Source: Colwellia sp.
GTDB taxonomy: Bacteria; Pseudomonadota; Gammaproteobacteria; Enterobacterales; Alteromonadaceae
DNA: 64,000 nt
Direction of reading: 5' to 3'
NCBI GenBank assembly: GCA_013215295.1
Contig: JABSOZ010000003.1
Span: forward strand, 496,001 to 560,000
Shown here: positions 1 to 64,000 of the stretch, piece by piece
How the letters are laid out: each line of letters opens with the position of its first letter
Numbering within the stretch: position 1 is the first letter of the stretch
Notes under the pieces: model-generated
The model's database searches: none
What the model saw: the letters and a program-made list of their open reading frames with translations, nothing else
Told to the model about the DNA's origin: nothing
Program-made: the position numbers and the translations under genes

Positions 1-1
1 C

Positions 2-868
2 AGTGGTTCAGGTAAAGAAGTATTAGCGCAGTATGTTCATTACAACTCTAACCGAAGTGATAAACCATTTGTTGCTATAAATTGTGCAGCTATTCCAGAA
101 AACATGCTTGAAGCTACTTTGTTTGGTTATGAAAAAGGTTCATTCACCGGCGCTATCCAGGCTTGTCCAGGGAAATTTGAACAAGCGCAAGGTGGCACCA
201 TTTTATTAGATGAAATAACCGAAATGGATCTAAGTCTACAAGCAAAAATTTTACGTGTATTGCAAGAACGAGAAGTTGAACGTTTAGGTGGCCGTAAAAC
301 CATCAAGCTTGATGTTCGTGTTATTGCAACCAGTAATAGAGATTTAAAAACTGCAGTATCTGATGGTATATTTCGTGAAGATTTATATTACCGTTTGAAT
401 GTGTTTCCATTAACCTGGTTACCTTTGAGCAAACGCAGAGATGATATTTTACCGCTAGCTAAACATTTAATTGCACAAGTTTGTAAATTAAATGGTCAAG
501 CTATTCCCGAACTAACTGCCGCGGGTCGAAATAAAATAACGAGCTATGACTGGCCAGGTAATGTTCGAGAATTAGATAATGTCATTCAAAGAGCTATTAT
601 TTTGCACAGTGATAATATTATTGATGCAGGCGATTTGTTAATTGAAAATTTTGACAGCCAAATTGTTACAGATATGCCAATAGAAAATAATACAGAAGAC
701 AAGTTAGGCAATGAACTCAAAATTCAAGAACACCAAATTATTCTTGATACGCTCACTGCGTGTCGAGGTAGCCGTAAAGATGTTGCTGAGAAATTAGGGA
801 TCAGCCCAAGAACTTTACGCTATAAAATAGCGAAGATGCGAGATTCAGGTATTCAAATACCCGCTTAA
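2..868 (+). CDS. flrC: FlrC/FleR sigma-54-dependent flagellar response regulator (5' truncated by window edge)
   Basis: This is the central and C-terminal part of an enhancer-binding activator that drives sigma-54 RNA polymerase at flagellar promoters. The frame is open from base 2, so the track start at 104 is internal. The visible protein begins inside the Walker A loop (SGSGKE), followed by the sigma-54 contact loop as GSFTGA rather than GAFTGA, Walker B (GGTILLDEI), the arginine-finger region and the [10 protein letters not shown] motif. A Fis-type helix-turn-helix ([20 protein letters not shown]) ends the protein. The receiver domain lies outside the window. Its place immediately before fliE, with a sigma-54 promoter between, fits FlrC of the flrABC group; a paralogous activator is less likely. 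Confidence 0.92.
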
Positions 869-930
869 AGTACTGTTAATAATCAATATCTGTATGATCG
901 TGATTTTACGAAAAAAAGGTAATCACAATT

Positions 931-967
931 AACCCAATGTTTTTTCCATTAAAATATTGGGTTTTTG
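931..967 (+). terminator. Intrinsic terminator after flrC
   Basis: AACCCAAT and ATTGGGTT form an 8-bp stem around an AT-rich loop, followed by GTTTTTG with a short T run. It separates flrC from the fliE promoter. Confidence 0.7.
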
Positions 968-1011
968 TTATTTAAAGCCTGACCAACACACTCCTTCGAT
1001 TAGTTTCACAC

Positions 1012-1028
1012 TGGCATCATGCTTGCAA
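1012..1028 (+). promoter_or_regulatory. Sigma-54 promoter for fliE operon
   Basis: TGGCATCATGCTTGCA matches the -24/-12 consensus (TGGCAC-N5-TTGCA) with exact GG-N10-GC spacing. It lies about 75 bases before the fliE ATG and just after the gene for a sigma-54 activator. The site is seen directly; control by FlrC is inferred. Confidence 0.85.
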
Positions 1029-1101
1029 TATCGTGTTATACCGTTTACTAATCCGTTATTTAGGGGCTTAGTAGCAAAAAATTGACACAAGTGAGTAGCC
1101 C

Positions 1102-1467
1102 ATGGATATCAACACAAATTCTTTATACGCACAAATGCAAAGTATGTCGCTTGGAAATTCATCAGCGCAAAGTGCCTCGTTTGAAAAAATGGGCAATAAC
1201 TTGGCAATGGGAGATAACGCTACTCCCGCAGTGAATAAGTCATCAGCTAATTTTGGCGATATGCTTAGAGATGCAGTAAATAATGTGAATGATATTCAAA
1301 AAGATGCTGGCGCAAAAAAGATAGCTTTTGAAATGGGCGATCGCAGCGTTACGCTTGCAGATACCATGGTTGCTTCTGCTAAGGCAGGCATTGCATTTGA
1401 TGCTACCGTACAAATACGTAATAAATTTGTTGAAGCCTACAAAGAAATAATGAGTATGCCTGTTTAA
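1102..1467 (+). CDS. fliE: FliE flagellar hook-basal body protein
   Basis: FliE is a small export-substrate protein that joins the MS ring to the proximal rod. The 121-residue product has a variable, Ser/Asn/Ala-rich N-terminal half. Its conserved C-terminal helix region includes FGDMLRDAVNNVNDIQKDA, then KIAFEMGDRS, and ends in RNKFVEAYKEIMSMPV, the usual FliE ending. It is the first gene after the sigma-54 promoter and is followed by fliF after 71 bases. Length is near the family norm of about 105 residues. Identification rests on the C-terminal signature and on the fliE-fliF-fliG order. Confidence 0.95.
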   Translation: MDINTNSLYAQMQSMSLGNSSAQSASFEKMGNNLAMGDNATPAVNKSSANFGDMLRDAVNNVNDIQKDAGAKKIAFEMGDRSVTLADTMVASAKAGIAFDATVQIRNKFVEAYKEIMSMPV

Positions 1468-1538
1468 TAAATACATTTAAATAAATAATAAACAGATAGC
1501 TCTCGTAATAAAAATCAAGTGGTAGTGGAGAAAAATAA

Positions 1539-3266
1539 GTGGCTGATACCGATAATAACTCAATGGTTGCTGCAGATGGTGGCACAAGTCTAATGGCAAG
1601 TGACGGCACTGAAAATGTAGCAGAAGAACAAAAGTCAGGCTTTGCTTCTGCTATGGGTAATGTGGATTTATTACGACAACTCACCCTTATTATGGCATTA
1701 GCAATATGTTTAGCCATTGCTGTATTTGTAATTATGTGGGCAAACCAAGCTGAATATAGACTTCTTGCAAAACAACCTACCGAACAGTTAATAAAAACAA
1801 TGGATTTTCTAGACGCCAGTGGTTACAACGGTGTTTACCGTCAAGAAAATAACACCATCTCAGTGCCGAGTGATATATATCAAGATATTAAAATTTTATT
1901 AGCGCGCGAAGGCTTATCGGAAAGTCCATCAGAAGGTAGTGAAATTATTATGCAAGATATGGGCTTCGGTGTAAGCCAACGTCTTGAAACGGAACGTCTT
2001 AAGTATTCCCGTGAACAACAACTCGCTCGTACTATTGAAGAGCTGAGAGCTATTTCTAGAGCTAAAGTATTACTCGCTATACCCCGTGAAAATATTTTTG
2101 CAAAACGAACGCGCAGTCCATCGGGTACTGTTGTATTAACCATGCGTAAAGGTCGTATGTTATCAGAAGAAGAAGTTGATGCCGTTGTCGATATTATTGC
2201 TTCTGCAGTTCAAGGAATGGAACCTAACCGAGTAACCGTTACTGATCAAAATGGTCGCTTACTCAATTCAGGCTCTCAGACTTCAGTTTCTTCTCGTTCA
2301 CGAAAAGAATTTGAAATGGAACAAAAAAGAGAACGTGAATATTTAAACAAAATTGATAGTATATTAATTCCAGTTGTTGGTTTAGGACATTACACGGCGC
2401 AGGTTAATGTGACTATGGATTTCACTTCAAGTGAAGAAATGCAACGTCGCTATAATTCAGATTTACCTGCATTGCGTAGTGAAATGAAAGTGGAAGACAA
2501 CACTATTGGTGGTTTACTTGGAGGTATTCCAGGTGCGTTAAGTAATCAACCACCACTTGATTCAAATATTCCAGAAAATGCAAATGGTGGGGCACAACAA
2601 AAATCAATGCCGGGTCGCAGACATAGCGAATTAACCAGAAACTATGAACTTGACGAAGCGATAAGCCATACAAAACAACAAGCCGGCGTTGTTCGTCAAG
2701 TGAGCGTTTCTGTTGCACTTGATTATGTATCATTACCAAACGCAGAAGGTGTTGCAACACCATCACCGCGTTCAGTTGAAGAAATGTCAAATATTCGTCG
2801 ACTATTACAAGGCAGCATTGGTTTTAGTTTACAACGAGGTGATGTTTTAGAAGTTGTTACCTTACCGTTTTCACGCGAAGCTATCGAAGCTTTACCTCCA
2901 GTTCCCTTCTATGAAAATACGGATATTTTGAAGTTTTTCAAATTAGGTATGGGCGCGTTAGTTATTATTGTATTGATACTTGCTGTTGTTAAACCCATGG
3001 TTAAACGTTTAATTAACCCGGATCAAACACCAGATGACTACGGTGAAAAATCACTTGATAGCCATATTGACTTGGGTGATGAAACGATGGATATGTTAAC
3101 ATCAGATTTTGATGCCGCCGCGGTGGGTTTCGCCCCTGATGGCAGTCTCCAATTACCCGATTTACATCGTGATGAAGATATACTAAAAGCTGTTCGAGCG
3201 CTTGTTGCAAATGAGCCTGAACTTTCCTCTCAAGTGGTTAAAAGTTGGTTGAACGAAGATGAGTGA
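1539..3266 (+). CDS. fliF: FliF flagellar MS-ring protein
   Basis: FliF forms the MS ring in the inner membrane, the base on which the rod, C ring and export gate assemble. The start is GTG with a TGGAG ribosome site eight bases upstream. A first membrane helix lies at about residues 47-67 (LTLIMALAICLAIAVFVI) and a second at about 465-488. Between them are the secretin-like ring-building domains, including LAREGLSESPSEGSE and the LARTIEELRAISRAKVLLAIP region. The C-terminal tail ending VVKSWLNEDE is the expected FliG-binding helix. The length of 575 residues is normal, and the gene overlaps fliG by 8 bases, suggesting translational coupling. Confidence 0.97.
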   Translation: MADTDNNSMVAADGGTSLMASDGTENVAEEQKSGFASAMGNVDLLRQLTLIMALAICLAIAVFVIMWANQAEYRLLAKQPTEQLIKTMDFLDASGYNGVYRQENNTISVPSDIYQDIKILLAREGLSESPSEGSEIIMQDMGFGVSQRLETERLKYSREQQLARTIEELRAISRAKVLLAIPRENIFAKRTRSPSGTVVLTMRKGRMLSEEEVDAVVDIIASAVQGMEPNRVTVTDQNGRLLNSGSQTSVSSRSRKEFEMEQKREREYLNKIDSILIPVVGLGHYTAQVNVTMDFTSSEEMQRRYNSDLPALRSEMKVEDNTIGGLLGGIPGALSNQPPLDSNIPENANGGAQQKSMPGRRHSELTRNYELDEAISHTKQQAGVVRQVSVSVALDYVSLPNAEGVATPSPRSVEEMSNIRRLLQGSIGFSLQRGDVLEVVTLPFSREAIEALPPVPFYENTDILKFFKLGMGALVIIVLILAVVKPMVKRLINPDQTPDDYGEKSLDSHIDLGDETMDMLTSDFDAAAVGFAPDGSLQLPDLHRDEDILKAVRALVANEPELSSQVVKSWLNEDE

Positions 3267-4308
3267 TGAAATACAAGAATTAACTCCTGCACCCAGCGGC
3301 TTTGACGTTGACAAACTTGATGGTGCTGAAAAGGCTGCGATCTTATTACTCAGTTTATCTGAAGAAGATGCTGCACAAATACTAAAACACCTAGAGCCTA
3401 AACAAGTTCAACAAGTGGGTACGGTTATGGCTGCGATGGAAGATTTTACGCAGGAAAAAATCACCGCTGTTCATAAACTGTTTATTCATGAAATACAAAA
3501 CTTCAGTACTATTGGTTTCCAAAGTGAAGAATTCGTTCGAAAAGCCTTAACGGCTGCATTAGGTGAAGACAAAGCAGGTAATTTAATTGACCAAATTGTT
3601 ATGGGCGGTGGTGCTAAAGGTTTAGACTCATTGAAATGGATGGACTCTAAGCAAGTGGCAAATATCATTCGTAACGAGCATCCCCAAATTCAAACCATTG
3701 TATTATCGTATTTAGAGGCTGAACAATCAGCTGAAATAATGAGCCAGTTTGCTGAAAAGGTACGTTTAGATCTAATGATGCGTATTGCAAACCTTGAAGA
3801 AGTACAACCAGCAGCACTACAAGAATTAAATGAAATTATGGAGAAACAGTTTGCGGGCCAAGCCGGCGCACAAGCTGCGAAAATGGGCGGCCTGAAAGCA
3901 GCTGCAGATATTATGAACTACCTCGATACCAACGTAGAAGGTATGTTGATGGATTCAATTCGCGAGCACGACGAAGAAATGAGTCAACAAATTCAAGACT
4001 TAATGTTTGTCTTTGAAAATCTCGCGGATGTTGATGATCGTGGTATTCAAGCAATATTGAGAGATGTACAGCAAGATGCTCTCATGAAAGCAATCAAAGG
4101 CGCAGATGATGTGCTGAAAGAAAAAATTATGGCGAACATGTCGAAACGTGCGGCTGAAATGATGGCAGATGATCTTGAAGCTATGGGACCTGTGCGTATC
4201 AGTGAAGTTGAAGCGGCACAAAAAGAAATTCTTTCGGTTGCTCGACGTTTATCTGATGCGGGAGAAATTATGCTAGGTGGTGCTGGTGGTGGGGACGAGT
4301 TCCTATAA
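3259..4308 (+). CDS. fliG: FliG flagellar motor switch protein
   Basis: FliG is the C-ring protein that takes torque from the stators and is attached to FliF. The 349-residue product shows the N-terminal FliF-binding region (KAAILLLSLSEEDAAQILKHL), the middle-domain EHPQ motif at about residue 140 and the C-terminal torque helix with alternating charges (KRAAEMMADDLEAMGPVR). The ATG lies inside the end of fliF, and no ribosome site other than coding sequence is present, so coupling to fliF is likely. The 166 bases to fliH are non-coding and contain a strong hairpin. Confidence 0.97.
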   Translation: MSDEIQELTPAPSGFDVDKLDGAEKAAILLLSLSEEDAAQILKHLEPKQVQQVGTVMAAMEDFTQEKITAVHKLFIHEIQNFSTIGFQSEEFVRKALTAALGEDKAGNLIDQIVMGGGAKGLDSLKWMDSKQVANIIRNEHPQIQTIVLSYLEAEQSAEIMSQFAEKVRLDLMMRIANLEEVQPAALQELNEIMEKQFAGQAGAQAAKMGGLKAAADIMNYLDTNVEGMLMDSIREHDEEMSQQIQDLMFVFENLADVDDRGIQAILRDVQQDALMKAIKGADDVLKEKIMANMSKRAAEMMADDLEAMGPVRISEVEAAQKEILSVARRLSDAGEIMLGGAGGGDEFL

Positions 4309-4407
4309 CATCATTCATGAATTAGCGCTTCTGGTTACTTATACTAAATAAAGTCATGATGTAGAATTATGAAATTAAGTCGTCAAGTCAAGTGACCAAC
4401 GTAAATT

Positions 4408-4434
4408 GAGATCTTTAACCTAAGTAAAGATCTC
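4408..4434 (+). repeat. Perfect 10-bp inverted repeat between fliG and fliH
   Basis: GAGATCTTTA and TAAAGATCTC are perfect complements around a 7-base loop (ACCTAAG). No U-run follows (TTATATTAAG), so it is not a standard intrinsic terminator. It could stabilise or process the mRNA inside the operon, or be a weak attenuator. It sits about 40 bases before the fliH ATG. Confidence 0.6.
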
Positions 4435-4474
4435 TTATATTAAGAGCGGTTGAGAAATACAGTTATAAAATATT

Positions 4475-5269
4475 ATGAAAATATTTAATCAAATCATACC
4501 TAAAGTCATTAAGCCTAATACTGAACAAGAAACAGATGTTTGGTCATTGCCTACCATCGAATCTGAAGATACCTCTAAAGATGAAACAACCAATGCTATG
4601 GGGAGAAAAGCTACTTGGCGGTTTGAACCACCAGAAAATTCGGTAGAGGAAGAACTCGTTCCCTTAACTGCTGAAGATATTGAGAACATTCGACAAGCAG
4701 CATTCGATGAAGGCTTTAATCAAGGTAAAGAAGAAGGTTTTGCTAAAGGCAATGAGGAAGGAAAAGTGTCTGGCCATGAAGAAGGCCTTGCATCAGGACA
4801 TCAAGAAGGTCTTGAAACAGGTTTGGCCGAAGGAAAAGAAACTATCCATGAGCAATCTGCTGCATGGGCGTCGCTTACTGAACAACTTCATAAGCCATTA
4901 CTTGACGTAGAAAAGAATGTAGAACAGCAACTTATTCACCTCGTTGTACAGCTTACTGAAGCTATTACTCTACAAGAAGCTCAAACTAATCCAGATATAT
5001 TAATTGGTGCAATATCTGCTGGAATAAAAGCACTACCTAGTCAAGAAGCACAAACACAAATTTTGCTACACCCAAATGATATAAAACGCGTTGAAAAACA
5101 ATTTGGTGCCGAACATATACAAGAACAAGGTTGGCGTTTACTTGCCGCGCCACAATTAGCAGCAGGTAGCTGCCAAATTGAAAACAGCACATCTAATGTA
5201 GACCTCAGTATTAAATCGCGCATAAAAGAAGTATTGGACTCATTTTTGCAAGATGCTTTACATCAGTAA
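4475..5269 (+). CDS. fliH: FliH flagellar export ATPase regulator
   Basis: FliH is the cytoplasmic stator-like protein that binds the export ATPase FliI and docks it at FliN and FlhA. The 264-residue protein has an acidic N-terminus, then at about residues 78-130 a run of GxxxG-type repeats (EGFNQGKEEGFAKGNEEGK and onward), which is the hallmark of FliH. The C-terminal domain follows, with TEAITLQEAQTNPDILIGAI and IQEQGWRLLAAPQLAAGSC. It is placed directly before fliI (30 bases). The repeat section is low in complexity and its length varies among relatives. Confidence 0.95.
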   Translation: MKIFNQIIPKVIKPNTEQETDVWSLPTIESEDTSKDETTNAMGRKATWRFEPPENSVEEELVPLTAEDIENIRQAAFDEGFNQGKEEGFAKGNEEGKVSGHEEGLASGHQEGLETGLAEGKETIHEQSAAWASLTEQLHKPLLDVEKNVEQQLIHLVVQLTEAITLQEAQTNPDILIGAISAGIKALPSQEAQTQILLHPNDIKRVEKQFGAEHIQEQGWRLLAAPQLAAGSCQIENSTSNVDLSIKSRIKEVLDSFLQDALHQ

Positions 5270-5299
5270 ACCCTTGTATAAAAGAGTCAAAATACCGCT

Positions 5300-6661
5300 A
5301 TGGTTGATATTTCTCGCCTTAATGAACGACTAAATAACTGTAAAGAGTACGTGCATCCGCATAAAGTTTCTGTTGCCGGGCGTTTAGTACGAGTCGTGGG
5401 TTTAACGCTAGAAGCTGTTGGTGTAAAAGCCGCAGTAGGAAGTCAATGTTTAGTCGAAACAGCACAAGGTGATTTAATTGCCGAAATTGTGGGATTCTCC
5501 AAAGACATAACATTTCTAATGCCAGAACAGAGTTTGCAAGGTGTTTTACCTGGCGCGCGCGTTGTTCCGTTGACAACTAAAGCTCGTTTACCTTTTTCAA
5601 TGGACCTACTTGGCCGTGTAATTGACGGTGTTGGCAAACCCCTTGACGGCAAAGGTCCAATCAAAAGCTCGGAAAACTATCAAGTAAATAATAAACCCAT
5701 CAACCCGTTATCAAGACGAGCAATCACTGAACCTCTTGATGTTGGTGTGCGTGCAATCAACAGTTTTTTGACGGTTGGTATTGGCCAGCGTATGGGATTG
5801 TTTGCTGGCTCGGGTGTAGGTAAAAGTGTCTTGCTCGGTATGATGACGCGCGGTACTACTGCTGACGTAATCGTCGTTGGTTTAATCGGCGAACGTGGAC
5901 GAGAAGTTAAAGAGTTCATTGAGGAAATATTAGGAGAAGAAGGGCGCGCACGATCAGTTGTTGTTGCTGCACCCGCCGATAACTCGCCCTTAATGCGTTT
6001 GAAGGGCTGTGAAACTGCTGTACAAATTGCTGAATATTTTCGTGATCAAGGATTAAACGTTCTCTTGTTGGTTGACTCTCTCACACGTTATGCACAAGCA
6101 CAACGTGAAATAGCGTTGGCGGTTGGCGAGCCTCCTGCAACAAAAGGTTATCCACCTTCGGTTTTTTCAAAGTTACCACAACTTGTCGAACGTGCTGGAA
6201 ATGGTGGGGATGGTCAGGGCTCTATTACGGCTTTCTTCACCGTATTAACCGAGGGAGATGATTTACAAGATCCGATTGCAGATGCTTCGCGCGCTATCTT
6301 AGACGGACATATTGTTTTATCTCGATCTTTAGCTGATTCAGGGCATTACCCTGCTGTCGATATTGAAGGCTCTATTAGTCGAGTTATGCCTATGGTAACG
6401 AGTGAAGAGCATCAACAACTTGCTAGACAATTAAAACAAATTTATTCACTGTACCAGCAAAACAAAGACTTGATTGCTATTGGGGCTTATAGCCGTGGTA
6501 ATGATCCACGCATTGATCAATCTATTGATTTAATGCCTGTTATCCAATTTTTCTTACAACAGAAAATGTTAGAAGTTATTCCTTATGATCAAAGTTTAAC
6601 GCAGCTCCAAGAAATATTTTCTGCTGCCCAAGCGAATGCTCAAACAGCGCAGGGACAGTAA
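5300..6661 (+). CDS. fliI: FliI flagellum-specific export ATPase
   Basis: FliI is the hexameric ATPase, related to F1-beta, that helps load substrates into the flagellar type III export gate. The 453-residue sequence has the Walker A loop GSGVGKS at about residues 171-177, the conserved [16 protein letters not shown] segment, Walker B at [19 protein letters not shown], and [23 protein letters not shown], which is typical of type III export ATPases. Length and motif order are normal. It sits between fliH and fliJ, its usual partners. Confidence 0.98.
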
Positions 6662-6736
6662 GATGATTCAACATAAAGACATGAGAGAAACTTCCGTAAA
6701 ACGCATCGACCATTTATTAGCACAAAGGGGTAACTT

Positions 6737-7183
6737 ATGCCATTGAAGCAACTTAATACCTTACACCGTTATGAACAAGACAAAGAGAAAAGTGCATCTC
6801 AAGCACTACAGACGGCTGAATTTGAATATCAGCAAAATATTGAACGTTTGAAAAGTGTCACTGATTACCGTCTTGAATATATGAAGCGACTGAATGCACG
6901 TTCATTGGAAGGTATAGATAGTGCAACGTTTAGCCATTTTCATGCTTTTATTGCCAAACTCGACAATGCAGCAGAGCAGGTTGATATTGCTATTATGCAA
7001 AGCAAATCCATGGTCGAAAAGAGAAAGAAGCAGTGGCTCGCTCAGCGACAAAAAATACAAGCAGTGGAGTTACTGCTCGATAAAAAAAGAAGTGCACTGG
7101 AAACTAAAGCCAACAAGCTAGAGCAAAAAATGTTCGATGAAATAGCTACCCAGCAATTTGTTCGCAGAAGAATGCTCTTATAA
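6737..7183 (+). CDS. fliJ: FliJ flagellar export chaperone
   Basis: FliJ is a short coiled-coil protein that acts as the central stalk of the FliI hexamer and shuttles chaperones. The 148-residue product is almost all heptad-rich helix, from LNTLHRYEQDKEKSASQALQTAE to KANKLEQKMFDEIA. The start is ATG with a strong AGGGG ribosome site 6-10 bases upstream. Sequence conservation in this family is weak, so the call rests on length, coiled-coil character and position after fliI. It is the last gene before the second sigma-54 promoter. Confidence 0.93.
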   Translation: MPLKQLNTLHRYEQDKEKSASQALQTAEFEYQQNIERLKSVTDYRLEYMKRLNARSLEGIDSATFSHFHAFIAKLDNAAEQVDIAIMQSKSMVEKRKKQWLAQRQKIQAVELLLDKKRSALETKANKLEQKMFDEIATQQFVRRRMLL

Positions 7184-7209
7184 CGCAACTGATATAACTT
7201 TCTACTTTG

Positions 7210-7226
7210 TTGGAACAATATTTGCT
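7210..7226 (+). promoter_or_regulatory. Sigma-54 promoter candidate for fliK operon
   Basis: TTGGAACAATATTTGCT has the -24 TTGG and -12 TTGCT elements with exact GG-N10-GC spacing. It lies about 95 bases before the fliK ATG in the 137-base gap after fliJ. The -24 element deviates from TGGCA at its second half. Confidence 0.7.
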
Positions 7227-7320
7227 TATTGTAAGTATTAGAATATAAATCAGCTATAAAGTGACAATAGAATAATTGCACGTATAGCTTGAATGTACCG
7301 TTAAAATTAAAAGGTTTACT

Positions 7321-9450
7321 ATGCCGCAAGTTAATATAATAGCCATAGATGTAGCGCCAAGTAACGACTTTAGCTCTGTTCAATCAGGAGCAACAAGCTC
7401 ATCCAAAAATTCAAATAAAGATTTTGCTCAAGTGATCGAACAGCACTATAAAAGCCAGCAATCTCAACAAAGCGGCAAAAAACAAGAGACAAGTGGCAAT
7501 AAATCGAAACTTGATACTGATGTGCAACCTGAAAAGGACAATGTTCAAGGGAAATCTTCATCACGAGAGGCTCAGTCGACTGAAAGTGAGACAGGGAAAG
7601 TCACTGATGATGAAGTAAAAACAGAAAAGTTACTTTCTAGCGAGAAAGACAGTAATGAAAAAACAGTGCAGTTAGAGAGCCGTCAAAAAGAACCTACTGA
7701 GAAGCAAGAAGTCGTGTTATTCGATGTAAATAACACATCGTTACCTGCTAATAAGGAAGATGATAGTACACAGCAGCTCATGTCGTTATTATCTGCCTCT
7801 GATAAAATATTAAATGATGATGTTAAAAGTGATAGTACGGTTACGTCAAACGATAATATAAAACTGCCAACAGCACACGTTGAACGTAAGATCCCAGAAA
7901 AAACAGAATTAGATGCATTATTAAAGCAAGTACTAGGTGGAAACAATAAGGCAAAAACAGAGACATCTAAAGCAGAGACCTCTGATGATAGTTCAGGACA
8001 AATAAAAGCTGATAAACGCTCAACTGAACAGATGAAGGTTCCTACTGAAGTAACAAATCAAGCATTAATAACAAAAGTTGAATCCAACGTTAAGTCTTCG
8101 ATTGAGGTCGAGGGTGCTATTAAAAGTGAAAGTAAATTAGATTTGTCTGTGTCCACCGATAAAAATGATAAAAGTGATAAAAATGTAGAAATTTCATCAA
8201 TAAAAACTACAGATATTAACAATCAAGGGTTAAATCAAAAAAACAAAGATACTCAAACAGAAGTGACAAGTAAAACTGATCGTGTTGTCGATAGAGGTAA
8301 TAATGCTAGCAAACAACAGCTGTCGGCGAGTGAGCTTGAAGCTTTAGTCGCTGATGTGAAAAATACAACAACTGAACCTGAATTGGAAAATGTTAAAGCT
8401 GATCTTATAGGAAACCAAGATAAAGTTTTAACATTCGATAAAAGTAGTCAAAGTGATGCAAAAACTGATAATTCAGCATCTAAAAATACTGCCGGTTCAG
8501 AGTTATTATCAAAGGCTCAAAATGAACATGTAGTGAGTAAAGTTGATACAAGTATTGATACAGATAATTTAAATACAGATAAAGTCGCTTTTGCAGGTGT
8601 AAGCGTGTCGGGTGAAAAGCAAGCTCTGGAAAATACTCAAAATCAAAGTCGGGTGATAAATCAAGCCACCCACAAAGTAATTGAGCCGCAAACTTCTCAT
8701 ACTGGCGAACAATTTAAAGAGCAATCTAAAGAACAATCGTTAGATCAACAAAATCAGAAACAAGCACAAGTTTTATCTAATGCAGAAAAATTAGTTAATA
8801 ATGAAGTACTTGTTAAAGAGAAACCATTCAGTGAGCTTTTTGATAAAAAATTGGTCAGTACAAGTATTGAAAACACACTTAATAAAGATATTCACCAAGT
8901 TAATGAAGCAACAAAATCTGCGGCCTCTGCTGAAGAAATGATCACTAAATTGACCGGTGACCATGTTCAATCTACAACACAGTCAGTGACGAATGCAAAA
9001 CAAATTACTTCGTTACAAAATGAGGCTTTATCTGTTTATCGTAAAGACTTTACTAGCGAGTTAAAAGATAAAGTCATGGTCATGATGAATCAGAAACTTC
9101 AGCAAATTGAAATTCGTCTAGACCCTCAGGAATTAGGTAATGTAAACGTTAAAATAAATCTTCAAAATGAACAGGCGGTTATTAATTTTACTGTACAAAA
9201 CCAGCAAGCTAAAGAAGCCTTTGACCAAAATTTAGGCCGTTTAAAAGAGATGCTTGCTGAAAGTGGTGTTGATGTTGGAGATGCAAATGTTGAACAGCAA
9301 AGCAAACAAAATGACAACGAAGCACTCAGTGATGATCGACAACAAGGTGGTGAGAGTGATGTTGTAGATAATGAATTATCTGATTTAAGTGGGACCCAAA
9401 CACTAAATTTGGTCAAAGGTTCGTCAACTGGTGTAGATTACTATGCATAA
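7321..9450 (+). CDS. fliK: FliK flagellar hook-length control protein
   Basis: FliK is exported during hook assembly, measures hook length and switches export specificity at FlhB. Residues 1 to about 575 are low-complexity, rich in Ser, Lys, Asp, Glu, Gln and Thr with almost no hydrophobic stretches, consistent with an unfolded ruler. The C-terminal Flg_hook domain (VMVMMNQKLQQIEIRLDPQ, then ELGNVNVKINLQNEQAVINF) lies at about residues 583-655. At 709 residues it is much longer than the roughly 400-residue enteric protein. The N-terminal part is likely poorly alignable even to close relatives. Confidence 0.93.
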   Translation: MPQVNIIAIDVAPSNDFSSVQSGATSSSKNSNKDFAQVIEQHYKSQQSQQSGKKQETSGNKSKLDTDVQPEKDNVQGKSSSREAQSTESETGKVTDDEVKTEKLLSSEKDSNEKTVQLESRQKEPTEKQEVVLFDVNNTSLPANKEDDSTQQLMSLLSASDKILNDDVKSDSTVTSNDNIKLPTAHVERKIPEKTELDALLKQVLGGNNKAKTETSKAETSDDSSGQIKADKRSTEQMKVPTEVTNQALITKVESNVKSSIEVEGAIKSESKLDLSVSTDKNDKSDKNVEISSIKTTDINNQGLNQKNKDTQTEVTSKTDRVVDRGNNASKQQLSASELEALVADVKNTTTEPELENVKADLIGNQDKVLTFDKSSQSDAKTDNSASKNTAGSELLSKAQNEHVVSKVDTSIDTDNLNTDKVAFAGVSVSGEKQALENTQNQSRVINQATHKVIEPQTSHTGEQFKEQSKEQSLDQQNQKQAQVLSNAEKLVNNEVLVKEKPFSELFDKKLVSTSIENTLNKDIHQVNEATKSAASAEEMITKLTGDHVQSTTQSVTNAKQITSLQNEALSVYRKDFTSELKDKVMVMMNQKLQQIEIRLDPQELGNVNVKINLQNEQAVINFTVQNQQAKEAFDQNLGRLKEMLAESGVDVGDANVEQQSKQNDNEALSDDRQQGGESDVVDNELSDLSGTQTLNLVKGSSTGVDYYA

Positions 9451-9536
9451 ATGACAAAACTCATTGGCTAGCTGACGATTCAACGATATAGTTGACTTAA
9501 AGTAAACCTCACATATAAATAGATATTTAAGGCTTC

Positions 9537-10094
9537 ATGATGGCTGATGAAAAAGGCGAAGGTAAAGAGTTAGAGTTAGACGGCAAAGGCAAAAGCAAAA
9601 AAATGATCATTATCATTGCTGCTGTTGTGATTTTAGCTGTTGGAGGTGGAGCAGCATTCTTTTTTATGGGTGGTGATGATGTTTCTCAAGAACAACTTGA
9701 TGCTGAACTTGATAGCGCAGGTGCTGGTGATGGATCTGAAGGTGAAGCAGCTGAAGATGTAGCTGCAAGTATTGGTAGTGCATTATATGTACCTATGCCT
9801 AGACCTTTTCGCTTTAATGTTCCCGGTGCTGCTCGTGACAGATTTGTTGAAATCAGAGTCCAGCTATTAGTTCGAGGTTCTGATAATGAAGAAGCGGCCA
9901 AGAAACATGTGCCATTAATCGAAAGTACTCTGTTGTCGGTTTTTTCTCAGTCAAATGCTGATGATTTAGCGACCAGCGCAGGAAAGATCTCATTAAAACA
10001 AAAATCTTTAGTTGAAGTTCAAAAAATGATGAAAGATATTGAAGGTAACAATGTGGTCGAAAAAGTATTATTTACCGGTTTTGTAATGCAATAA
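9537..10094 (+). CDS. fliL: FliL flagellar basal body-associated protein
   Basis: FliL is a single-pass inner-membrane protein that surrounds the stator units and supports torque. A charged cytoplasmic N-terminus rich in Lys, Gly and Glu is followed by one membrane helix at about residues 23-44 (MIIIIAAVVILAVGGGAAFFF) and a periplasmic stomatin-like domain with RPFRFNVPGAARDRFVEIRVQLLVR. It ends in VVEKVLFTGFVMQ, the typical FliL ending. Two adjacent ATGs (9537 and 9540) could start it; the second gives MADEKGEG. An acidic Gly/Ala/Glu linker after the helix is lineage-specific in appearance. Confidence 0.95.
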   Translation: MMADEKGEGKELELDGKGKSKKMIIIIAAVVILAVGGGAAFFFMGGDDVSQEQLDAELDSAGAGDGSEGEAAEDVAASIGSALYVPMPRPFRFNVPGAARDRFVEIRVQLLVRGSDNEEAAKKHVPLIESTLLSVFSQSNADDLATSAGKISLKQKSLVEVQKMMKDIEGNNVVEKVLFTGFVMQ

Positions 10095-10137
10095 GGCCAT
10101 TAGATAAGACGATGGATTTAACTAAAGAGACTATTCA

Positions 10138-11208
10138 GTGAGTGATTTATTATCTCAAGACGAAATTGATGCGCTATTACATGGTGTCGATGACGTTGAA
10201 GAAGAGGAAGTAACTGAGGACTTTGCCCAAGAAGAGGGCGGTACGTCTGATTATGACTTTTCATCACAAGATCGCATTGTTCGTGGTCGAATGCCCACCT
10301 TGGAGATGGTTAACGAACGTTTTGCCCGCCATATGCGTATCAGCTTATTTAATATGATGAGACGTACAGCTGAAGTATCAATTAATGGTATTCAGATGAT
10401 AAAATTTGGCGAGTATGTTCATACATTATTTGTTCCTACCAGTTTGAATATGGTGCGTTTTCGTCCATTAAAAGGTACTGCATTAATTACCATGGAAGCA
10501 CGATTAGTGTTTATTTTGGTAGATAATTTCTTTGGTGGTGATGGGCGTTATCATGCAAAAATTGAAGGCCGTGAATTTACGCCAACAGAACGTCGTATTA
10601 TTCAAATGCTATTAAAATTGATTTTTGAGGATTACAAAGAAGCATGGTCTCCGGTTATGGATGTATCTTTCGAGTATTTAGACTCTGAAGTAAATCCATC
10701 AATGGCAAATATTGTCAGTCCAACAGAAGTGGTCGTTATTAGCTCTTTTCATATTGAACTTGATGGTGGCGGTGGTGACTTTCACGTAGCTTTACCTTAC
10801 TCGATGCTTGAACCCATTCGTGAGCTACTCGATGCCGGCGTACAAAGTGATAAAGAAGACACTGACATGCGTTGGTCGAAAGCACTGCGTGATGAAATCA
10901 TGGATGTACCCGTAGAATTATCAACGAAATTTATCTCTGTAGATCTCCCGTTACATAAGATTATGGATTTAGAGGAAGGTGATATTATTCCGATTGAGAT
11001 GCCAGAGCATATTACGGTGTTAATTGAAGGTTTACCGTCTTTTAGAGCAAAATTAGGACGTAGTAGAGATAATGTAGCGATTAAAATATCTGAGAAGATT
11101 AAACGTCCTGAGTCAGTTAAGAACGAATTAACCATATTAACTAAAGGTGGCAAACGTTTAGATAGCGATGCAGATTTACACCTTTTAGATGATGATTTTG
11201 ATTATTAA
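10138..11208 (+). CDS. fliM: FliM flagellar motor switch protein
   Basis: FliM is the C-ring component that binds phosphorylated CheY and flips motor direction. The GTG start gives MSDLLSQDEIDALLHG, the conserved CheY-P docking peptide, which fixes the start. The middle CheC-like domain (RFARHMRISLFNMMRR, and LVFILVDNFFGGDGRYHAKIEGREFT with the GGxG loop) is followed by a C-terminal SpoA domain that pairs with FliN. The length of 356 residues is normal. The N-terminal peptide closely resembles three repeats inside CheA of the same locus. Confidence 0.98.
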   Translation: MSDLLSQDEIDALLHGVDDVEEEEVTEDFAQEEGGTSDYDFSSQDRIVRGRMPTLEMVNERFARHMRISLFNMMRRTAEVSINGIQMIKFGEYVHTLFVPTSLNMVRFRPLKGTALITMEARLVFILVDNFFGGDGRYHAKIEGREFTPTERRIIQMLLKLIFEDYKEAWSPVMDVSFEYLDSEVNPSMANIVSPTEVVVISSFHIELDGGGGDFHVALPYSMLEPIRELLDAGVQSDKEDTDMRWSKALRDEIMDVPVELSTKFISVDLPLHKIMDLEEGDIIPIEMPEHITVLIEGLPSFRAKLGRSRDNVAIKISEKIKRPESVKNELTILTKGGKRLDSDADLHLLDDDFDY

Positions 11209-11259
11209 TAATTTTATTAAAGCAAAAGTAGATAATAAAGTAAATTTGAGGCCAATGGC

Positions 11260-11649
11260 ATGAGTGATAAAGATGATGATTTAGGTATGTGGGATGAGGC
11301 TATGGATGAACAAGCCGAAGCCAAAGCCGAAGCCGAAACTGTTGAGTTAGAAGAGCTTGAAGAAGATTCGCCGATCACCGGTGAAGAAAAGCGCAAACTC
11401 GATGCAATTTTAGATATTCCCGTGACGATTTCGATGGAAGTTGGTCGTAGCCATATTAGTATTCGTAATTTATTACAACTAAACCAAGGCTCTGTTGTTG
11501 AACTGGATCGAGTAGCTGGTGAATCACTTGATGTTTTAGTTAATGGTACTTTAATCGCGCATGGTGAGGTTGTCGTAGTAAACGATAAATTTGGTATTCG
11601 ATTAACGGATGTTATTAGTCAAATTGAACGCATTAAAAAGTTAAAGTAA
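11260..11649 (+). CDS. fliN: FliN flagellar motor switch protein
   Basis: FliN completes the C ring and helps dock FliH-FliI. The 129-residue product has an acidic, Ala/Glu-rich N-terminal tail and a C-terminal SpoA domain from about residue 48 (LDAILDIPVTISMEVGRSHISIRNLL) to VNDKFGIRLTDVISQIERIKKL. The stop codon overlaps the fliO start by one base (TAATG), suggesting coupling. The length is typical of gammaproteobacteria. Confidence 0.98.
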   Translation: MSDKDDDLGMWDEAMDEQAEAKAEAETVELEELEEDSPITGEEKRKLDAILDIPVTISMEVGRSHISIRNLLQLNQGSVVELDRVAGESLDVLVNGTLIAHGEVVVVNDKFGIRLTDVISQIERIKKLK

Positions 11650-12149
11650 TGATGATGCGCTTCTTAATTTTTATCTTCACAATCTTTCTTGTTTTTAAAG
11701 TGGCTGCAGAAGAAATTTCCTTAGCGCCAATCGTAGATCAAATACAAGACAGTAGCGTTATAGATCAAACAACACCTGCCACGGTTGAAGTAGGTCGACA
11801 TGTTATCGGAAATATTGATGCAGGAAGTATGATACTTTCATTACTTGCTGTATTAGTTGTTATTGTTATTGTTGCATGGATATTAAAGAAGCTACAAGTG
11901 GGGGGATTAGCGGTTAATGGTCTTAAAGTCATTACCAGTTTAAATTTAGGCTCTAAAGAGCGATTAGTCGTCGTTCAAGTGGGGAAAAAGCAATTATTAC
12001 TTGGTGTAACGGGACAACACATTAATTTACTTGATACTTTAGCTGAACCTATAGCAGTTAAAACAGGTGTGCCAATAGAGCTTAGTCAAACATTTGCACG
12101 TTTTAGCCGCAATTCTGCAGATAAAACCAACAGCGATAAATACTCATGA
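11649..12149 (+). CDS. fliO: FliO flagellar biosynthesis protein
   Basis: FliO is an inner-membrane factor that helps FliP form the export-gate ring. A cleavable signal-like segment ([18 protein letters not shown]) lies at the N-terminus. A second membrane helix follows at about residues 59-78 ([20 protein letters not shown]), then a small cytoplasmic domain with [24 protein letters not shown], the FliO signature. The length of 166 residues is within family range. It overlaps fliN by one base and fliP by four (ATGA), so the genes form one translation unit. Confidence 0.93.
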
Positions 12150-13012
12150 AAGATCCTATGCCAATTCAAGTTTCTAAAAATATAGAAAATTTTGTGAATA
12201 ACAACACAAAAAAAAATGTTGTTGAAAATTTATGTATCAGTTTATTTTCAGTTAAAGGTTTTATTTTTTTATTTACACTCTTAGTTATATTTTTCGCTAG
12301 CCAATCGGTATTAGCGGCAGATGAATTGGGCATATCGGCACTCAAATTAACCACCAACCCAGATGGTTCACAAGAGTATACCGTAACGTTGCAAATCTTA
12401 ATCTTCATGACCGCGTTAAGTTTTATTCCTGCGGGCATTATTATGATGACATCATTTACCCGTATTGTTGTCGTCATGGCTATTTTGAGGCAAGCACTTG
12501 GTTTGCAACAAACTCCTTCAAACCAAGTCATCATTGGTTTAACATTATTTATGACCATGTTCATCATGACACCTGTCTATAATGAAATTAATAAACGAGC
12601 GATTGAACCTTATTTAGCGGATCAAATGACCTCTATTGAAGCTATTGATACTGCAAAAATTCCTTTAAGAGCATTTATGCTCGAACAAACGAGAATAAAA
12701 GACCTAGAAACTTTAGCGAATATGTCAGGTATTGAAGCGGTTGATCAACCCACTGATTTGCCCATGACAGTTATTATTCCAGCGTTTATTATCAGTGAAC
12801 TAAAAACCGCATTTCAAATTGGTTTTATGCTCTTTATTCCTTTTTTGATCATCGATTTAGTTGTCGCAAGTATTTTAATGGCAATGGGTATGATGATGTT
12901 ATCGCCCATGATTGTTTCTTTACCTTTTAAATTGATGTTATTTGTACTTGTTGATGGCTGGAATTTAGTTATAGGTACAATTGCGACGAGTTATGGAATG
13001 GGGAGTGGCTAA
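12146..13012 (+). CDS. fliP: FliP flagellar export gate protein
   Basis: FliP forms the core pentamer of the type III export gate. It has a signal peptide ([21 protein letters not shown]) and helices of the mature protein including [26 protein letters not shown]. The signature [19 protein letters not shown] and the C-terminal [17 protein letters not shown] are present. The product has 288 residues, about 40 more than enteric FliP, because about 33 residues precede the signal peptide. No in-frame ATG, GTG or TTG lies closer to the signal peptide except ATG at 12158, so the long n-region seems real. It overlaps fliO by 4 bases and abuts fliQ. Confidence 0.97.
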
Positions 13013-13281
13013 TGAATCCAGAAATCTTTGTCGACATACTGAGTGATGCCTTATTTTTGGTGATTGTTCTTGTGTGTGCCATTATTATTCCTAGTCTATG
13101 TGTAGGATTGGTTGTTGCTGTTTTTCAAGCCGCAACGTCTATAAATGAGCAAACGTTAAGTTTTCTTCCTCGACTTTGTGTCACCTTGTTAGCATTGATT
13201 TATGGAGGGCATTGGTTAGTACAAAAACTGATGGATTATACCATTAGGCTGATTTCCAGTATTCCCAGTGTGGTGAGTTAA
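13012..13281 (+). CDS. fliQ: FliQ flagellar export gate protein
   Basis: FliQ is an 89-residue export-gate protein with two membrane helices (LFLVIVLVCAIIIPSLCVGLVVAVFQA and LSFLPRLCVTLLALIYGGHWLV). The VGLVVAVFQAATSINEQTLSFLP segment is the family signature. It shares one base with both fliP and fliR, which is the tightest coupling in the operon. Confidence 0.97.
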   Translation: MNPEIFVDILSDALFLVIVLVCAIIIPSLCVGLVVAVFQAATSINEQTLSFLPRLCVTLLALIYGGHWLVQKLMDYTIRLISSIPSVVS

Positions 13282-14063
13282 TGGAATTTACTGAGTCAGT
13301 TATTATGCAATATATAGCTGACTTTATTTTACCCTTCTCGCGCATCTCTGCGCTTTTAATGTCAATGATCGGCTTTGGTTCAAAGGTCATTCCAGGCAAA
13401 GTTAAACTTTTTCTTTGTGTCGCATTAACCATAACTGTTATGCCTGCTATTCCTGCAGCACAAGTAGACTCTCTCTTATCCTTTCAAACGACCTTACTTA
13501 TTTTTGAACAAATGATTATAGGTATAGCGCTCGGGTTCGTAACCGTTATGGTGCTAAATACGTTTACGTTGGCGGGCCAAGTTATCGCGATGCAAACGGG
13601 GTTAGGATTTGCATCACTTGTAGACCCGGTCAGTGGTATGAATGTGCCAGCTGTTGGCCAGTTTTTCTTAATTTTATCAACACTTATGTTTTGGGCTATG
13701 GATGGGCACTTAACCTATATTCAATTCGTTGTAGCTAGCTTTGAAACACTACCGATAGGTGAGTATCAATTTTCACCCGATAAATTTAAAGAATTAGCTG
13801 AATGGGGTTCGTGGATGTTTGCAACGGCGTTATCGCTAGCTTTAGCGCCAGTCACAGCGATGTTATTGATTAATTTTTCTTTTGGTATTATGACTCGAGC
13901 AGCTCCGCAATTAAATATATTTTCTATTGGTTTTCCAGTAACCATGTGTGCAGGTTTATTAATTATGTGGTTAACGATGGGTAACTTTTATACGCATTAT
14001 GAATTGCAATGGCAACGTGCACTCGAATTTAGCTGCCATCTGATTAATTGTAAGGGGCGTTAA
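13281..14063 (+). CDS. fliR: FliR flagellar export gate protein
   Basis: FliR caps the FliP5-FliQ4 gate complex. The 260-residue protein is almost entirely membrane helices. It has PFSRISALLMSMIGFGSKVIPGKVKLFLC near the N-terminus and the conserved GLGFASLVDPVSGMNVPAVGQFF loop at about residues 107-129. The C-terminal end LINCKGR is short. It overlaps fliQ and flhB by one base each. The length is normal. Confidence 0.97.
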   Translation: MEFTESVIMQYIADFILPFSRISALLMSMIGFGSKVIPGKVKLFLCVALTITVMPAIPAAQVDSLLSFQTTLLIFEQMIIGIALGFVTVMVLNTFTLAGQVIAMQTGLGFASLVDPVSGMNVPAVGQFFLILSTLMFWAMDGHLTYIQFVVASFETLPIGEYQFSPDKFKELAEWGSWMFATALSLALAPVTAMLLINFSFGIMTRAAPQLNIFSIGFPVTMCAGLLIMWLTMGNFYTHYELQWQRALEFSCHLINCKGR

Positions 14064-15193
14064 TGGCTGATTCTGATAGCGGCGAAAAAACAGAAGAACC
14101 CACGGCAAAAAAGCTTTCTGACGCAAGAAAAAAAGGTCAAATTGCGCGCTCTAAAGATTTAGGCACTATGTTTGTTCTCGTGGGCAGTGCTGTCGCTATA
14201 ATGCTTGTAGGTGGCATGCTAACTGAAAGTTTGGCGTTAATAATGAGTCGACTATTCAGTTTGACTCGAGAAGAAGTCATGGATATTCATGCTTTATATG
14301 GCGTGCTTAGCGGAACAGTGACCCATTTAATTACGCCTTTAGTCTGGATTTTTGTCATTATCATGTTTGCGGCTTTTATCGGTAATACGATGCTAGGAGG
14401 AATAAGCTTTTCTGCTGAAGCTATGGCACCTAAACTCAGTAAGATGTCACCATTAGCCGGATTTAAGCGTATGTTCGGTATGAAAGCAGTTGTTGAATTA
14501 ATCAAATCATTGCTGAAATTTTTTGTCGTTTTTATTGTAGCTTATTTATTGTTGAGTAGCTTATTTGATGAAATTTTAGGATTGAGTTTAGAAGCTATTC
14601 CATTGAATTTTGAACATTCAGTGACTATGTTGCAATGGATGTTTTTAGTGTTAGCTTTATCCATCGGTATTATTGCGGCTATTGATGCGCCATATCAAAC
14701 ATGGGATCACACGCGTCAGTTAAAGATGACAAAGCAAGAAATCAAAGATGAAAACAAAAATACCGAGGGTAGCCCTGAAATTAAAGGTCGAATTCGACGT
14801 GCACAATATGAAATGTCGCAGCGAAGAATGATGCAAGACGTCCCTGACTCTGATGTGGTGATCACCAACCCAACTCATTACGCAGTTGCCTTAAAATATG
14901 ATCTTGAACAAGGAGGAGCACCGATGTTAGTGGCTAAAGGTATCGATCAAATGGCCATACATATTCGTACCATTGCCAAAGAGAATAATGTGGAAATTAT
15001 TGCTTCAGCTGCATTAGCACGTTCTTTATATTATTGTGCTGAAACTAATGAAGAAATTCCTGAAGAGCTTTTCGCTGCAGTTGCTCAAGTCTTAGCCTTT
15101 ATTTTTCAACTTAATGAGCACAAAAAAGGTAAGGCAAAAAAGCCAACCCCTATTGCGAAAAATCTCCCTATCCCCGATGACTTTAAATATTAA
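14063..15193 (+). CDS. flhB: FlhB flagellar export switch protein
   Basis: FlhB is the export-gate protein that changes substrate class from rod/hook to filament after autocleavage. It starts MADSDSGEKTEEPTAKKLSDARKKGQI, the family N-terminus. Four membrane helices follow, then the cytoplasmic domain with the self-cleaving NPTH site at about residue 269 (DVVITNPTHYAVALKYD). The C-terminal tail is Lys/Pro-rich and 376 residues in total is typical. It ends the fliK-flhB block; the next gene, flhA, follows a 126-base gap with its own promoter candidate. Confidence 0.98.
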   Translation: MADSDSGEKTEEPTAKKLSDARKKGQIARSKDLGTMFVLVGSAVAIMLVGGMLTESLALIMSRLFSLTREEVMDIHALYGVLSGTVTHLITPLVWIFVIIMFAAFIGNTMLGGISFSAEAMAPKLSKMSPLAGFKRMFGMKAVVELIKSLLKFFVVFIVAYLLLSSLFDEILGLSLEAIPLNFEHSVTMLQWMFLVLALSIGIIAAIDAPYQTWDHTRQLKMTKQEIKDENKNTEGSPEIKGRIRRAQYEMSQRRMMQDVPDSDVVITNPTHYAVALKYDLEQGGAPMLVAKGIDQMAIHIRTIAKENNVEIIASAALARSLYYCAETNEEIPEELFAAVAQVLAFIFQLNEHKKGKAKKPTPIAKNLPIPDDFKY

Positions 15194-15263
15194 TTGTTTT
15201 TAATCATTAGGTTACCGTTTTAATTGTTTATTTATTACTCATTGAAAATTTTTAAAAATGAGT

Positions 15264-15281
15264 TTGGTCTATTTATTGCTA
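15264..15281 (+). promoter_or_regulatory. Sigma-54 promoter candidate for flhA-flhF-flhG-fliA
   Basis: TTGGTCTATTTATTGCTA keeps the GG-N10-GC spacing and a good -12 TTGCT, with a weaker -24 (TTGGTC against TTGGCA). It lies about 40 bases before the flhA ATG in the flhB-flhA gap. It is the least certain of the three -24/-12 sites in this locus. Confidence 0.5.
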
Positions 15282-15319
15282 CTTGATGATATGCGTCAAA
15301 AAAATATCATAAGAGTAAA

Positions 15320-17425
15320 ATGCAGCTAGCAGCCACCTTTGAGAGTTTAAAAAAAAATAAGCTAAACTTTTTTTCTGGTTTAGGTACGCCGATACTTATC
15401 ATGGCAGCGCTTGGTATGGTTATATTACCTATGCCTACTTTCCTACTTGATATACTTTTTTCTTTTAATATCGCCTTATCTTTGGTGGTATTACTCATCA
15501 CTGTTTATACCTTAAAACCTCTTGACTTTGGTTCTTTTCCGGCAGTGTTACTTATCGCTACTATTTTACGGTTAGCCTTAAATGTCGCGAGTACTCGAGT
15601 CGTACTTCTAGATGGACACGAAGGTCCTGATGCTGCAGGTAAAGTTATCGAAGCGTTTGGTTCTGTTGTTATTGGTGGTAACTATGCTGTAGGTTTAGTG
15701 GTTTTTATTATATTGATCATTATTAATTTTGTTGTTGTTACTAAGGGAGCAGGAAGAATTGCTGAAGTAACCGCACGATTTACATTAGATGCCATGCCCG
15801 GCAAGCAAATGGCTATAGATGCTGATTTGAATGCAGGGTTTATAACAGCAGATCAAGCAAGAGAGCGGAGAATAGAAGTCACTAGTGAGGCTGACTTTTA
15901 TGGTTCGATGGATGGAGCGAGTAAATTTGTAAAAGGAGATGCCGTTGCTGGAATATTAATTTTACTGATTAATATTATTGGCGGACTTGTTATCGGCATG
16001 GTACAGCATGATTTGAGTTTCAGTAATGCAGTTGAAATATATACACTATTAACGATTGGAGATGGGCTTGTCGCTCAAATTCCAGGCTTATTATTATCCG
16101 TGGGCACTGCGATTGTTGTCACTCGTCAAAATACCTCTCAAGATATGGGAGAGCAGGTCAGCAGTCAATTAGGTCAAGAACGTTCATTGTATATCGCTGC
16201 AGGCATTATGTTCGTCATGGGTATTATTCCTGGAATGCCTCACTTTGCTTTTTTATTATTTGCATTCTTGATTGCGGGAACTGCTTTTATTAGTGGTAAG
16301 CATAAAATAGCCAAAGAAAAAGAATTAGCGGATAAATCGGAAAAAGCGGCTCTGGTTGAAAATGAACAACAAGAATCTGATGTTAAAGATTTAAGTTGGG
16401 ATGATGTAAATCACGTTGATGTTATTGGCTTGGAAATTGGTTATCGTCTAATTCCACTTGTAGATAAGTCTCAAGGCGGGGAGTTACTTAACCGTATAAA
16501 AGGCGTTCGTAAAAAGCTTTCACAAGAATTTGGTTTTCTGGTACCTGCGGTACATATTCGCGATAACCTAGATTTAGATCCAAATATTTATCAAATTTCA
16601 TTAATGGGCGTTACTATTGGTGAAGCTGAGATCCGTCATGATCATGAATTAGCCATTAATCCTGGGCAAGTTTTTGGTAAATTAGATGGAATAGCGACTA
16701 AAGATCCTGCTTTTGGTTTGGAAGCCGTATGGATCAAGCAAGCACAGCGTGAACATGCGCAATCACTAGGGTACACCGTAGTAGACGCTTCAACCGTTCT
16801 TGCGACGCATCTAAGTCAGATATTGACAAACAATGCAGCTCAATTACTTGGCCATGAAGAAGTACAAAATCTTCTTGATATGTTGGGAAAAAATTATCCA
16901 AAATTAATTGAAGGTTTTATCCCGGAAGTTTTAACACTGGGAACACTCGTTAAAGTATTACAAAACTTAATGAACGAAGGTGTTGCAGTGCGTGATATGC
17001 GCAGCATTATTCAAACGCTTGTTGAATATGGTCCTAAATCACAAGACCCAGAAATATTAACTGCGGCTGTTCGTATAACTTTGCGTAAATTTATTGTGCA
17101 AGAGTTAGTGGGACCTGCTGCTGAAGTACCCGTCATAACATTGGCGCCAGAGTTGGAACAGATGTTGCACCAGTCTATGCAAATGGCTGGGGACGATGGC
17201 GCAGGCATTGAACCAGGATTAGCAGAAAGGCTACAAAAATCATTAACTGATGGAGCTCAACAACAAGAAATGGCAGGTGATACGCCAATATTGTTAACCT
17301 CAGGGATTTTACGAGCAGTACTTGCTAAGTTTGTTAAATATACTATTCCAGGTTTACGTGTGATTTCTTACCAAGAAATCCCTGACGATAAGCAGATAAA
17401 AATAGTTAGCGCCATTGGTCAATAA
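15320..17425 (+). CDS. flhA: FlhA flagellar export gate protein
   Basis: FlhA forms the nonameric ring under the export gate and converts the proton gradient into export. The N-terminal half has about eight membrane helices with the conserved cytoplasmic loop RLALNVASTRVVLLDGHEGPDAAGKVIEAFG. From about residue 345 the soluble domain binds chaperone-substrate complexes and FliH-FliI-FliJ, with VIGLEIGYRLIPLVD and LTLGTLVKVLQNLMNEGVAVRDMR. The 701-residue length is standard. A start inside the track ORF is not needed, as MQLAATFESLKKNKL resembles related N-termini. Confidence 0.98.
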   Translation: MQLAATFESLKKNKLNFFSGLGTPILIMAALGMVILPMPTFLLDILFSFNIALSLVVLLITVYTLKPLDFGSFPAVLLIATILRLALNVASTRVVLLDGHEGPDAAGKVIEAFGSVVIGGNYAVGLVVFIILIIINFVVVTKGAGRIAEVTARFTLDAMPGKQMAIDADLNAGFITADQARERRIEVTSEADFYGSMDGASKFVKGDAVAGILILLINIIGGLVIGMVQHDLSFSNAVEIYTLLTIGDGLVAQIPGLLLSVGTAIVVTRQNTSQDMGEQVSSQLGQERSLYIAAGIMFVMGIIPGMPHFAFLLFAFLIAGTAFISGKHKIAKEKELADKSEKAALVENEQQESDVKDLSWDDVNHVDVIGLEIGYRLIPLVDKSQGGELLNRIKGVRKKLSQEFGFLVPAVHIRDNLDLDPNIYQISLMGVTIGEAEIRHDHELAINPGQVFGKLDGIATKDPAFGLEAVWIKQAQREHAQSLGYTVVDASTVLATHLSQILTNNAAQLLGHEEVQNLLDMLGKNYPKLIEGFIPEVLTLGTLVKVLQNLMNEGVAVRDMRSIIQTLVEYGPKSQDPEILTAAVRITLRKFIVQELVGPAAEVPVITLAPELEQMLHQSMQMAGDDGAGIEPGLAERLQKSLTDGAQQQEMAGDTPILLTSGILRAVLAKFVKYTIPGLRVISYQEIPDDKQIKIVSAIGQ

Positions 17426-17512
17426 TTTCGGTATTCGTAATTCGCAGCAGGAAATATTTGTCGTTTAATAAAATTGTAATAAACGGCGATTGCAGTTGAT
17501 AAGGGGTTAGTT

Positions 17513-19090
17513 TTGAAAATAAAACGTTTTGTAGCAAAAGATATGAAAAGTGCCTTGGCACAAATCAAAGAAGAGTTGGGTTCTGACGCTGTTATTATGT
17601 CAAATAAACGTGTAGCTGAAGGCGTTGAATTAATGGCTGCGGTTGACAACAATGTAGAAATTACTGCAACGAAACTACCAGCTCCTACTGTAACCCCCTC
17701 TGAAAACAGAACAGCGGTTAAAGCAAATGATAGCTTCGAACGCTCGATTAAAAATGATGTTGTTAATATTGGACAAAATAACCCATTAACAAATCCATCT
17801 TTACAAGATCGTATGAGTGGCGAAAACGTTACCCTACCATCAGATAGTTTATCAGCATTGTTAAACCGTCAAGTTCAACAGGCTCCTGCAAACAATAGAC
17901 CGGGTGTAAATCAAGCTCAACATGATAAAATTGCACAAGCTGCTGCAAAATTAGCTCAAAATAAAACAAGTACATCTGAACAAATACCTGCTTCAACGCA
18001 GCCAAATGATATTGAACTACAATTTAAAAGTTTTACAGACCGCTTAGTGCAAAGTAGTGATCAAACAACAAACCAATATCAGCAAGTTTCTGCGAACCAA
18101 CAACACTCAAAATCGTCAGAAATTAATTCACTTCCAACACAAAATGTAAATAACGACGATTTTGAAAAAATGAAACGCGAAATGTCTTCTATACGAGAAT
18201 TATTAGAGCATCAAGTTTCTGGTTTAATGTGGCAGGATATGGCGCAAAAAGATCCTTCTCGTGCAATGCTGGTAAACCGTCTAATGTCTTTAGGCATGAA
18301 TGAACAAGTTTCAGATCAAATTGCGGGTTATATCCCCGCACAAAAAAATGATCAAGATACATGGGAATTGGCGAAAAAATTTATAGGTCAACAAATTAAT
18401 ACCACGAATAATGACATTATCCATCGTGGTGGCGTTGTTTCATTAGTTGGACCAACAGGTGTTGGTAAAACAACAACCGTTGCAAAGTTAGCGGCGAGAT
18501 TCGCACAAATTCACGGTTCAGACCAAGTGGTGATGATTTCAACAGATAACTATCGAATAGCGGGTTTTGAGCAGTTAGCAACCTATGGACGTATTATTGG
18601 TTGCGAAGTCAAACTTGCAACGGATGCAAAATCTTTAGATTTATTGTTACAACAGTTTTCCAAAAAGAAACTCATTCTTATTGATACTGCTGGTATGGGG
18701 CAACGTGATATGCGTTTAGCTAAACATTTAACAACATTAGTTTCAAATGCACGTGTAAGAATTCGTAATTATTTGGTATTAGCCGCCAATACTCAACAGC
18801 GTGTTATGCAAGAAAATGTAGATCGCTTTAAAAAAGTACCATTAGCGGGTTGTATCTATACAAAACTTGATGAAAGTCTAAGTATTGGTGAAATAATTTC
18901 AACATCGATTCAAAATGGCTTAGCAATAGGTTACCTTACTGATGGACAAAGAGTTCCTGAAGATATTAAAGTTGCAAATGCTGAAAAGTTAGTTGCGTTA
19001 GCGGATAAAATGACAGCAAAAAATCAAACCAATAACCCGATAAATTGGCGAACTGTGCCAACATCAGCAAATAGCGCTGTATTTACATAA
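17513..19090 (+). CDS. flhF: FlhF SRP-type GTPase, polar flagellum placement
   Basis: FlhF is a signal-recognition-like GTPase that recruits the first flagellar parts to the cell pole. It starts at TTG behind an AAGGGG ribosome site and gives MKIKRFVAKDMKSALAQIKEELGSDAVI, the usual N-terminus. A disordered Gln/Asn/Ser-rich linker fills residues 60 to about 215. The NG domain follows with P-loop GPTGVGKTTTVAKLA at about residues 312-326, STDNYRIAGFEQL, the G3 DTAGMGQRD and TKLDES. The linker length explains the 525 residues. It precedes flhG, its antagonist in flagellar number control. Confidence 0.97.
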   Translation: MKIKRFVAKDMKSALAQIKEELGSDAVIMSNKRVAEGVELMAAVDNNVEITATKLPAPTVTPSENRTAVKANDSFERSIKNDVVNIGQNNPLTNPSLQDRMSGENVTLPSDSLSALLNRQVQQAPANNRPGVNQAQHDKIAQAAAKLAQNKTSTSEQIPASTQPNDIELQFKSFTDRLVQSSDQTTNQYQQVSANQQHSKSSEINSLPTQNVNNDDFEKMKREMSSIRELLEHQVSGLMWQDMAQKDPSRAMLVNRLMSLGMNEQVSDQIAGYIPAQKNDQDTWELAKKFIGQQINTTNNDIIHRGGVVSLVGPTGVGKTTTVAKLAARFAQIHGSDQVVMISTDNYRIAGFEQLATYGRIIGCEVKLATDAKSLDLLLQQFSKKKLILIDTAGMGQRDMRLAKHLTTLVSNARVRIRNYLVLAANTQQRVMQENVDRFKKVPLAGCIYTKLDESLSIGEIISTSIQNGLAIGYLTDGQRVPEDIKVANAEKLVALADKMTAKNQTNNPINWRTVPTSANSAVFT

Positions 19091-19202
19091 TTTGTGTTAA
19101 GATCTGAATTTTAAACCTATAAAAACATGCAGGTTAGATGATTATAGGTATATACTAAATTTAATTGATAGATTTTCGTAAGAAAGCAGAGAAATACGAT
19201 AA

Positions 19203-20045
19203 ATGAATGATCAAGCAAGTGGCTTAAGAAAAATGCAAAATTCTGAACAAATAAAAGTCATCGCGGTATCTGGAGGTAAAGGCGGAGTAGGTAAAACTAA
19301 TGTTTCGCTCAACACCGCCATCGCTTTAGGTCAGCTCGGAAAAAGAGTCTTAGTTTTAGATGCCGATTTAGGTCTAGCTAACGTAGATGTAATGCTCGGT
19401 TTACGTGTTAAACGCAATCTTTCTCATGTTCTTTCCGGAGAATGTGAATTAGACGATATTATTGTTGAAGGTCCTGCGGGTATCAACATTATTCCTGCTA
19501 CGTCAGGAACACAGTCGATGGTAGACTTAACCCCTGCTGAACATGCTGGATTAATACGCGCTTTTAGTGATATGCAGACTAAATTTGATGTACTTATTGT
19601 TGATACAGCTGCTGGTATTTCCGATATGGTATTAAGCTTCTGTCGAGCCTCACAAGATGTGATGTTAGTCGTTTGTGATGAACCAACCTCAATTACTGAT
19701 TGTTACGCCCTAATGAAACTATTAAGTCGTGATCATGGTGTCTTCAAATTCAAAGTTGTTGCAAATATGGTACGTAGTCCAAAAGAAGGGCAGCAATTAT
19801 TTGGTAAACTTTCTAAAGTAGCGGATCGATTTTTGGATGTGGCACTAGAACTTGTTGCTGTGATACCTTTTGATGAAAATATCAGGAAATCAGTAAGAAA
19901 ACAACAAGCTATTGTTGAAGCATATCCAAAATCACCCGCATCTGTTGCGATCAAATCTCTTGCAGAAAATCTCATTAGGTGGCCGGTTCCTAAACAACCT
20001 TCAGGGCATTTAGAGTTTTTTATTGAACAACTGTTAGATCATTAA
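19203..20045 (+). CDS. flhG: FlhG/FleN MinD-like ATPase, flagellar number control
   Basis: FlhG is a ParA/MinD-family ATPase that limits flagellar number, acting on FlhF, on FliM-FliN assembly and on the FlrA/FleQ master regulator. The deviant Walker A GGKGGVGKT lies at about residues 24-32. LDADLGLANVDVMLGL and VDTAAGISDMVLSF follow, and a C-terminal amphipathic membrane-targeting helix probably ends the protein (LEFFIEQLLD). The 280-residue length is normal. Its own promoter was not found in the 112-base gap after flhF. Confidence 0.95.
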   Translation: MNDQASGLRKMQNSEQIKVIAVSGGKGGVGKTNVSLNTAIALGQLGKRVLVLDADLGLANVDVMLGLRVKRNLSHVLSGECELDDIIVEGPAGINIIPATSGTQSMVDLTPAEHAGLIRAFSDMQTKFDVLIVDTAAGISDMVLSFCRASQDVMLVVCDEPTSITDCYALMKLLSRDHGVFKFKVVANMVRSPKEGQQLFGKLSKVADRFLDVALELVAVIPFDENIRKSVRKQQAIVEAYPKSPASVAIKSLAENLIRWPVPKQPSGHLEFFIEQLLDH

Positions 20046-20119
20046 CAATCATTAGAACTAGCTAAGAGTACTTTCTTGAAGTGCTTAATTTTCACATAAT
20101 AATTAACGAGTGAGCGATA

Positions 20120-20839
20120 GTGGTAAAACCAAATGCTTACAGTATTCAAACTGATAAAGCTGCAATTATTTCGCAGCACACAGTTTTAGTTAAACGAATC
20201 GCTTATCACTTATTAGCAAGATTGCCTGCGAGTGTGCAGGTTGATGATCTTATTCAATCAGGAATGATTGGTCTTCTCGAAGCTTCTAATAATTTTGATC
20301 ACAGTAAAGGAGCAAGTTTTGAAACCTTTGCTGGCATTCGGATTCGTGGTGCTATGCTTGATGAAATACGCCGCGGAGACTGGACTCCCCGTTCAGTTCA
20401 TAAGAATAGTCGCATGGTCAGCGAAGCCATAAAAACGCTTGAAGCAGACTTAGGACGTGATGTAACTGATATTGAAGTTGCTGAAAAACTTGATATTTCG
20501 TTAAATGACTACCATCATATCCTTAGTGAGGTAAGTACTGGTAAAATAATCGGTATAGAAGATCTTAGTGTTGGTGAAGGCTCTCTATCGAAGTTGGAAG
20601 ATGTTAATAATAACGATCCCTATGATAATATTGAAAAAATAGTTTTTAAAAAATCGTTATCAGAGTGCATTTCCACTTTACCCGAACGCGAAGCTCTAGT
20701 ACTGTCACTATATTACGATGAAGAGTTAAATCTTCGTGAAATTGGCCAAGTGCTCGATGTAAGTGAGTCCCGTGTTAGCCAAATTCATAGTCAAGCGATG
20801 CATAGGTTAAAAGGACGTATGCAATCTTGGCAAAGTTAA
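20120..20839 (+). CDS. fliA: FliA RNA polymerase sigma-28 factor
   Basis: FliA directs transcription of late flagellar genes and is held inactive by FlgM until the hook is finished. The GTG-started 239-residue protein has region 2 (LARLPASVQVDDLIQSGMIGLLEA and FETFAGIRIRGAMLDEIRRGDW), region 3 (RDVTDIEVAEKLDISLNDYHH) and region 4 with helix-turn-helix (NLREIGQVLDVSESRVSQIHSQAMHRLK). The placement after flhG and before cheY is standard. A 10-base tandem duplication (AAAGTTAAGT twice) spans its stop codon. Confidence 0.97.
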   Translation: MVKPNAYSIQTDKAAIISQHTVLVKRIAYHLLARLPASVQVDDLIQSGMIGLLEASNNFDHSKGASFETFAGIRIRGAMLDEIRRGDWTPRSVHKNSRMVSEAIKTLEADLGRDVTDIEVAEKLDISLNDYHHILSEVSTGKIIGIEDLSVGEGSLSKLEDVNNNDPYDNIEKIVFKKSLSECISTLPEREALVLSLYYDEELNLREIGQVLDVSESRVSQIHSQAMHRLKGRMQSWQS

Positions 20840-20900
20840 GTAAAGTTAAGTAGAATATAAATATAATTCGATTTTTAAAATGTTCTCACCGGAGGGTGCC

Positions 20901-21284
20901 TTGGATAAAAATATGAAAGTTCTTGTCGTTGATGATTTTTCAACCATGAGACGTATCGTGAAAAACTTGTTACGGGATTTAGGCTTTACTAACATTTCTG
21001 AAGCAGATGATGGAAGTACTGCTTTACCAATGTTAAAGGAAGGTTCTTTTGATTTTGTTGTAACTGACTGGAATATGCCTGGTATGCAAGGTATTGATTT
21101 GCTAAAAGCAATTCGTGCTGACGCAAATCTATCCCATATTCCTGTATTACTCATCACTGCCGAAGCAAAGAAAGAACAAATTGTGATGGCAGCTCAAGCA
21201 GGCGTTAATGGTTATATTGTTAAACCATTCACTGCAGCAACGTTAAGCGCTAAATTAGATAAAATATTTGAACGTTTAGGATAA
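20901..21284 (+). CDS. cheY: CheY chemotaxis response regulator
   Basis: CheY is the diffusible single-domain response regulator that, when phosphorylated by CheA, binds FliM and changes rotation. The ORF track starts at ATG 20880, but a perfect GGAGG site at 20891-20895 sits five bases before an in-frame TTG at 20901. That TTG gives [18 protein letters not shown], the usual CheY N-terminus, so it is the chosen start. The phospho-acceptor Asp is in [11 protein letters not shown]; Thr in [11 protein letters not shown] and Lys in GYIVKPFT complete the active site. Confidence 0.95.
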
Positions 21285-21332
21285 CTCTTTAGTTAGATAG
21301 ATAATTAATTGAGCTAAACATGAGGTTGTTTC

Positions 21333-22076
21333 ATGAGTGTGGATACAGGTGTGCATGTTTCTTTAGAAGAAGCGAAATTGTTGGTCGAGTATTTAGAAAC
21401 TGGTCAACAAGAAAAGGCAGACGAATTAATAGCAGAAATTCAAAATCCAATTAATTCAGAGTTGTTTGCAGAAATAGGCAAGCTAACACGCCAGTTACAT
21501 GATTCATTAAATAATTTTCAATTAGACTCTCGGTTGAGTGATTTAGCGACAGCTGATATTCCCGATGCTAAAGAGCGTCTAAACTATGTTATTACTCGTA
21601 CGGAAGAAGCAGCAAATAAAACAATGGATGCAGTTGAATCTATTTTTCCTGTTGTTGACACCATACAAAAGCAAATAAAAGCAGTTAATCCGTTATGGCA
21701 AAAATTAATGCATAATAAATTGGATTTACCTGAATTTAAAAGCTTATGCATTGATATAGATATACTATTAAAAACGACGGACAAAGAATCGGTGCGTATG
21801 CATGATTTAATGACTGATGTTTTAATGGCACAAGATTTTCAAGATTTAACCGGACAAGTTATTCGTAAAGTTATTGATCTAGTTCGTGAAGTAGAAGATA
21901 GCTTAATTGGCATGTTAACCGCTTTTGGTATTTCGCCTGAAAGTAGTTCAGAGCCAAGTAAACCCAAATTTGGTGAAAACTTAGTTGAAGGTCCGATCGT
22001 TAATGCAGCACAACGTGATGATGTTGTCGCTGATCAAGATGATGTCGATGACCTTTTATCAAGTTTAGGATTTTAA
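21333..22076 (+). CDS. cheZ: CheZ CheY-P phosphatase
   Basis: CheZ removes phosphate from CheY-P and sets signal decay. The 247-residue product is mostly long helices. The catalytic stretch VLMAQDFQDLTGQVIRKVIDLV, with the essential Gln in DFQDLTGQ, lies at about residues 164-187. The C-terminus ends DQDDVDDLLSSLGF, the CheY-binding peptide. The linker before it is Ser/Pro-rich. It sits between cheY and cheA as in related flagellar clusters. Confidence 0.97.
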   Translation: MSVDTGVHVSLEEAKLLVEYLETGQQEKADELIAEIQNPINSELFAEIGKLTRQLHDSLNNFQLDSRLSDLATADIPDAKERLNYVITRTEEAANKTMDAVESIFPVVDTIQKQIKAVNPLWQKLMHNKLDLPEFKSLCIDIDILLKTTDKESVRMHDLMTDVLMAQDFQDLTGQVIRKVIDLVREVEDSLIGMLTAFGISPESSSEPSKPKFGENLVEGPIVNAAQRDDVVADQDDVDDLLSSLGF

Positions 22077-22089
22077 TAGGAGTTGCTGG

Positions 22090-24189
22090 ATGTCATTTGA
22101 GCAAGATGAAGAGATTCTTCAGGATTTTTTAATTGAAGCTGGAGAAATACTTGAAACGCTTTCGGAACAACTTGTAGAACTTGAAAACGACCCTGATAAT
22201 GCTGAATTATTAAATGCTATATTTAGAGGATTTCACACAGTTAAAGGTGGAGCAGGATTTTTAGCACTACATAATTTAGTTGATGTTTGTCATGGAGCAG
22301 AGAACATTTTCGATCTGTTACGTACCAAGCAACGTAGTGTAAATGCAAGTTTGATGGATGTTATTTTACAAGCACTTGATATTATCAATGAGATGTTTGT
22401 ACAAGTTCAAAATGGTGAACAACTTGATAAAGCTGATGCTACGTTACTTGCAGAGCTTGAGCGTTTAAGTCAACCTGAAGGGAAAGAAGAAGTTTCAGAA
22501 CCTGTTATTGTTGGATCTTTAGCAGCGACGGCTGGAGCATCTAATGATGAAATGTCAGAAGATGACTTTGAACGTCTCCTCGACGAACTTCATGGCAGTG
22601 GTGGAACTGCTTCAGTTCAAACACCTGTACAAAAAACTGAGGTGATATCCTCAGACAGCAATGATATATCAGACGACGAATTTGAATCTTTACTCGACGA
22701 ACTTCATGGACAAGGTGCATTTTCACCTGAAGTCGCGTCCAATACTTCAAATAACCCATCCTCGTCTAATCGTGCATCATCTGATGAAATAAGTGATGAT
22801 GATTTTGAAGCTTTATTGGATGAGTTACATGGTCAAGGACAAGCCCCGAAATTATCTGTATCCCCTGTGCCAACTGCGCCTAAAGCACCTCCCGTTCAAC
22901 CTGTAGCGAAAACAACTGCCCCGGTTCAACCTATAGCTAAAGCTAAAACACCAGTTAAAAAGCCGGTTAAAGAAAAAACGCCAGCTAAACCAGTGCAGGG
23001 TGAAACTACTGTAAGGGTTGATACAAAACGTCTAGACCAGATAATGAATATGGTCGGCGAACTTGTCTTAGTAAGAAATCGCCTAACAAGCTTAGGTTTG
23101 ACTAAAGATGATGAAGATTTAACAAAAGCAGTTTCTAACCTTGATGCGGTAACAACTGATTTACAAGGTGCGGTAATGAAAACCCGCATGCAACCTATCA
23201 AGAAAGTTTTTGGGCGTTTCCCTCGAGTTGTTCGAGATTTAGCGCGCAGTTTAAATAAAGAAATTAGACTAGAACTTATAGGTGAAGAAACAGATTTAGA
23301 TAAAAACTTAGTTGAGGCACTAGCTGATCCTTTAGTGCATTTAGTGCGAAATTCTGTTGATCATGGCATTGAAGCTCCAGATAAACGCGAATCTATGGGG
23401 AAACCCAGAGAAGGTGTCGTTATTCTTTCTGCTTCACAAGAAGGTGACCATATATTGCTAACCATCAAAGATGATGGCGCAGGAATGAATGCTGAAAAAC
23501 TAAAAGAAATTGCAATTGAACGTGGTGTTCTCGATGTTGATTCAGCAGCGAGAATGTCAGACAAAGAAGCTTTTAGTTTGATTTTTGCACCGGGTTTTTC
23601 TACTAAAACGGAAATATCTGAAGTTTCAGGCCGCGGTGTCGGCATGGATGTTGTGAAAACCAAAATCACACAGTTAAATGGTACGGTAAGTATAGATTCT
23701 GAAATGGGTGTGGGTACAGTCTTAGAGATTAAAGTACCACTAACATTAGCAATTTTACCGACATTAATGGTCGTTGTTGGAAAGCAGACATTTGCATTGC
23801 CGCTTGCGGGCGTTAATGAAATCTTCCACCTTGATCTAACCAAAACCAATCTTGTGGATGGACAATTAACGATAATTGTACGTGAAAAAGCTATCCCACT
23901 ATTTTATTTAGATCAGTGGTTAGTTCGTGATTATGTTGAGAAGAAAAGAGAGAAAGGACACGTTGTAATCGTTCAATTAGGTAATCAGCAAGTTGGTTTT
24001 GTTGTTGATAGCTTGATAGGTCAGGAAGAAGTTGTCATTAAGCCACTTGACCGACTATTACATGGCACACCAGGTATGGCAGGTGCCACAATTACAAGTG
24101 ATGGTGGCATTGCGCTAATTGTTGACGTACCTAACATGCTTAAATTTTACACAAAGAAATCTTTTGCTAATAAAAAATTACGCTCTTAA
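22090..24189 (+). CDS. cheA: CheA chemotaxis histidine kinase with three acidic docking-like repeats
   Basis: CheA is the kinase that links receptors to CheY and CheB. P1 (HPt) carries the phosphorylated His49 in FHTVKGGAGF. P3 begins near residue 308 (VDTKRLDQIMNMVGELVLVRNR). P4 shows the N box (HLVRNSVDHGIE, about residue 414), DDGAGM and GRGVGMDVVK. P5 is a CheW-like domain at the C-terminus. Between P1 and P3 no P2-like fold is evident; instead residues 150-250 contain three copies of a motif (DDFERLLDELHG, DEFESLLDELHG, DDFEALLDELHG) with Phe at 160, 198 and 239. A Pro/Lys/Ala-rich linker follows. The 699-residue length is within range. Confidence 0.97.
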   Translation: MSFEQDEEILQDFLIEAGEILETLSEQLVELENDPDNAELLNAIFRGFHTVKGGAGFLALHNLVDVCHGAENIFDLLRTKQRSVNASLMDVILQALDIINEMFVQVQNGEQLDKADATLLAELERLSQPEGKEEVSEPVIVGSLAATAGASNDEMSEDDFERLLDELHGSGGTASVQTPVQKTEVISSDSNDISDDEFESLLDELHGQGAFSPEVASNTSNNPSSSNRASSDEISDDDFEALLDELHGQGQAPKLSVSPVPTAPKAPPVQPVAKTTAPVQPIAKAKTPVKKPVKEKTPAKPVQGETTVRVDTKRLDQIMNMVGELVLVRNRLTSLGLTKDDEDLTKAVSNLDAVTTDLQGAVMKTRMQPIKKVFGRFPRVVRDLARSLNKEIRLELIGEETDLDKNLVEALADPLVHLVRNSVDHGIEAPDKRESMGKPREGVVILSASQEGDHILLTIKDDGAGMNAEKLKEIAIERGVLDVDSAARMSDKEAFSLIFAPGFSTKTEISEVSGRGVGMDVVKTKITQLNGTVSIDSEMGVGTVLEIKVPLTLAILPTLMVVVGKQTFALPLAGVNEIFHLDLTKTNLVDGQLTIIVREKAIPLFYLDQWLVRDYVEKKREKGHVVIVQLGNQQVGFVVDSLIGQEEVVIKPLDRLLHGTPGMAGATITSDGGIALIVDVPNMLKFYTKKSFANKKLRS

Positions 24190-24197
24190 CGCATAAT

Positions 24198-24228
24198 AAA
24201 ACCCTATTACGTATTCATAGGTTTTTTT
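24198..24228 (+). terminator. Weak hairpin with T run after cheA
   Basis: AAACCCTAT and ATAGGTTT can pair with one bulged C, followed by seven T residues. It lies in the 66-base gap before cheB. It may be a partial terminator that lowers expression of downstream genes; the stem is weak. Confidence 0.4.
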
Positions 24229-24255
24229 AACTCATAAAAACAAAAGAGATAATAA

Positions 24256-25416
24256 ATGCCCTATAAGGTGTTGGTTGTTGATGACTCGAGCTTTTTTAGA
24301 CGTCGAGTTACGGATATTTTAAATAAAGATCCGAACCTTACCGTTATTGATGTTGCTATAAACGGCAAAGATGCTGTTGAAAAGGCTATATCTTTAAAGC
24401 CTGACGTCATCACTATGGATATTGAAATGCCATTACTTAATGGTATTGAAGCAGTGAAGCAAATAATGGCCAAAGCGCCAACTTCTATCTTAATGTTTTC
24501 ATCGTTAACCCATCAAGGTGCAAATGCAACATTAGAAGCTCTAGAAGCTGGAGCGCTTGATTTTTTACCGAAAAAATTTAGTGAAATAGCTAAGACAACT
24601 GATGATGCAGGAAGTGTGCTCCGTCAGCGTGTTGTTGAGTTAGCAAAAACTAAAGGTTCGCTGAGAAGACAGTCCGTGTCGCGAGTTCAATCGTCAGCGA
24701 GAACAGCGACTTCAACCGCGACTAAATCAATAAATAAATTCGATAAACAACCTAGAACCTCACTGCGTTCTGACAGAGTTGAGACTGCACATATTGAAAA
24801 GATCAGCAGTCAAGCGGTAAAAAGAAGTTCAGGCAAAAACTATCAACTGCTTGCCATTGGAACTTCTACAGGGGGACCAATTGCATTACAAAAAATATTG
24901 ACGCAATTACCAGCGGACTTTCCGTTACCCATTATTTTAATACAACATATGCCAGCCGCTTTTACTTTTGCATTTGCAAATCGTTTAAACTCTTTGTGTA
25001 AAATTAACGTAAAAGAAGCTGAGCATGGTGATATTTTACAGCCGGGCTGCGCATACCTTGCACCTGGTGGTCGTCAAATGATTATTGATGGTACTGCTAA
25101 TTTAGCTAAGTTGAAAATTATTGAGGATAACTCTGAAAAAATAGCATTTAAACCAAGTGTGGATGTGAGTTTTGGGTCTGCAGCTAAAATATTTGGTGGT
25201 TCAGTGCTTGGCGTTATATTAACTGGAATGGGATCAGATGGCAGGGAAGGTGCTCGAATGTTAAAAGGTAAAGGGGCAACAATATGGGCACAAGATGAAG
25301 CCTCGTGTGTTGTTTATGGAATGCCACAAGCCGTTACTGTTGCAGGTATTTCAGTATTATCTTTAGCACTGGAAGATGTTAGCCCAAGTATTGTGAAGGA
25401 AGTTGATGATGGATAA
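24256..25416 (+). CDS. cheB: CheB receptor-modification methylesterase
   Basis: CheB demethylates (and deamidates) chemoreceptors and is activated by CheA phosphorylation. The N-terminal receiver domain has the phospho-Asp in [13 protein letters not shown] at about residue 57. A basic Ser/Arg/Thr-rich linker runs from about residue 130 to 190. The catalytic domain shows Ser in GTSTGGP, His in LIQHMPAAF and Asp in [10 protein letters not shown]. No cheR is in the window. The stop overlaps the motC start. Confidence 0.97.
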
Positions 25417-26155
25417 GTTAACGATAGCAGGCTTATTCGTAGCAATTTTCGCTATTTATTTAGGTTTTATTCTTGATGGTGGCTCACTTAATGCTCTATT
25501 CGAATTACCTGCATTTATCATTGTTTTTGGTGGTACGTTAGGTGCTGTAATGTTGCAGTCATCGTCATCGCAATTCTTACATGCTTTGTCTTTATTGAAA
25601 TGGGTGTTTTTTCCTCCTAAATATGATATCGATCAGGGTATTGCCTCAATAGTATATTGGTCAGAAAAAGCGCGTGAATCAGGATATTTATCTCTCGAGA
25701 ATATTGCTCAAGAAGAACAGGACTTCTACACAAATAAAGGCCTTAATTTGTTAGTCGACGGTATAGAAATTGATAACTTGCGTGTATCTTTAGAATTAGA
25801 TTTAGATTTGTATCGAGAGCATAATTTGAGGTCTGCTCATGTTTTTGAATCTATGGGGGGATATAGTCCTACAATTGGTATTTTAGGTGCAGTATTAGGT
25901 TTAATTCATGCAATGAGTAACCTAACAGACCCAATATTACTAGGGCAAGGTATTGCGACTGCTTTTATTGCTACGATTTATGGTGTTGGTTTTGCTAATT
26001 TACTTTATTTGCCTATAGCAAATAAAATTAAGGCAATTATTCATCAACAAACTATGTATCGTGAAATGATTGCAGAAGGTCTTATTTCTATCGCATTAGC
26101 CGAAAATCCACATGCCATCGAAAATAAGTTGTCTGCCTTTCGGTTAGAGCAATGA
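25409..26155 (+). CDS. motC: MotC-type (MotA-family) flagellar stator protein
   Basis: This is the four-helix stator subunit that conducts ions with its MotB-type partner and pushes on FliG. The helix pairs are [19 protein letters not shown] with [17 protein letters not shown] near the N-terminus, and [19 protein letters not shown] with [24 protein letters not shown] near the C-terminus. The track ORF begins at TTG 25403; an AGGAAG site six bases before ATG 25409 supports MDKLTIAG, inside the end of cheB. Position between cheB and the parC gene matches motC of Pseudomonas-type clusters, as distinct from a separate motAB pair elsewhere. Confidence 0.9.
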
Positions 26156-27129
26156 ACCGCTTAAAAAAACGTCGTCATTTTGTTGAACAAGATAATGTGG
26201 ATCGCTGGCTTGTTTCTTATGCTGATTATATGACTTTGCTGTTTGCTTTATTTGTTGTTTTATATGCAATGGCTATGGTGAATGAAGAACCATTTGAAAC
26301 AGCTACAGAATCAATAGGTAAGATTTTTCAAGCGAATGAAGAGTTACCAAAAAATCGCGGTCACGGTGACGACATTCTTGAAGTAAATACTTCTAAAACC
26401 AATAAACGATTATATGGCAATGGAATTTTAGATGTTGCTGGACCAGAATTAGTTGACGGTGAAATCATACTATCCAATATATCAGACAGCGAAGTTGGTA
26501 CAAATTTAACCTCACTAGAGAAAGAGTTACATACAGCATTATATGATTTAATAGAATCAGGTTATGCACAATTACAAATAGATGGTGATTGGCTAGAGAT
26601 AGAATTGAACAGTGGCATGCTTTTTCCTAGTGGCTCATCTTCTGCGACAAAAAATGCGACAACTATATTAGAAGTTATTTATGATGTTATTGGCTCATCT
26701 AGTAATTTTATTCGTGTGAGAGGCTATACTGATAATCAGCCGATTAATACAGAATTTATTACCTCGAATTGGGAATTGTCTGTGTTTAGAGCTACGGCTA
26801 TTTTGAGAGTACTTGAAAATTTGTCCTTAGATCCTGCTCGTATGGCTATTGAAGGATATGGAGAATATTACCCAAAAGAGGATAATCGTACATCTGCAGG
26901 CCGAGCACAAAATCGACGTGTTGTTATAGCCATATCAAAATATGGTCTAGAGAAATTAAATTTACTTGCTACCCCAACTATTAGTGTCAAAGATGTCGAA
27001 GCGATAAAGCAGATTAGTGATGCGAATGACGTACAAGATGATATACGTATTATACGACTTGATAACGGCGGTATTCGCATTACGACCAGAGAAGATGACA
27101 ATAAATCCACTCAGAACAATGATAACTAG
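26152..27129 (+). CDS. motD: MotD-type (MotB/OmpA-family) flagellar stator protein
   Basis: This is the peptidoglycan-anchored stator subunit. The N-terminal membrane helix contains the ion-binding Asp in SYADYMTLLFALFVVLYAM. A plug and linker region follows, and the OmpA-like peptidoglycan-binding domain lies at about residues 165-262 (VRGYTDNQPINTEFITSNWELS, with GRAQNRRVVIAI). A tail of about 55 residues beyond the OmpA domain is acidic and Asn/Asp-rich. It overlaps motC by four bases. Whether it uses protons or sodium cannot be decided from the sequence. Confidence 0.9.
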   Translation: MNRLKKRRHFVEQDNVDRWLVSYADYMTLLFALFVVLYAMAMVNEEPFETATESIGKIFQANEELPKNRGHGDDILEVNTSKTNKRLYGNGILDVAGPELVDGEIILSNISDSEVGTNLTSLEKELHTALYDLIESGYAQLQIDGDWLEIELNSGMLFPSGSSSATKNATTILEVIYDVIGSSSNFIRVRGYTDNQPINTEFITSNWELSVFRATAILRVLENLSLDPARMAIEGYGEYYPKEDNRTSAGRAQNRRVVIAISKYGLEKLNLLATPTISVKDVEAIKQISDANDVQDDIRIIRLDNGGIRITTREDDNKSTQNNDN

Positions 27130-27155
27130 TTAAATAAAATAAGTAGGAAATAAAC

Positions 27156-27929
27156 TTGGTAGTATGGACCGTAGCAAATCAGAAAGGTGGCGTTGGTAAA
27201 ACCACTACAACAATCTCCTTAGGAGGCTTATTAGCAGAGCAGGGCTATAGAGTCTTACTTGTTGATACAGATCCACATGCATCTTTAAGTTATTATTTTG
27301 GCATTGAATCTGAAGATCTTGAATTAAGTGTTTATGATTTATTTGTTCAAGTTTCAAGTAAAGAACAGATAATGCAAAGTTTATGTCCAACGAAATATGA
27401 AAATATAGATATACTGCCGGCAACGATGGGGTTAGCAACTTTAGACCGCTCACTTGGTAATAAGGGTGGAATGGGTCTAGTTTTAAAGAAAGCGATCAAA
27501 AAGTTATCTGGTGAATATGATTATGTTTTGATTGATTGTCCACCTATTTTAGGCGTGCTTATGGTGAATGCTTTAGCAGCATCTGAGCGCATTATAGTTC
27601 CCGTACAAACTGAATTTTTGGCATTGAAAGGCTTAGACCGTATGATGAAAACTATGGATATCATGCAAATTGAGCAAGATAAGCCATTTAAATATACTAT
27701 TGTCCCTACCATGTTTGATAAACGAACTAAGGCTTCATTAATTACGTATAGGAAGTTACAAGAGTTATACGATGACAGTGTTTGGGCAGGTGTAATACCG
27801 GTAGATACTAATTTTAGAAACGCAAGCTATTCATTACAAATTCCATCAGACTATGCACCTTTAACGCGTGGTGTAAGTGCTTATAAAAAATTATTAAGCA
27901 GTTTATTAGAACTTCAAAAATTAGGTTAA
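27156..27929 (+). CDS. parC: ParC-like ParA-family ATPase, chemotaxis array positioning
   Basis: This is a ParA/MinD-family ATPase with an intact deviant Walker A (NQKGGVGKTT at about residues 8-17), VDTDPHASLSYYFGI, and IDCPPILGVLMVNAL. The start is TTG (27156) giving MVVWTVANQKGG. In Vibrio and relatives the equivalent gene encodes ParC, which brings chemosensory arrays to the cell pole; it is unrelated to topoisomerase IV ParC. The assignment comes from its place between the stator genes and the CheW-domain gene. No ParB-like gene follows, so a plasmid-type partition role is unlikely. Confidence 0.88.
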   Translation: MVVWTVANQKGGVGKTTTTISLGGLLAEQGYRVLLVDTDPHASLSYYFGIESEDLELSVYDLFVQVSSKEQIMQSLCPTKYENIDILPATMGLATLDRSLGNKGGMGLVLKKAIKKLSGEYDYVLIDCPPILGVLMVNALAASERIIVPVQTEFLALKGLDRMMKTMDIMQIEQDKPFKYTIVPTMFDKRTKASLITYRKLQELYDDSVWAGVIPVDTNFRNASYSLQIPSDYAPLTRGVSAYKKLLSSLLELQKLG

Positions 27930-27936
27930 ATAACCA

Positions 27937-28725
27937 ATGGCAAAATCACTAGCTGCAAGTAAAAAGCTTATGCAGAATTATTTATCAGAGTTGCTGACCG
28001 AAGAACAGCACGAATCTGAAGTGCCAGTTGCACCCGTAAAAGAAAAAATACAACAACCATTAGAAAAACTGTTACAAAAAGTAGATATTACTGAGAATAT
28101 AGCAGATCCATTAGACGAATCGATTCAAACGGTAAGAAGTTCTGTAAATCAGCAAACAGCAAAAGTTATAAAATCACCCATTAAAGAAATAGTTAAAGAA
28201 AATATCACAATAGATAAACCACTTAAAACCAGAAAAAGTGATCAGCCATTAATTGTTAAACAAGCAAAAGGCTATCGAAGTGGCAGTTTTCAAGCCATGT
28301 TCTTTGATGTTGCTGGTCTAACTATAGCTGTACCATTAATTGAATTAGGTGGAATACATAACGATGATAAAACGACAAGTTTAATGGGTAAACCAGATTG
28401 GTTTACGGGTGTAATGTTACATCGAGATGAAAAAATCAATGTTGTGAATACGGCTTTGTGGGTAATGCCAGAAAAATGTGACGAAAAGTTAAAAAATTCG
28501 CTAAACTATCAATATGTTGTCATGCTCGGTAATAGTCATTGGGGATTGTCAGCTGAAAATTTGGTAGATACAGTGACGTTAGATCAAGAAGATGTAAAAT
28601 GGCTAGATGCGCCGAACAAACGACCTTGGTTAGCAGGTTTAGTCAAAGAACGTATGTGTGCGTTGCTTGATGTTGAATCTTTGATTAAGTTACTTGACGC
28701 AGGCGCAAATATTAACCAAGATTAA
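27937..28725 (+). CDS. parP: ParP-like CheW-domain protein
   Basis: The 262-residue protein has a charged, probably unstructured N-terminal half (residues 1-105) and a C-terminal CheW-like domain (FQAMFFDVAGLTIAVPLIELGGI, then WFTGVMLHRDEKINVVN and VMLGNSHWGLSAENL). ParP in Vibrio joins CheA and receptors to ParC and keeps arrays at the pole. It starts 7 bases after the parC-like gene, so the two are co-translated. The domain is divergent from the CheW encoded next door, which supports a distinct adaptor role. Confidence 0.87.
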   Translation: MAKSLAASKKLMQNYLSELLTEEQHESEVPVAPVKEKIQQPLEKLLQKVDITENIADPLDESIQTVRSSVNQQTAKVIKSPIKEIVKENITIDKPLKTRKSDQPLIVKQAKGYRSGSFQAMFFDVAGLTIAVPLIELGGIHNDDKTTSLMGKPDWFTGVMLHRDEKINVVNTALWVMPEKCDEKLKNSLNYQYVVMLGNSHWGLSAENLVDTVTLDQEDVKWLDAPNKRPWLAGLVKERMCALLDVESLIKLLDAGANINQD

Positions 28726-28816
28726 TGGCTAGATTTCAAGATAGTATTATACTAAGTACACTAGACTAATAATCAAACAGATTGATTTTCAATAAGATAT
28801 TTAAGAGGCAGGTTGT

Positions 28817-29308
28817 ATGGCTGATGAAAGACGCAATGCAAATGAAAACGTAGACAATGATGAAGTGTTACAATGGGTAACCTTTAAACTTGATAGTGAA
28901 ACCTACGGTATTAATGTGATGCAGGTGCAAGAAGTTTTACGTTATAGTGAAATTGCACCGGTGCCAGGGGCACCAACCTATGTATTAGGTATCATTAATT
29001 TACGAGGTAATGTTGTAACTGTTATTGATACACGGCAACGATTTGGACTAAATCCTGCAGACATTACTGATAATACTCGTATTGTTATTATTGAAGCAGA
29101 GAAACAAGTTATCGGTATTTTGGTGGATAGTGTTGCTGAAGTAGTTTACCTCAAAGCATCTGAAATTGACGACGCTCCGAATGTAGGTAATGACGATAGC
29201 GCTAGATTTATTCAAGGCGTTTCAAATCGTGATGGTGAACTATTGATTTTGGTCGATCTAAATCAACTACTTTCTGACGACGAATGGGATGAACTTAAAC
29301 AGTTTTAG
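28817..29308 (+). CDS. cheW: CheW chemotaxis coupling protein
   Basis: CheW couples chemoreceptors to CheA. The 163-residue protein consists of one CheW domain: VLQWVTFKLDSETYGINVMQVQEVLRY, then PGAPTYVLGIINLRGNVVTVIDTRQRFGL, and IIEAEKQVIGILVDSV. A good AGAGGCAGG site precedes the ATG. Two inverted repeats follow or overlap its stop codon, marking the likely end of the chemotaxis transcript. Confidence 0.97.
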   Translation: MADERRNANENVDNDEVLQWVTFKLDSETYGINVMQVQEVLRYSEIAPVPGAPTYVLGIINLRGNVVTVIDTRQRFGLNPADITDNTRIVIIEAEKQVIGILVDSVAEVVYLKASEIDDAPNVGNDDSARFIQGVSNRDGELLILVDLNQLLSDDEWDELKQF

Positions 29309-29325
29309 ATGTTTGAAAACTGTTT
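29297..29325 (+). repeat. 10-bp inverted repeat across the cheW stop codon
   Basis: AAACAGTTTT and AAAACTGTTT are perfect complements around a 9-base loop that contains the end of the stop codon. A second, GC-richer hairpin follows 15 bases later. It may protect the 3' end of the mRNA. Confidence 0.5.
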
Positions 29326-29340
29326 AATAGCTCTTTATAA

Positions 29341-29370
29341 ATAAAGCCTGGTTAATCAGGCTTTATTTCG
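29341..29370 (+). terminator. Hairpin terminator after cheW
   Basis: ATAAAGCCTG and CAGGCTTTAT form a perfect 10-bp stem with a GTTAAT loop, followed by TTCGTTG. The T run is partly within the stem (TTTATTT). It lies before the DUF2802-type gene, which may therefore be read by run-through or its own promoter. Confidence 0.65.
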
Positions 29371-29392
29371 TTGTAATTTTAAAGAAGATTTT

Positions 29393-29863
29393 ATGTTTAT
29401 TATTTCACCATTTTTTGTGTTAGGTAGCACCTTAGTACTTTTTATTGTGTTCATTGCGTACTTTTATCGTCAAAAATTTTATTTTCAACGAACTAATGAA
29501 AAACTTCAAACACAACTTGATGCCCAAGCATTGTTTCTTAATGAATTACAGTCATCTCAAAAAACTTTAAATAAGAAATTATCTGATTTAAATGAGTACG
29601 TTAAAACTCAGAACGTAGAATACGAACAAGTAAGTAAGCAGTTTGAGCATAGAATTAAGGCAGTACAGCAAGAAAACATTTCACAGAAAGAACTATTAGT
29701 TCAACTCCAAAACCAACAACCACAAGACAAACTATATTCTAGAGCGTTTAAATTAGTTGAGTTAGGTGCTGATATTGATGAAGTTGTGAGAGAATGTGAT
29801 ATTCCTCTCGCCGAAGCCGAAATGTTGATATCGGTGCATAGAAACAAAACTACCCCTTCTTAA
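29393..29863 (+). CDS. DUF2802-type membrane-anchored protein
   Basis: The 156-residue product has one N-terminal membrane helix (FFVLGSTLVLFIVFIAYFY), a long coiled-coil region (residues 28-110) and a C-terminal segment AFKLVELGADIDEVVRECDIPLAEAEMLISVH that looks like a small helix-turn-helix-like domain. I recognise this as the DUF2802 family, usually found directly after cheW in polar-flagellum clusters. Its function is not known to me. The position suggests a link to flagellar or chemotactic structure at the membrane. Confidence 0.8.
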   Translation: MFIISPFFVLGSTLVLFIVFIAYFYRQKFYFQRTNEKLQTQLDAQALFLNELQSSQKTLNKKLSDLNEYVKTQNVEYEQVSKQFEHRIKAVQQENISQKELLVQLQNQQPQDKLYSRAFKLVELGADIDEVVRECDIPLAEAEMLISVHRNKTTPS

Positions 29864-29973
29864 TATTCTAAACTTCGTTTTATTGTTACGGGTTGTAAAT
29901 ATTCGATACTTTTATGTTGCATTACTTTTCTCCATGGTAAACTTAACTTTTATTTTCATATCAAGGGCATCAA

Positions 29974-30777
29974 GTGAAAGTCGCAGCTATATTTTGTCAA
30001 CTCTTTAACCGTCAAGCTAAAAAAATAGTTACTGTTCTACTAGTATTATTTATTACTGCCTGTTCATCAACACCCTCTACTGACGATGGAAGTACTTCAG
30101 ATTCTAATGATCCATTAGAATCTATTAATCGTCCACTGTGGACATTTACTTGGGACTACGCGGATAAATATGTTTTGAAGCCAGCGTCAGAAACTTATGT
30201 TGAATATATGCCAACAGGTTTTAGAACGGGCTTATATAATGTTGCATTAAATTTAAATGAACCATCAACAATCATTAACAACCTTTTACAGGGAAAATTT
30301 AGCGATGCAGGGAAAAGTACAGGACGCTTTGTGCTTAACTCAACAATAGGGTTGTTTGGATTCTTTGATCCCGCAAGCGATTTTGACTGGATGCGAAACC
30401 AAGAGGAGTTTGGTGAAGTATTAGGGTCATATGGTGTCAGTGATGGACCTTACCTTATAGTCTTAGGGCCAAGCTCTGTTCGTGAAGAAGTCGGTGATTA
30501 TGTTGACAGCTACTACTGGCCTTTAGCCATCATTGATTTTTGGCCAAATTTGTTTCGTCTAGCAGTGTTAGGTCTTGAGACAAGAGCTTCCCTTGCAGAT
30601 CAAGAACAAATCATCAATGATTCTATTGATCCCTATGAGTTTGTTAAAAATGCTTATTTTCAGAATATGGAATTTAAAGTTTATGATGGAAATCCACCTA
30701 TCGTAATTGATAATGAATATGAAGATGAGATTGATAGTTTTTTAGATGAACTTGATGAACTGGACGATCTTGATTAA
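29974..30777 (+). CDS. mlaA: MlaA/VacJ outer-membrane phospholipid-transport lipoprotein
   Basis: MlaA removes misplaced phospholipids from the outer leaflet and passes them to MlaC, keeping outer-membrane asymmetry. The GTG start gives a lipoprotein signal with lipobox LFITAC at about residue 27. The MlaA domain follows: DPLESINRPLWTFTWDYADKYVLKP, GLYNVALNLNEPSTIINNLLQGK, FGEVLGSYGVSDGPYLIVLGPSS. The tail is acidic (DEIDSFLDELDELDDLD), longer than in E. coli. The other mla genes are not in the window, as is common for mlaA. Confidence 0.96.
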   Translation: MKVAAIFCQLFNRQAKKIVTVLLVLFITACSSTPSTDDGSTSDSNDPLESINRPLWTFTWDYADKYVLKPASETYVEYMPTGFRTGLYNVALNLNEPSTIINNLLQGKFSDAGKSTGRFVLNSTIGLFGFFDPASDFDWMRNQEEFGEVLGSYGVSDGPYLIVLGPSSVREEVGDYVDSYYWPLAIIDFWPNLFRLAVLGLETRASLADQEQIINDSIDPYEFVKNAYFQNMEFKVYDGNPPIVIDNEYEDEIDSFLDELDELDDLD

Positions 30778-30867
30778 ATTTTCAAGTTGAAGCACATAAA
30801 AGTGTTTACCTGAATATCTTGAAATGTAGAATATAGCTGTTCGACGTTAATTTAAGTGCCTCTGTTT

Positions 30868-30892
30868 AGCTAAAACCTAAGGAGTTTTAGCT
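30868..30892. repeat. 9-bp inverted repeat at the 3' end of the small membrane-protein gene
   Basis: AGCTAAAAC and GTTTTAGCT are perfect complements around a 7-base loop. It lies between the convergent mlaA and the - strand gene and overlaps the end of the latter. It may act as a bidirectional transcript end, but no clear T run follows on either strand. Confidence 0.35.
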
Positions 30893-31191
30893 AAAACATT
30901 GAACTGCTTGATTGCATTATCGAGATACTTTCGAGTAAAAAGTAAAGATATTGGTCGAAGTAAAATAAAATAAATAACTAATACGCCAAATAATGATACG
31001 ACGAAAAATTCCCCATCTAACTGCGCCATAAATAGAAATGGCGGCACTAACATTATTAATTTCAATATATTCAAAGCAAATTTTTCTGGTGCTGTTAGTT
31101 TACTCGCTGCCAGTGTTAAGATCTGTTGACGTTGCTGGAGAGTATAACTCTCCAATTCGGAGAGTTTATTTGTTGAAAATATAAAGGCCAT
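30877..31191 (-). CDS. Small membrane protein of unknown function
   Basis: This 104-residue product has a helical soluble N-terminus (LESYTLQQRQQILTLAASKLTAPEKFAL) followed by two membrane helices (ILKLIMLVPPFLFMAQL and FFVVSLFGVLVIYFILLRPISLLF). It may belong to a conserved Alteromonadales family of small membrane proteins (possibly DUF6170), but I do not recognise it firmly. It is convergent with mlaA and divergent from ribH. Coding status is supported by its even amino-acid composition and plausible topology. Confidence 0.65.
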   Translation of the reverse strand: MAFIFSTNKLSELESYTLQQRQQILTLAASKLTAPEKFALNILKLIMLVPPFLFMAQLDGEFFVVSLFGVLVIYFILLRPISLLFTRKYLDNAIKQFNVLAKTP

Positions 31192-31279
31192 CAGTACTTA
31201 TTGTTTAATGAATAATATCCACATTCTACAGTAATTTTGTTATTTATTAAGCAAACAAGTACCGAATCGTCTCATGTTT

Positions 31280-31288
31280 TGGTAGAAT
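31280..31288 (+). promoter_or_regulatory. Extended -10 promoter candidate for ribH-nusB
   Basis: TGGTAGAAT is an extended -10 element (TGn plus a five-of-six -10 hexamer) about 30 bases before the ribH ATG. No good -35 was seen. No FMN riboswitch precedes this gene. Confidence 0.4.
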
Positions 31289-31318
31289 TGCGGAAAATTT
31301 TATTTGAGTGAATTATAA

Positions 31319-31783
31319 ATGAATATTATTGAAGCTAATTTTGATGCAGCCGGTAAAAAATTTGCCATCGTTGTCTCACGTTTTAACAGTTTTGTAGTCG
31401 AAAGTTTATTAGAAGGTGCGGTTGATGCACTTAAACGCCATGGTAATGTTGCGGATAACGACATAACTGTTGTCCGTGTTCCTGGTGCATACGAATTACC
31501 CGTTGCAGCTAAGCGTATAGCGAGTAAAGGTGAGTTCGATGGTATCATTGCTATTGGTGCCGTAATTCGTGGAGGCACTCCTCATTTTGATTTCGTTGCG
31601 GGAGAATGCAACAAAGGTTTAGCGCAAGTCTCAATGGAATTCACTATTCCTGTTGCCTTTGGTGTTATTACTACCGATACCGTTGAGCAAGCAATAGATC
31701 GCGCTGGACTTAAAGCAGGTAACAAAGGCGCAGAAGCGGCTTTAAGTGCTTTAGAAATGGTTAATGTTTTAGACAAGTTATAA
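31319..31783 (+). CDS. ribH: 6,7-dimethyl-8-ribityllumazine synthase
   Basis: RibH condenses the ribityl-aminouracil with dihydroxybutanone phosphate to give lumazine, the step before riboflavin. The 154-residue protein has [31 protein letters not shown], and [21 protein letters not shown] with the catalytic His in PHFDF. It begins the ribH-nusB-thiL-pgpA group seen in many gammaproteobacteria; ribD, ribE and ribBA are not in the window. The length is normal. Confidence 0.97.
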
Positions 31784-31794
31784 TTGGAGTTTTT

Positions 31795-32211
31795 GTGAAA
31801 CCATCACCTAGAAGAAAAGCCCGTGAGTTAGCAGTTCAAGCTATATACTCATGGCAACTTAGTCAAAACTCAGTGACTGATATCGAAGTTAACTTTTTAA
31901 CAGATAACAGTGCACGTCGTTTTGATATTCCATATTTTCAGCAATTACTTCATGGCGTAACAAAATCAGTTGGGTCTATTGATGAGGCTATCTCACCTCA
32001 TGTTGATCGTCCTCTTGAAGATGTCGACCATGTTGAAAAAGCTATTTTGCGTGTTGCTATTTACGAATTGAAAGACTGTAAAGATGTGCCATACCGCGTT
32101 GTTATTAATGAGGCAATAGAGTTAGCAAAATCATTTGCTGCTGAAGATAGTCATAAATTTGTAAATGGCGTACTTGATAAAGCTGTCAAATTAATTCGTC
32201 CTCAAGCATAA
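31795..32211 (+). CDS. nusB: NusB transcription antitermination factor
   Basis: NusB with NusE (S10) binds boxA in rRNA leaders and helps antitermination. The start is GTG, 12 bases after ribH, behind a TTGGAG site, giving [23 protein letters not shown], the conserved N-terminus. The C-terminal [29 protein letters not shown] is the family signature. The 138-residue length is typical. It is co-transcribed with ribH in this arrangement. Confidence 0.97.
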
Positions 32212-32251
32212 TTTATTCTCATAATATGATAAGCAAAGGATCCGCTTCTGT

Positions 32252-33229
32252 ATGAAAGAATTTGAACTCATCCGTCGTTATTTTACTGAACAAGTAGTAA
32301 AGCGCAAAGATGTCCACTTAGGCATTGGCGACGATTGTGCTTTAGTTACTCCAAGTGAAAGACAACACATAGCCGTGACTACTGATACATTAGTTGCTGG
32401 TGTTCACTTTCCTTTGGATACTTCTCCTCGAGCGATTGGCCATAAATCAATAGCCGTTAATTTATCTGACCTTGCAGCGATGGGGGCTGAGCCTAGCTGG
32501 GTTTCTCTAGCCATAACACTCCCTGAAATTGACGAGAATTGGATTGATGAATTTTGTGTCGGTGTATTTGAGCTTTGTGAATTTTATAATGTTCAGTTGA
32601 TTGGCGGTGATACCACGCAAGGACCGCTCAGTATTACAGTTACAGCACAAGGACAAATCCCTTTCGAAAAATATATTTCTCGTTCAGGTGCTAAAGCAGG
32701 AGACTGGTTATATGTTACAGGTGAAATTGGCGGAGCTGCACTTGCATTGCAGCATATATTAGGTAATGTAAAAGTCGCACCCAAATATCAAGACGAAATA
32801 CAGAAACGTTTAGATTTCCCTAAAGCACGCGTTTTAGCTGGTCAAGCATTACGTGAATATGCGACATCCGCTATAGACTTGTCCGATGGCTTAGTCGCTG
32901 ATCTTAAACATATCTGTGAAGCATCAGGTGTTGGAGCAAATATCGTACTCGATGATTTACCAATATCTGAAGCATTAAGCGATACCTTGGGTTTAGAACA
33001 TTTTTATGATCTTGCCTTAAAAGGTGGTGACGATTATGAGTTATTATTTAGTGTTTCCGAAGATAATAAAGTGGGTATGGAAACTGCATTGGCTAATACG
33101 GGTAATAAAGTTACCTGTATAGGGCAATTAAACGGTTCAGATAAAATTACTACCACGTTAAATAATGAACCGGTAAATATTAAAATTCAAAATTATGAAC
33201 ATTTTACAAAATCTACTTTTGATGAATAA
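32252..33229 (+). CDS. thiL: Thiamine-monophosphate kinase
   Basis: ThiL phosphorylates thiamine monophosphate to the active pyrophosphate cofactor. The N-terminus MKEFELIRRYFTEQ is followed by GIGDDCALV, VTTDTLVAGVHFP and SVAVNLSDLAAMGAEP-like segments (here HKSIAVNLSDLAAMGAEPSW), then GGDTTQG and the C-terminal KGGDDYELLFSV. These are the ATP-binding motifs of the PurM-like fold. The length of 325 residues is normal. It lies between nusB and pgpA, a common arrangement. Confidence 0.97.
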   Translation: MKEFELIRRYFTEQVVKRKDVHLGIGDDCALVTPSERQHIAVTTDTLVAGVHFPLDTSPRAIGHKSIAVNLSDLAAMGAEPSWVSLAITLPEIDENWIDEFCVGVFELCEFYNVQLIGGDTTQGPLSITVTAQGQIPFEKYISRSGAKAGDWLYVTGEIGGAALALQHILGNVKVAPKYQDEIQKRLDFPKARVLAGQALREYATSAIDLSDGLVADLKHICEASGVGANIVLDDLPISEALSDTLGLEHFYDLALKGGDDYELLFSVSEDNKVGMETALANTGNKVTCIGQLNGSDKITTTLNNEPVNIKIQNYEHFTKSTFDE

Positions 33230-33242
33230 TTGAAGATAATCT

Positions 33243-33710
33243 ATGAGTAAATCTACAGACAATTTTCGTATCGCTAATCCTATCCATTTCCTCGCTTTAG
33301 GTTTTGGATCAGGTTTATTGCCTAAAGCTCCTGGTACTTTTGGAACGCTTGCTGCAATTCCTCTATATTTATTGCTAAGCCCTTCTTCAATGAGTATCTA
33401 CTTAGCTGTTGTTATTGTAATGAGTATTGCTGGTATATATATATGTGGCAAAGCTGCAGAAGATGCCGGTGTGCACGATCATGGTGCGATTGTTTGGGAT
33501 GAGATTGTTGGCTTTTTAATTACGATGTTTCTAGTACCTTTAAGTTGGCAAAGTGTCGTTGTTGGATTTGTCTTATTTAGAATTTTTGATATTTTTAAAC
33601 CTTGGCCAATATCATTTATAGATAAAAATGTACACGGTGGTTTAGGTATAATGTTAGATGATATTATTGCTGGTTTTGCTGCGCTAGTTTGTATGCATAT
33701 TATCTTTTAA
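33243..33710 (+). CDS. pgpA: Phosphatidylglycerophosphatase A
   Basis: PgpA removes a phosphate from phosphatidylglycerol phosphate in the inner membrane to make phosphatidylglycerol. The 155-residue protein has GFGSGLLPKAPGTFGTLAAIPLYLLL, then IVWDEIVGFLITMF with acidic catalytic residues, and FDIFKPWPISFIDKNVHGGLGIMLDDIIAG. Several membrane helices are evident. It ends the ribH-nusB-thiL-pgpA group. No clear terminator follows. Confidence 0.96.
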   Translation: MSKSTDNFRIANPIHFLALGFGSGLLPKAPGTFGTLAAIPLYLLLSPSSMSIYLAVVIVMSIAGIYICGKAAEDAGVHDHGAIVWDEIVGFLITMFLVPLSWQSVVVGFVLFRIFDIFKPWPISFIDKNVHGGLGIMLDDIIAGFAALVCMHIIF

Positions 33711-33815
33711 CGAAAAATATGCACTCCCCACATCTCTATTATAATTTACTACTATTCAACAATAATTAAATCAGTATATTTAGCAAGCTAAACAAACACT
33801 GTAAACCTTTAAGTG

Positions 33816-33831
33816 CAACAATTTGTTGACA
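33816..33831 (+). promoter_or_regulatory. Palindrome overlapping a TTGACA -35 upstream of fahA
   Basis: CAACAATTTGTTG is a perfect 13-base palindrome (centre T) whose end overlaps TTGACA. No convincing -10 lies 16-18 bases on; a TATAAT occurs farther down at 33892-33897. It may be an operator for a regulator of aromatic amino-acid catabolism, but this is unproven. The remaining 285-base gap holds no ORF that I can support. Confidence 0.35.
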
Positions 33832-33995
33832 CCTTAACACTCATAAAAATAACTCAATGTTCTCATTAATACCAATTAATGTTCTCGCTGGTATAATGTC
33901 GCATATTATATAGTTGTCTCTATACTTACTTGTATTTTGAAACGTATTTTACGTTTTATCAGCGTAAGTCTTAAATTTCAGGAGTTGTTCTGCCA

Positions 33996-35318
33996 ATGTC
34001 TAACATGAGTTTATTAAATGAAACCCACAATCCAGCACTTTCTAGCTGGCTTGTTACTGCTAACCAAGCAGGTACCGATTTTCCTATTCAGAACTTACCT
34101 TTTGCAGTATTTAAGCGTGCAAACATTAAGGAAACATTTCGAGGTGGTGTAGCCATTGGCGATCAAGTTATTGACTTGACAGCCCTAGGTAATGCTGAAA
34201 TCTTTAATGGTCTTGCTCAAGATGCTTTGAAAGCTTGTAGTGCACCGCAATTAAATGACTACATGTCGATGGGTAAAATAGCTTGGAGTGCTTTACGTTT
34301 AGCACTTTCAAATGCACTGAAAGAAGGCTCTTCTGTAAAGCAAAAAGTCGAAGCTTGTTTAATCGCTCAAGCTGACGTGGAATATGCTTTACCTTGCAAT
34401 ATCGGAGATTATACTGATTTTTATACCTCTATCCATCATGCAACATCAGTTGGTTTAAAATTCCGTCCAGATAATCCATTATTACCCAACTATAAATGGG
34501 TACCCATTGGCTATCACGGACGTTCATCTTCTATTGATGTTTCAGGTCGTGATTTTAAACGTCCTTCTGGGCAAACAAAAGCACCAACAGCAACTGAACC
34601 ATCATTCGGACCTTGTAAACGTCTTGATTACGAACTAGAAGTTGGTATCTTTATCGGCAAAGGTAATGACTTAGGTGATGCTATTTCGATTGATAATGCA
34701 GAAGACCACGTTTTTGGTTTGTGTATATTCAATGATTGGTCTGCCCGCGATATTCAGGGTTGGGAATACCAGCCATTAGGGCCATTTTTATCAAAGAACT
34801 TTGCTTCGACAGTTTCACCTTGGATTGTAACAACAGAAGCCTTAGCTCCTTATCGTTCTGCTTGGACGCGTGTTGAATCAGACCCTCAACCTATGCCGTA
34901 TCTTGAATCTGAAAATAACCGTGCAACAGGCTCATTTGATATTCAGTTACAAGCGCTGATTGAAACTGAGAATATGCGCAAGCAAAGTGAAGAAGCGGTA
35001 GAAATGTCACAATCCAATTTTAAAGATTCCTACTGGACTGTGGCACAAATGGTTGCTCATCATACAGTTAATGGTTGTAACTTACGTGCAGGTGATATGT
35101 TTGGTAGTGGAACACAGTCAGGTCCTAACCCAGAAGAAGCGGGTTCTATGTTAGAACTTTCAAATGCGGGTGCTGAGCCTATTTCTCTACCAAACGGAGA
35201 AAAGCGTACGTTTTTAGAAGATGGCGACAAGGTTATCATGAAAGCGTGGTGTCAAAAAGATGGTGCAACACGCATTGGCTTTGGCTCTGTTTCAGCAAAA
35301 ATATTACCCGCTAGTTAA
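33996..35318 (+). CDS. fahA: Fumarylacetoacetase
   Basis: This enzyme hydrolyses fumarylacetoacetate to fumarate and acetoacetate, the last step of tyrosine/homogentisate breakdown. The N-terminal domain (FPIQNLPFAVFKR) is followed by the catalytic fold: DFYTSIHHATSVGLKFRP with the catalytic His, and GYHGRSSSI. The metal-site region follows, with LDYELEVGIFIGKGN, FNDWSARDIQGWEYQPLGPF and GTQSGPNPEEAGSMLEL. The 440-residue length matches bacterial and animal enzymes. The usual partners (hppD, hmgA, maiA) are not nearby in the window. A GGAG site precedes the ATG. Confidence 0.96.
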   Translation: MSNMSLLNETHNPALSSWLVTANQAGTDFPIQNLPFAVFKRANIKETFRGGVAIGDQVIDLTALGNAEIFNGLAQDALKACSAPQLNDYMSMGKIAWSALRLALSNALKEGSSVKQKVEACLIAQADVEYALPCNIGDYTDFYTSIHHATSVGLKFRPDNPLLPNYKWVPIGYHGRSSSIDVSGRDFKRPSGQTKAPTATEPSFGPCKRLDYELEVGIFIGKGNDLGDAISIDNAEDHVFGLCIFNDWSARDIQGWEYQPLGPFLSKNFASTVSPWIVTTEALAPYRSAWTRVESDPQPMPYLESENNRATGSFDIQLQALIETENMRKQSEEAVEMSQSNFKDSYWTVAQMVAHHTVNGCNLRAGDMFGSGTQSGPNPEEAGSMLELSNAGAEPISLPNGEKRTFLEDGDKVIMKAWCQKDGATRIGFGSVSAKILPAS

Positions 35319-35339
35319 CCTCCAAGTTCAACTATAAAC

Positions 35340-35371
35340 AGGCGTTAATTATGAATTATTAGCGCCTTTTT
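35340..35371 (+). terminator. Intrinsic terminator after fahA
   Basis: AGGCGTTAAT pairs with ATTAGCGCCT (one G-U pair) around an AT-rich loop and is followed by TTTTAT. It lies 20 bases after the fahA stop. Confidence 0.8.
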
Positions 35372-35971
35372 ATCATCTCTTATAAAGTTCAATATAATTT
35401 TATGTTTCCATATACTTTTTTTGATCAGTTTGCCATTATATAGGTTGTGACTTTTCCAAAGAGTAAGTTTTCTGATACTAGAACTTCGATGAAGTGCTTG
35501 AATGTAACGACGAATAACAATCCATATCCAATTTTTATTATTATCTTTTATTTGTCAAGGCGATAAAAGCTGCTTAGATTATTTGGTTATATGTTATTTC
35601 TTTTTATTGTTTTGAAAGGTTTGAAGTTCTGTTTTTAAATAAGTGATTACGAACAATTTCGCATGTTGCATAGTGTCTAATAAGGCTACAGTCTTTAACC
35701 TATATAGTGTTATTGCTTTAAAGGTTTTTATAAATAACTAAACTTTATTTCGTAATAAAAAGGTGTTTATCAAACTAACGTTCTTGTTATATCTTTTTAT
35801 AAAAACTTTCCGCTTGCAAACCTTTTTTGGCTGCTTTATAAAGTAAGGGCTACACTATATTTTTTTATAGGTGAATTATCTCTGAAAAATAATATAATCG
35901 TAATAAAATACAACATAATAAAAATATCTACATGAATATAAATATGAATATAAATCTAGGAAGGAAATAAC
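35372..35971. other. 600-base AT-rich non-coding region upstream of the TonB receptor gene
   Basis: Both strands have frequent stops and no supported ORF. Poly-T and poly-A stretches are common. It holds a promoter candidate (TTGCAA-17-TATAAA) near its 3' end, with a long leader to the receptor gene. The length is unusual for this dense window and suggests a regulated leader or an unidentified small RNA; neither could be identified by eye. Confidence 0.5.
35814..35842 (+). promoter_or_regulatory. Sigma-70 promoter candidate for TonB-dependent receptor
   Basis: TTGCAA and TATAAA are separated by exactly 17 bases. Start of transcription near 35849 would leave a leader of about 120 bases before the ATG at 35972. 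Confidence 0.5.
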
Positions 35972-38557
35972 ATGTCTACTAAATTTCGTACAGCAACGTT
36001 AACGTTAGCTGTAAGTATTGCTCTTGGAACTGCACCTTCATTTGCAGAAGAAAATACCTCAGAAGTCAAAGCAAAAGATGTTGAACGTATTGCTGTTGTT
36101 GGATCACGTTCCGCTCCTCGTTCTGTTGCAGATTCGCCTGTTCCTATTGATATTATCGGTGGCGATGAATTAGGTAAAAATGCGTCAAGTGATATGCTTG
36201 ACATGCTTCAAGCTTCTGTACCTTCATTTAATGTTCGTCAGCAACCAATCTCTGATGCTGCATCGTTTATTCGCCCAGTAAATTTACGTGGTTTGTCTTC
36301 AGATTCAACGTTAATATTACTTAATGGTAAACGTCGTCATCGTGCTTCTGTAATCGCTTTCCAAGGTGGTGGTGTTAACGATGGTGCTCAAGGTTCTGAT
36401 ATTTCTGTAATTCCTAGTGTTGCATTGAAACAGGTTGAAGTACTACGTGATGGTGCTGCTGCACAATATGGTTCAGATGCTATCGCTGGTGTAATGAATT
36501 TTGTATTAAAAGATGCTTCTGATGGTGGTTCTCTTTCTGTACGTAAAGGTGAATATTATTTCGGTGATGGTGCTCAAACTATTGTTGATGGTAATATCGG
36601 TATGCCTTTTACAAAAGATGGTTTTGTAAATCTATCTTTTCAATATAAAACGGCTGATGAGACGAGTCGTACTACGCAACGTCCAGACGCTGCTCAGCTA
36701 TCTGTAGACGGCAATACTGCTATTAATGATCCAGCACAAACTTGGGGTAACCCTGAGATTGATGATGACATTACAATTTTTGCCAATGTCGGTTTAGACT
36801 TAGGTGATGATAACGAATTTTATATGTTTGGTAATTACTCTGACCGAACAGCTACAGGTGGCTATTACTATCGTAATCCACAAAACCGTGGCGGTGTATT
36901 TACTGACGCTAAAACAGGTGAATTATTAGTAGGCGCTATGGATGGTAATGCAGATGCATGTCCTAATATTGCTATCACGTCTCCTAATGTTTTAACTCAG
37001 CCTAATTACATTTCTGGTGTTGCGAATAATGATAATTGTTTTGCATTCAATGAAATGTTCCCAGGTGGTTACACACCAAGATTTACTGGTGAAATTAACG
37101 ATGTTTCACTTGTAATGGGTACTAAAGGCGAAATCAAAAGTGGTTTCCTTAAAGATGCCTATTATGATCTAAGTGGTTCTGTAGGTCGTAATAAATCTAC
37201 CTATACTTTAGCAAATACAGTTAACCCATCATTGGGTGCTGACCAACCGCTTGATCATTCATTTGAAGCGGGTTCTTATACTCAACTTGAAAAGTCATTT
37301 AATCTTGATTTAAGTAAATCTGTTGATGTAGATGGGCTTGATGAGCCTATCAACGTTGCAGCAGGTCTTGAATGGCGTGAAGAGAGCTTTGAAATTACTT
37401 CTGGCGATGAAGCTTCATGGAAAGCAGGGCCTTTAAGACCTCAAGGTTTTACTGATGGTTCTCATGGTTTTGCCGGTTTTTCTCCTGAATCTCAAGGAAT
37501 AAACTCACGTCGCAGTATTGCCGCTTACCTAGACGTTGAGGCATTTGTTACTGACGAATTATTATTAGGTCTTGCATTACGTTATGAAGATTTCTCTTCA
37601 TTCGGTGATACATTAAACTATAAGTTAACGGCGCAATACTCTCTAACAGATGAATTGTCATTCCGCGCTTCACATAGCACAGGTTTTAGAGCACCAACCG
37701 TTGGTCAAGCGAACGTTGTTAATACACAAACATCATTAGTAAATGGCGAGTTGATTCAATCAGCAACATATCCTCCAACACATGCTATATCTTCTGTAAT
37801 GGGTGGTAAAGAACTTCAACCAGAAGAGTCTGTTAGTTTTGCAATGGGTGCTGTATATAAAAAGGGTGACTTTTTTATGACTGTTGATATGTACAACATT
37901 GAAGTTACAGACCGTCTTGCTCAAACAGACAAAATTTTTATTGAAGAAAGTGACCTCGCAAAATTAGAAGCCGCTGGTGTAGCTAGTCCTGAATTATTAT
38001 TGGATAGTGCTATAACATTCTTCGCTAATGACTTTGATACTACAACGCAAGGTGTTGATATTGTAGCTAACTATTCAATGGCGTTACTTGAAGGTGCTGG
38101 TGATACGAGATTTAGCTTAGCTTATAACTACAACACAACTAAAGTAGATAATGCCGGTAGCTACACGTCTGATTTTAAAGTAAGACGTTTAGAAGAAGGT
38201 ATTCCTGAGCACAGAGGTACATTCACTATCTCTCAAAACTGGGAAGATATCAGTGTTCTAGTACGAGCTAATTACTTTGGCGAATACTTTGCAACGCATG
38301 CTGATGAGCCTGATGTTGACAGTAGCTATGGTTGGTCTGAAGTAGGTGATTCAGCTATTACTATAGATGTTCAAGCTAGTTATAACATAAATGATAACTT
38401 TGCTATCTCTGCTGGTGTTAACAACCTTTTTGAACAAGAAGCTCAAAAGTTACAAGAAGGTGGTGCTAAAGGTGTTGTTGGAGCCGTTTATTATGAAAGT
38501 GGCCCATTCGATTACAATGGCGGTTTCTACTACGTTAAAGGTACATACACCTTTTAA
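35972..38557 (+). CDS. TonB-dependent outer-membrane receptor
   Basis: This 861-residue protein imports a ligand across the outer membrane using TonB energy. A signal peptide (TATLTLAVSIALGTAPSFAEE) precedes a TonB-box-like ERIAVVGSR and the plug domain: PVPIDIIGGDEL, VNLRGLSSDSTLILLNGKRRH, VEVLRDGAAAQYGSDAIAGVMNFVLK. The 22-strand barrel follows and ends in GGFYYVKGTYTF with the terminal Phe needed for outer-membrane insertion. A strong AGGAAGG site lies before the ATG. The ligand cannot be told; it may be a siderophore, or a sugar or peptide as in many marine Alteromonadales. It is a single-gene unit with its own promoter and terminator. Confidence 0.95.
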   Translation: MSTKFRTATLTLAVSIALGTAPSFAEENTSEVKAKDVERIAVVGSRSAPRSVADSPVPIDIIGGDELGKNASSDMLDMLQASVPSFNVRQQPISDAASFIRPVNLRGLSSDSTLILLNGKRRHRASVIAFQGGGVNDGAQGSDISVIPSVALKQVEVLRDGAAAQYGSDAIAGVMNFVLKDASDGGSLSVRKGEYYFGDGAQTIVDGNIGMPFTKDGFVNLSFQYKTADETSRTTQRPDAAQLSVDGNTAINDPAQTWGNPEIDDDITIFANVGLDLGDDNEFYMFGNYSDRTATGGYYYRNPQNRGGVFTDAKTGELLVGAMDGNADACPNIAITSPNVLTQPNYISGVANNDNCFAFNEMFPGGYTPRFTGEINDVSLVMGTKGEIKSGFLKDAYYDLSGSVGRNKSTYTLANTVNPSLGADQPLDHSFEAGSYTQLEKSFNLDLSKSVDVDGLDEPINVAAGLEWREESFEITSGDEASWKAGPLRPQGFTDGSHGFAGFSPESQGINSRRSIAAYLDVEAFVTDELLLGLALRYEDFSSFGDTLNYKLTAQYSLTDELSFRASHSTGFRAPTVGQANVVNTQTSLVNGELIQSATYPPTHAISSVMGGKELQPEESVSFAMGAVYKKGDFFMTVDMYNIEVTDRLAQTDKIFIEESDLAKLEAAGVASPELLLDSAITFFANDFDTTTQGVDIVANYSMALLEGAGDTRFSLAYNYNTTKVDNAGSYTSDFKVRRLEEGIPEHRGTFTISQNWEDISVLVRANYFGEYFATHADEPDVDSSYGWSEVGDSAITIDVQASYNINDNFAISAGVNNLFEQEAQKLQEGGAKGVVGAVYYESGPFDYNGGFYYVKGTYTF

Positions 38558-38580
38558 TGAGTAACCATCATTAACTAAAT

Positions 38581-38611
38581 AAGGCTCTACAAATTGTAGA
38601 GCCTTTTTTTT
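38581..38611 (+). terminator. Strong intrinsic terminator after TonB receptor gene
   Basis: AAGGCTCTAC and GTAGAGCCTT form a perfect 10-bp stem with a 5-base loop, followed by a run of T residues. It lies 23 bases after the stop. Confidence 0.93.
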
Positions 38612-39065
38612 GTCTGAATTAAATAAGCGAAAATAAGTTTGTTGAAATCATTTTATATGAGGTTTTCGTGTATAAATTACTTATTATCTTTTGTTCATAT
38701 GCCTCTACATTATTCTCTAAAAGTCTATAATCACTTAAAATCGTCATTAATGAAGATGTATAACAAAATTACCTCCGTGTATTACAGGATCAAGATGTCC
38801 TATCCGTTAAAAATCATGGCAGAAAATGATCTCGTCATCAACTATTGAAAGTGTGCTCTTATCAGGTTCAATTGATGAATTAAAACGAATATCTATTTTT
38901 TCTAATAAGCATTTAACAACCGATTGGAAAAACTTAACTAAAGCAGGTTTTGAATGAGTTTGTCACGAAGAAGAATGGATGTATCAAGCGCTATAAATGG
39001 TATGTAAATAATGCGAGCTGAAGGTGCTATTACGAAGGCATTTGAACACACCGGTTTGTTTAATC
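38612..39065. other. Non-coding or relic region with tiny ORFs between TonB receptor and cca
   Basis: The track lists a 69-codon TTG-started ORF (38639-38848) without a ribosome site or recognisable features. By eye there is also a 43-codon ORF (38826-38957; SSTIESVLLSGSIDELKRIS...) and short pieces such as MRAEGAITKAFEHTGLFNP near 39010-39100. The composition of the last two is protein-like, and they lie on the same strand separated by stops. This could be the remains of a decayed gene; no family was recognised. Confidence 0.35.
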
Positions 39066-40352
39066 CTACAGTTGCTCATTGGCAGCATGTAAGTTCGCTT
39101 CTTTAATCTCTTGAACAATAGCAATGCGCTTATTGTATATTGCCTCTTTAATATCCGCACCTTTTAATCCTTTTTCAATAAACTCTTTTGCTGTAATACT
39201 TACTGCGGCATTAAAAAGACTTTTTAAAAAATTGACTTGCGGATAGGGTTTTTCATCAAAATGTAATCGCCCACGAAAATCAGCTGTACAGGCAGTGAGA
39301 AAATCAGAAAATTCTTCAGGTTTACGCCATACGTCTAAACTATTGAATAATTTAACGACAGTACTGGCTTTCAATTCAAATGCTTTATGACAATGTAAAT
39401 GAAATTCACAGACTTTAAGTGCTAACGTTTTGTGATCTTTAGGGACTTTTAGCTGAGCACATATTTTTTCTACTAACGATAAACCCGATTTTTCATGCCC
39501 TTGGTGTCTAGGCCAATTCTCTTCTAAGGTTAATGATTTTCCTAAGTCATGGCAAAGCGCTGCAAATCGAACTGAAGTTTTCGATGAAAGCTTAACGGCC
39601 TGTTTAAGTACCATTAAGGTATGTATGCCTGAGCAAATTTCAGGGTGCCACTTTGTCGGATTAGGGACTCCCCAAAGTGAATTAAGTTCAGGCCATATTT
39701 TTGCAAGGGCACCACAGTCACGTAAAACTTGAAAGAATACCTCTGGATGATTCTCAGCCAAGCTTCGCTGCATTTCCAGCCAAACACGTTCGCTTGGCAG
39801 TGTAGCTAACTCTCCGCTATTACTTATTTTAGCCATTAATTGCATGGTTTCATCTGCAACGGTAAAACCGTAATTATGATAACGTGCAGCAAATCGGGCG
39901 ACACGTAAAACTCTTAGAGGGTCTTCAACAAAGGCGGATGAAACATGACGAAGTATTCTGTTCTCTAGATCCTTTTGTCCATTATATGGGTCAATGATGG
40001 TTGAAGTGTCTACAGTGTTAGTAAAAGGCATCGCCATCGCATTAATAGTGAGATCTCGACGTAAGAGGTCTTCTTCAAGTGTTACAGCTGAACTCGCATC
40101 GCAAATAAAACCGGTATAACCTTGACCTTGTTTACGTTCAGTTCTCGCTAAAGCATATTCATCTTTTGTTTTTGGGTGAAGAAAAACGGGAAAATCTTTT
40201 CCTACTTGCTGAAAACCTAGTGCTAACATTTTTTCAATCGTTGCTCCAACAACAACAAAGTCATGATCATAAACTTTATGACCTAAAAGAGTATCGCGTA
40301 CTGCGCCACCGACTAAATAGGTATTAAGCTCTGTAAGGTTATTGCTGGTCAT
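39066..40352 (-). CDS. cca: CCA tRNA nucleotidyltransferase
   Basis: This enzyme adds or repairs the CCA end of tRNAs without a nucleic acid template. The 428-residue protein has the class II nucleotidyltransferase head (YLVGGAVRDTLLGHKVYDHDFVVVGA), RRDLTINAMAMP, DPLRVLRVARFAARY and RVWLEMQRSL. It also has an HD domain (RFAALCHDLGKSLT) as in the multifunctional enteric form with phosphatase and phosphodiesterase activity. The length slightly exceeds the 412 residues of E. coli. It is divergent from the GspA-GspB fusion gene. Confidence 0.96.
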   Translation of the reverse strand: MTSNNLTELNTYLVGGAVRDTLLGHKVYDHDFVVVGATIEKMLALGFQQVGKDFPVFLHPKTKDEYALARTERKQGQGYTGFICDASSAVTLEEDLLRRDLTINAMAMPFTNTVDTSTIIDPYNGQKDLENRILRHVSSAFVEDPLRVLRVARFAARYHNYGFTVADETMQLMAKISNSGELATLPSERVWLEMQRSLAENHPEVFFQVLRDCGALAKIWPELNSLWGVPNPTKWHPEICSGIHTLMVLKQAVKLSSKTSVRFAALCHDLGKSLTLEENWPRHQGHEKSGLSLVEKICAQLKVPKDHKTLALKVCEFHLHCHKAFELKASTVVKLFNSLDVWRKPEEFSDFLTACTADFRGRLHFDEKPYPQVNFLKSLFNAAVSITAKEFIEKGLKGADIKEAIYNKRIAIVQEIKEANLHAANEQL

Positions 40353-40502
40353 TATTACTCATAATATTTAAAAATTTTAACTTGCGTGAGTGGCAGTTTA
40401 GCATATTTTTACAATTTATTTACGCGCTGGTTTTGACTTATGAGGTACTACAAGGTAGTTTCTATTGCAGTTTTTTAAATTGTGAAATCACGTAAATTTA
40501 TT

Positions 40503-42062
40503 ATGTATAAAGGTTACTTTGGCTTAAAAGAAAGCCCTTTTTCAATCGCACCTAATCCTCGCTTTTTATTTATGAGTGAACGTCATAAAGAAGCTTTAGC
40601 TCATTTAAGTTATGGTTTAGGAGAAACAGGTGGTTTTGCATTACTAACCGGTGAAGTTGGCACCGGTAAAACGACGATAAGTCGTCGTTTAATGGAACAG
40701 TTGCCAGATAATACTCAAGCGGCTTTTATTCTTAATCCGACTTTATCAAGCCAAGAATTACTGGCCACCGTTTGTGATGAGTTAAAAATACGTTATCGAA
40801 AGACGGGAGCAACGTTAAAAACACTTACCGATAAAATATATGAGAAGCTGAATAAAAATCATCAGGCGAGTCTCAATACGTTATTAATTATTGATGAAGC
40901 TCAGCATTTAGCGCCAGAAGTATTAGAGCAGCTGCGCTTATTAACTAACTTAGAAACGGATACCAAAAAGTTATTGCAAATAATATTGATTGGACAGCCA
41001 GAATTAAAACAATTATTGCAACGTCGAGACTTACGACAATTAGCGCAAAGAATTACTGCCCGTTACCATTTACTCCCCTTAACTAAAGTTGAAGTTACCC
41101 ATTATATTCAACATAGACTGTCAGTGGCACAATGTGACCGTAGGTTATTTGAAAACGCTGCGGTAGCTGAAATTCACCGTATATCACAAGGTATTCCTCG
41201 TATTATTAATTTGTTATGTGAGCGGTCTCTTACTAATGCTTATTGCACTAACAATGCCTTAGTGACTAAAAAAATTGTTTTGCAGTCTGCTCAAGAAGCT
41301 TTGGGCGATGAATATCAAGCGCGATATTGGTGGCAACATATAGCAGTGAAAGCAATATCCGTATGTGCTGTGATGACGGTTATTATTAGTAGTTCTTATT
41401 ACATCGGTCATTTGTATGGCGAAAATGTTAATGCAGATATAATAGCCAATACGCCTGAAACTCCCGTTCAACAAGATGCCATTAAATCGATTGTTCCTGC
41501 GCTTATTGCAACGAATGATGAAGTAGAAAAATCACCTGAACATCAGGAAGCAGTTCATGAAGAAAAGTTAATTAAAGCCTTTGAGATAGAAAGTGATGGT
41601 GATCAAGTACGTGCCGTTGAGGTTAACGTAGATAAAACCAGTGAAACTGAAAAACCTGTCTTTGCTGAAAATACTATCAAACGCAAGGTTAAGGAAAAAC
41701 TTTCTGTTAATGCCGTGGATGGCGTTTCCGATGATTTACTCGCTCGCTTTCAAAACGCCATTGATGAAACTGAACGAGATAGTAATTCGGACAATGGAAC
41801 CGACCAAAATGAAGTCTTTGAAATAGAGGCTCCTGCATTATCGGATATGCCTACTTGGGTGCAAAACGATCTACCTTCAATAAGTTTTGAACAACACATA
41901 TATACGAGTGATGGCGATAGTTGGGTTAAAGTGAATGGTAGAGATCGTTTTGAAGGTGACACTATTTCAAATGGATTGGTGTTAAACCATATTTATGCGC
42001 ATAGAATTATTTTAACCTTTAAAGGAGAACAATTTAGCTTACCTGCGCTTGCTACTTGGTAA
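40503..42062 (+). CDS. GspA-type AAA+ ATPase fused to a GspB-like domain
   Basis: The N-terminal two-thirds matches ExeA/GspA (and the MshM type): MYKGYFGLKESPFSIAPNPRFLF, Walker A GEVGTGKTT, Walker B LLIIDEAQHL and sensor segment GQPELKQLL. A membrane helix follows at about residues 283-300 (AISVCAVMTVIISSSYYIG) and then an acidic periplasmic linker. The C-terminal 50 residues (SWVKVNGRDRFEGD, VLNHIYAHRIILTFKGEQFSLPAL) resemble the GspB end domain. GspA-GspB insert the type II secretin through peptidoglycan; here both lie in one chain. The track start GTG 40482 adds seven residues; ATG 40503 gives the family N-terminus. No other gsp genes are in the window. Confidence 0.85.
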   Translation: MYKGYFGLKESPFSIAPNPRFLFMSERHKEALAHLSYGLGETGGFALLTGEVGTGKTTISRRLMEQLPDNTQAAFILNPTLSSQELLATVCDELKIRYRKTGATLKTLTDKIYEKLNKNHQASLNTLLIIDEAQHLAPEVLEQLRLLTNLETDTKKLLQIILIGQPELKQLLQRRDLRQLAQRITARYHLLPLTKVEVTHYIQHRLSVAQCDRRLFENAAVAEIHRISQGIPRIINLLCERSLTNAYCTNNALVTKKIVLQSAQEALGDEYQARYWWQHIAVKAISVCAVMTVIISSSYYIGHLYGENVNADIIANTPETPVQQDAIKSIVPALIATNDEVEKSPEHQEAVHEEKLIKAFEIESDGDQVRAVEVNVDKTSETEKPVFAENTIKRKVKEKLSVNAVDGVSDDLLARFQNAIDETERDSNSDNGTDQNEVFEIEAPALSDMPTWVQNDLPSISFEQHIYTSDGDSWVKVNGRDRFEGDTISNGLVLNHIYAHRIILTFKGEQFSLPALATW

Positions 42063-42112
42063 TATTATCGTTAAAAGTAAGGGGTCAAACGCTTATTTTG
42101 TCTGAACAAGAA

Positions 42113-43342
42113 CTAATCGATAAATGCGGTTTTGAAGAATCCTAATAAATTAAGATTGAATTCTTCAGGACGAATACAGCAGTCTATTTGGTCTTTGTAT
42201 TTTGATTCACTCAAATTTATTTCTTGAATAGGTATGGCTTGATTCATCCGAGCATTATAAAAGACTCGTACATATGGGTGTAAAGGCTTCTTTTTATTCA
42301 AACGACTAATTAAACCTAATTTACCACTGTTTAGTTTGACTAATGTCCCTACAGGATAAACACCCATGCACTGTATGAAGTTTTCCACCAATTCTTCGTC
42401 ATAACATTCTGGTGCGGCAATTAACGTTTTGAAAGCGTTAATGGGGGCAACACTCTTTTTATAAGCTCGGTCACATGTCATTGCGTCATAACTATCAATA
42501 ATAGCGATCATTCGTCCATATTTTGATATCTCATCTCCTTGTAGTTTTTTTGGGTATCCTGAACCATCTACACGTTCATGATGTTCTTGTATCATCTTTA
42601 TCGCCATATGTGAAACACTCGGACTGTCTTCTAATATCTTTAAGCCCAGCGCTACGTGGCTGCGAATAATATTTTCTTCTTTAGCCGTTAAAGGAGTGGG
42701 TTTATTTAAAATATCAATGGGTAATAGTATCTTACCAATATCATGCAAAAATGCCCCGAGTGCCAGTTCTTGAATGAGGCGCTTGTCCAAACCTAAATGC
42801 TTTGCAAATACCGACATCAAAATTGAAACATTGAGCGAGTGCTCAATAAGGTAGGAGTCTTTAGTTTGAAAACGGGACATGCAGGTTAAAGCATCTTGAT
42901 TTCGAAATATAGAATCGACCATCGCGTTTGTCGTTTCTTCTGCTTCGCGCACATTTATAGATTTTTTGTTTTTAATTTGACCAAGAATTTTTTCTTGTAA
43001 AGATTTTGCATTTTTATAAAGCTTACTCGCTTTTTTCATTTCACTGTCGAGTGATATAGCTGGTTTTTCTGTTATTTTCTTTTTCAAGGGAGAAGACTGT
43101 TTCGATTTTATTTCCTTCACAACTTTTTCTACGTTCACGGTTTGTTTTTGTTTTGCGGGTACAATAACAAGCTGGGTAATGTTTGCTTTTCGTAATTGAG
43201 TAATGCTTTTATCACTTGATATATACCCCTCAGATTTAATATTAATACTACTATTATCTGAAAATGACTTTACATACATACCAGTAACAAGTTGGTCGAT
43301 TGAAATAGTCTGGGTGATTTCGCTAACTGTAGATTTTGACAT
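42113..43342 (-). CDS. HD-GYP domain cyclic-di-GMP phosphodiesterase with DUF3391 N-terminus
   Basis: The 409-residue protein has an N-terminal DUF3391-like segment (ISIDQLVTGMYVKSF) and a basic Lys/Ser linker, then an HD-GYP domain with HSLNVSILMSVFA, FLHDIGKILLP, and HHERVDGSGYPKKLQG. This family hydrolyses c-di-GMP and usually favours motility over biofilm. No receiver or sensor domain is present. It lies after the leuD terminator with its own upstream region, which contains an 8-bp inverted repeat. Confidence 0.92.
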   Translation of the reverse strand: MSKSTVSEITQTISIDQLVTGMYVKSFSDNSSINIKSEGYISSDKSITQLRKANITQLVIVPAKQKQTVNVEKVVKEIKSKQSSPLKKKITEKPAISLDSEMKKASKLYKNAKSLQEKILGQIKNKKSINVREAEETTNAMVDSIFRNQDALTCMSRFQTKDSYLIEHSLNVSILMSVFAKHLGLDKRLIQELALGAFLHDIGKILLPIDILNKPTPLTAKEENIIRSHVALGLKILEDSPSVSHMAIKMIQEHHERVDGSGYPKKLQGDEISKYGRMIAIIDSYDAMTCDRAYKKSVAPINAFKTLIAAPECYDEELVENFIQCMGVYPVGTLVKLNSGKLGLISRLNKKKPLHPYVRVFYNARMNQAIPIQEINLSESKYKDQIDCCIRPEEFNLNLLGFFKTAFID

Positions 43343-43363
43343 ATGGATACTAGGGTTATGGAA

Positions 43364-43385
43364 AAGGTATTTGTGATAATACCTT
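43364..43385 (-). promoter_or_regulatory. 8-bp inverted repeat just upstream of the HD-GYP gene
   Basis: AAGGTATT and AATACCTT are perfect complements around a 6-base spacer, 20-45 bases before the ATG. A TATACT -10-like element lies just upstream of it on the - strand. It could be an operator or a leader hairpin. Confidence 0.4.
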
Positions 43386-43437
43386 ATTAATAAAGTATAT
43401 TTTAGTCTAGTTTTGGGATTAAAAAAATGTTGAAAGT

Positions 43438-43487
43438 CAAAAAAAAACCCTACCCAAAAGATGTCTACTTATTTTAAGGTAAGGTTT
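43438..43487 (-). terminator. Intrinsic terminator of leuABCD operon
   Basis: On the - strand AAACCTTACC pairs with GGTAGGGTTT (one mismatch), followed by a run of at least eight T. It lies about 20 bases after the leuD stop. Confidence 0.8.
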
Positions 43488-43505
43488 GATGTTTGTTGCG
43501 AACGC

Positions 43506-44102
43506 TTATTGCCAAGAAGGAAGCTTTGCTTCGTAAGCTTTTATCGTATCTAGCTTATCCAATGTCCAACCAACGCTGTCTATACCTTCCTCTAAACAAT
43601 ATTGATGAAACTTGTCTAAGCTAAAAGAGAAACTTAGTTCACCACAATTAATTTGGTTATTAATTAAATCAACGGTTAACTCAATATTTTCTTTTGCTGA
43701 TTTAGTAAATAAAGTATCAATTTCTTCGTCACTTAGTTTTATCGGCAATAAGCCAATATTAATACAATTACCATAAAATATGTCGGCAAAACTTGGTGAA
43801 ATAATTACTTTAAAACCGTATTCTTCTAATGCCCATGGCGCATGTTCTCGGCTTGAACCACAGCCAAAATTTTCACGAGTTAATAAAATACTAGCACCTT
43901 GGTACTGTGGTTTATTTAAAATGAAATCAGGGTTGTTCTCATTGCCTGAAACATCTAAATAACGCCAGTCATGAAATAAATGCGTGCCAAAACCAACGCG
44001 TTCTGTTTTTTGTAAAAATTGTTTTGGGATGATTTGATCCGTATCTACGTTTGCAGCATCTAAAGGAACAACTAAACCGGTATGTGTTGAAAACTTTTCC
44101 AT
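43506..44102 (-). CDS. leuD: 3-isopropylmalate dehydratase small subunit
   Basis: LeuD pairs with LeuC to isomerise 2-isopropylmalate to 3-isopropylmalate in leucine synthesis. The 198-residue protein starts [30 protein letters not shown] and has [26 protein letters not shown], the swivelling-domain signature of the aconitase family. The length is typical. It is the last gene of the operon and is 2 bases from leuC. Confidence 0.98.
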
Positions 44103-44104
44103 TT

Positions 44105-45523
44105 CTATATTCCTTGTGAATTCAAGTCAACAAAGTGACCGGTAATTGCAGATGCAGCGGCAAGCTCTGGACTTACTAAATGAGTACGGCTGCCACGGCC
44201 TTGTCTACCTTCAAAGTTACGGTTACTGGTTGAAGCACAGCGGTCACCTTCTTCAAGAACATCATCATTCATTCCTAAACACATAGAACAACCGGGTAAA
44301 CGCCATTCAAATCCTGCATCACTAAAAATTTTGTCTAAACCTTCAACTTCGGCTTGTTGCTTTACGCGATATGAACCGGGTACAACGATGGCGTCTACAG
44401 CCGCAGAAACAGACTTACCTTGTGCTTGATACTTTGCAACAATACCTGCTGCTGCACGTAAATCTTCAATACGAGAATTAGTACATGAGCCAATAAATAC
44501 TTTATTGATAGTAATATCAGTGATTTTGGTACCTGCAGTTAATCCCATGTAGGTCAATGCAGCGGCACATGAATCTTTTTCTACTTGTTCGGTAAAGTCA
44601 TCAGGTGACGGCACAACGCTGTCTACAGATGTCACTTGCCCAGGAGTGGTGCCCCAAGTTATTTGCGCCTTAATGTCTTCAGCTTTTAGGATTAAGGTTG
44701 TGTCGAATACCGCGTCTTTATCTGTTTTGAAGTTCTGCCAATCACTTATGGCTTGAGCCCATACGTCACCTTTAGGTGCGTATTCTTTGCCTTCTAAATA
44801 GTCGAAGGTTTTCTGATCAGGGGCAATTAAACCTGCTTTCGCGCCAAATTCGATACTCATGTTACAAACGGTCATGCGCTGTTCCATGCTTAATGCTTCA
44901 ATAGCACTGCCGCAATATTCAACCACATAACCGGTAGCGCCAGCACTACCTGTTTTACCTATAATTGCTAAAATGATATCTTTTGCGCTAATGCCAGAGC
45001 CTACTTGTCCATTGACTTCAATTCTCATGGTTTTAGCTTTAGTTTGACGTAACGTTTGCGTAGCAAAAACGTGTTCAACTTCCGATGTACCAATGCCAAA
45101 CGCTAATGCACCAAATGCACCATGAGTCGCGGTATGAGAGTCACCACATACTATGGTTGTTCCCGGTAAAGTTAAGCCAAGTTCAGGCCCTATTACATGT
45201 ACAATACCTTGGTTTTTATGGCCCATACCAAATAACTCAATACCAAACTCTTTACAGTTCTTTTCCAACGTTCTTAATTGGTTGGCTGCTCCTTCACCAG
45301 CAGCATCAATTTCTATCGAGCGGGTTGAGATATTGTGGTCCATCGTAGCAATCGTACGCTCAGGATGACGAACAGGGCGGTTATGAAACTTCAAATTTGC
45401 AAATGCTTGTGGTGAGGTAACTTCATGGATCAAATGACGATCAACATATAACAAAGGGGTTTCGCCGTCTTTTTCTTCAACAACATGCTGTTGCCATAAT
45501 TTTTCATACAAAGTGGTCGACAT
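44105..45523 (-). CDS. leuC: 3-isopropylmalate dehydratase large subunit
   Basis: LeuC carries the [4Fe-4S] cluster of isopropylmalate isomerase. The 472-residue protein shows [54 protein letters not shown], and the cluster cysteines in [13 protein letters not shown] and CSMCLGMN. Length and motif order match the family. It lies between leuB and leuD with gaps of 2 bases each, implying translational coupling. Confidence 0.98.
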
Positions 45524-45525
45524 CT

Positions 45526-46641
<1,116 letters not shown>

Positions 46642-46671
46642 TTAAGTAAATCTTATCATTGTGAATTCTAT

Positions 46672-48237
46672 TTATACTGAAGCTTGTACTTCGTTTTTCA
46701 GTTCGCTTTTTATTTCATTAATTGTTATAGCACGGTGAATATTATTGAGTGCGTGGATCAACGCTTTTGCTGAAGCTTCAATAACATCGGTTGCTAAGCC
46801 ATAACCGTGGAATTTTCTGCCTTGCCACGCGACAACTAAATCAGCTTTACCGAGGCCGTCTTCACCCTCACCCTTGTTTGATATTTTGTAATCAGCAACC
46901 TCGAAGTCAATATCAACTGCCTTTTTAATCGCACGATATAATGAATCTACCGGACCATTACCTGTTTCAGAAACAATATGGCTCTCTTCTCCTGCTAATA
47001 ACTTAATACTTGAAGTTGAAAACTCTCCGCCACCGCATTGCACGTTTAGTGTTTCTAAATGATAGAATTCTTGTTCTTCACCTTGTTGCTGAATGTTAAA
47101 ATGTAAAGCTTCTAAATCGTCATCAAAAACTTGGCCTTTTTTATCGGCTAACGCTAAAAAGTCGTTATATAACTCTTCTAAATCAAACTCAGTTTCTTTA
47201 TAGCCTAAGCTTGCCATACGATGCTTAATAACATGACGACCACTGCGCGAGGTTAAGTTTAATTTTGTTTTACTGATGCCGACACTTTCAGGTGTCATGA
47301 TTTCATAAGTATTACTGGCTTTTAACATGCCGTCTTGATGGATGCCTGAAGAGTGACTAAAAGCATTACCGCCAACAATTGCTTTGTTTAATTGCACCGG
47401 CATATTACATAACTGGCTGACTAATTTAGAGGTACGCGCTATTTCTTGATGATTAATATTGGTGCGTACATTTAAGAAGTCATGACGGGTTTTCATGATC
47501 ATCGCGACTTCTTCTAATGAACAATTTCCTGCACGTTCTCCAATGCCATTAATCGTACATTCAATTTGTCGTGCGCCTGCTTGTACCGCAGACATTGAAT
47601 TTGCTACCGCTAAACCTAAATCGTTATGGCAATGAACAGAGATGACCGCTTGGTCAATATTAGGTACACGATTAAATAATTGCGTAATTATGCCGCCGAA
47701 CTCGTTAGGCAATGTATAACCAACGGTATCAGGAATATTTATCGTGGTAGCACCCGCTTTTATCGCGTTCTCAACCATTCTACATAAGTTATCAATCGGC
47801 GTGCGACCCGCGTCTTCACATGAAAATTCTACATCATCGGTAAATTTTCGTGCGAATTTTATGGCATGAATTGCCATGGCTTCAACATCAGCAAAATCTT
47901 TTTTCAATTTATGTTGAACATGAACATCTGATGTTGAAATAAAAGTATGGATACGAAATTGGTCTGCTACTTTTAAAGCATCGGCACAAGCTTGAATATC
48001 ACCTTCAACAGCACGGGCAAGGGCACAAACACGTGAATTTTTAATTGTTCGGGCTATTTGTTGCACTGATTTAAAATCGCCAGGTGAAGAAACTGGGAAG
48101 CCAACTTCCATCACATCAACACCTAAGCGTTCGATCGCAAGCGCAATTTGTAGTTTTTCATGTACTGAAAGACTTGCATTCAATGCCTGTTCGCCATCAC
48201 GTAAAGTGGTATCGAAAATAATTACCTTGCTGTCCAT
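46672..48237 (-). CDS. leuA: 2-isopropylmalate synthase
   Basis: LeuA condenses acetyl-CoA with 2-oxoisovalerate, the committed step to leucine. The TIM-barrel part starts [20 protein letters not shown] and contains the metal-binding [17 protein letters not shown] and [20 protein letters not shown]. The C-terminal third (from about residue 390) is the leucine-binding allosteric domain. The 521-residue length is standard. It has an AAGGAAG ribosome site and follows the leucine attenuator, so it is subject to transcription attenuation as well as feedback control. Confidence 0.98.
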
Positions 48238-48296
48238 GTTTTCTTCCTTAATATTTATTTGTACTGAGTATCGCTTCTTACCTCAAACGCAGGCAT

Positions 48297-48328
48297 AAAA
48301 AAACCCGCGGTAATGTGCGCGGGTTTTA
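48297..48328 (-). terminator. Leucine attenuator terminator upstream of leuA
   Basis: On the - strand AAACCCGCG pairs with CGCGGGTTT (9 bp, 8-base loop) and is followed by seven T. It lies between the leader peptide stop and the leuA start, about 60 bases before leuA. Its 5' arm contains CCGCGCAC, complementary to the end of the leader gene. Confidence 0.9.
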
Positions 48329-48372
48329 ATGTTTATCTCTAATTTACAACAATAAAAAACCTATCCGCGCAC
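48315..48372 (-). promoter_or_regulatory. Antiterminator pairing region of leu leader
   Basis: On the - strand GTGCGCGG (end of leuL, 48372-48365) is an exact 8-base complement of CCGCGCAC (48322-48315) in the 5' arm of the terminator. A ribosome stalled at the leucine codons would leave GTGCGCGG free to pair and block the terminator; a ribosome reaching the stop would cover it. The pairing is seen; the mechanism is the classical attenuation model. Confidence 0.8.
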
Positions 48373-48432
48373 CGTTAATGCGAGGAGGAGGTTAATGCGA
48401 ATAGCATTTATTAGGTTAAAAATTGTTGTCAT
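48361..48432 (-). CDS. leuL: leu operon leader peptide
   Basis: A 23-residue ORF too short for the ORF track, MTTIFNLINAIRINLLLALTVRG (first 20 residues are diagnostic). It has five Leu codons, with three CTC in a row at positions 15-17 plus CTA and TTA, and four Ile. CTC is a seldom-used leucine codon in this AT-rich sequence, which would increase sensitivity to charged tRNA-Leu. It lies about 45 bases after the promoter and directly before the attenuator hairpins. Translation lets the operon sense leucine supply. Confidence 0.88.
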   Translation of the reverse strand: MTTIFNLINAIRINLLLALTVRG

Positions 48433-48483
48433 TAAATTAATCTTATTTGGTTATTTAAGCTCGTAAGAGCAAACAGTCATCTA

Positions 48484-48513
48484 TTAATAGCGTATTTACT
48501 CAAATATTGTCAA
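48484..48513 (-). promoter_or_regulatory. Sigma-70 promoter of leu operon
   Basis: On the - strand a perfect TTGACA (48513-48508) is followed after 18 bases by TATTAA (48489-48484). Transcription would begin near 48477, about 45 bases before the leuL ATG. Confidence 0.7.
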
Positions 48514-48644
48514 TTAAATTTTGATAATAAAAGAGTCTATAGTTATGAACTAATAGTATATGGATCGAGTAAAACGATTAACTAGTTGTATTTTCTTCAT
48601 TTAAAAAAGGGTAAAATTTTAATATAAATAGTGCTTACCTTTAA

Positions 48645-48650
48645 TATAAT
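48645..48650 (+). promoter_or_regulatory. TATAAT -10 candidate for the 346-residue transferase gene
   Basis: A perfect TATAAT lies about 45 bases before the ATG at 48695 in a very AT-rich spacer. The -35 region is poor. The rest of the divergent 48433-48694 spacer holds only this and the leu promoter. Confidence 0.3.
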
Positions 48651-48694
48651 AAGATTAAGTTTGTGGTTAATCGATGAAATAACGAGTTGTTTTT

Positions 48695-49735
48695 ATGAAA
48701 TATTTGATGTACATCTCCAAAAATTACAGTTTTGCCATATTAAGGCCTATTCAAGCTGAGATTTTAAAAAGAAAACAACACGTTGTTTGGTTTGTTGCTA
48801 GTAATGATGTTGATGTTGATTTTTTTAATGAAGACGAAACCGTGTTAACTACAATGGATGATGTTTTTAACTATCATCCAGAAGCTATTTTATACCCTTC
48901 AAATATTGCTCCCACATTTCTTCCCGGAATTAATGTGGCAATATTTCATGGTTTTGATGCTGGGAAAGTTGATAAACGTGGGAATAACGATCATTTTAAA
49001 ATAAGAAACTGCTTTGATTTGTACTGTACACAAGGACCTATTTATACAAAGCAGTTTCACTTATTGTCAGAGAGTAAAAATCATCACTTTATAACCGAAA
49101 CAGGTTGGAGCGCTTTAGATCCTTTATTTAACTATTCGCAAGAGTCAGAAAAAAATGAACGTCCAACAATATTGCTTTGTTCAACATTCACTAAACACTT
49201 GTCTTGTGCAGACAGTTTATTTTCAACCGTTAAAAAGTTAAGTGAGACAGGACGGTGGAATTGGATTGTACAGTTTCACCCTAAAATAGCGAAAGAAACG
49301 GTAACTAAATACAAGAGCATACAAGGTGAGTTTTTATCATTTGTAGAAACTGATAACGTTATTCCTTTATTACAACAAGCGGATGTTATGGTCTGTGATA
49401 CTTCATCTGTTTTACTCATGTTTCTTTTATTAGAAAAGCCAGTGGTAACGTTTAAAAATATTGACCCAAAGGATTATTTACTGGATATACAGGCTCCTGA
49501 AAATCTTGAAGATACAATTGAACAGGCACTTACTTATCCTGCTAATTTAATGTCAAATATCAAAACATTTATCAAGGGCACTCATCCATATACTGATGGT
49601 AATTCGTCGAGCAGAGTGGTTGATGCGATTGAGTCAGCGGTGACAAAAAAAGACGAGTTATCTCAAAAACCTAAAGACATTATTCGCCAATTTAAACAAA
49701 GAAAGAAATTGAAGTATTGGAAAGGCTTATTTTAA
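48695..49735 (+). CDS. CDP-glycerol glycerophosphotransferase-like protein (intact paralog)
   Basis: The 346-residue product looks like a GT-B fold transferase of the CDP-glycerol:glycerophosphotransferase type (TagB/TagF-like). It begins YLMYISKNYSFAILRPIQAEI, has INVAIFHGFDAGKVDKRGNNDHFKIRN, the glycine-poor middle WNWIVQFHPK and the nucleotide-site region PLLQQADVMVCDTSSVLLMFLLLEKPVVT. Such enzymes move glycerol- or ribitol-phosphate to surface polymers. It is the intact member of a set of three: 50431-50631 and 54775-55751 are decayed copies. It is divergent from the leu operon. The exact donor and acceptor are unknown. Confidence 0.75.
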   Translation: MKYLMYISKNYSFAILRPIQAEILKRKQHVVWFVASNDVDVDFFNEDETVLTTMDDVFNYHPEAILYPSNIAPTFLPGINVAIFHGFDAGKVDKRGNNDHFKIRNCFDLYCTQGPIYTKQFHLLSESKNHHFITETGWSALDPLFNYSQESEKNERPTILLCSTFTKHLSCADSLFSTVKKLSETGRWNWIVQFHPKIAKETVTKYKSIQGEFLSFVETDNVIPLLQQADVMVCDTSSVLLMFLLLEKPVVTFKNIDPKDYLLDIQAPENLEDTIEQALTYPANLMSNIKTFIKGTHPYTDGNSSSRVVDAIESAVTKKDELSQKPKDIIRQFKQRKKLKYWKGLF

Positions 49736-49777
49736 GTTTAGCTAAAATTTAAATATTTTACTTAAAATAGCATCAAT

Positions 49778-50333
49778 TCAATATAGATCACCTGTATTCT
49801 GAAGTATGAGAATATTGCTCATATGTATATCTCTAAAATGAGTTTTATATTCTGCAATTTCTTTATAATCAATATCTAACATGGTTAACAGCTCGGGGAT
49901 TGCTGTAATTTCATTGGTTTTATTACCTACAGCGAGTCGCCCTAAAACTAGTTGATGCTGACAGCATTTTTCTATCTTTGGTGGAAAATGAACGTCGTGC
50001 CGTTTTACCGTCAATGGCAATTACATCGCAACCAGTATTTTTGACAAGTAAAGATATCCAAGACTGAAATGCTTGTTAAATTTCATCACTTTTTAATCAA
50101 CACATTACCCGAGCTATTGTGTCATGGCGCGGAATACTCGCTTCAAAAGAACCATATTGACGTAGCTAATCAAGCTTTATATGGCAAAAGTTTTCAATAT
50201 CTTCACAACCTTCAGAGCCAGACATAACGGCACTTATTGCGAGTAATAGGATATCCATCAGGTTATGCTTTTTACAACGTGCTATACGTGGATCAGAAAC
50301 CGAATTGAAGTGTGTCAAGAAAGTCGCGCTCAT
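49778..50333 (-). pseudogene. Decayed ISAs1-family transposase
   Basis: On the - strand from ATG 50333 the frame reads HFNSVSDPRIARCKKHNLMDILLLAISAVMSG, then SEGCEDIENFCHIKLD before a stop, YGSFEASIPRHDTIARVM, VIAIDGKTARRS, and in the last part NEITAIPELLTMLDI. These are the ordered landmarks of ISAs1-type transposases (DPR, HDTIARV, IDGK, NEITAIP). Several stops and a frameshift break it and the C-terminal half with the rest of the catalytic core is missing. The track ORF 49778-50020 is only its last piece. No terminal inverted repeats were identified. Confidence 0.85.
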
Positions 50334-50430
50334 GTTAATTACCTCTATGTATTATATTGAGATCTGATCGCGACTAAAGTAAAAAGTTCAATTTATAATG
50401 ATCTTGCCGTGCTGAGTAAGGTGCATAGGC

Positions 50431-50631
50431 ATGAAAAATATTGTTCAACAGTACAAATCACTTCAGAATGAGTCTTTAACTTTTGTCGAAACCGATAATG
50501 TACTTCCTTTACGTCAGGAAGCTGATGTATTTGTTTATGATACACCTTCATTATTAAATATGTTTGATGAGTAAAGAAGGGGATTGATGCGAAAACCTTT
50601 GGATATTCTTCACGAAATAAAATATGGATAA
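50431..50631 (+). pseudogene. Fragment of the CDP-glycerol transferase-like paralog
   Basis: A 47-codon piece (IVQQYKSLQNESLTFVETDN, then VLPLRQEADVFVYDT) matches VTKYKSIQGEFLSFVETDN and VIPLLQQADVMVCDT of the intact gene at 48695. After a stop, RKPLDILHEIKYG resembles its QKPKDIIRQFK...LKYW tail. The N-terminal two-thirds and the segment between are gone. It lies between the ISAs1 remnant and the - strand surface-polymer genes, on the same strand as the intact copy. Confidence 0.8.
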
Positions 50632-50669
50632 GATTAATTGCTATTTTTTAATTAAGATAAAGTAATAAT

Positions 50670-51272
50670 TTAACTGGGATTTAAGATGAACTCACCTTTA
50701 CGGACAAACAAAATATCGCCTGTTGTGTATTTTTCATCAATGATATCGATCACATGCTTTGAAAGTTCTTCACAAGTTAAAATGTTGTCGTTTGGTAAAT
50801 CAAATTTGTCTCTGAACTTTGTCATTATTGCACCAGGACACAAGCAGTAAGAATTAAAGCCATCATTTGCTAAACATTTTGAAAGGGTGACAACTCCTGC
50901 TTTTGAAGCACAGTAAGATGACCAATCAGCATAAGCATTATACGCAGCTGTTGATGATATATTTATGATAACCGCTTTAGGGTTTCTAGTTAATGCAGCT
51001 TTGGCGGTAAGGTAAGTGCCGATTAAGTTAACTTGTATATCGTTAATCCAAAGGTGTGTATCGCTTTCCAATATTCTTTTAGGATGGATTGTGCCAGCAT
51101 TATTGATAACAATATCAAATGCGTTGTGTTTGAAATAATTACTGACGCTTAATTCGTTACTGATATCCAATTCAGTTCTACTGGGTGTAGAGATATTAAA
51201 GTCACTTTTGCATTGGTGGTAAAAGCTCTGTGCCCAGTCACCAGCACCACCGGTAATTAAAATAGATTTCAT
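50670..51272 (-). CDS. Short-chain dehydrogenase/reductase
   Basis: This 200-residue protein has the SDR fold: N-terminal nucleotide loop ILITGGAGDWAQSF, DIVINNAGTIHPKR, INISSTAAYNAYADWSSYCASKAGVV with the catalytic Ser and YxxxK, and LCPGAIMT. The glycine loop is unusual (GGAGDWA, lacking the last glycine of TGxxxGxG). It is short for the family, about 240-250 residues. It overlaps the cytidylyltransferase gene by four bases, so it probably makes or alters the polyol or sugar used by that enzyme. The substrate is unknown. Confidence 0.8.
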   Translation of the reverse strand: MKSILITGGAGDWAQSFYHQCKSDFNISTPSRTELDISNELSVSNYFKHNAFDIVINNAGTIHPKRILESDTHLWINDIQVNLIGTYLTAKAALTRNPKAVIINISSTAAYNAYADWSSYCASKAGVVTLSKCLANDGFNSYCLCPGAIMTKFRDKFDLPNDNILTCEELSKHVIDIIDEKYTTGDILFVRKGEFILNPS

Positions 51273-51718
51273 TTTGCTTTTACATCAGGATTGGTATGTT
51301 CATCGGAATTAGTGATTAATTCTTTATATTGATCAACAATTTGAGCTTTTAAATTTGAGCTACTGACACCAGAACCATAAGGGAAGTAGAAAACTTTAAC
51401 GCCAAGATCTCTGAGGTAGTCGTATTTTCCTTTCCAGTCGTCTCCAATGACAAATATGTCAATATTAAGATCTTTTACTCTTTCTGTATGTTCTAGTGAT
51501 CTTTGAGGAATGACGACATCAGGGTATTTCAACGCACTTACAATTGCTATGCGCTCTTCAAAAGGAATGGCTGGAGGGTTTTTATAGCTACAGACTAATT
51601 CATCAGTACTTACACCAACAATTAATGTACCGCCTAAACCTGCTCCATATTCAATCATTTTCAAATGGTTACGATGGAATAAGTCGAAAGTACCAGAAAC
51701 ATAAACAACAGAACTCAT
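51269..51718 (-). CDS. Glycerol-3-phosphate cytidylyltransferase-like (TagD family) protein
   Basis: The protein of 149 residues belongs to the nucleotidyltransferase family that makes CDP-glycerol from CTP and glycerol-3-phosphate. It shows VYVSGTFDLFHRNHLKMIEYG with the HxxH motif (HRNH), VGVSTDELV, PFEERIAIVSALKYPDVVIP, and DIFVIGDDWKGKYDYL. The TagD RTEGIST motif is replaced by YGSGVSSSNLK, so the substrate could be another phospho-polyol or sugar phosphate. It is sandwiched between the SDR and the glycerophosphotransferase-like gene, fitting donor synthesis for a polyol-phosphate polymer. Confidence 0.85.
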   Translation of the reverse strand: MSSVVYVSGTFDLFHRNHLKMIEYGAGLGGTLIVGVSTDELVCSYKNPPAIPFEERIAIVSALKYPDVVIPQRSLEHTERVKDLNIDIFVIGDDWKGKYDYLRDLGVKVFYFPYGSGVSSSNLKAQIVDQYKELITNSDEHTNPDVKAK

Positions 51719-51788
51719 ATTATTAACCTAGTCTAGTAAAAAAAATATTATATAACTTTGTAAGCAAAACCTATAGAGCAAAAGTTTA

Positions 51789-52859
51789 TCATTCAGTATG
51801 ATTTAACAGATATTCAGTAATGCGCTTACTACAATTACCATCAACTTTACCGATAAGAAGTTCGGTTAATTCAAGTCTATCTTTTTCTTTTAATTGTGGA
51901 TTATTTATTTGTGTATCAACTTGTTGAACTAATTCTTTAGTATTTACTACTTGTTGAGCGACTTTTGTAAAGTACTTTAAATCATCATCAAGACGTTTAT
52001 TTAAGCGCCACTTGAATATCCCTCTATAACTCCAACGAACTTTGAAAAAATCACACCAAATAGCCGGTTTATTAAGCGCGGTAAATTCAAACAAGGTTGA
52101 TGATGCATCACTGATTAATAAACTAGCAGTACTCATAAAAGGAATAATTGAGGTTTCTTCTACGGAAGGTATGTATACGTTGCTGTATTGAGACCAAGAT
52201 TTAAATATCTTTTGATGATTTTTGTATTTATCTTTTATGAGGGAGAAATAGTGAGGCTTAATAATAAGGTTATATTTTGCTAAGCTTTCAGGAAAATTAT
52301 CAGGTAAGCATTCAATACTGCTTGGGTAATAAGTCGGTGCGTATAACACAGTTTCTTTCTTTGGATCTAAGCCTAGCTTTTCTAAATCTAAATAAGAGTT
52401 TTCATTATTCACGATAGGGTCTAATTTAGCGTAACCAGTATCAATAAATTTCTTAGAAGGAAACCTTTCCATCAACCGTTTTAATCGATGTTGACCTTCA
52501 ACAAATCGATGTTGAATATCACAATCTGACCAATCGTAATAACATGATTTTGGACCTACTCCGTGGTTCATCATTGCTGTTTTAGAGCTTTGGTGAATTT
52601 TTTCTAAATCATGAAAGGCATTACCAAAAATTATCCAATGAGGTTTTTTATCCAGATAAAGTGCTTTTGCTTCACTTGAATCATTCACGAGTGTGTAGTT
52701 TAATTTTTCATTTTCAACATAATTAATCAATACTTTTTGTAATTGATTTTGATTGTATAAAATAAAGTGACAACGCACTGAATTTTTTTCAAGCGCATCT
52801 TTAACCGGTATATATTGCGGCAAATAATAAAGGTGTTGAATATCAAAAAAAACATTCAT
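51789..52859 (-). CDS. CDP-glycerol glycerophosphotransferase family protein
   Basis: The 356-residue protein has features of the TagB/TagF-like transferase family: MMNHGVGPKSCYYDWSDCDIQHRFVEG, KFIDTGYAKLDPIV, ETVLYAPTYYPSSIECLP, LIIKPHYFSL, and STASLLISDASSTLFEFTALNKPAIWCDF. These match the CDP-binding region of glycerophosphotransferases. It would move the activated polyol phosphate made by the neighbouring cytidylyltransferase onto a glycan. It is distinct from the paralog set at 48695/54775 and shares only the general fold. Confidence 0.85.
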   Translation of the reverse strand: MNVFFDIQHLYYLPQYIPVKDALEKNSVRCHFILYNQNQLQKVLINYVENEKLNYTLVNDSSEAKALYLDKKPHWIIFGNAFHDLEKIHQSSKTAMMNHGVGPKSCYYDWSDCDIQHRFVEGQHRLKRLMERFPSKKFIDTGYAKLDPIVNNENSYLDLEKLGLDPKKETVLYAPTYYPSSIECLPDNFPESLAKYNLIIKPHYFSLIKDKYKNHQKIFKSWSQYSNVYIPSVEETSIIPFMSTASLLISDASSTLFEFTALNKPAIWCDFFKVRWSYRGIFKWRLNKRLDDDLKYFTKVAQQVVNTKELVQQVDTQINNPQLKEKDRLELTELLIGKVDGNCSKRITEYLLNHTE

Positions 52860-53097
52860 GAATTACCAACTGTAGTTAAAAGTAACGCTCTAGAAATATT
52901 ATCCATAAATATCACTAGCAGCCATTTAATAATAATTTTAAAATCCATTTTATATACTTGTTATAAATTTATACGATGTTTTCGTTTAGAATACTTACCT
53001 TTATTTCAAGTGTGTATGAAATGTACGTATCATGTTTGTAAATAGTAATGAGATAAATCCTGTCGAATTAAATACATTAAGGATTTATGTTTTAATA

Positions 53098-54609
53098 CTA
53101 CATATTATATTCAACCATAAGTGAGGCATTAAAGTCTGATTCATTACTAATATCATTATAAAATGTTGAATGACTAAAGTCGGTCGCTAAAGTAAAACGC
53201 CAGTTTTTATAATCATGTTGCACGCTACTTGATACCATCCAAACTTGTTCTGCAATACTAGTTACCGTGTTGCCTATTATTGGGTTTTCAGGGGCTTTGT
53301 CCTGATTATCATAATTTAAATCTAAATAACGTATTTTTGTGGTGAGTCGTGTATCTATACCCAACTGAGAAATAGCGCCTAATACATAAGTTTTGGCATC
53401 ATTGTCATAACTACTACCAATATTACGGCCATTATAACGCATACCTGTTGCATAACTCCCGTGTTCATAATAACAATCACCAATATTATCTCTTTCACCG
53501 CAATCAGCCAAACTATCCGCGATCTCAATAAAAACGGTACTTGCTTTGCCAAAAATGGCTAAATTAGCGTCAAAACCGATTTGGGGTTGTGCTTTGGTGA
53601 AATATTGTAATGTACCTTCACTACCATCTTCGGCAAATTTTTGTCCGTAAACACTCATTGGAATACTAAACAACTTAAAGCTATAACGGAAATCGTATCC
53701 GGCTTGTTGATTGGCTGGGTTTGGTGAGTTTTCATTACAAACAACATCATCTATACCACAATTAGTTTTGCCTAGGAGTACATCACTAAAAATTGAAAGA
53801 CTATGGGAACGCCCATCACCTCCCCATTGTGCTAAGCGAGTAATGCCTAATTCTAGATTTTTGAAAGGTTTCAAATTAAACCTAAATCCCCACAGTAAAG
53901 TATTTTTAACTACACGGTTATCATCCATTTTTCCCATGAAACTCGTAACTGTCCATGGGATTTTAAATTCAGTAAAAGGAACGATAAGTGGCTCGGCTGA
54001 TTTACGTGAAATTGCTAGAGCAGTAATTGGGCGAGCGTTATTGGTTAAACTTAAACTGGTATCCCACGTTGGGCCATACCAGCGGTCTTGCCGACCCAAT
54101 GAAACTACCCAATTACCAACAAATGCTGCAATGTAGCTGCCATCTAAACGTTTTTTCTCACCATCAGTAGGATTATTGGTATAACTGGGTGCAAATTTAG
54201 CGGCGAAATTTTTGAACATCGTACTTGAATGAACACTGATGCTATTCTTATCGCTTGCATGGTCACCAAATGTGGAGAAACGTTTATTCTCAAAACCAAT
54301 TTTCGCTTTTACACGTGTTTGATTTTGTTCGGCTAGTTTGAATTGGTGCTTAATATAATGATAGGCACTTTGCTGATTTGAGCTTAAATTATCGAGGTCG
54401 ATGTTTTTAATATCGCGAATAATATCGTGCCACATTAATGGATATGTTGTTACAGGCGTAATAATGTGACCAGAGTCAGCCAGTAATTGAATGTTAGCTT
54501 TCAAATAAATGTCAGAAGTATCTATCCAAGGCTCTGCTAGAGAATAGGTGTTTAAAGACATGCCTACCGCTAATATTAGCGCAGCAAAAATGGTGTTAGA
54601 AGATAACAT
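53098..54609 (-). CDS. Wzi-family capsule assembly outer-membrane protein
   Basis: The 503-residue protein has a signal peptide (FAALILAVGMSLNTYSLAEP) and an N-terminal helical segment (WIDTSDIYLKANIQLLADSG, then YPLMWHDII). An outer-membrane beta-barrel follows with GNWVVSLGRQDRWYGPTWDTSLSLTNNARPI, AISRKSAEPLIVP, and FNLKPFKNLELGITRLAQWGG. It ends in Met (SLMVEYNM) preceded by Tyr. These are the signatures of the Wzi family, which anchors capsule at the surface. It sits 238 bases upstream of the glycerophosphotransferase gene on the same strand. Confidence 0.88.
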   Translation of the reverse strand: MLSSNTIFAALILAVGMSLNTYSLAEPWIDTSDIYLKANIQLLADSGHIITPVTTYPLMWHDIIRDIKNIDLDNLSSNQQSAYHYIKHQFKLAEQNQTRVKAKIGFENKRFSTFGDHASDKNSISVHSSTMFKNFAAKFAPSYTNNPTDGEKKRLDGSYIAAFVGNWVVSLGRQDRWYGPTWDTSLSLTNNARPITALAISRKSAEPLIVPFTEFKIPWTVTSFMGKMDDNRVVKNTLLWGFRFNLKPFKNLELGITRLAQWGGDGRSHSLSIFSDVLLGKTNCGIDDVVCNENSPNPANQQAGYDFRYSFKLFSIPMSVYGQKFAEDGSEGTLQYFTKAQPQIGFDANLAIFGKASTVFIEIADSLADCGERDNIGDCYYEHGSYATGMRYNGRNIGSSYDNDAKTYVLGAISQLGIDTRLTTKIRYLDLNYDNQDKAPENPIIGNTVTSIAEQVWMVSSSVQHDYKNWRFTLATDFSHSTFYNDISNESDFNASLMVEYNM

Positions 54610-54688
54610 GTTAGGAAATATCCATTAAATAGTTTTACAGTTTCATTTTTTTTTATAAAGGAAAGTGTACATTAACGCAGAAAATCAA

Positions 54689-54694
54689 ATTATA
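54689..54694 (-). promoter_or_regulatory. TATAAT -10 candidate for the Wzi-family gene
   Basis: On the - strand a perfect TATAAT (CGTATAATTTG) lies about 80 bases before the wzi-type ATG. No good -35 at 17 bases. Confidence 0.3.
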
Positions 54695-54774
54695 CGTGTT
54701 TTCATCACTGTTATATATAGATAAAAGGGTGATAATTAACAGGTCTTTATTTTAATAGTTAAGTGGAATGTTTC

Positions 54775-55751
54775 ATGTCTTCAAAACGTTATTTATTTTA
54801 TATTTCTCAAAATTACGCTTATGCTATTTTACGACCTCTGCAAAGAGCTATATTAGGGAGAGGTGACCAAGTTGCTTGGTTTTTAGAGGGGAAATAGGTC
54901 AATGCGGACTTTCTAACCCTCGATGAATGTCAGTTAATGTCAATTGAAGAAATAAAAAGATATCACCCTGTAGCTATTTTTTACTCTGCGAATGTAGCAC
55001 CTACTTTTTACCTGGTATTAACGTTGCTCTCTTTCACTGCTTTGATGCTGGGAAAGTTGATAAAAAAGGTAATAATGACCATTTTAAAATTAGAAATCGT
55101 TTTGAACTTTATTATACTCAATGCCCAAGCACAACAGAGCCTTTTCTAGCATTAGCGAAAAAATATAACCATTTTAAAGTTACTGAAACTGGATGGTGTG
55201 CGGTTAGATAGGCCTTTTTTAGAGGATGAGAATAGCGCGGTACGTAAACCAACTATATTATTGAGTTCTACTTTTTCAAAAAAACTTTCTTGTGCTCCTC
55301 ATTTATTTTAAACGGTAAAAAATATTAGTAAATTAAATAAATGTAATTGGCTAGTGCAACTGCACCCTAAAATGCCTATCGAAATTGTTAATCAATATAA
55401 ATCTATCCAAAGTGACAACTTAACCTTCATTGAAACTGATGATGTTCAACCACTATTACAAAAAGCTGATGTTATGGTTTGTGATACATCTTGAGTTTTA
55501 ATGATGTTTTTACTATTGGGCAAACCTGTAGTTACATACAATAATATAGCGCCCAAAAACTACTTCAGTTAATGGAGCATATTGAGAGATTTATCAATAT
55601 GACTCATCCATATAAGGACAGTAGATCTTCCATAAGAGGGTTAAATGCTGCTGTTGAAGTATTGTCTGGTAAATTATCATTAGGCAAAAAACCAATAGAT
55701 TTTTTTCGTCAATTTAAAATGCGTAAAAAATTAAAATATTGGCAGGTGTAA
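54775..55751 (+). pseudogene. Decayed second copy of the CDP-glycerol transferase-like gene
   Basis: Reading across frames gives [19 protein letters not shown] at the start, YHPVAIFYSANVAPTF, FDAGKVDKKGNNDHFKIRN, KVTETGWC, KPTILLSSTFSKKLSCA, WLVQLHPKM, ADVMVCDT, LLGKPVVTYN, and a tail KPIDFFRQFKMRKKLKYW. These match the intact gene at 48695 in order. It is broken by an early TAG (near 54896), a one-base loss at CCTACTTTTTACC, a one-base gain near 55203, a TAA near 55309, a TGA near 55494 and a deletion near the NYF region. The track ORF 54937-55149 is one piece of it. Confidence 0.9.
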
Positions 55752-55929
55752 ATACAAGCGCTTTTTCGGGCTGACTATAATCAATAGTTTTAAACATTGA
55801 TAAAATACTTGCTAAAAGGCATTGAACGGGGTTGCTTTTAATAGAAAATAAGGACCTCCACTATATAGGTTAGCAAGTGCTTTGTTAAACAATAATAGAG
55901 TTATAAAAAGTAAGTATTTATATTTGTGT

Positions 55930-55979
55930 AAAAAGCCAACATAAAGTAAAAATAGTACAGACTATTTGTTAGCTTTTTT
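55930..55979 (-). terminator. Hairpin with A/T flanks downstream of the SH3-domain gene
   Basis: AAAAAGCCAACA and TGTTAGCTTTTT pair with one mismatch, enclosing a smaller inverted repeat (AAATAGT/ACTATTT). It may end transcription in both directions. The rest of the 243-base gap after the pseudogene shows nothing. Confidence 0.45.
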
Positions 55980-55994
55980 CCAACATTACAGATG

Positions 55995-56594
55995 TTATTT
56001 CCAATTATCCATTGAACCTTTTCGACGAGCAGTAAGCCTTGGAATAATTAATCCTAAAACTAAGCCAATAATTAGTACTATGGCACCATTAAAAAACCAC
56101 TCTTTTTTGATATTAGTATCTTGATCTTTTAATTGTGAACGAGTTGAAATCAATGTTTTATTTAATTCGCTAATTTCGTTGTTAAGCAAAGACTTTTCTT
56201 TACTTAGCTTATCAATAGTATTGTTTGCTGCGGTTAACTCTTCTGACATACTATCAGTATTACTTGTTGTGTTCGCTAGCCTTTCATTAAGTTCGGCAAT
56301 AACAAATCGTAAACCTGGTTTTGGTGAAACGTATTTACTTTCAACCCAGACATTTCGATTTTTTTCATCGATAATTTCCGAGTAATTATTTTCGTTATTG
56401 CCTGTTACCTTCACTTCCGTGCCTGAATTTATACTGCCTAAAATACGATAATTGTTACCAGCACCTGAGTGCATATAAATAAATAAATCGTCCGAAATAT
56501 ATCCAGTTACAAGGTTAGACGGGGCATCTTCTGCAAGAAGAGGGAAAGATAAACTAAGAACTAAACTAACCAATAAACCTTTTAAGATCTTCAT
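55995..56594 (-). CDS. TIGR04211-type SH3 domain membrane protein (YgiM-like)
   Basis: The 199-residue protein has a signal peptide (ILKGLLVSLVLSLSFPLLAED), a bacterial SH3 domain (SDDLFIYMHSGAGNNYRILGSINSGTEVKVTG, VWVESKYVS), a coiled coil (residues 100-160) and a C-terminal membrane helix (WFFNGAIVLIIGLVLGLIIPRL) with a basic end. This is the arrangement of the E. coli YgiM group. Its role is unknown; a cell-envelope function is likely. It is divergent from the CYTH/CHAD gene. Confidence 0.88.
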   Translation of the reverse strand: MKILKGLLVSLVLSLSFPLLAEDAPSNLVTGYISDDLFIYMHSGAGNNYRILGSINSGTEVKVTGNNENNYSEIIDEKNRNVWVESKYVSPKPGLRFVIAELNERLANTTSNTDSMSEELTAANNTIDKLSKEKSLLNNEISELNKTLISTRSQLKDQDTNIKKEWFFNGAIVLIIGLVLGLIIPRLTARRKGSMDNWK

Positions 56595-56809
56595 TAAACT
56601 ACCAGTAACGTTTGTAAAATAATTAATAGCAAAATATTAGGGCTTTGCAGGATTGATAGCAAGTTAAGTTTACGGACAATAAGGTGTTTTTGTCAAAAAA
56701 GTCCTTTATTATCGAAATTTTGTAAGCAAAGCATTGTTAGTTACTTGTTTTCATATGTTGCTGTTGTAAACTCAAGATGTTGATAGGACGAAAATATTAT
56801 TGGAAGAAT

Positions 56810-58309
56810 ATGGTTACCGAAATTGAGCTTAAATATTTTGTTACAAGTAAGAATACTCAAGAAAATATTACACAGTTATTTACCGAACAACAGTTATCAT
56901 TTAGCTGTGTAAAAAAGAAACTATCTAACTGTTATTATGACACCACTGATTTGAATTTTCGCCATCATGATATGGGGCTCAGAATTCGAGGTTGTGATGG
57001 TCAACTAGAGCAAACCATAAAAACCGCTGGTGTAGTTATTGCTGGTTTACATCAGCGACCAGAGTATAACGTTGATATTGAAAATAATTTCCCTGAACTG
57101 GCTTTGTTTCCTGCAGAAATCTGGCAGTCAGATCAAGATGTAGCACAACTACAAAAATTACTAATCCCTCTTTTTTCAACTGATTTCACCCGTATTATTT
57201 GGTTAGTGACTTTGTCTTCAGGTTCAGTAGTAGAGGTTGCATTTGACCTAGGAAATATAAGCAGTGATGGCAGAAGTGTTAGTATTTGCGAAGTTGAGTT
57301 AGAGCTTGTGAGTGGCACAACGTCAGATTTACTCTTCCTTGCCAAGATGATTTTTTCAGTTGTCTCGGTAAGACCAAGTAGTCAAAGTAAAGCGGCTCGG
57401 GGATATCGTTTATGGAAGAATACTCCCGTTAATTATGAAAAACCTATCACAGATCTGTTGCCCATTGACCGAAGTTTGTCAATTGCTGCTGCTTTTTCTA
57501 CCGGTCTTAATCATTGTTTAGTTCATTTACATGATCATATTGAACATTATATAACCGCACCTAGTTTAGTTGAGTTAGAAAAAATTACCGAAACCTTGGC
57601 CTTAATGCGTCATGGTTTTTGGCTTTTTACTGATTACCTTCCCGAAAAATCGGTGAAAATTCGAAATGAATTAAGCCATTTTATCCATTTACTTTCGTGG
57701 GTTGATAACGCAGTTAATTTACAAGAACTCACTAATAAAACCGGTAATTATCGACATAAGCTTAATTACAGTGAGCAACTAGTCGAGCAATTAAGAATTG
57801 AAAAGCGCCGTCTACCGACTAGCGATGATGTATTCGAGTTATTGCACGGTAAGCGCTTTAACACACTTCAAGCTGATTTGTTGGCAATGCTATTAACTGA
57901 GCAAACAGACTCTAGTGATTTGTTATTACCTTTTGCACAGCAAAGTCTAACGAATAATATGTCAATATTATTTGCTGATAGTACAAAAACGCAGCCACTC
58001 ACTAGCGAGCAATATTTGTCGCAAGCCAAATTATTGAACCGAAGTTTATTAACCGGTACGTGGTTTGGTTTATTGTTCGACCAAGAAGAACGTAAGCAAT
58101 ATCGAGCACCTTGGTTAGATATTCAACAAGGGATCAGCGAGTTGCAAACGTTGTGGGTTATTCAACAACAGTTACAAACATTGGACGAAAAACCGACAAA
58201 GCTCGTTTCATGGCAAGGGAGTAAAGTTGAAGGGCTATTAATTGCTTTAGATAGCTCGAGAAAAATAGCGCTCATAATGAAGTCATATTGGCTAGAAGAG
58301 TCGTTATAA
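56810..58309 (+). CDS. CYTH/CHAD-domain inorganic triphosphatase (YgiF-like)
   Basis: The N-terminal CYTH domain (residues 1 to about 200) has the EIELKYFV metal-binding motif, YYDTTDLNFRHHDMGLRIRG, and acidic barrel residues (VEVAFDLGNI, CEVELELVSG). It likely hydrolyses inorganic triphosphate. The C-terminal half is a divergent CHAD domain, a helical His-rich region thought to bind polyphosphate (FSTGLNHCLVHLHDHIEHY, LALMRHGFWLF). The track start at 56777 adds 11 residues; ATG 56810 gives MVTEIELK as in relatives and is preferred. Confidence 0.88.
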   Translation: MVTEIELKYFVTSKNTQENITQLFTEQQLSFSCVKKKLSNCYYDTTDLNFRHHDMGLRIRGCDGQLEQTIKTAGVVIAGLHQRPEYNVDIENNFPELALFPAEIWQSDQDVAQLQKLLIPLFSTDFTRIIWLVTLSSGSVVEVAFDLGNISSDGRSVSICEVELELVSGTTSDLLFLAKMIFSVVSVRPSSQSKAARGYRLWKNTPVNYEKPITDLLPIDRSLSIAAAFSTGLNHCLVHLHDHIEHYITAPSLVELEKITETLALMRHGFWLFTDYLPEKSVKIRNELSHFIHLLSWVDNAVNLQELTNKTGNYRHKLNYSEQLVEQLRIEKRRLPTSDDVFELLHGKRFNTLQADLLAMLLTEQTDSSDLLLPFAQQSLTNNMSILFADSTKTQPLTSEQYLSQAKLLNRSLLTGTWFGLLFDQEERKQYRAPWLDIQQGISELQTLWVIQQQLQTLDEKPTKLVSWQGSKVEGLLIALDSSRKIALIMKSYWLEESL

Positions 58310-58393
58310 TAGGTCTGTTAGATTGGCACAATAACGCAGTAGATATAGTTGATGATAATCATAAGGGCAAGATATTATGCAGCTTTTAGTTAT

Positions 58394-59284
58394 ATGAAAA
58401 TACGCTTAATAGTAGGTTTATTGCTAAGCAGTTGTGTTTCGTCTGTTAGTTTTGCAAGTGTTTATAATCTACCAGCGCCTGATTCAAGACTTATCGGTGA
58501 ACAAACCACACATGAAGCGGTCAAAGGAGACTACTTTCAAGCTTTAGCTGAAAACTATAACGTCGGTTTTTTTGCATTGTTGGCAGCGAATCCTAATGTA
58601 GATCCTTTTTTACTTGAGCCCGGCAGTAATATTGTTATCCCAAAGCAAATGCTTTTACCCTATGGTAAGCGTGAAGGTCTTGTTATTAATCTTGCTGAAC
58701 TACGCTTGTATTATTACCCCAAAGGAGAAAAGTTAGTTTATGTTTTTCCTGTCGGCATCGGCCGACAAGGGCTAAAAACCCCTAATTTAACGAGTATCAT
58801 TGGTGATAAACGTAAAGATCCTATTTGGCGTCCTACAAAAGCGATGCGAGAACGTTATTTTACCGAACATGGTAGAGAAATGGCGAAGGAGGTTCCTGCC
58901 GGGCCAAATAATCCATTTGGAAAATATGCACTGCGTATTGGCACCAGCGAGTATTTACTTCATGGCACGAATAAACGTTTTGGTATTGGCATGCGAGCAA
59001 GCTCTGGCTGTATTCGTATGTATGACCATGATATTGAATGGCTATATAACAATATTACCGTTGGCACACCTATACGTATTTTAGAACAACCAATAAAAAT
59101 GTCTTATGAGCATGAAGGTAAGATGATAGAACTGCACAGCCCGTTAACACCTGATGGAATGTCAGAGGCTAAATTAACTATGACGAGTGCAGTGAAAAAT
59201 TTTATTGGAAGTAATAATGATATGCTTGAACAAGTCCGTGAATTACTTGAACAGCCAAAAGGTGTTGTTATTTCTTTAAATTAG
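58394..59284 (+). CDS. L,D-transpeptidase (YkuD/ErfK family) with LysM domain
   Basis: This periplasmic enzyme forms peptidoglycan 3-3 cross-links or attaches outer-membrane protein to the wall. The track ORF begins at 58349; the signal peptide (MKIRLIVGLLLSSCVSSVSFAS) starts at ATG 58394, the chosen start. A LysM-like segment (DYFQALAENYNVGFFALLAANPNVD) precedes the YkuD catalytic domain with LLHGTNKRFGIGMRASSGCIRM, containing the His and the catalytic Cys. The length of 296 residues fits the ErfK/YbiS group. Confidence 0.93.
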   Translation: MKIRLIVGLLLSSCVSSVSFASVYNLPAPDSRLIGEQTTHEAVKGDYFQALAENYNVGFFALLAANPNVDPFLLEPGSNIVIPKQMLLPYGKREGLVINLAELRLYYYPKGEKLVYVFPVGIGRQGLKTPNLTSIIGDKRKDPIWRPTKAMRERYFTEHGREMAKEVPAGPNNPFGKYALRIGTSEYLLHGTNKRFGIGMRASSGCIRMYDHDIEWLYNNITVGTPIRILEQPIKMSYEHEGKMIELHSPLTPDGMSEAKLTMTSAVKNFIGSNNDMLEQVRELLEQPKGVVISLN

Positions 59285-59356
59285 ACATCGAATCACCCAT
59301 CACTGTTTTTCGAAATACCTTTAGTTTGCTAGAAAGCTAATGTTTATAAATTCCCA

Positions 59357-59388
59357 ATAAAAAACGAGACTAATAAGTCTCGTTTTTT
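59357..59388. terminator. Bidirectional terminator between L,D-transpeptidase and serA
   Basis: AAAACGAGAC and GTCTCGTTTT form a perfect 10-bp stem with a 6-base loop; A runs precede and T runs follow, so it works for both convergent genes. Confidence 0.92.
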
Positions 59389-59419
59389 ATGCTAAATGAT
59401 GTTCGTAATGTGACTTACA

Positions 59420-60649
59420 TTAATGAAGTATACGTACGCGAATTGTTCCATCAATCTGTTTTAACTCTCTTAAGGCTACTTCACTATCTTGTGCTTCAAT
59501 ATCAATAACTACGTAACCGATTTTATCATCAGTTTGTAAATACTGTGCGGCAATATTGATGTTGTGTTGAGCAAATGTTTGGTTGATTTGTGTTAAAACA
59601 CCCGGCTGGTTATGGTGAATATGCAATAATCGACTCGTACCTGTATGGCCTGGTAAAGAAACTTCAGGGAAGTTAACCGCTGAAAGTGTTGAGCCATTAT
59701 CAGAATACTTCGCCATTTTACTGGCAACTTCTAAACCAATATTTGATTGCGCTTCTTTAGTACTACCACCAATGTGTGGTGTTAATATCACATTGTCAAA
59801 TTCACGCAATGGTGAAATAAACTCTTCATCATTACCTTTTGGCTCAACTGGAAAAACGTCAATGGCTGCACCTGCTACTTTTTTACTTGCTAACGCTGCA
59901 ACTAAAGCATCGATATCAACAACAGTTCCACGAGAAGCATTAATAAAAATAACACCGTCTTTCATGTTAGAGAATTCTTCTGCTGCCATCATGTTTTGAG
60001 TTTGCACAGTTTCAGGTACATGTAAACTAACTACATCAGCTTCTTTCAATAAAGTGGGTAAACTAAATGCTTGGCTAGCATTACCTAATGGAAGTTTTGT
60101 TTCAATATCGTAAAAACGTACACGCATCCCTAAAGTTTCAGCCAAAATACCCAATTGCATGCCAATGTGACCGTAACCCACAATGCCTAATGTTTTGCCA
60201 CGAGCTTCTACTGAGCCAGCAGCAGACTTATGCCACTCACCACGATGAGCTTTAGCGCTTTTTTCAGGAATACCACGTAATAATAAGAGTGCTTCACCTA
60301 TTACTAATTCAGCGACTGAACGAGTATTTGAAAACGGTGCGTTAAACACTGGAATACCACGTTTCTGTGCGGCTTTAATATCAACTTGGTTGGTGCCAAT
60401 ACAGAAACAACCAATAGCCGCGAGTTTTTTTGCATGGCTTAATACATGATCAGTTAATTGCGTACGAGAGCGAATACCAATAAAGTGAACATTAGCAATT
60501 TTTTTGATCAAATCTTCTTCAGCAAGCGATGTACTAATACATTCAATATTGCTGTAGCCTTTCATTTTTAACTCTTCGATAGCGCTCGGGTGAACGCCTT
60601 CAAGTAATAAAATTTTAATTTTTTCTTTTGCTAATGAATTATTGATCAT
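59420..60649 (-). CDS. serA: D-3-phosphoglycerate dehydrogenase
   Basis: SerA oxidises 3-phosphoglycerate, the first step of serine synthesis. The protein has KIKILLLEGVHPSAIEELK, the NAD loop TLGIVGYGHIGMQLGILAE, VDIDALVAALASKKVAGAAIDVFPVEP with the active-site region and TPHIGGSTKEAQ with the catalytic His. An ACT domain at the C-terminus (HHNQPGVLTQINQTFAQHNIN) binds serine for feedback inhibition. The ORF starts at 60664; MINNSLAKEKIK from 60649 is closer to E. coli SerA in length and is chosen, though neither start has a strong ribosome site. Confidence 0.96.
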   Translation of the reverse strand: MINNSLAKEKIKILLLEGVHPSAIEELKMKGYSNIECISTSLAEEDLIKKIANVHFIGIRSRTQLTDHVLSHAKKLAAIGCFCIGTNQVDIKAAQKRGIPVFNAPFSNTRSVAELVIGEALLLLRGIPEKSAKAHRGEWHKSAAGSVEARGKTLGIVGYGHIGMQLGILAETLGMRVRFYDIETKLPLGNASQAFSLPTLLKEADVVSLHVPETVQTQNMMAAEEFSNMKDGVIFINASRGTVVDIDALVAALASKKVAGAAIDVFPVEPKGNDEEFISPLREFDNVILTPHIGGSTKEAQSNIGLEVASKMAKYSDNGSTLSAVNFPEVSLPGHTGTSRLLHIHHNQPGVLTQINQTFAQHNINIAAQYLQTDDKIGYVVIDIEAQDSEVALRELKQIDGTIRVRILH

Positions 60650-60755
60650 TTTCTCATATCTCATGTAGGACTGAATAGGTCATTGTATTAGCCAAATAAA
60701 AGCATTTAGATGGCTAGATATCTAAACTAGCATATAGTGTATAAACTCTAAAGAA

Positions 60756-61412
60756 TTATTTTATCAGTTTTGCGCCATCTTGAGTGCCCAAAATTAAAAC
60801 ATCGGCACCGCGTTGAGCAAACAAACCATTTGTAACAACACCTACGATGGCATTGATATCATTTTCAAGTTTCTTCGGATCAATTATCTCTAAGTTATGT
60901 ACATCGAGAATTACGCAACCGTTATCAGTAATAACGCCCTGACGATAAACGGGGTCACCACCCAACTTAACCAATTCACGAGCTACATAGCTGCGCGCCA
61001 TAGGAATGACTTCAACGGGAAGTGGGAAACTACCTAATAATTTAACTTGCTTACTTTCATCGGCAATACATACAAAAGTTTTTGCTACGGCAGCCACTAT
61101 TTTTTCTCGGGTTAGTGCGGCACCACCACCTTTTATCATCGACATATGTTCAGTAATTTCATCTGCACCATCAACATAAACATCAATTCCATCAACATTA
61201 TTTAACTCGAAAACTTCTATGCCGTATGCTTTCAATTTTTGAGTTGACACTTCTGAGCTCGAAACAGCGCCTTCAATTTTGTCTTTTATTGTCGCTAAGG
61301 CATCAATAAAGTGATTAACCGTAGAGCCAGTACCCACGCCAACAATCGTATCATTTTTAATAAATTCGAGGGCTTTTATGGCTGCGGCTTGTTTCATTTC
61401 ATCTTGTGTCAT
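60756..61412 (-). CDS. rpiA: Ribose-5-phosphate isomerase A
   Basis: RpiA interconverts ribose 5-phosphate and ribulose 5-phosphate. The 218-residue protein shows [30 protein letters not shown] with active-site acids and [16 protein letters not shown], all typical. The order fau-rpiA-serA on one strand is common in gammaproteobacteria. The length is normal. Confidence 0.98.
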
Positions 61413-61464
61413 GTTTATCCTAATTTACTAGAGATTAATTAGGCAGGAGTATATCAGGACATGA

Positions 61465-62067
61465 TTAAATATCGAAGTTATAGCGAGAAGTAGGTGTAAT
61501 AATTATAGGTAAGGGGATATCCCAACTCTCAGCAGGAATTTTTTCAACTTTTTGGCAATCGTGAGCTAAGCCAATTGGCAAAAGTTTAGTTTGTTTGTTT
61601 TGTTGATATTGAATATACCAAGTAGCGAGGGTTCTATCATAAAATCCACCACCCATACCCAGTCTATTGCCACGTTTATCAAAGGCGACTAATGGTGTGA
61701 AAATGATTTCAATATTATCAACGGTAATTATATTTCTGACATCGAGTTGAGGCTCTAAAATCCCATACTTATTTTTTATCAGTGTTGAGTTTTTAGTGTG
61801 CTTTAAAAAGAGTAAATTCCCATTACTAAAAGGGTGAATGACGGGTAAATACACAGATATTTCATTTTCCCAGCACCAGTTAATGAAAGGCTGTGTATTG
61901 AGTTCTCCATCGTTAGCTAGATAAATGGCAACTCGTTTAACATGTTTGAATTCTATTTGAGTAATAAGTTTTTGACACAATAAATCAGCTTGCTCTTGCT
62001 GTTTATCAGCAGTGAGTTGGCCGCGTTTATTTCGTATTTCTTGACGAATAAAATTTCTATTTCTCAT
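61465..62067 (-). CDS. fau: 5-formyltetrahydrofolate cyclo-ligase
   Basis: This enzyme converts 5-formyl-THF to 5,10-methenyl-THF with ATP. The 200-residue protein starts NRNFIRQEIRNKRGQL and shows FTPLVAFDKRGNRLGMGGGFYDRTL with the signature GMGGGFYDR. In many gammaproteobacteria the 6S RNA gene lies just upstream of this gene (also named ygfA); here only 120 bases separate it from the peptide transporter and nothing like 6S RNA fits. Confidence 0.95.
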   Translation of the reverse strand: MRNRNFIRQEIRNKRGQLTADKQQEQADLLCQKLITQIEFKHVKRVAIYLANDGELNTQPFINWCWENEISVYLPVIHPFSNGNLLFLKHTKNSTLIKNKYGILEPQLDVRNIITVDNIEIIFTPLVAFDKRGNRLGMGGGFYDRTLATWYIQYQQNKQTKLLPIGLAHDCQKVEKIPAESWDIPLPIIITPTSRYNFDI

Positions 62068-62137
62068 AATCTGTAAATTTACTTAAAAGTAACCGTCTCT
62101 TAAATTATTATGACAAAAATACCGAGAAAATATCAAT

Positions 62138-62168
62138 AAAAAAGCCAACAATGAATGTTGGCTTTTTA
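62138..62168 (-). terminator. Intrinsic terminator of the POT transporter gene
   Basis: AAAAAGCCAACA and TGTTGGCTTTTT form a perfect 12-bp stem with a 5-base loop (ATGAA) and T residues on the - strand side. It lies 20 bases after the transporter stop codon. Confidence 0.92.
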
Positions 62169-62187
62169 TGAACAATGTAAATTTTAC

Positions 62188-63726
62188 TTAAGTCGCATTT
62201 ACCGTAGTATCATTCACTTTAACTGCAGGAGTTGTTTCTTCAGCATCATCTGAAGGCAAGTTTTCCCAAAATCTAGATTTGAAACCAACCAACAAGATGA
62301 TGATGCCAATACCAATACTAAATAAACTAACTTGGATATAAAGCGAAGGTATTTGAGAAACGTTATTTGGATCATAATTGCCAGCTAACAAACCAGAAAT
62401 AATATTACCAATTGAGTATGTTAAAACAAATACACCCATCATTTGGCCAGCAAAGCGTTTAGGAGATAACCTACTTACCGCACTAAGTGCTACCGGGCTT
62501 AAACAAAGTTCACCAACTGTATGTAAGAAGTAAGTTGCGACTAACCAGTATGGTGCAACCTTCATTCCTGAAGCGGCGTATTGTGCAGCAAAAAACATTA
62601 CGATAAAACCACTCGCCATGACGATTAAACCAAAGGCACATTTGATACCGTAAGAAGGGCTGACAAGTCTTTTACCTAAGTTAATCCATATAGCCGCGAA
62701 AAACGGTGATAATAAAACGATAAAAAACGAGTTGGTCATTTGGAACCAACCAGTAGGTATTTCAAATGAGCCAATTAAACGGTCGGTATAATCACGCGCG
62801 AATAAATTCAATGAAGAACCTGCTTGCTCAAACCCTGACCAAAAACAAGCTGATGCAATACAAATAAGCAATAATGCCAAAAGTCTTTTCTTTTCGTTTG
62901 GCGTAAGAGAACCACCGAAATAGATCACGCTATAATAAACAATGAAAATTAGAGAGAAGACTACAGCAACATATTGAGCAACAGTTACCGGCTCAATCGT
63001 TAACATGCCTTGGAAAATAGCAAAGGCTACTATCACTATAGTAGCTAATACTACGCCGATAATAGTCCAGCTGGTTTTTTGTGCTTTAGCTGACATCGGA
63101 GATACCGGCTTTTCACCAACACCTTGAAGCTTAGGTGCAGTCATTTTGTATTGAATTAAACCTAATGCCATACCTACAGCAGCAGCACCAAACGCCCAAT
63201 GCCAACCAACATTTTCCATTAAGTAGCCACAAATAAGGTAACCGAAGACTGAACCTAAGTTTATACCCATATAATAAATGGCATAACCACTATCACGGCG
63301 AACATCTTCATCTGAATATAATTGACCAACCATAGCGCCAATATTAGGTTTTAATAACCCAGTACCTAAAATAACAACGATTAAACCGATAAAAAATGTG
63401 GTGTCGTTAGGAATAGCTAAAATAATATGGCCAATCATAATAATGATTGCGCCGTACCAAACCGCTTTTTGTCCACCAATTAATCTGTCAGCAATCCAAC
63501 CACCAGGTAAACCCATAAAATAGACACTACCTGTATATAGCCCATATATAGCAGCTGCAGAAGCAACAGTTAAACCTAAACCGCCTTCTTGTAATGTCGC
63601 TGTCATAAATAAGACAAGTAGCATACGCATACCGTAATAGCTCATGCGTTCCCACATCTCTGTAATAAAGAGTGTTTGAAGTCCTTCCGGATGACCGAAA
63701 AAAGAACCAGTATCAGGTTTACTCAT
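62188..63726 (-). CDS. POT/PTR2-family proton-coupled peptide transporter
   Basis: This inner-membrane symporter takes up di- and tripeptides with protons. The 512-residue protein has about 14 membrane helices, the ExxER-type motif EMWERMSYYGMRMLLVLFM in helix 1, LPGGWIADRLIGGQ, GTGLLKPNIGAMVGQLY and GYLICGYLMENVGWHW. The acidic C-terminal tail (DDAEETTPAVKVND) is short. An AGAGGA site precedes the ATG. Whether it is DtpA- or DtpT-like cannot be judged. It stands alone with its own terminator. Confidence 0.94.
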   Translation of the reverse strand: MSKPDTGSFFGHPEGLQTLFITEMWERMSYYGMRMLLVLFMTATLQEGGLGLTVASAAAIYGLYTGSVYFMGLPGGWIADRLIGGQKAVWYGAIIIMIGHIILAIPNDTTFFIGLIVVILGTGLLKPNIGAMVGQLYSDEDVRRDSGYAIYYMGINLGSVFGYLICGYLMENVGWHWAFGAAAVGMALGLIQYKMTAPKLQGVGEKPVSPMSAKAQKTSWTIIGVVLATIVIVAFAIFQGMLTIEPVTVAQYVAVVFSLIFIVYYSVIYFGGSLTPNEKKRLLALLLICIASACFWSGFEQAGSSLNLFARDYTDRLIGSFEIPTGWFQMTNSFFIVLLSPFFAAIWINLGKRLVSPSYGIKCAFGLIVMASGFIVMFFAAQYAASGMKVAPYWLVATYFLHTVGELCLSPVALSAVSRLSPKRFAGQMMGVFVLTYSIGNIISGLLAGNYDPNNVSQIPSLYIQVSLFSIGIGIIILLVGFKSRFWENLPSDDAEETTPAVKVNDTTVNAT

Positions 63727-63831
63727 AAAAAAATCCTCTAGATAAGTGTAAATTACAGTTAAATATTATTATTTTAATTCGTTAAAAAACTTTATAAATT
63801 TAGGCGAAAGTTCTTAACGCTGTAATTTTTG

Positions 63832-63845
63832 GCAAATATATTTGC
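63832..63845. promoter_or_regulatory. Perfect 14-base palindrome upstream of the peptide transporter
   Basis: GCAAATATATTTGC is fully symmetric and lies about 110 bases upstream of the transporter ATG. It may be a regulator site. The remaining part of the end region (63727-64000) shows no supported gene. Confidence 0.35.
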
Positions 63846-64000
63846 GAAAGTCAGCGTGTGTTATACCTGTGCTAGCCATGAAAGGCAATAGTTGAGCGAT
63901 GGATTTGATTTGGTTTATGTAATGTTTTAGTTACCCATACGTATGTTCATCGTTATTCGAAGATAAAATTATTCATTATTTCTCATGCATTATGAGCATA

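Follow-up and report, generated by a model that had tools for sequence, protein, structure and literature searches.

The chemotaxis kinase CheA of Colwellia sp. carries three short acidic peptides in the linker between its P1 and P3 domains, at the place where CheA proteins such as that of E. coli have a folded P2 domain. The peptides resemble the CheY-binding N-terminus of FliM, and docking of CheY is their most likely role. CheB is probably docked by them as well. The gene order in the window (the whole stretch of 64,000 nucleotides that was analysed) is flhA, flhF, flhG, fliA, cheY, cheZ, cheA, cheB, two motor genes, parC, parP and cheW (Table 1). The order flhF-flhG-fliA-cheY-cheZ-cheA-cheB-(mot)-parC-parP-cheW is that of a flagellar class F6 chemosensory system, a class assigned here by gene order and not by a class-specific model. 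Hpt, H-kinase_dim, HATPase_c and CheW are the sole Pfam domains of the protein, all above their curated cut-offs, and identify it as a CheA histidine kinase.

Table 1. Positions of the genes, domains and peptides discussed in the text (nucleotides of the window; residues of CheA)
Feature	Nucleotides	Strand	Residues	Remarks
FliM N-terminal peptide LSQDEIDALL	10150..10179	+		highest profile score outside CheA
cheY	20880..21284	+		proposed partner of the linker peptides
CheZ C-terminal tail DQDDVDDLLSSLGF	22032..22073	+		CheZ Pfam E 1.2e-74
cheA	22090..24189	+	699 aa in all	polar-flagellar chemotaxis kinase
CheA P1/Hpt			8-97	
CheA P1-P3 linker			about 125-305	
Motif copy 1, MSEDDFERLLDELHG	22552..22596	+	155-169	core DDFERLLDELHG, aa 158-169 (nt 22561-22596)
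Motif copy 2, ISDDEFESLLDELHG	22666..22710	+	193-207	core DEFESLLDELHG, aa 196-207 (nt 22675-22710)
Motif copy 3, ISDDDFEALLDELHG	22789..22833	+	234-248	core DDFEALLDELHG, aa 237-248 (nt 22798-22833)
CheA P3			306-365	
CheA P4			412-552	
CheA P5/CheW			559-684	
cheB	24256..25416	+		response regulator; alternative or additional candidate partner
parC	27156..27929	+		ParA-like ATPase of the polar positioning system; identity from position and similarity
parP	27937..28725	+		CheW-like AIF domain with conserved KRPWLAG segment; rival candidate partner of the linker

The original prediction placed three acidic repeats between P1 and P3, with the central Phe at residues 160, 198 and 239, and both the 12-mers and their positions are exact. 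The copies share 10-11 of 12 residues pairwise, and of the residues in common 3, 6 and 7 are encoded by different codons. The repeats are therefore kept at the protein level and do not stem from a recent DNA duplication. Conservation in the motif columns is 0.75, equal to that of P1 and P3-P5, compared with 0.33 in the remaining linker; nothing else between P1 and P3 is strongly conserved. The consensus from 190 CheA motifs is [DE]-I-[TS]-D-[DE]-E-F-E-A-L-L-D-x-L-H-G-K-G. The motif could in principle be a generic short helix, SHOCT-like or a low-complexity acidic repeat, acting only as a spacer or in self-association, and of 35 motif-bearing linkers 33 do match the Pfam SHOCT model with E <=0.01. 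The match in the window CheA scores 15.6 bits, under the Pfam gathering score of 27. A motif that is confined to CheA and keeps F, LL, H and G at fixed positions is too specific for a spacer; we regard this reading as hardly credible.

Pfam search finds no P2 in the window CheA. P2 or CheY-binding models match none of 35 motif-bearing linkers, versus 4 of 27 motif-free ones. This negative is weak by itself, because HMMER also misses the P2-like regions of other CheAs analysed here, and the sensitivity of HMMER and of PDB sequence search for P2 is low. The absence of P2 is carried rather by the linker sequence, with just 16% hydrophobic residues outside the motifs, and by a structure model. AlphaFold predicts the N-terminus of a related motif-bearing CheA (locus L049) as P1 followed by isolated short helices at the motifs, with no strands. 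The earlier statement that no P2-like fold is evident in the linker therefore stands. The two other CheAs of the same genome lack the motif; their linkers look P2-like by eye and are uncalled by HMMER.

In E. coli, P2 brings the apparent P1-CheY affinity from 900 µM to about 1.6 µM (PMC5705603), so losing the docking should cost something. CheAs without P2 make up more than half of all CheAs according to a survey whose accessible part names no peptide substitute for the domain (PMC10782961). The P2/CheY-binding domains of E. coli and T. maritima (PF09078, PF07194) occupy the same place between P1 and P3 and share with the peptides the proposed job of bringing CheY to P1. P2, however, is folded, about 70 residues long and as a rule present in one copy, whereas here 1-8 copies of a 15-residue helix are set in a disordered linker.

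The FliM N-terminus and the CheZ C-terminal tail are the known CheY-binding sites of their families. FliM of the window starts with LLSQDEIDALLHG and CheZ ends with the tail given in Table 1, both as originally claimed. A PSSM of the 190 CheA motifs, covering positions -5 to +4 around Phe, was scored over the 20,807 decamers of the window. The FliM decamer comes first after the CheA copies with 8.8, and the next non-CheA decamer reaches 4.1. The FliM match keeps the register of the CheA motif, including the S/T-x-x-E capping box and the preceding hydrophobic residue, a detail that goes beyond the original prediction. It is strong but not unique, because a few unrelated decamers equal or exceed its score when all loci serve as background. 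In 20 whole genomes, a pattern common to the CheA motif and FliM gives 86 matches (about 43 in cheA, 19 of FliM type and about 24 others), against 6 in the reversed control.

Over ten residues the FliM peptide (SQDEIDALL) and the CheA motif agree as hydrophobic, S/T cap, x, acid, E, hydrophobic, D/E, A, L, L. The CheA motif differs in having Phe for Ile and a D-x-L-H-G extension, and it stands in tandem inside a kinase linker, whereas the FliM peptide is single and terminal. The CheZ tail DDVDDLLSSLGF shares hydrophobic-[DE]-x-L-L, followed three positions later by a third Leu; unlike the CheA motif, it is single, at the extreme C-terminus, and despite the common core register its profile score is poor, making it a much weaker match. 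Of the core proposed for CheA, FliM and CheZ, the shared register survives and the variable gap of "one or two residues" does not, since the hydrophobic-[DE]-x-L-L spacing is identical in all three. The CheA peptides carry the sequence [DE]-hydrophobic-[DE]-x-L-L of FliM/CheZ-type CheY-binding peptides. Elsewhere in the window, the C-terminus of CheW (29270-29299) reads LSDDEWDELKQF and ranks second among the profile matches outside CheA, and comparable CheW tails occur in loci L101, L107, L130, L135 and L137. A protein encoded downstream of the cluster (29974-30777) has an acidic tail, EDEIDSFLDELDELDDLD, that matches the motif in part.

We propose that the P1-P3 linker would be a flexible tether with an array of short amphipathic helices acting as CheY docking peptides, and that this array would do the job of the folded P2 in E. 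coli CheA. Each [ST]-x-x-E-F-E-x-L-L-D-x-L-H-G helix would have a capping box and a preceding hydrophobic residue, like the FliM N-terminus. The face formed by Phe and Leu-Leu would lie on α4-β5-α5 of CheY, where FliM and CheZ also bind. With several copies on each chain and two chains in the dimer, the array would raise the local CheY concentration near P1, the P1 phosphate would thereby be handed on fast to CheY, and phosphorylated CheY would then depart to FliM or CheZ. We infer the CheY binding, the docking face, the multivalency and the kinetic role of the peptides. V. cholerae CheY3 binds FliM-N at α4-β5-α5, and CheZ shares this face (PMC3774744). The window CheY resembles CheY3, and V. 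cholerae CheY (4hns, 3to5) is among its closest solved structures.

The peptides might instead bind CheY-P and hold this product near the pole, as a local buffer or for short-range delivery to the polar motor, and not load the substrate. FliM and CheZ peptides favour CheY-P, whereas a docking site on the kinase should prefer unphosphorylated CheY, a point that counts against substrate docking. The profile match to FliM, and the closer resemblance of the motif to FliM/CheZ peptides than to a CheY-favouring domain, fit CheY-P binding. The loss of P2 would then stay uncompensated, and because Phe replaces Ile/Val the CheY-state preference of the motif cannot be read from its letters, which also counts against this reading; we judge it quite improbable.

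CheY docking by the peptides, the central claim of the original prediction, gains independent support from the FliM peptide being the best non-CheA match, from the lack of the motif in the other two CheAs, and from its persistence where CheZ or ParP is missing (see below). It gains nothing from AlphaFold. In a read-through of natural L049 letters, with cheY and cheA in one frame 49 codons apart (21 equivalent rows), the motif helices have pLDDT of about 74-81, compared with 75-83 for CheA alone, values that give confidence only and no readable contacts; adding CheY to L049 CheA thus brings no gain in motif pLDDT and gives no hint of the motifs being ordered by CheY, which speaks mildly against docking. 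In this locus (genome G101, 8477-11266) cheY lies directly upstream of cheA, and cheZ was not found anywhere in the genome.

The candidate partners differ in how closely they accompany the motif. cheY is present in 100 of 100 motif-bearing loci having enough downstream sequence. CheZ is absent genome-wide from G101 (three motif copies, 99% complete) and G022 (one copy, 100% complete). ParP was searched genome-wide with a 20-sequence profile, to which clear or likely members score 42-223 bits and CheW proteins, as background, about 20-36. No ParP was detected in at least eight genomes with a canonical CheA motif, from lineages that are not all independent: G010, G001, G022, G012, G348, Allochromatium palmeri, Dyella acidisoli and Acidithiobacillus YTS05. 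A search of their chemotaxis clusters found no parC there. L055 was dropped as a ParP-negative case, its ParP being on another contig of the genome, and so were the xanthomonads L158, L159 and L212, which retain parC together with a CheW-like protein whose N-terminus resembles that of ParP. The CheW/ParP-like protein adjoining parC in L158 (388-residue ORF, 13840, minus strand) has three TWDDLP[AD]EVI[YH]ET repeats in its N-terminal linker. Since the motif persists without ParP or without CheZ, binding of either cannot be the sole reason for its upkeep, and CheY and CheB remain.

These distributions also bear on whether the motifs are the core of CheA-LID. By binding ParP at its AIF domain, they would then retain CheA in the array and link the array to polar ParC. 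The CheA region to which ParP binds in Vibrio is located between P2 and P3 and is said to be exclusive to CheAs with ParC/ParP (PMC5706961, PMC7534058). It belongs to the linker that holds the motifs, in CheAs of the same class, and nothing besides the motifs is strongly conserved there. All 84 ParP-positive loci (84/84) have the motif, with no ParP-positive CheA lacking it, and copies are more numerous in these (mostly 3-4) than in ParP/ParC-negative CheAs (p = 0.002, kinship ignored; the 11 negatives include L055). The higher copy number counts against pure CheY docking, being expected if some copies bind ParP, and a second role of some copies as a ParP-binding LID is possible. However, CheA-LID is defined by ParP binding and by occurrence only with ParC/ParP, whereas the motif is kept in the eight or more genomes without detectable ParP genome-wide and without parC in the cluster. 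The accessible literature does not give the LID residues, and a LID role does not predict the similarity to FliM. As the main explanation of the motifs, it is unlikely.

CheB was found in 10 of 10 genomes tested, and because it is always present co-occurrence does not separate it from CheY. Recognition of FliM-like peptides is not known for CheB, and the FliM-like similarity points to CheY. In E. coli, CheB as well as CheY docks at P2 (PMC11978298). This speaks for a reading in which the peptides have CheB as their sole partner, or serve some other component of the array (CheW, CheV or a receptor, for example), but that reading is very improbable. Of the alternatives first offered, then, ParP does not hold as sole partner, while CheB is always there and copy number rises with ParP.

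The linker peptides are a property of this CheA class and not peculiar to this genome. The original prediction had called for a survey of repeat number, and among 120 CheAs, taken from the drawn genomes and 80 named loci, there is one copy in 7, two in 21, three in 62, four in 29 and eight in 1. A close CheA is present in 57 of 143 genomes of a class-wide draw, nearly all readable linkers having the motif. Carriers include Vibrio, Photobacterium, Shewanella, Alteromonas, Moritella, Marinobacter, Pseudomonas, Stutzerimonas, Stenotrophomonas, Dyella and Acidithiobacillus. At the DNA level the motif is found in 38 of 299 Pseudomonadota genomes searched, at most three times per genome and mostly as 2-3 clustered matches, and the reversed control has no match among the genomes listed. 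All matches but one are gammaproteobacterial, and the loci fetched around them hold cheA. The single exception (G379, DFEKLLEKFKG) looks like chance, no cheA being found in the region, and was set aside. The CheA with about eight copies (L043, genome G033) has 1073 residues and a long PAAAPAK repeat after the motifs. A search of the open-access literature found no earlier mention of the motif sequences; a prior description may stand in the original LID paper or its review.

P2-less CheAs of other lineages also have linker peptides. Nearly all Campylobacterales CheAs examined carry [ML]-S-x-[DE]-[ED]-[VI]-E-x-E-I-[EA]-[RH]-L-[LI], and essentially all betaproteobacterial ones have one Trp motif, [DEN]-W-x-x-[LM]-[YHFL]-x-x-[VLI], in an otherwise unconserved linker. 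The former recalls FliM LSQEEID, whereas the latter has no close FliM match. The Campylobacterales type DYxNMSxEEVEAEIERLL occurs in L279-L308 and also in L208, L211, L214, L234 and L247, with two copies in Sulfuricurvum (L208). The betaproteobacterial PDWxxLYxALTG type occurs in L249-L278 and also in L225, L228, L232, L242 and L245. One Aquificota CheA (L237) has SLDDLLDRYGF in its linker, close to the CheZ C-terminal tail. We suggest tentatively that P2-less CheAs may commonly swap the docking domain for lineage-specific short linear docking peptides, in which case kinase and CheY outputs would address CheY through one class of motif. Equally tentatively, the lineage versions might be the tandem FliM-like Phe motif in polar-flagellar Gammaproteobacteria, the Campylobacterales peptide and the betaproteobacterial Trp motif.

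How P2-less CheAs recruit CheY would find a concrete and easily testable answer in a conserved peptide array. Unlike in E. coli, the valency of such an array varies, from one to eight copies, and the array is shared by Pseudomonas, Vibrio, Shewanella and many other polar swimmers. The ParP-binding LID must fall in the same linker, and the docking peptides invite a re-reading of it.
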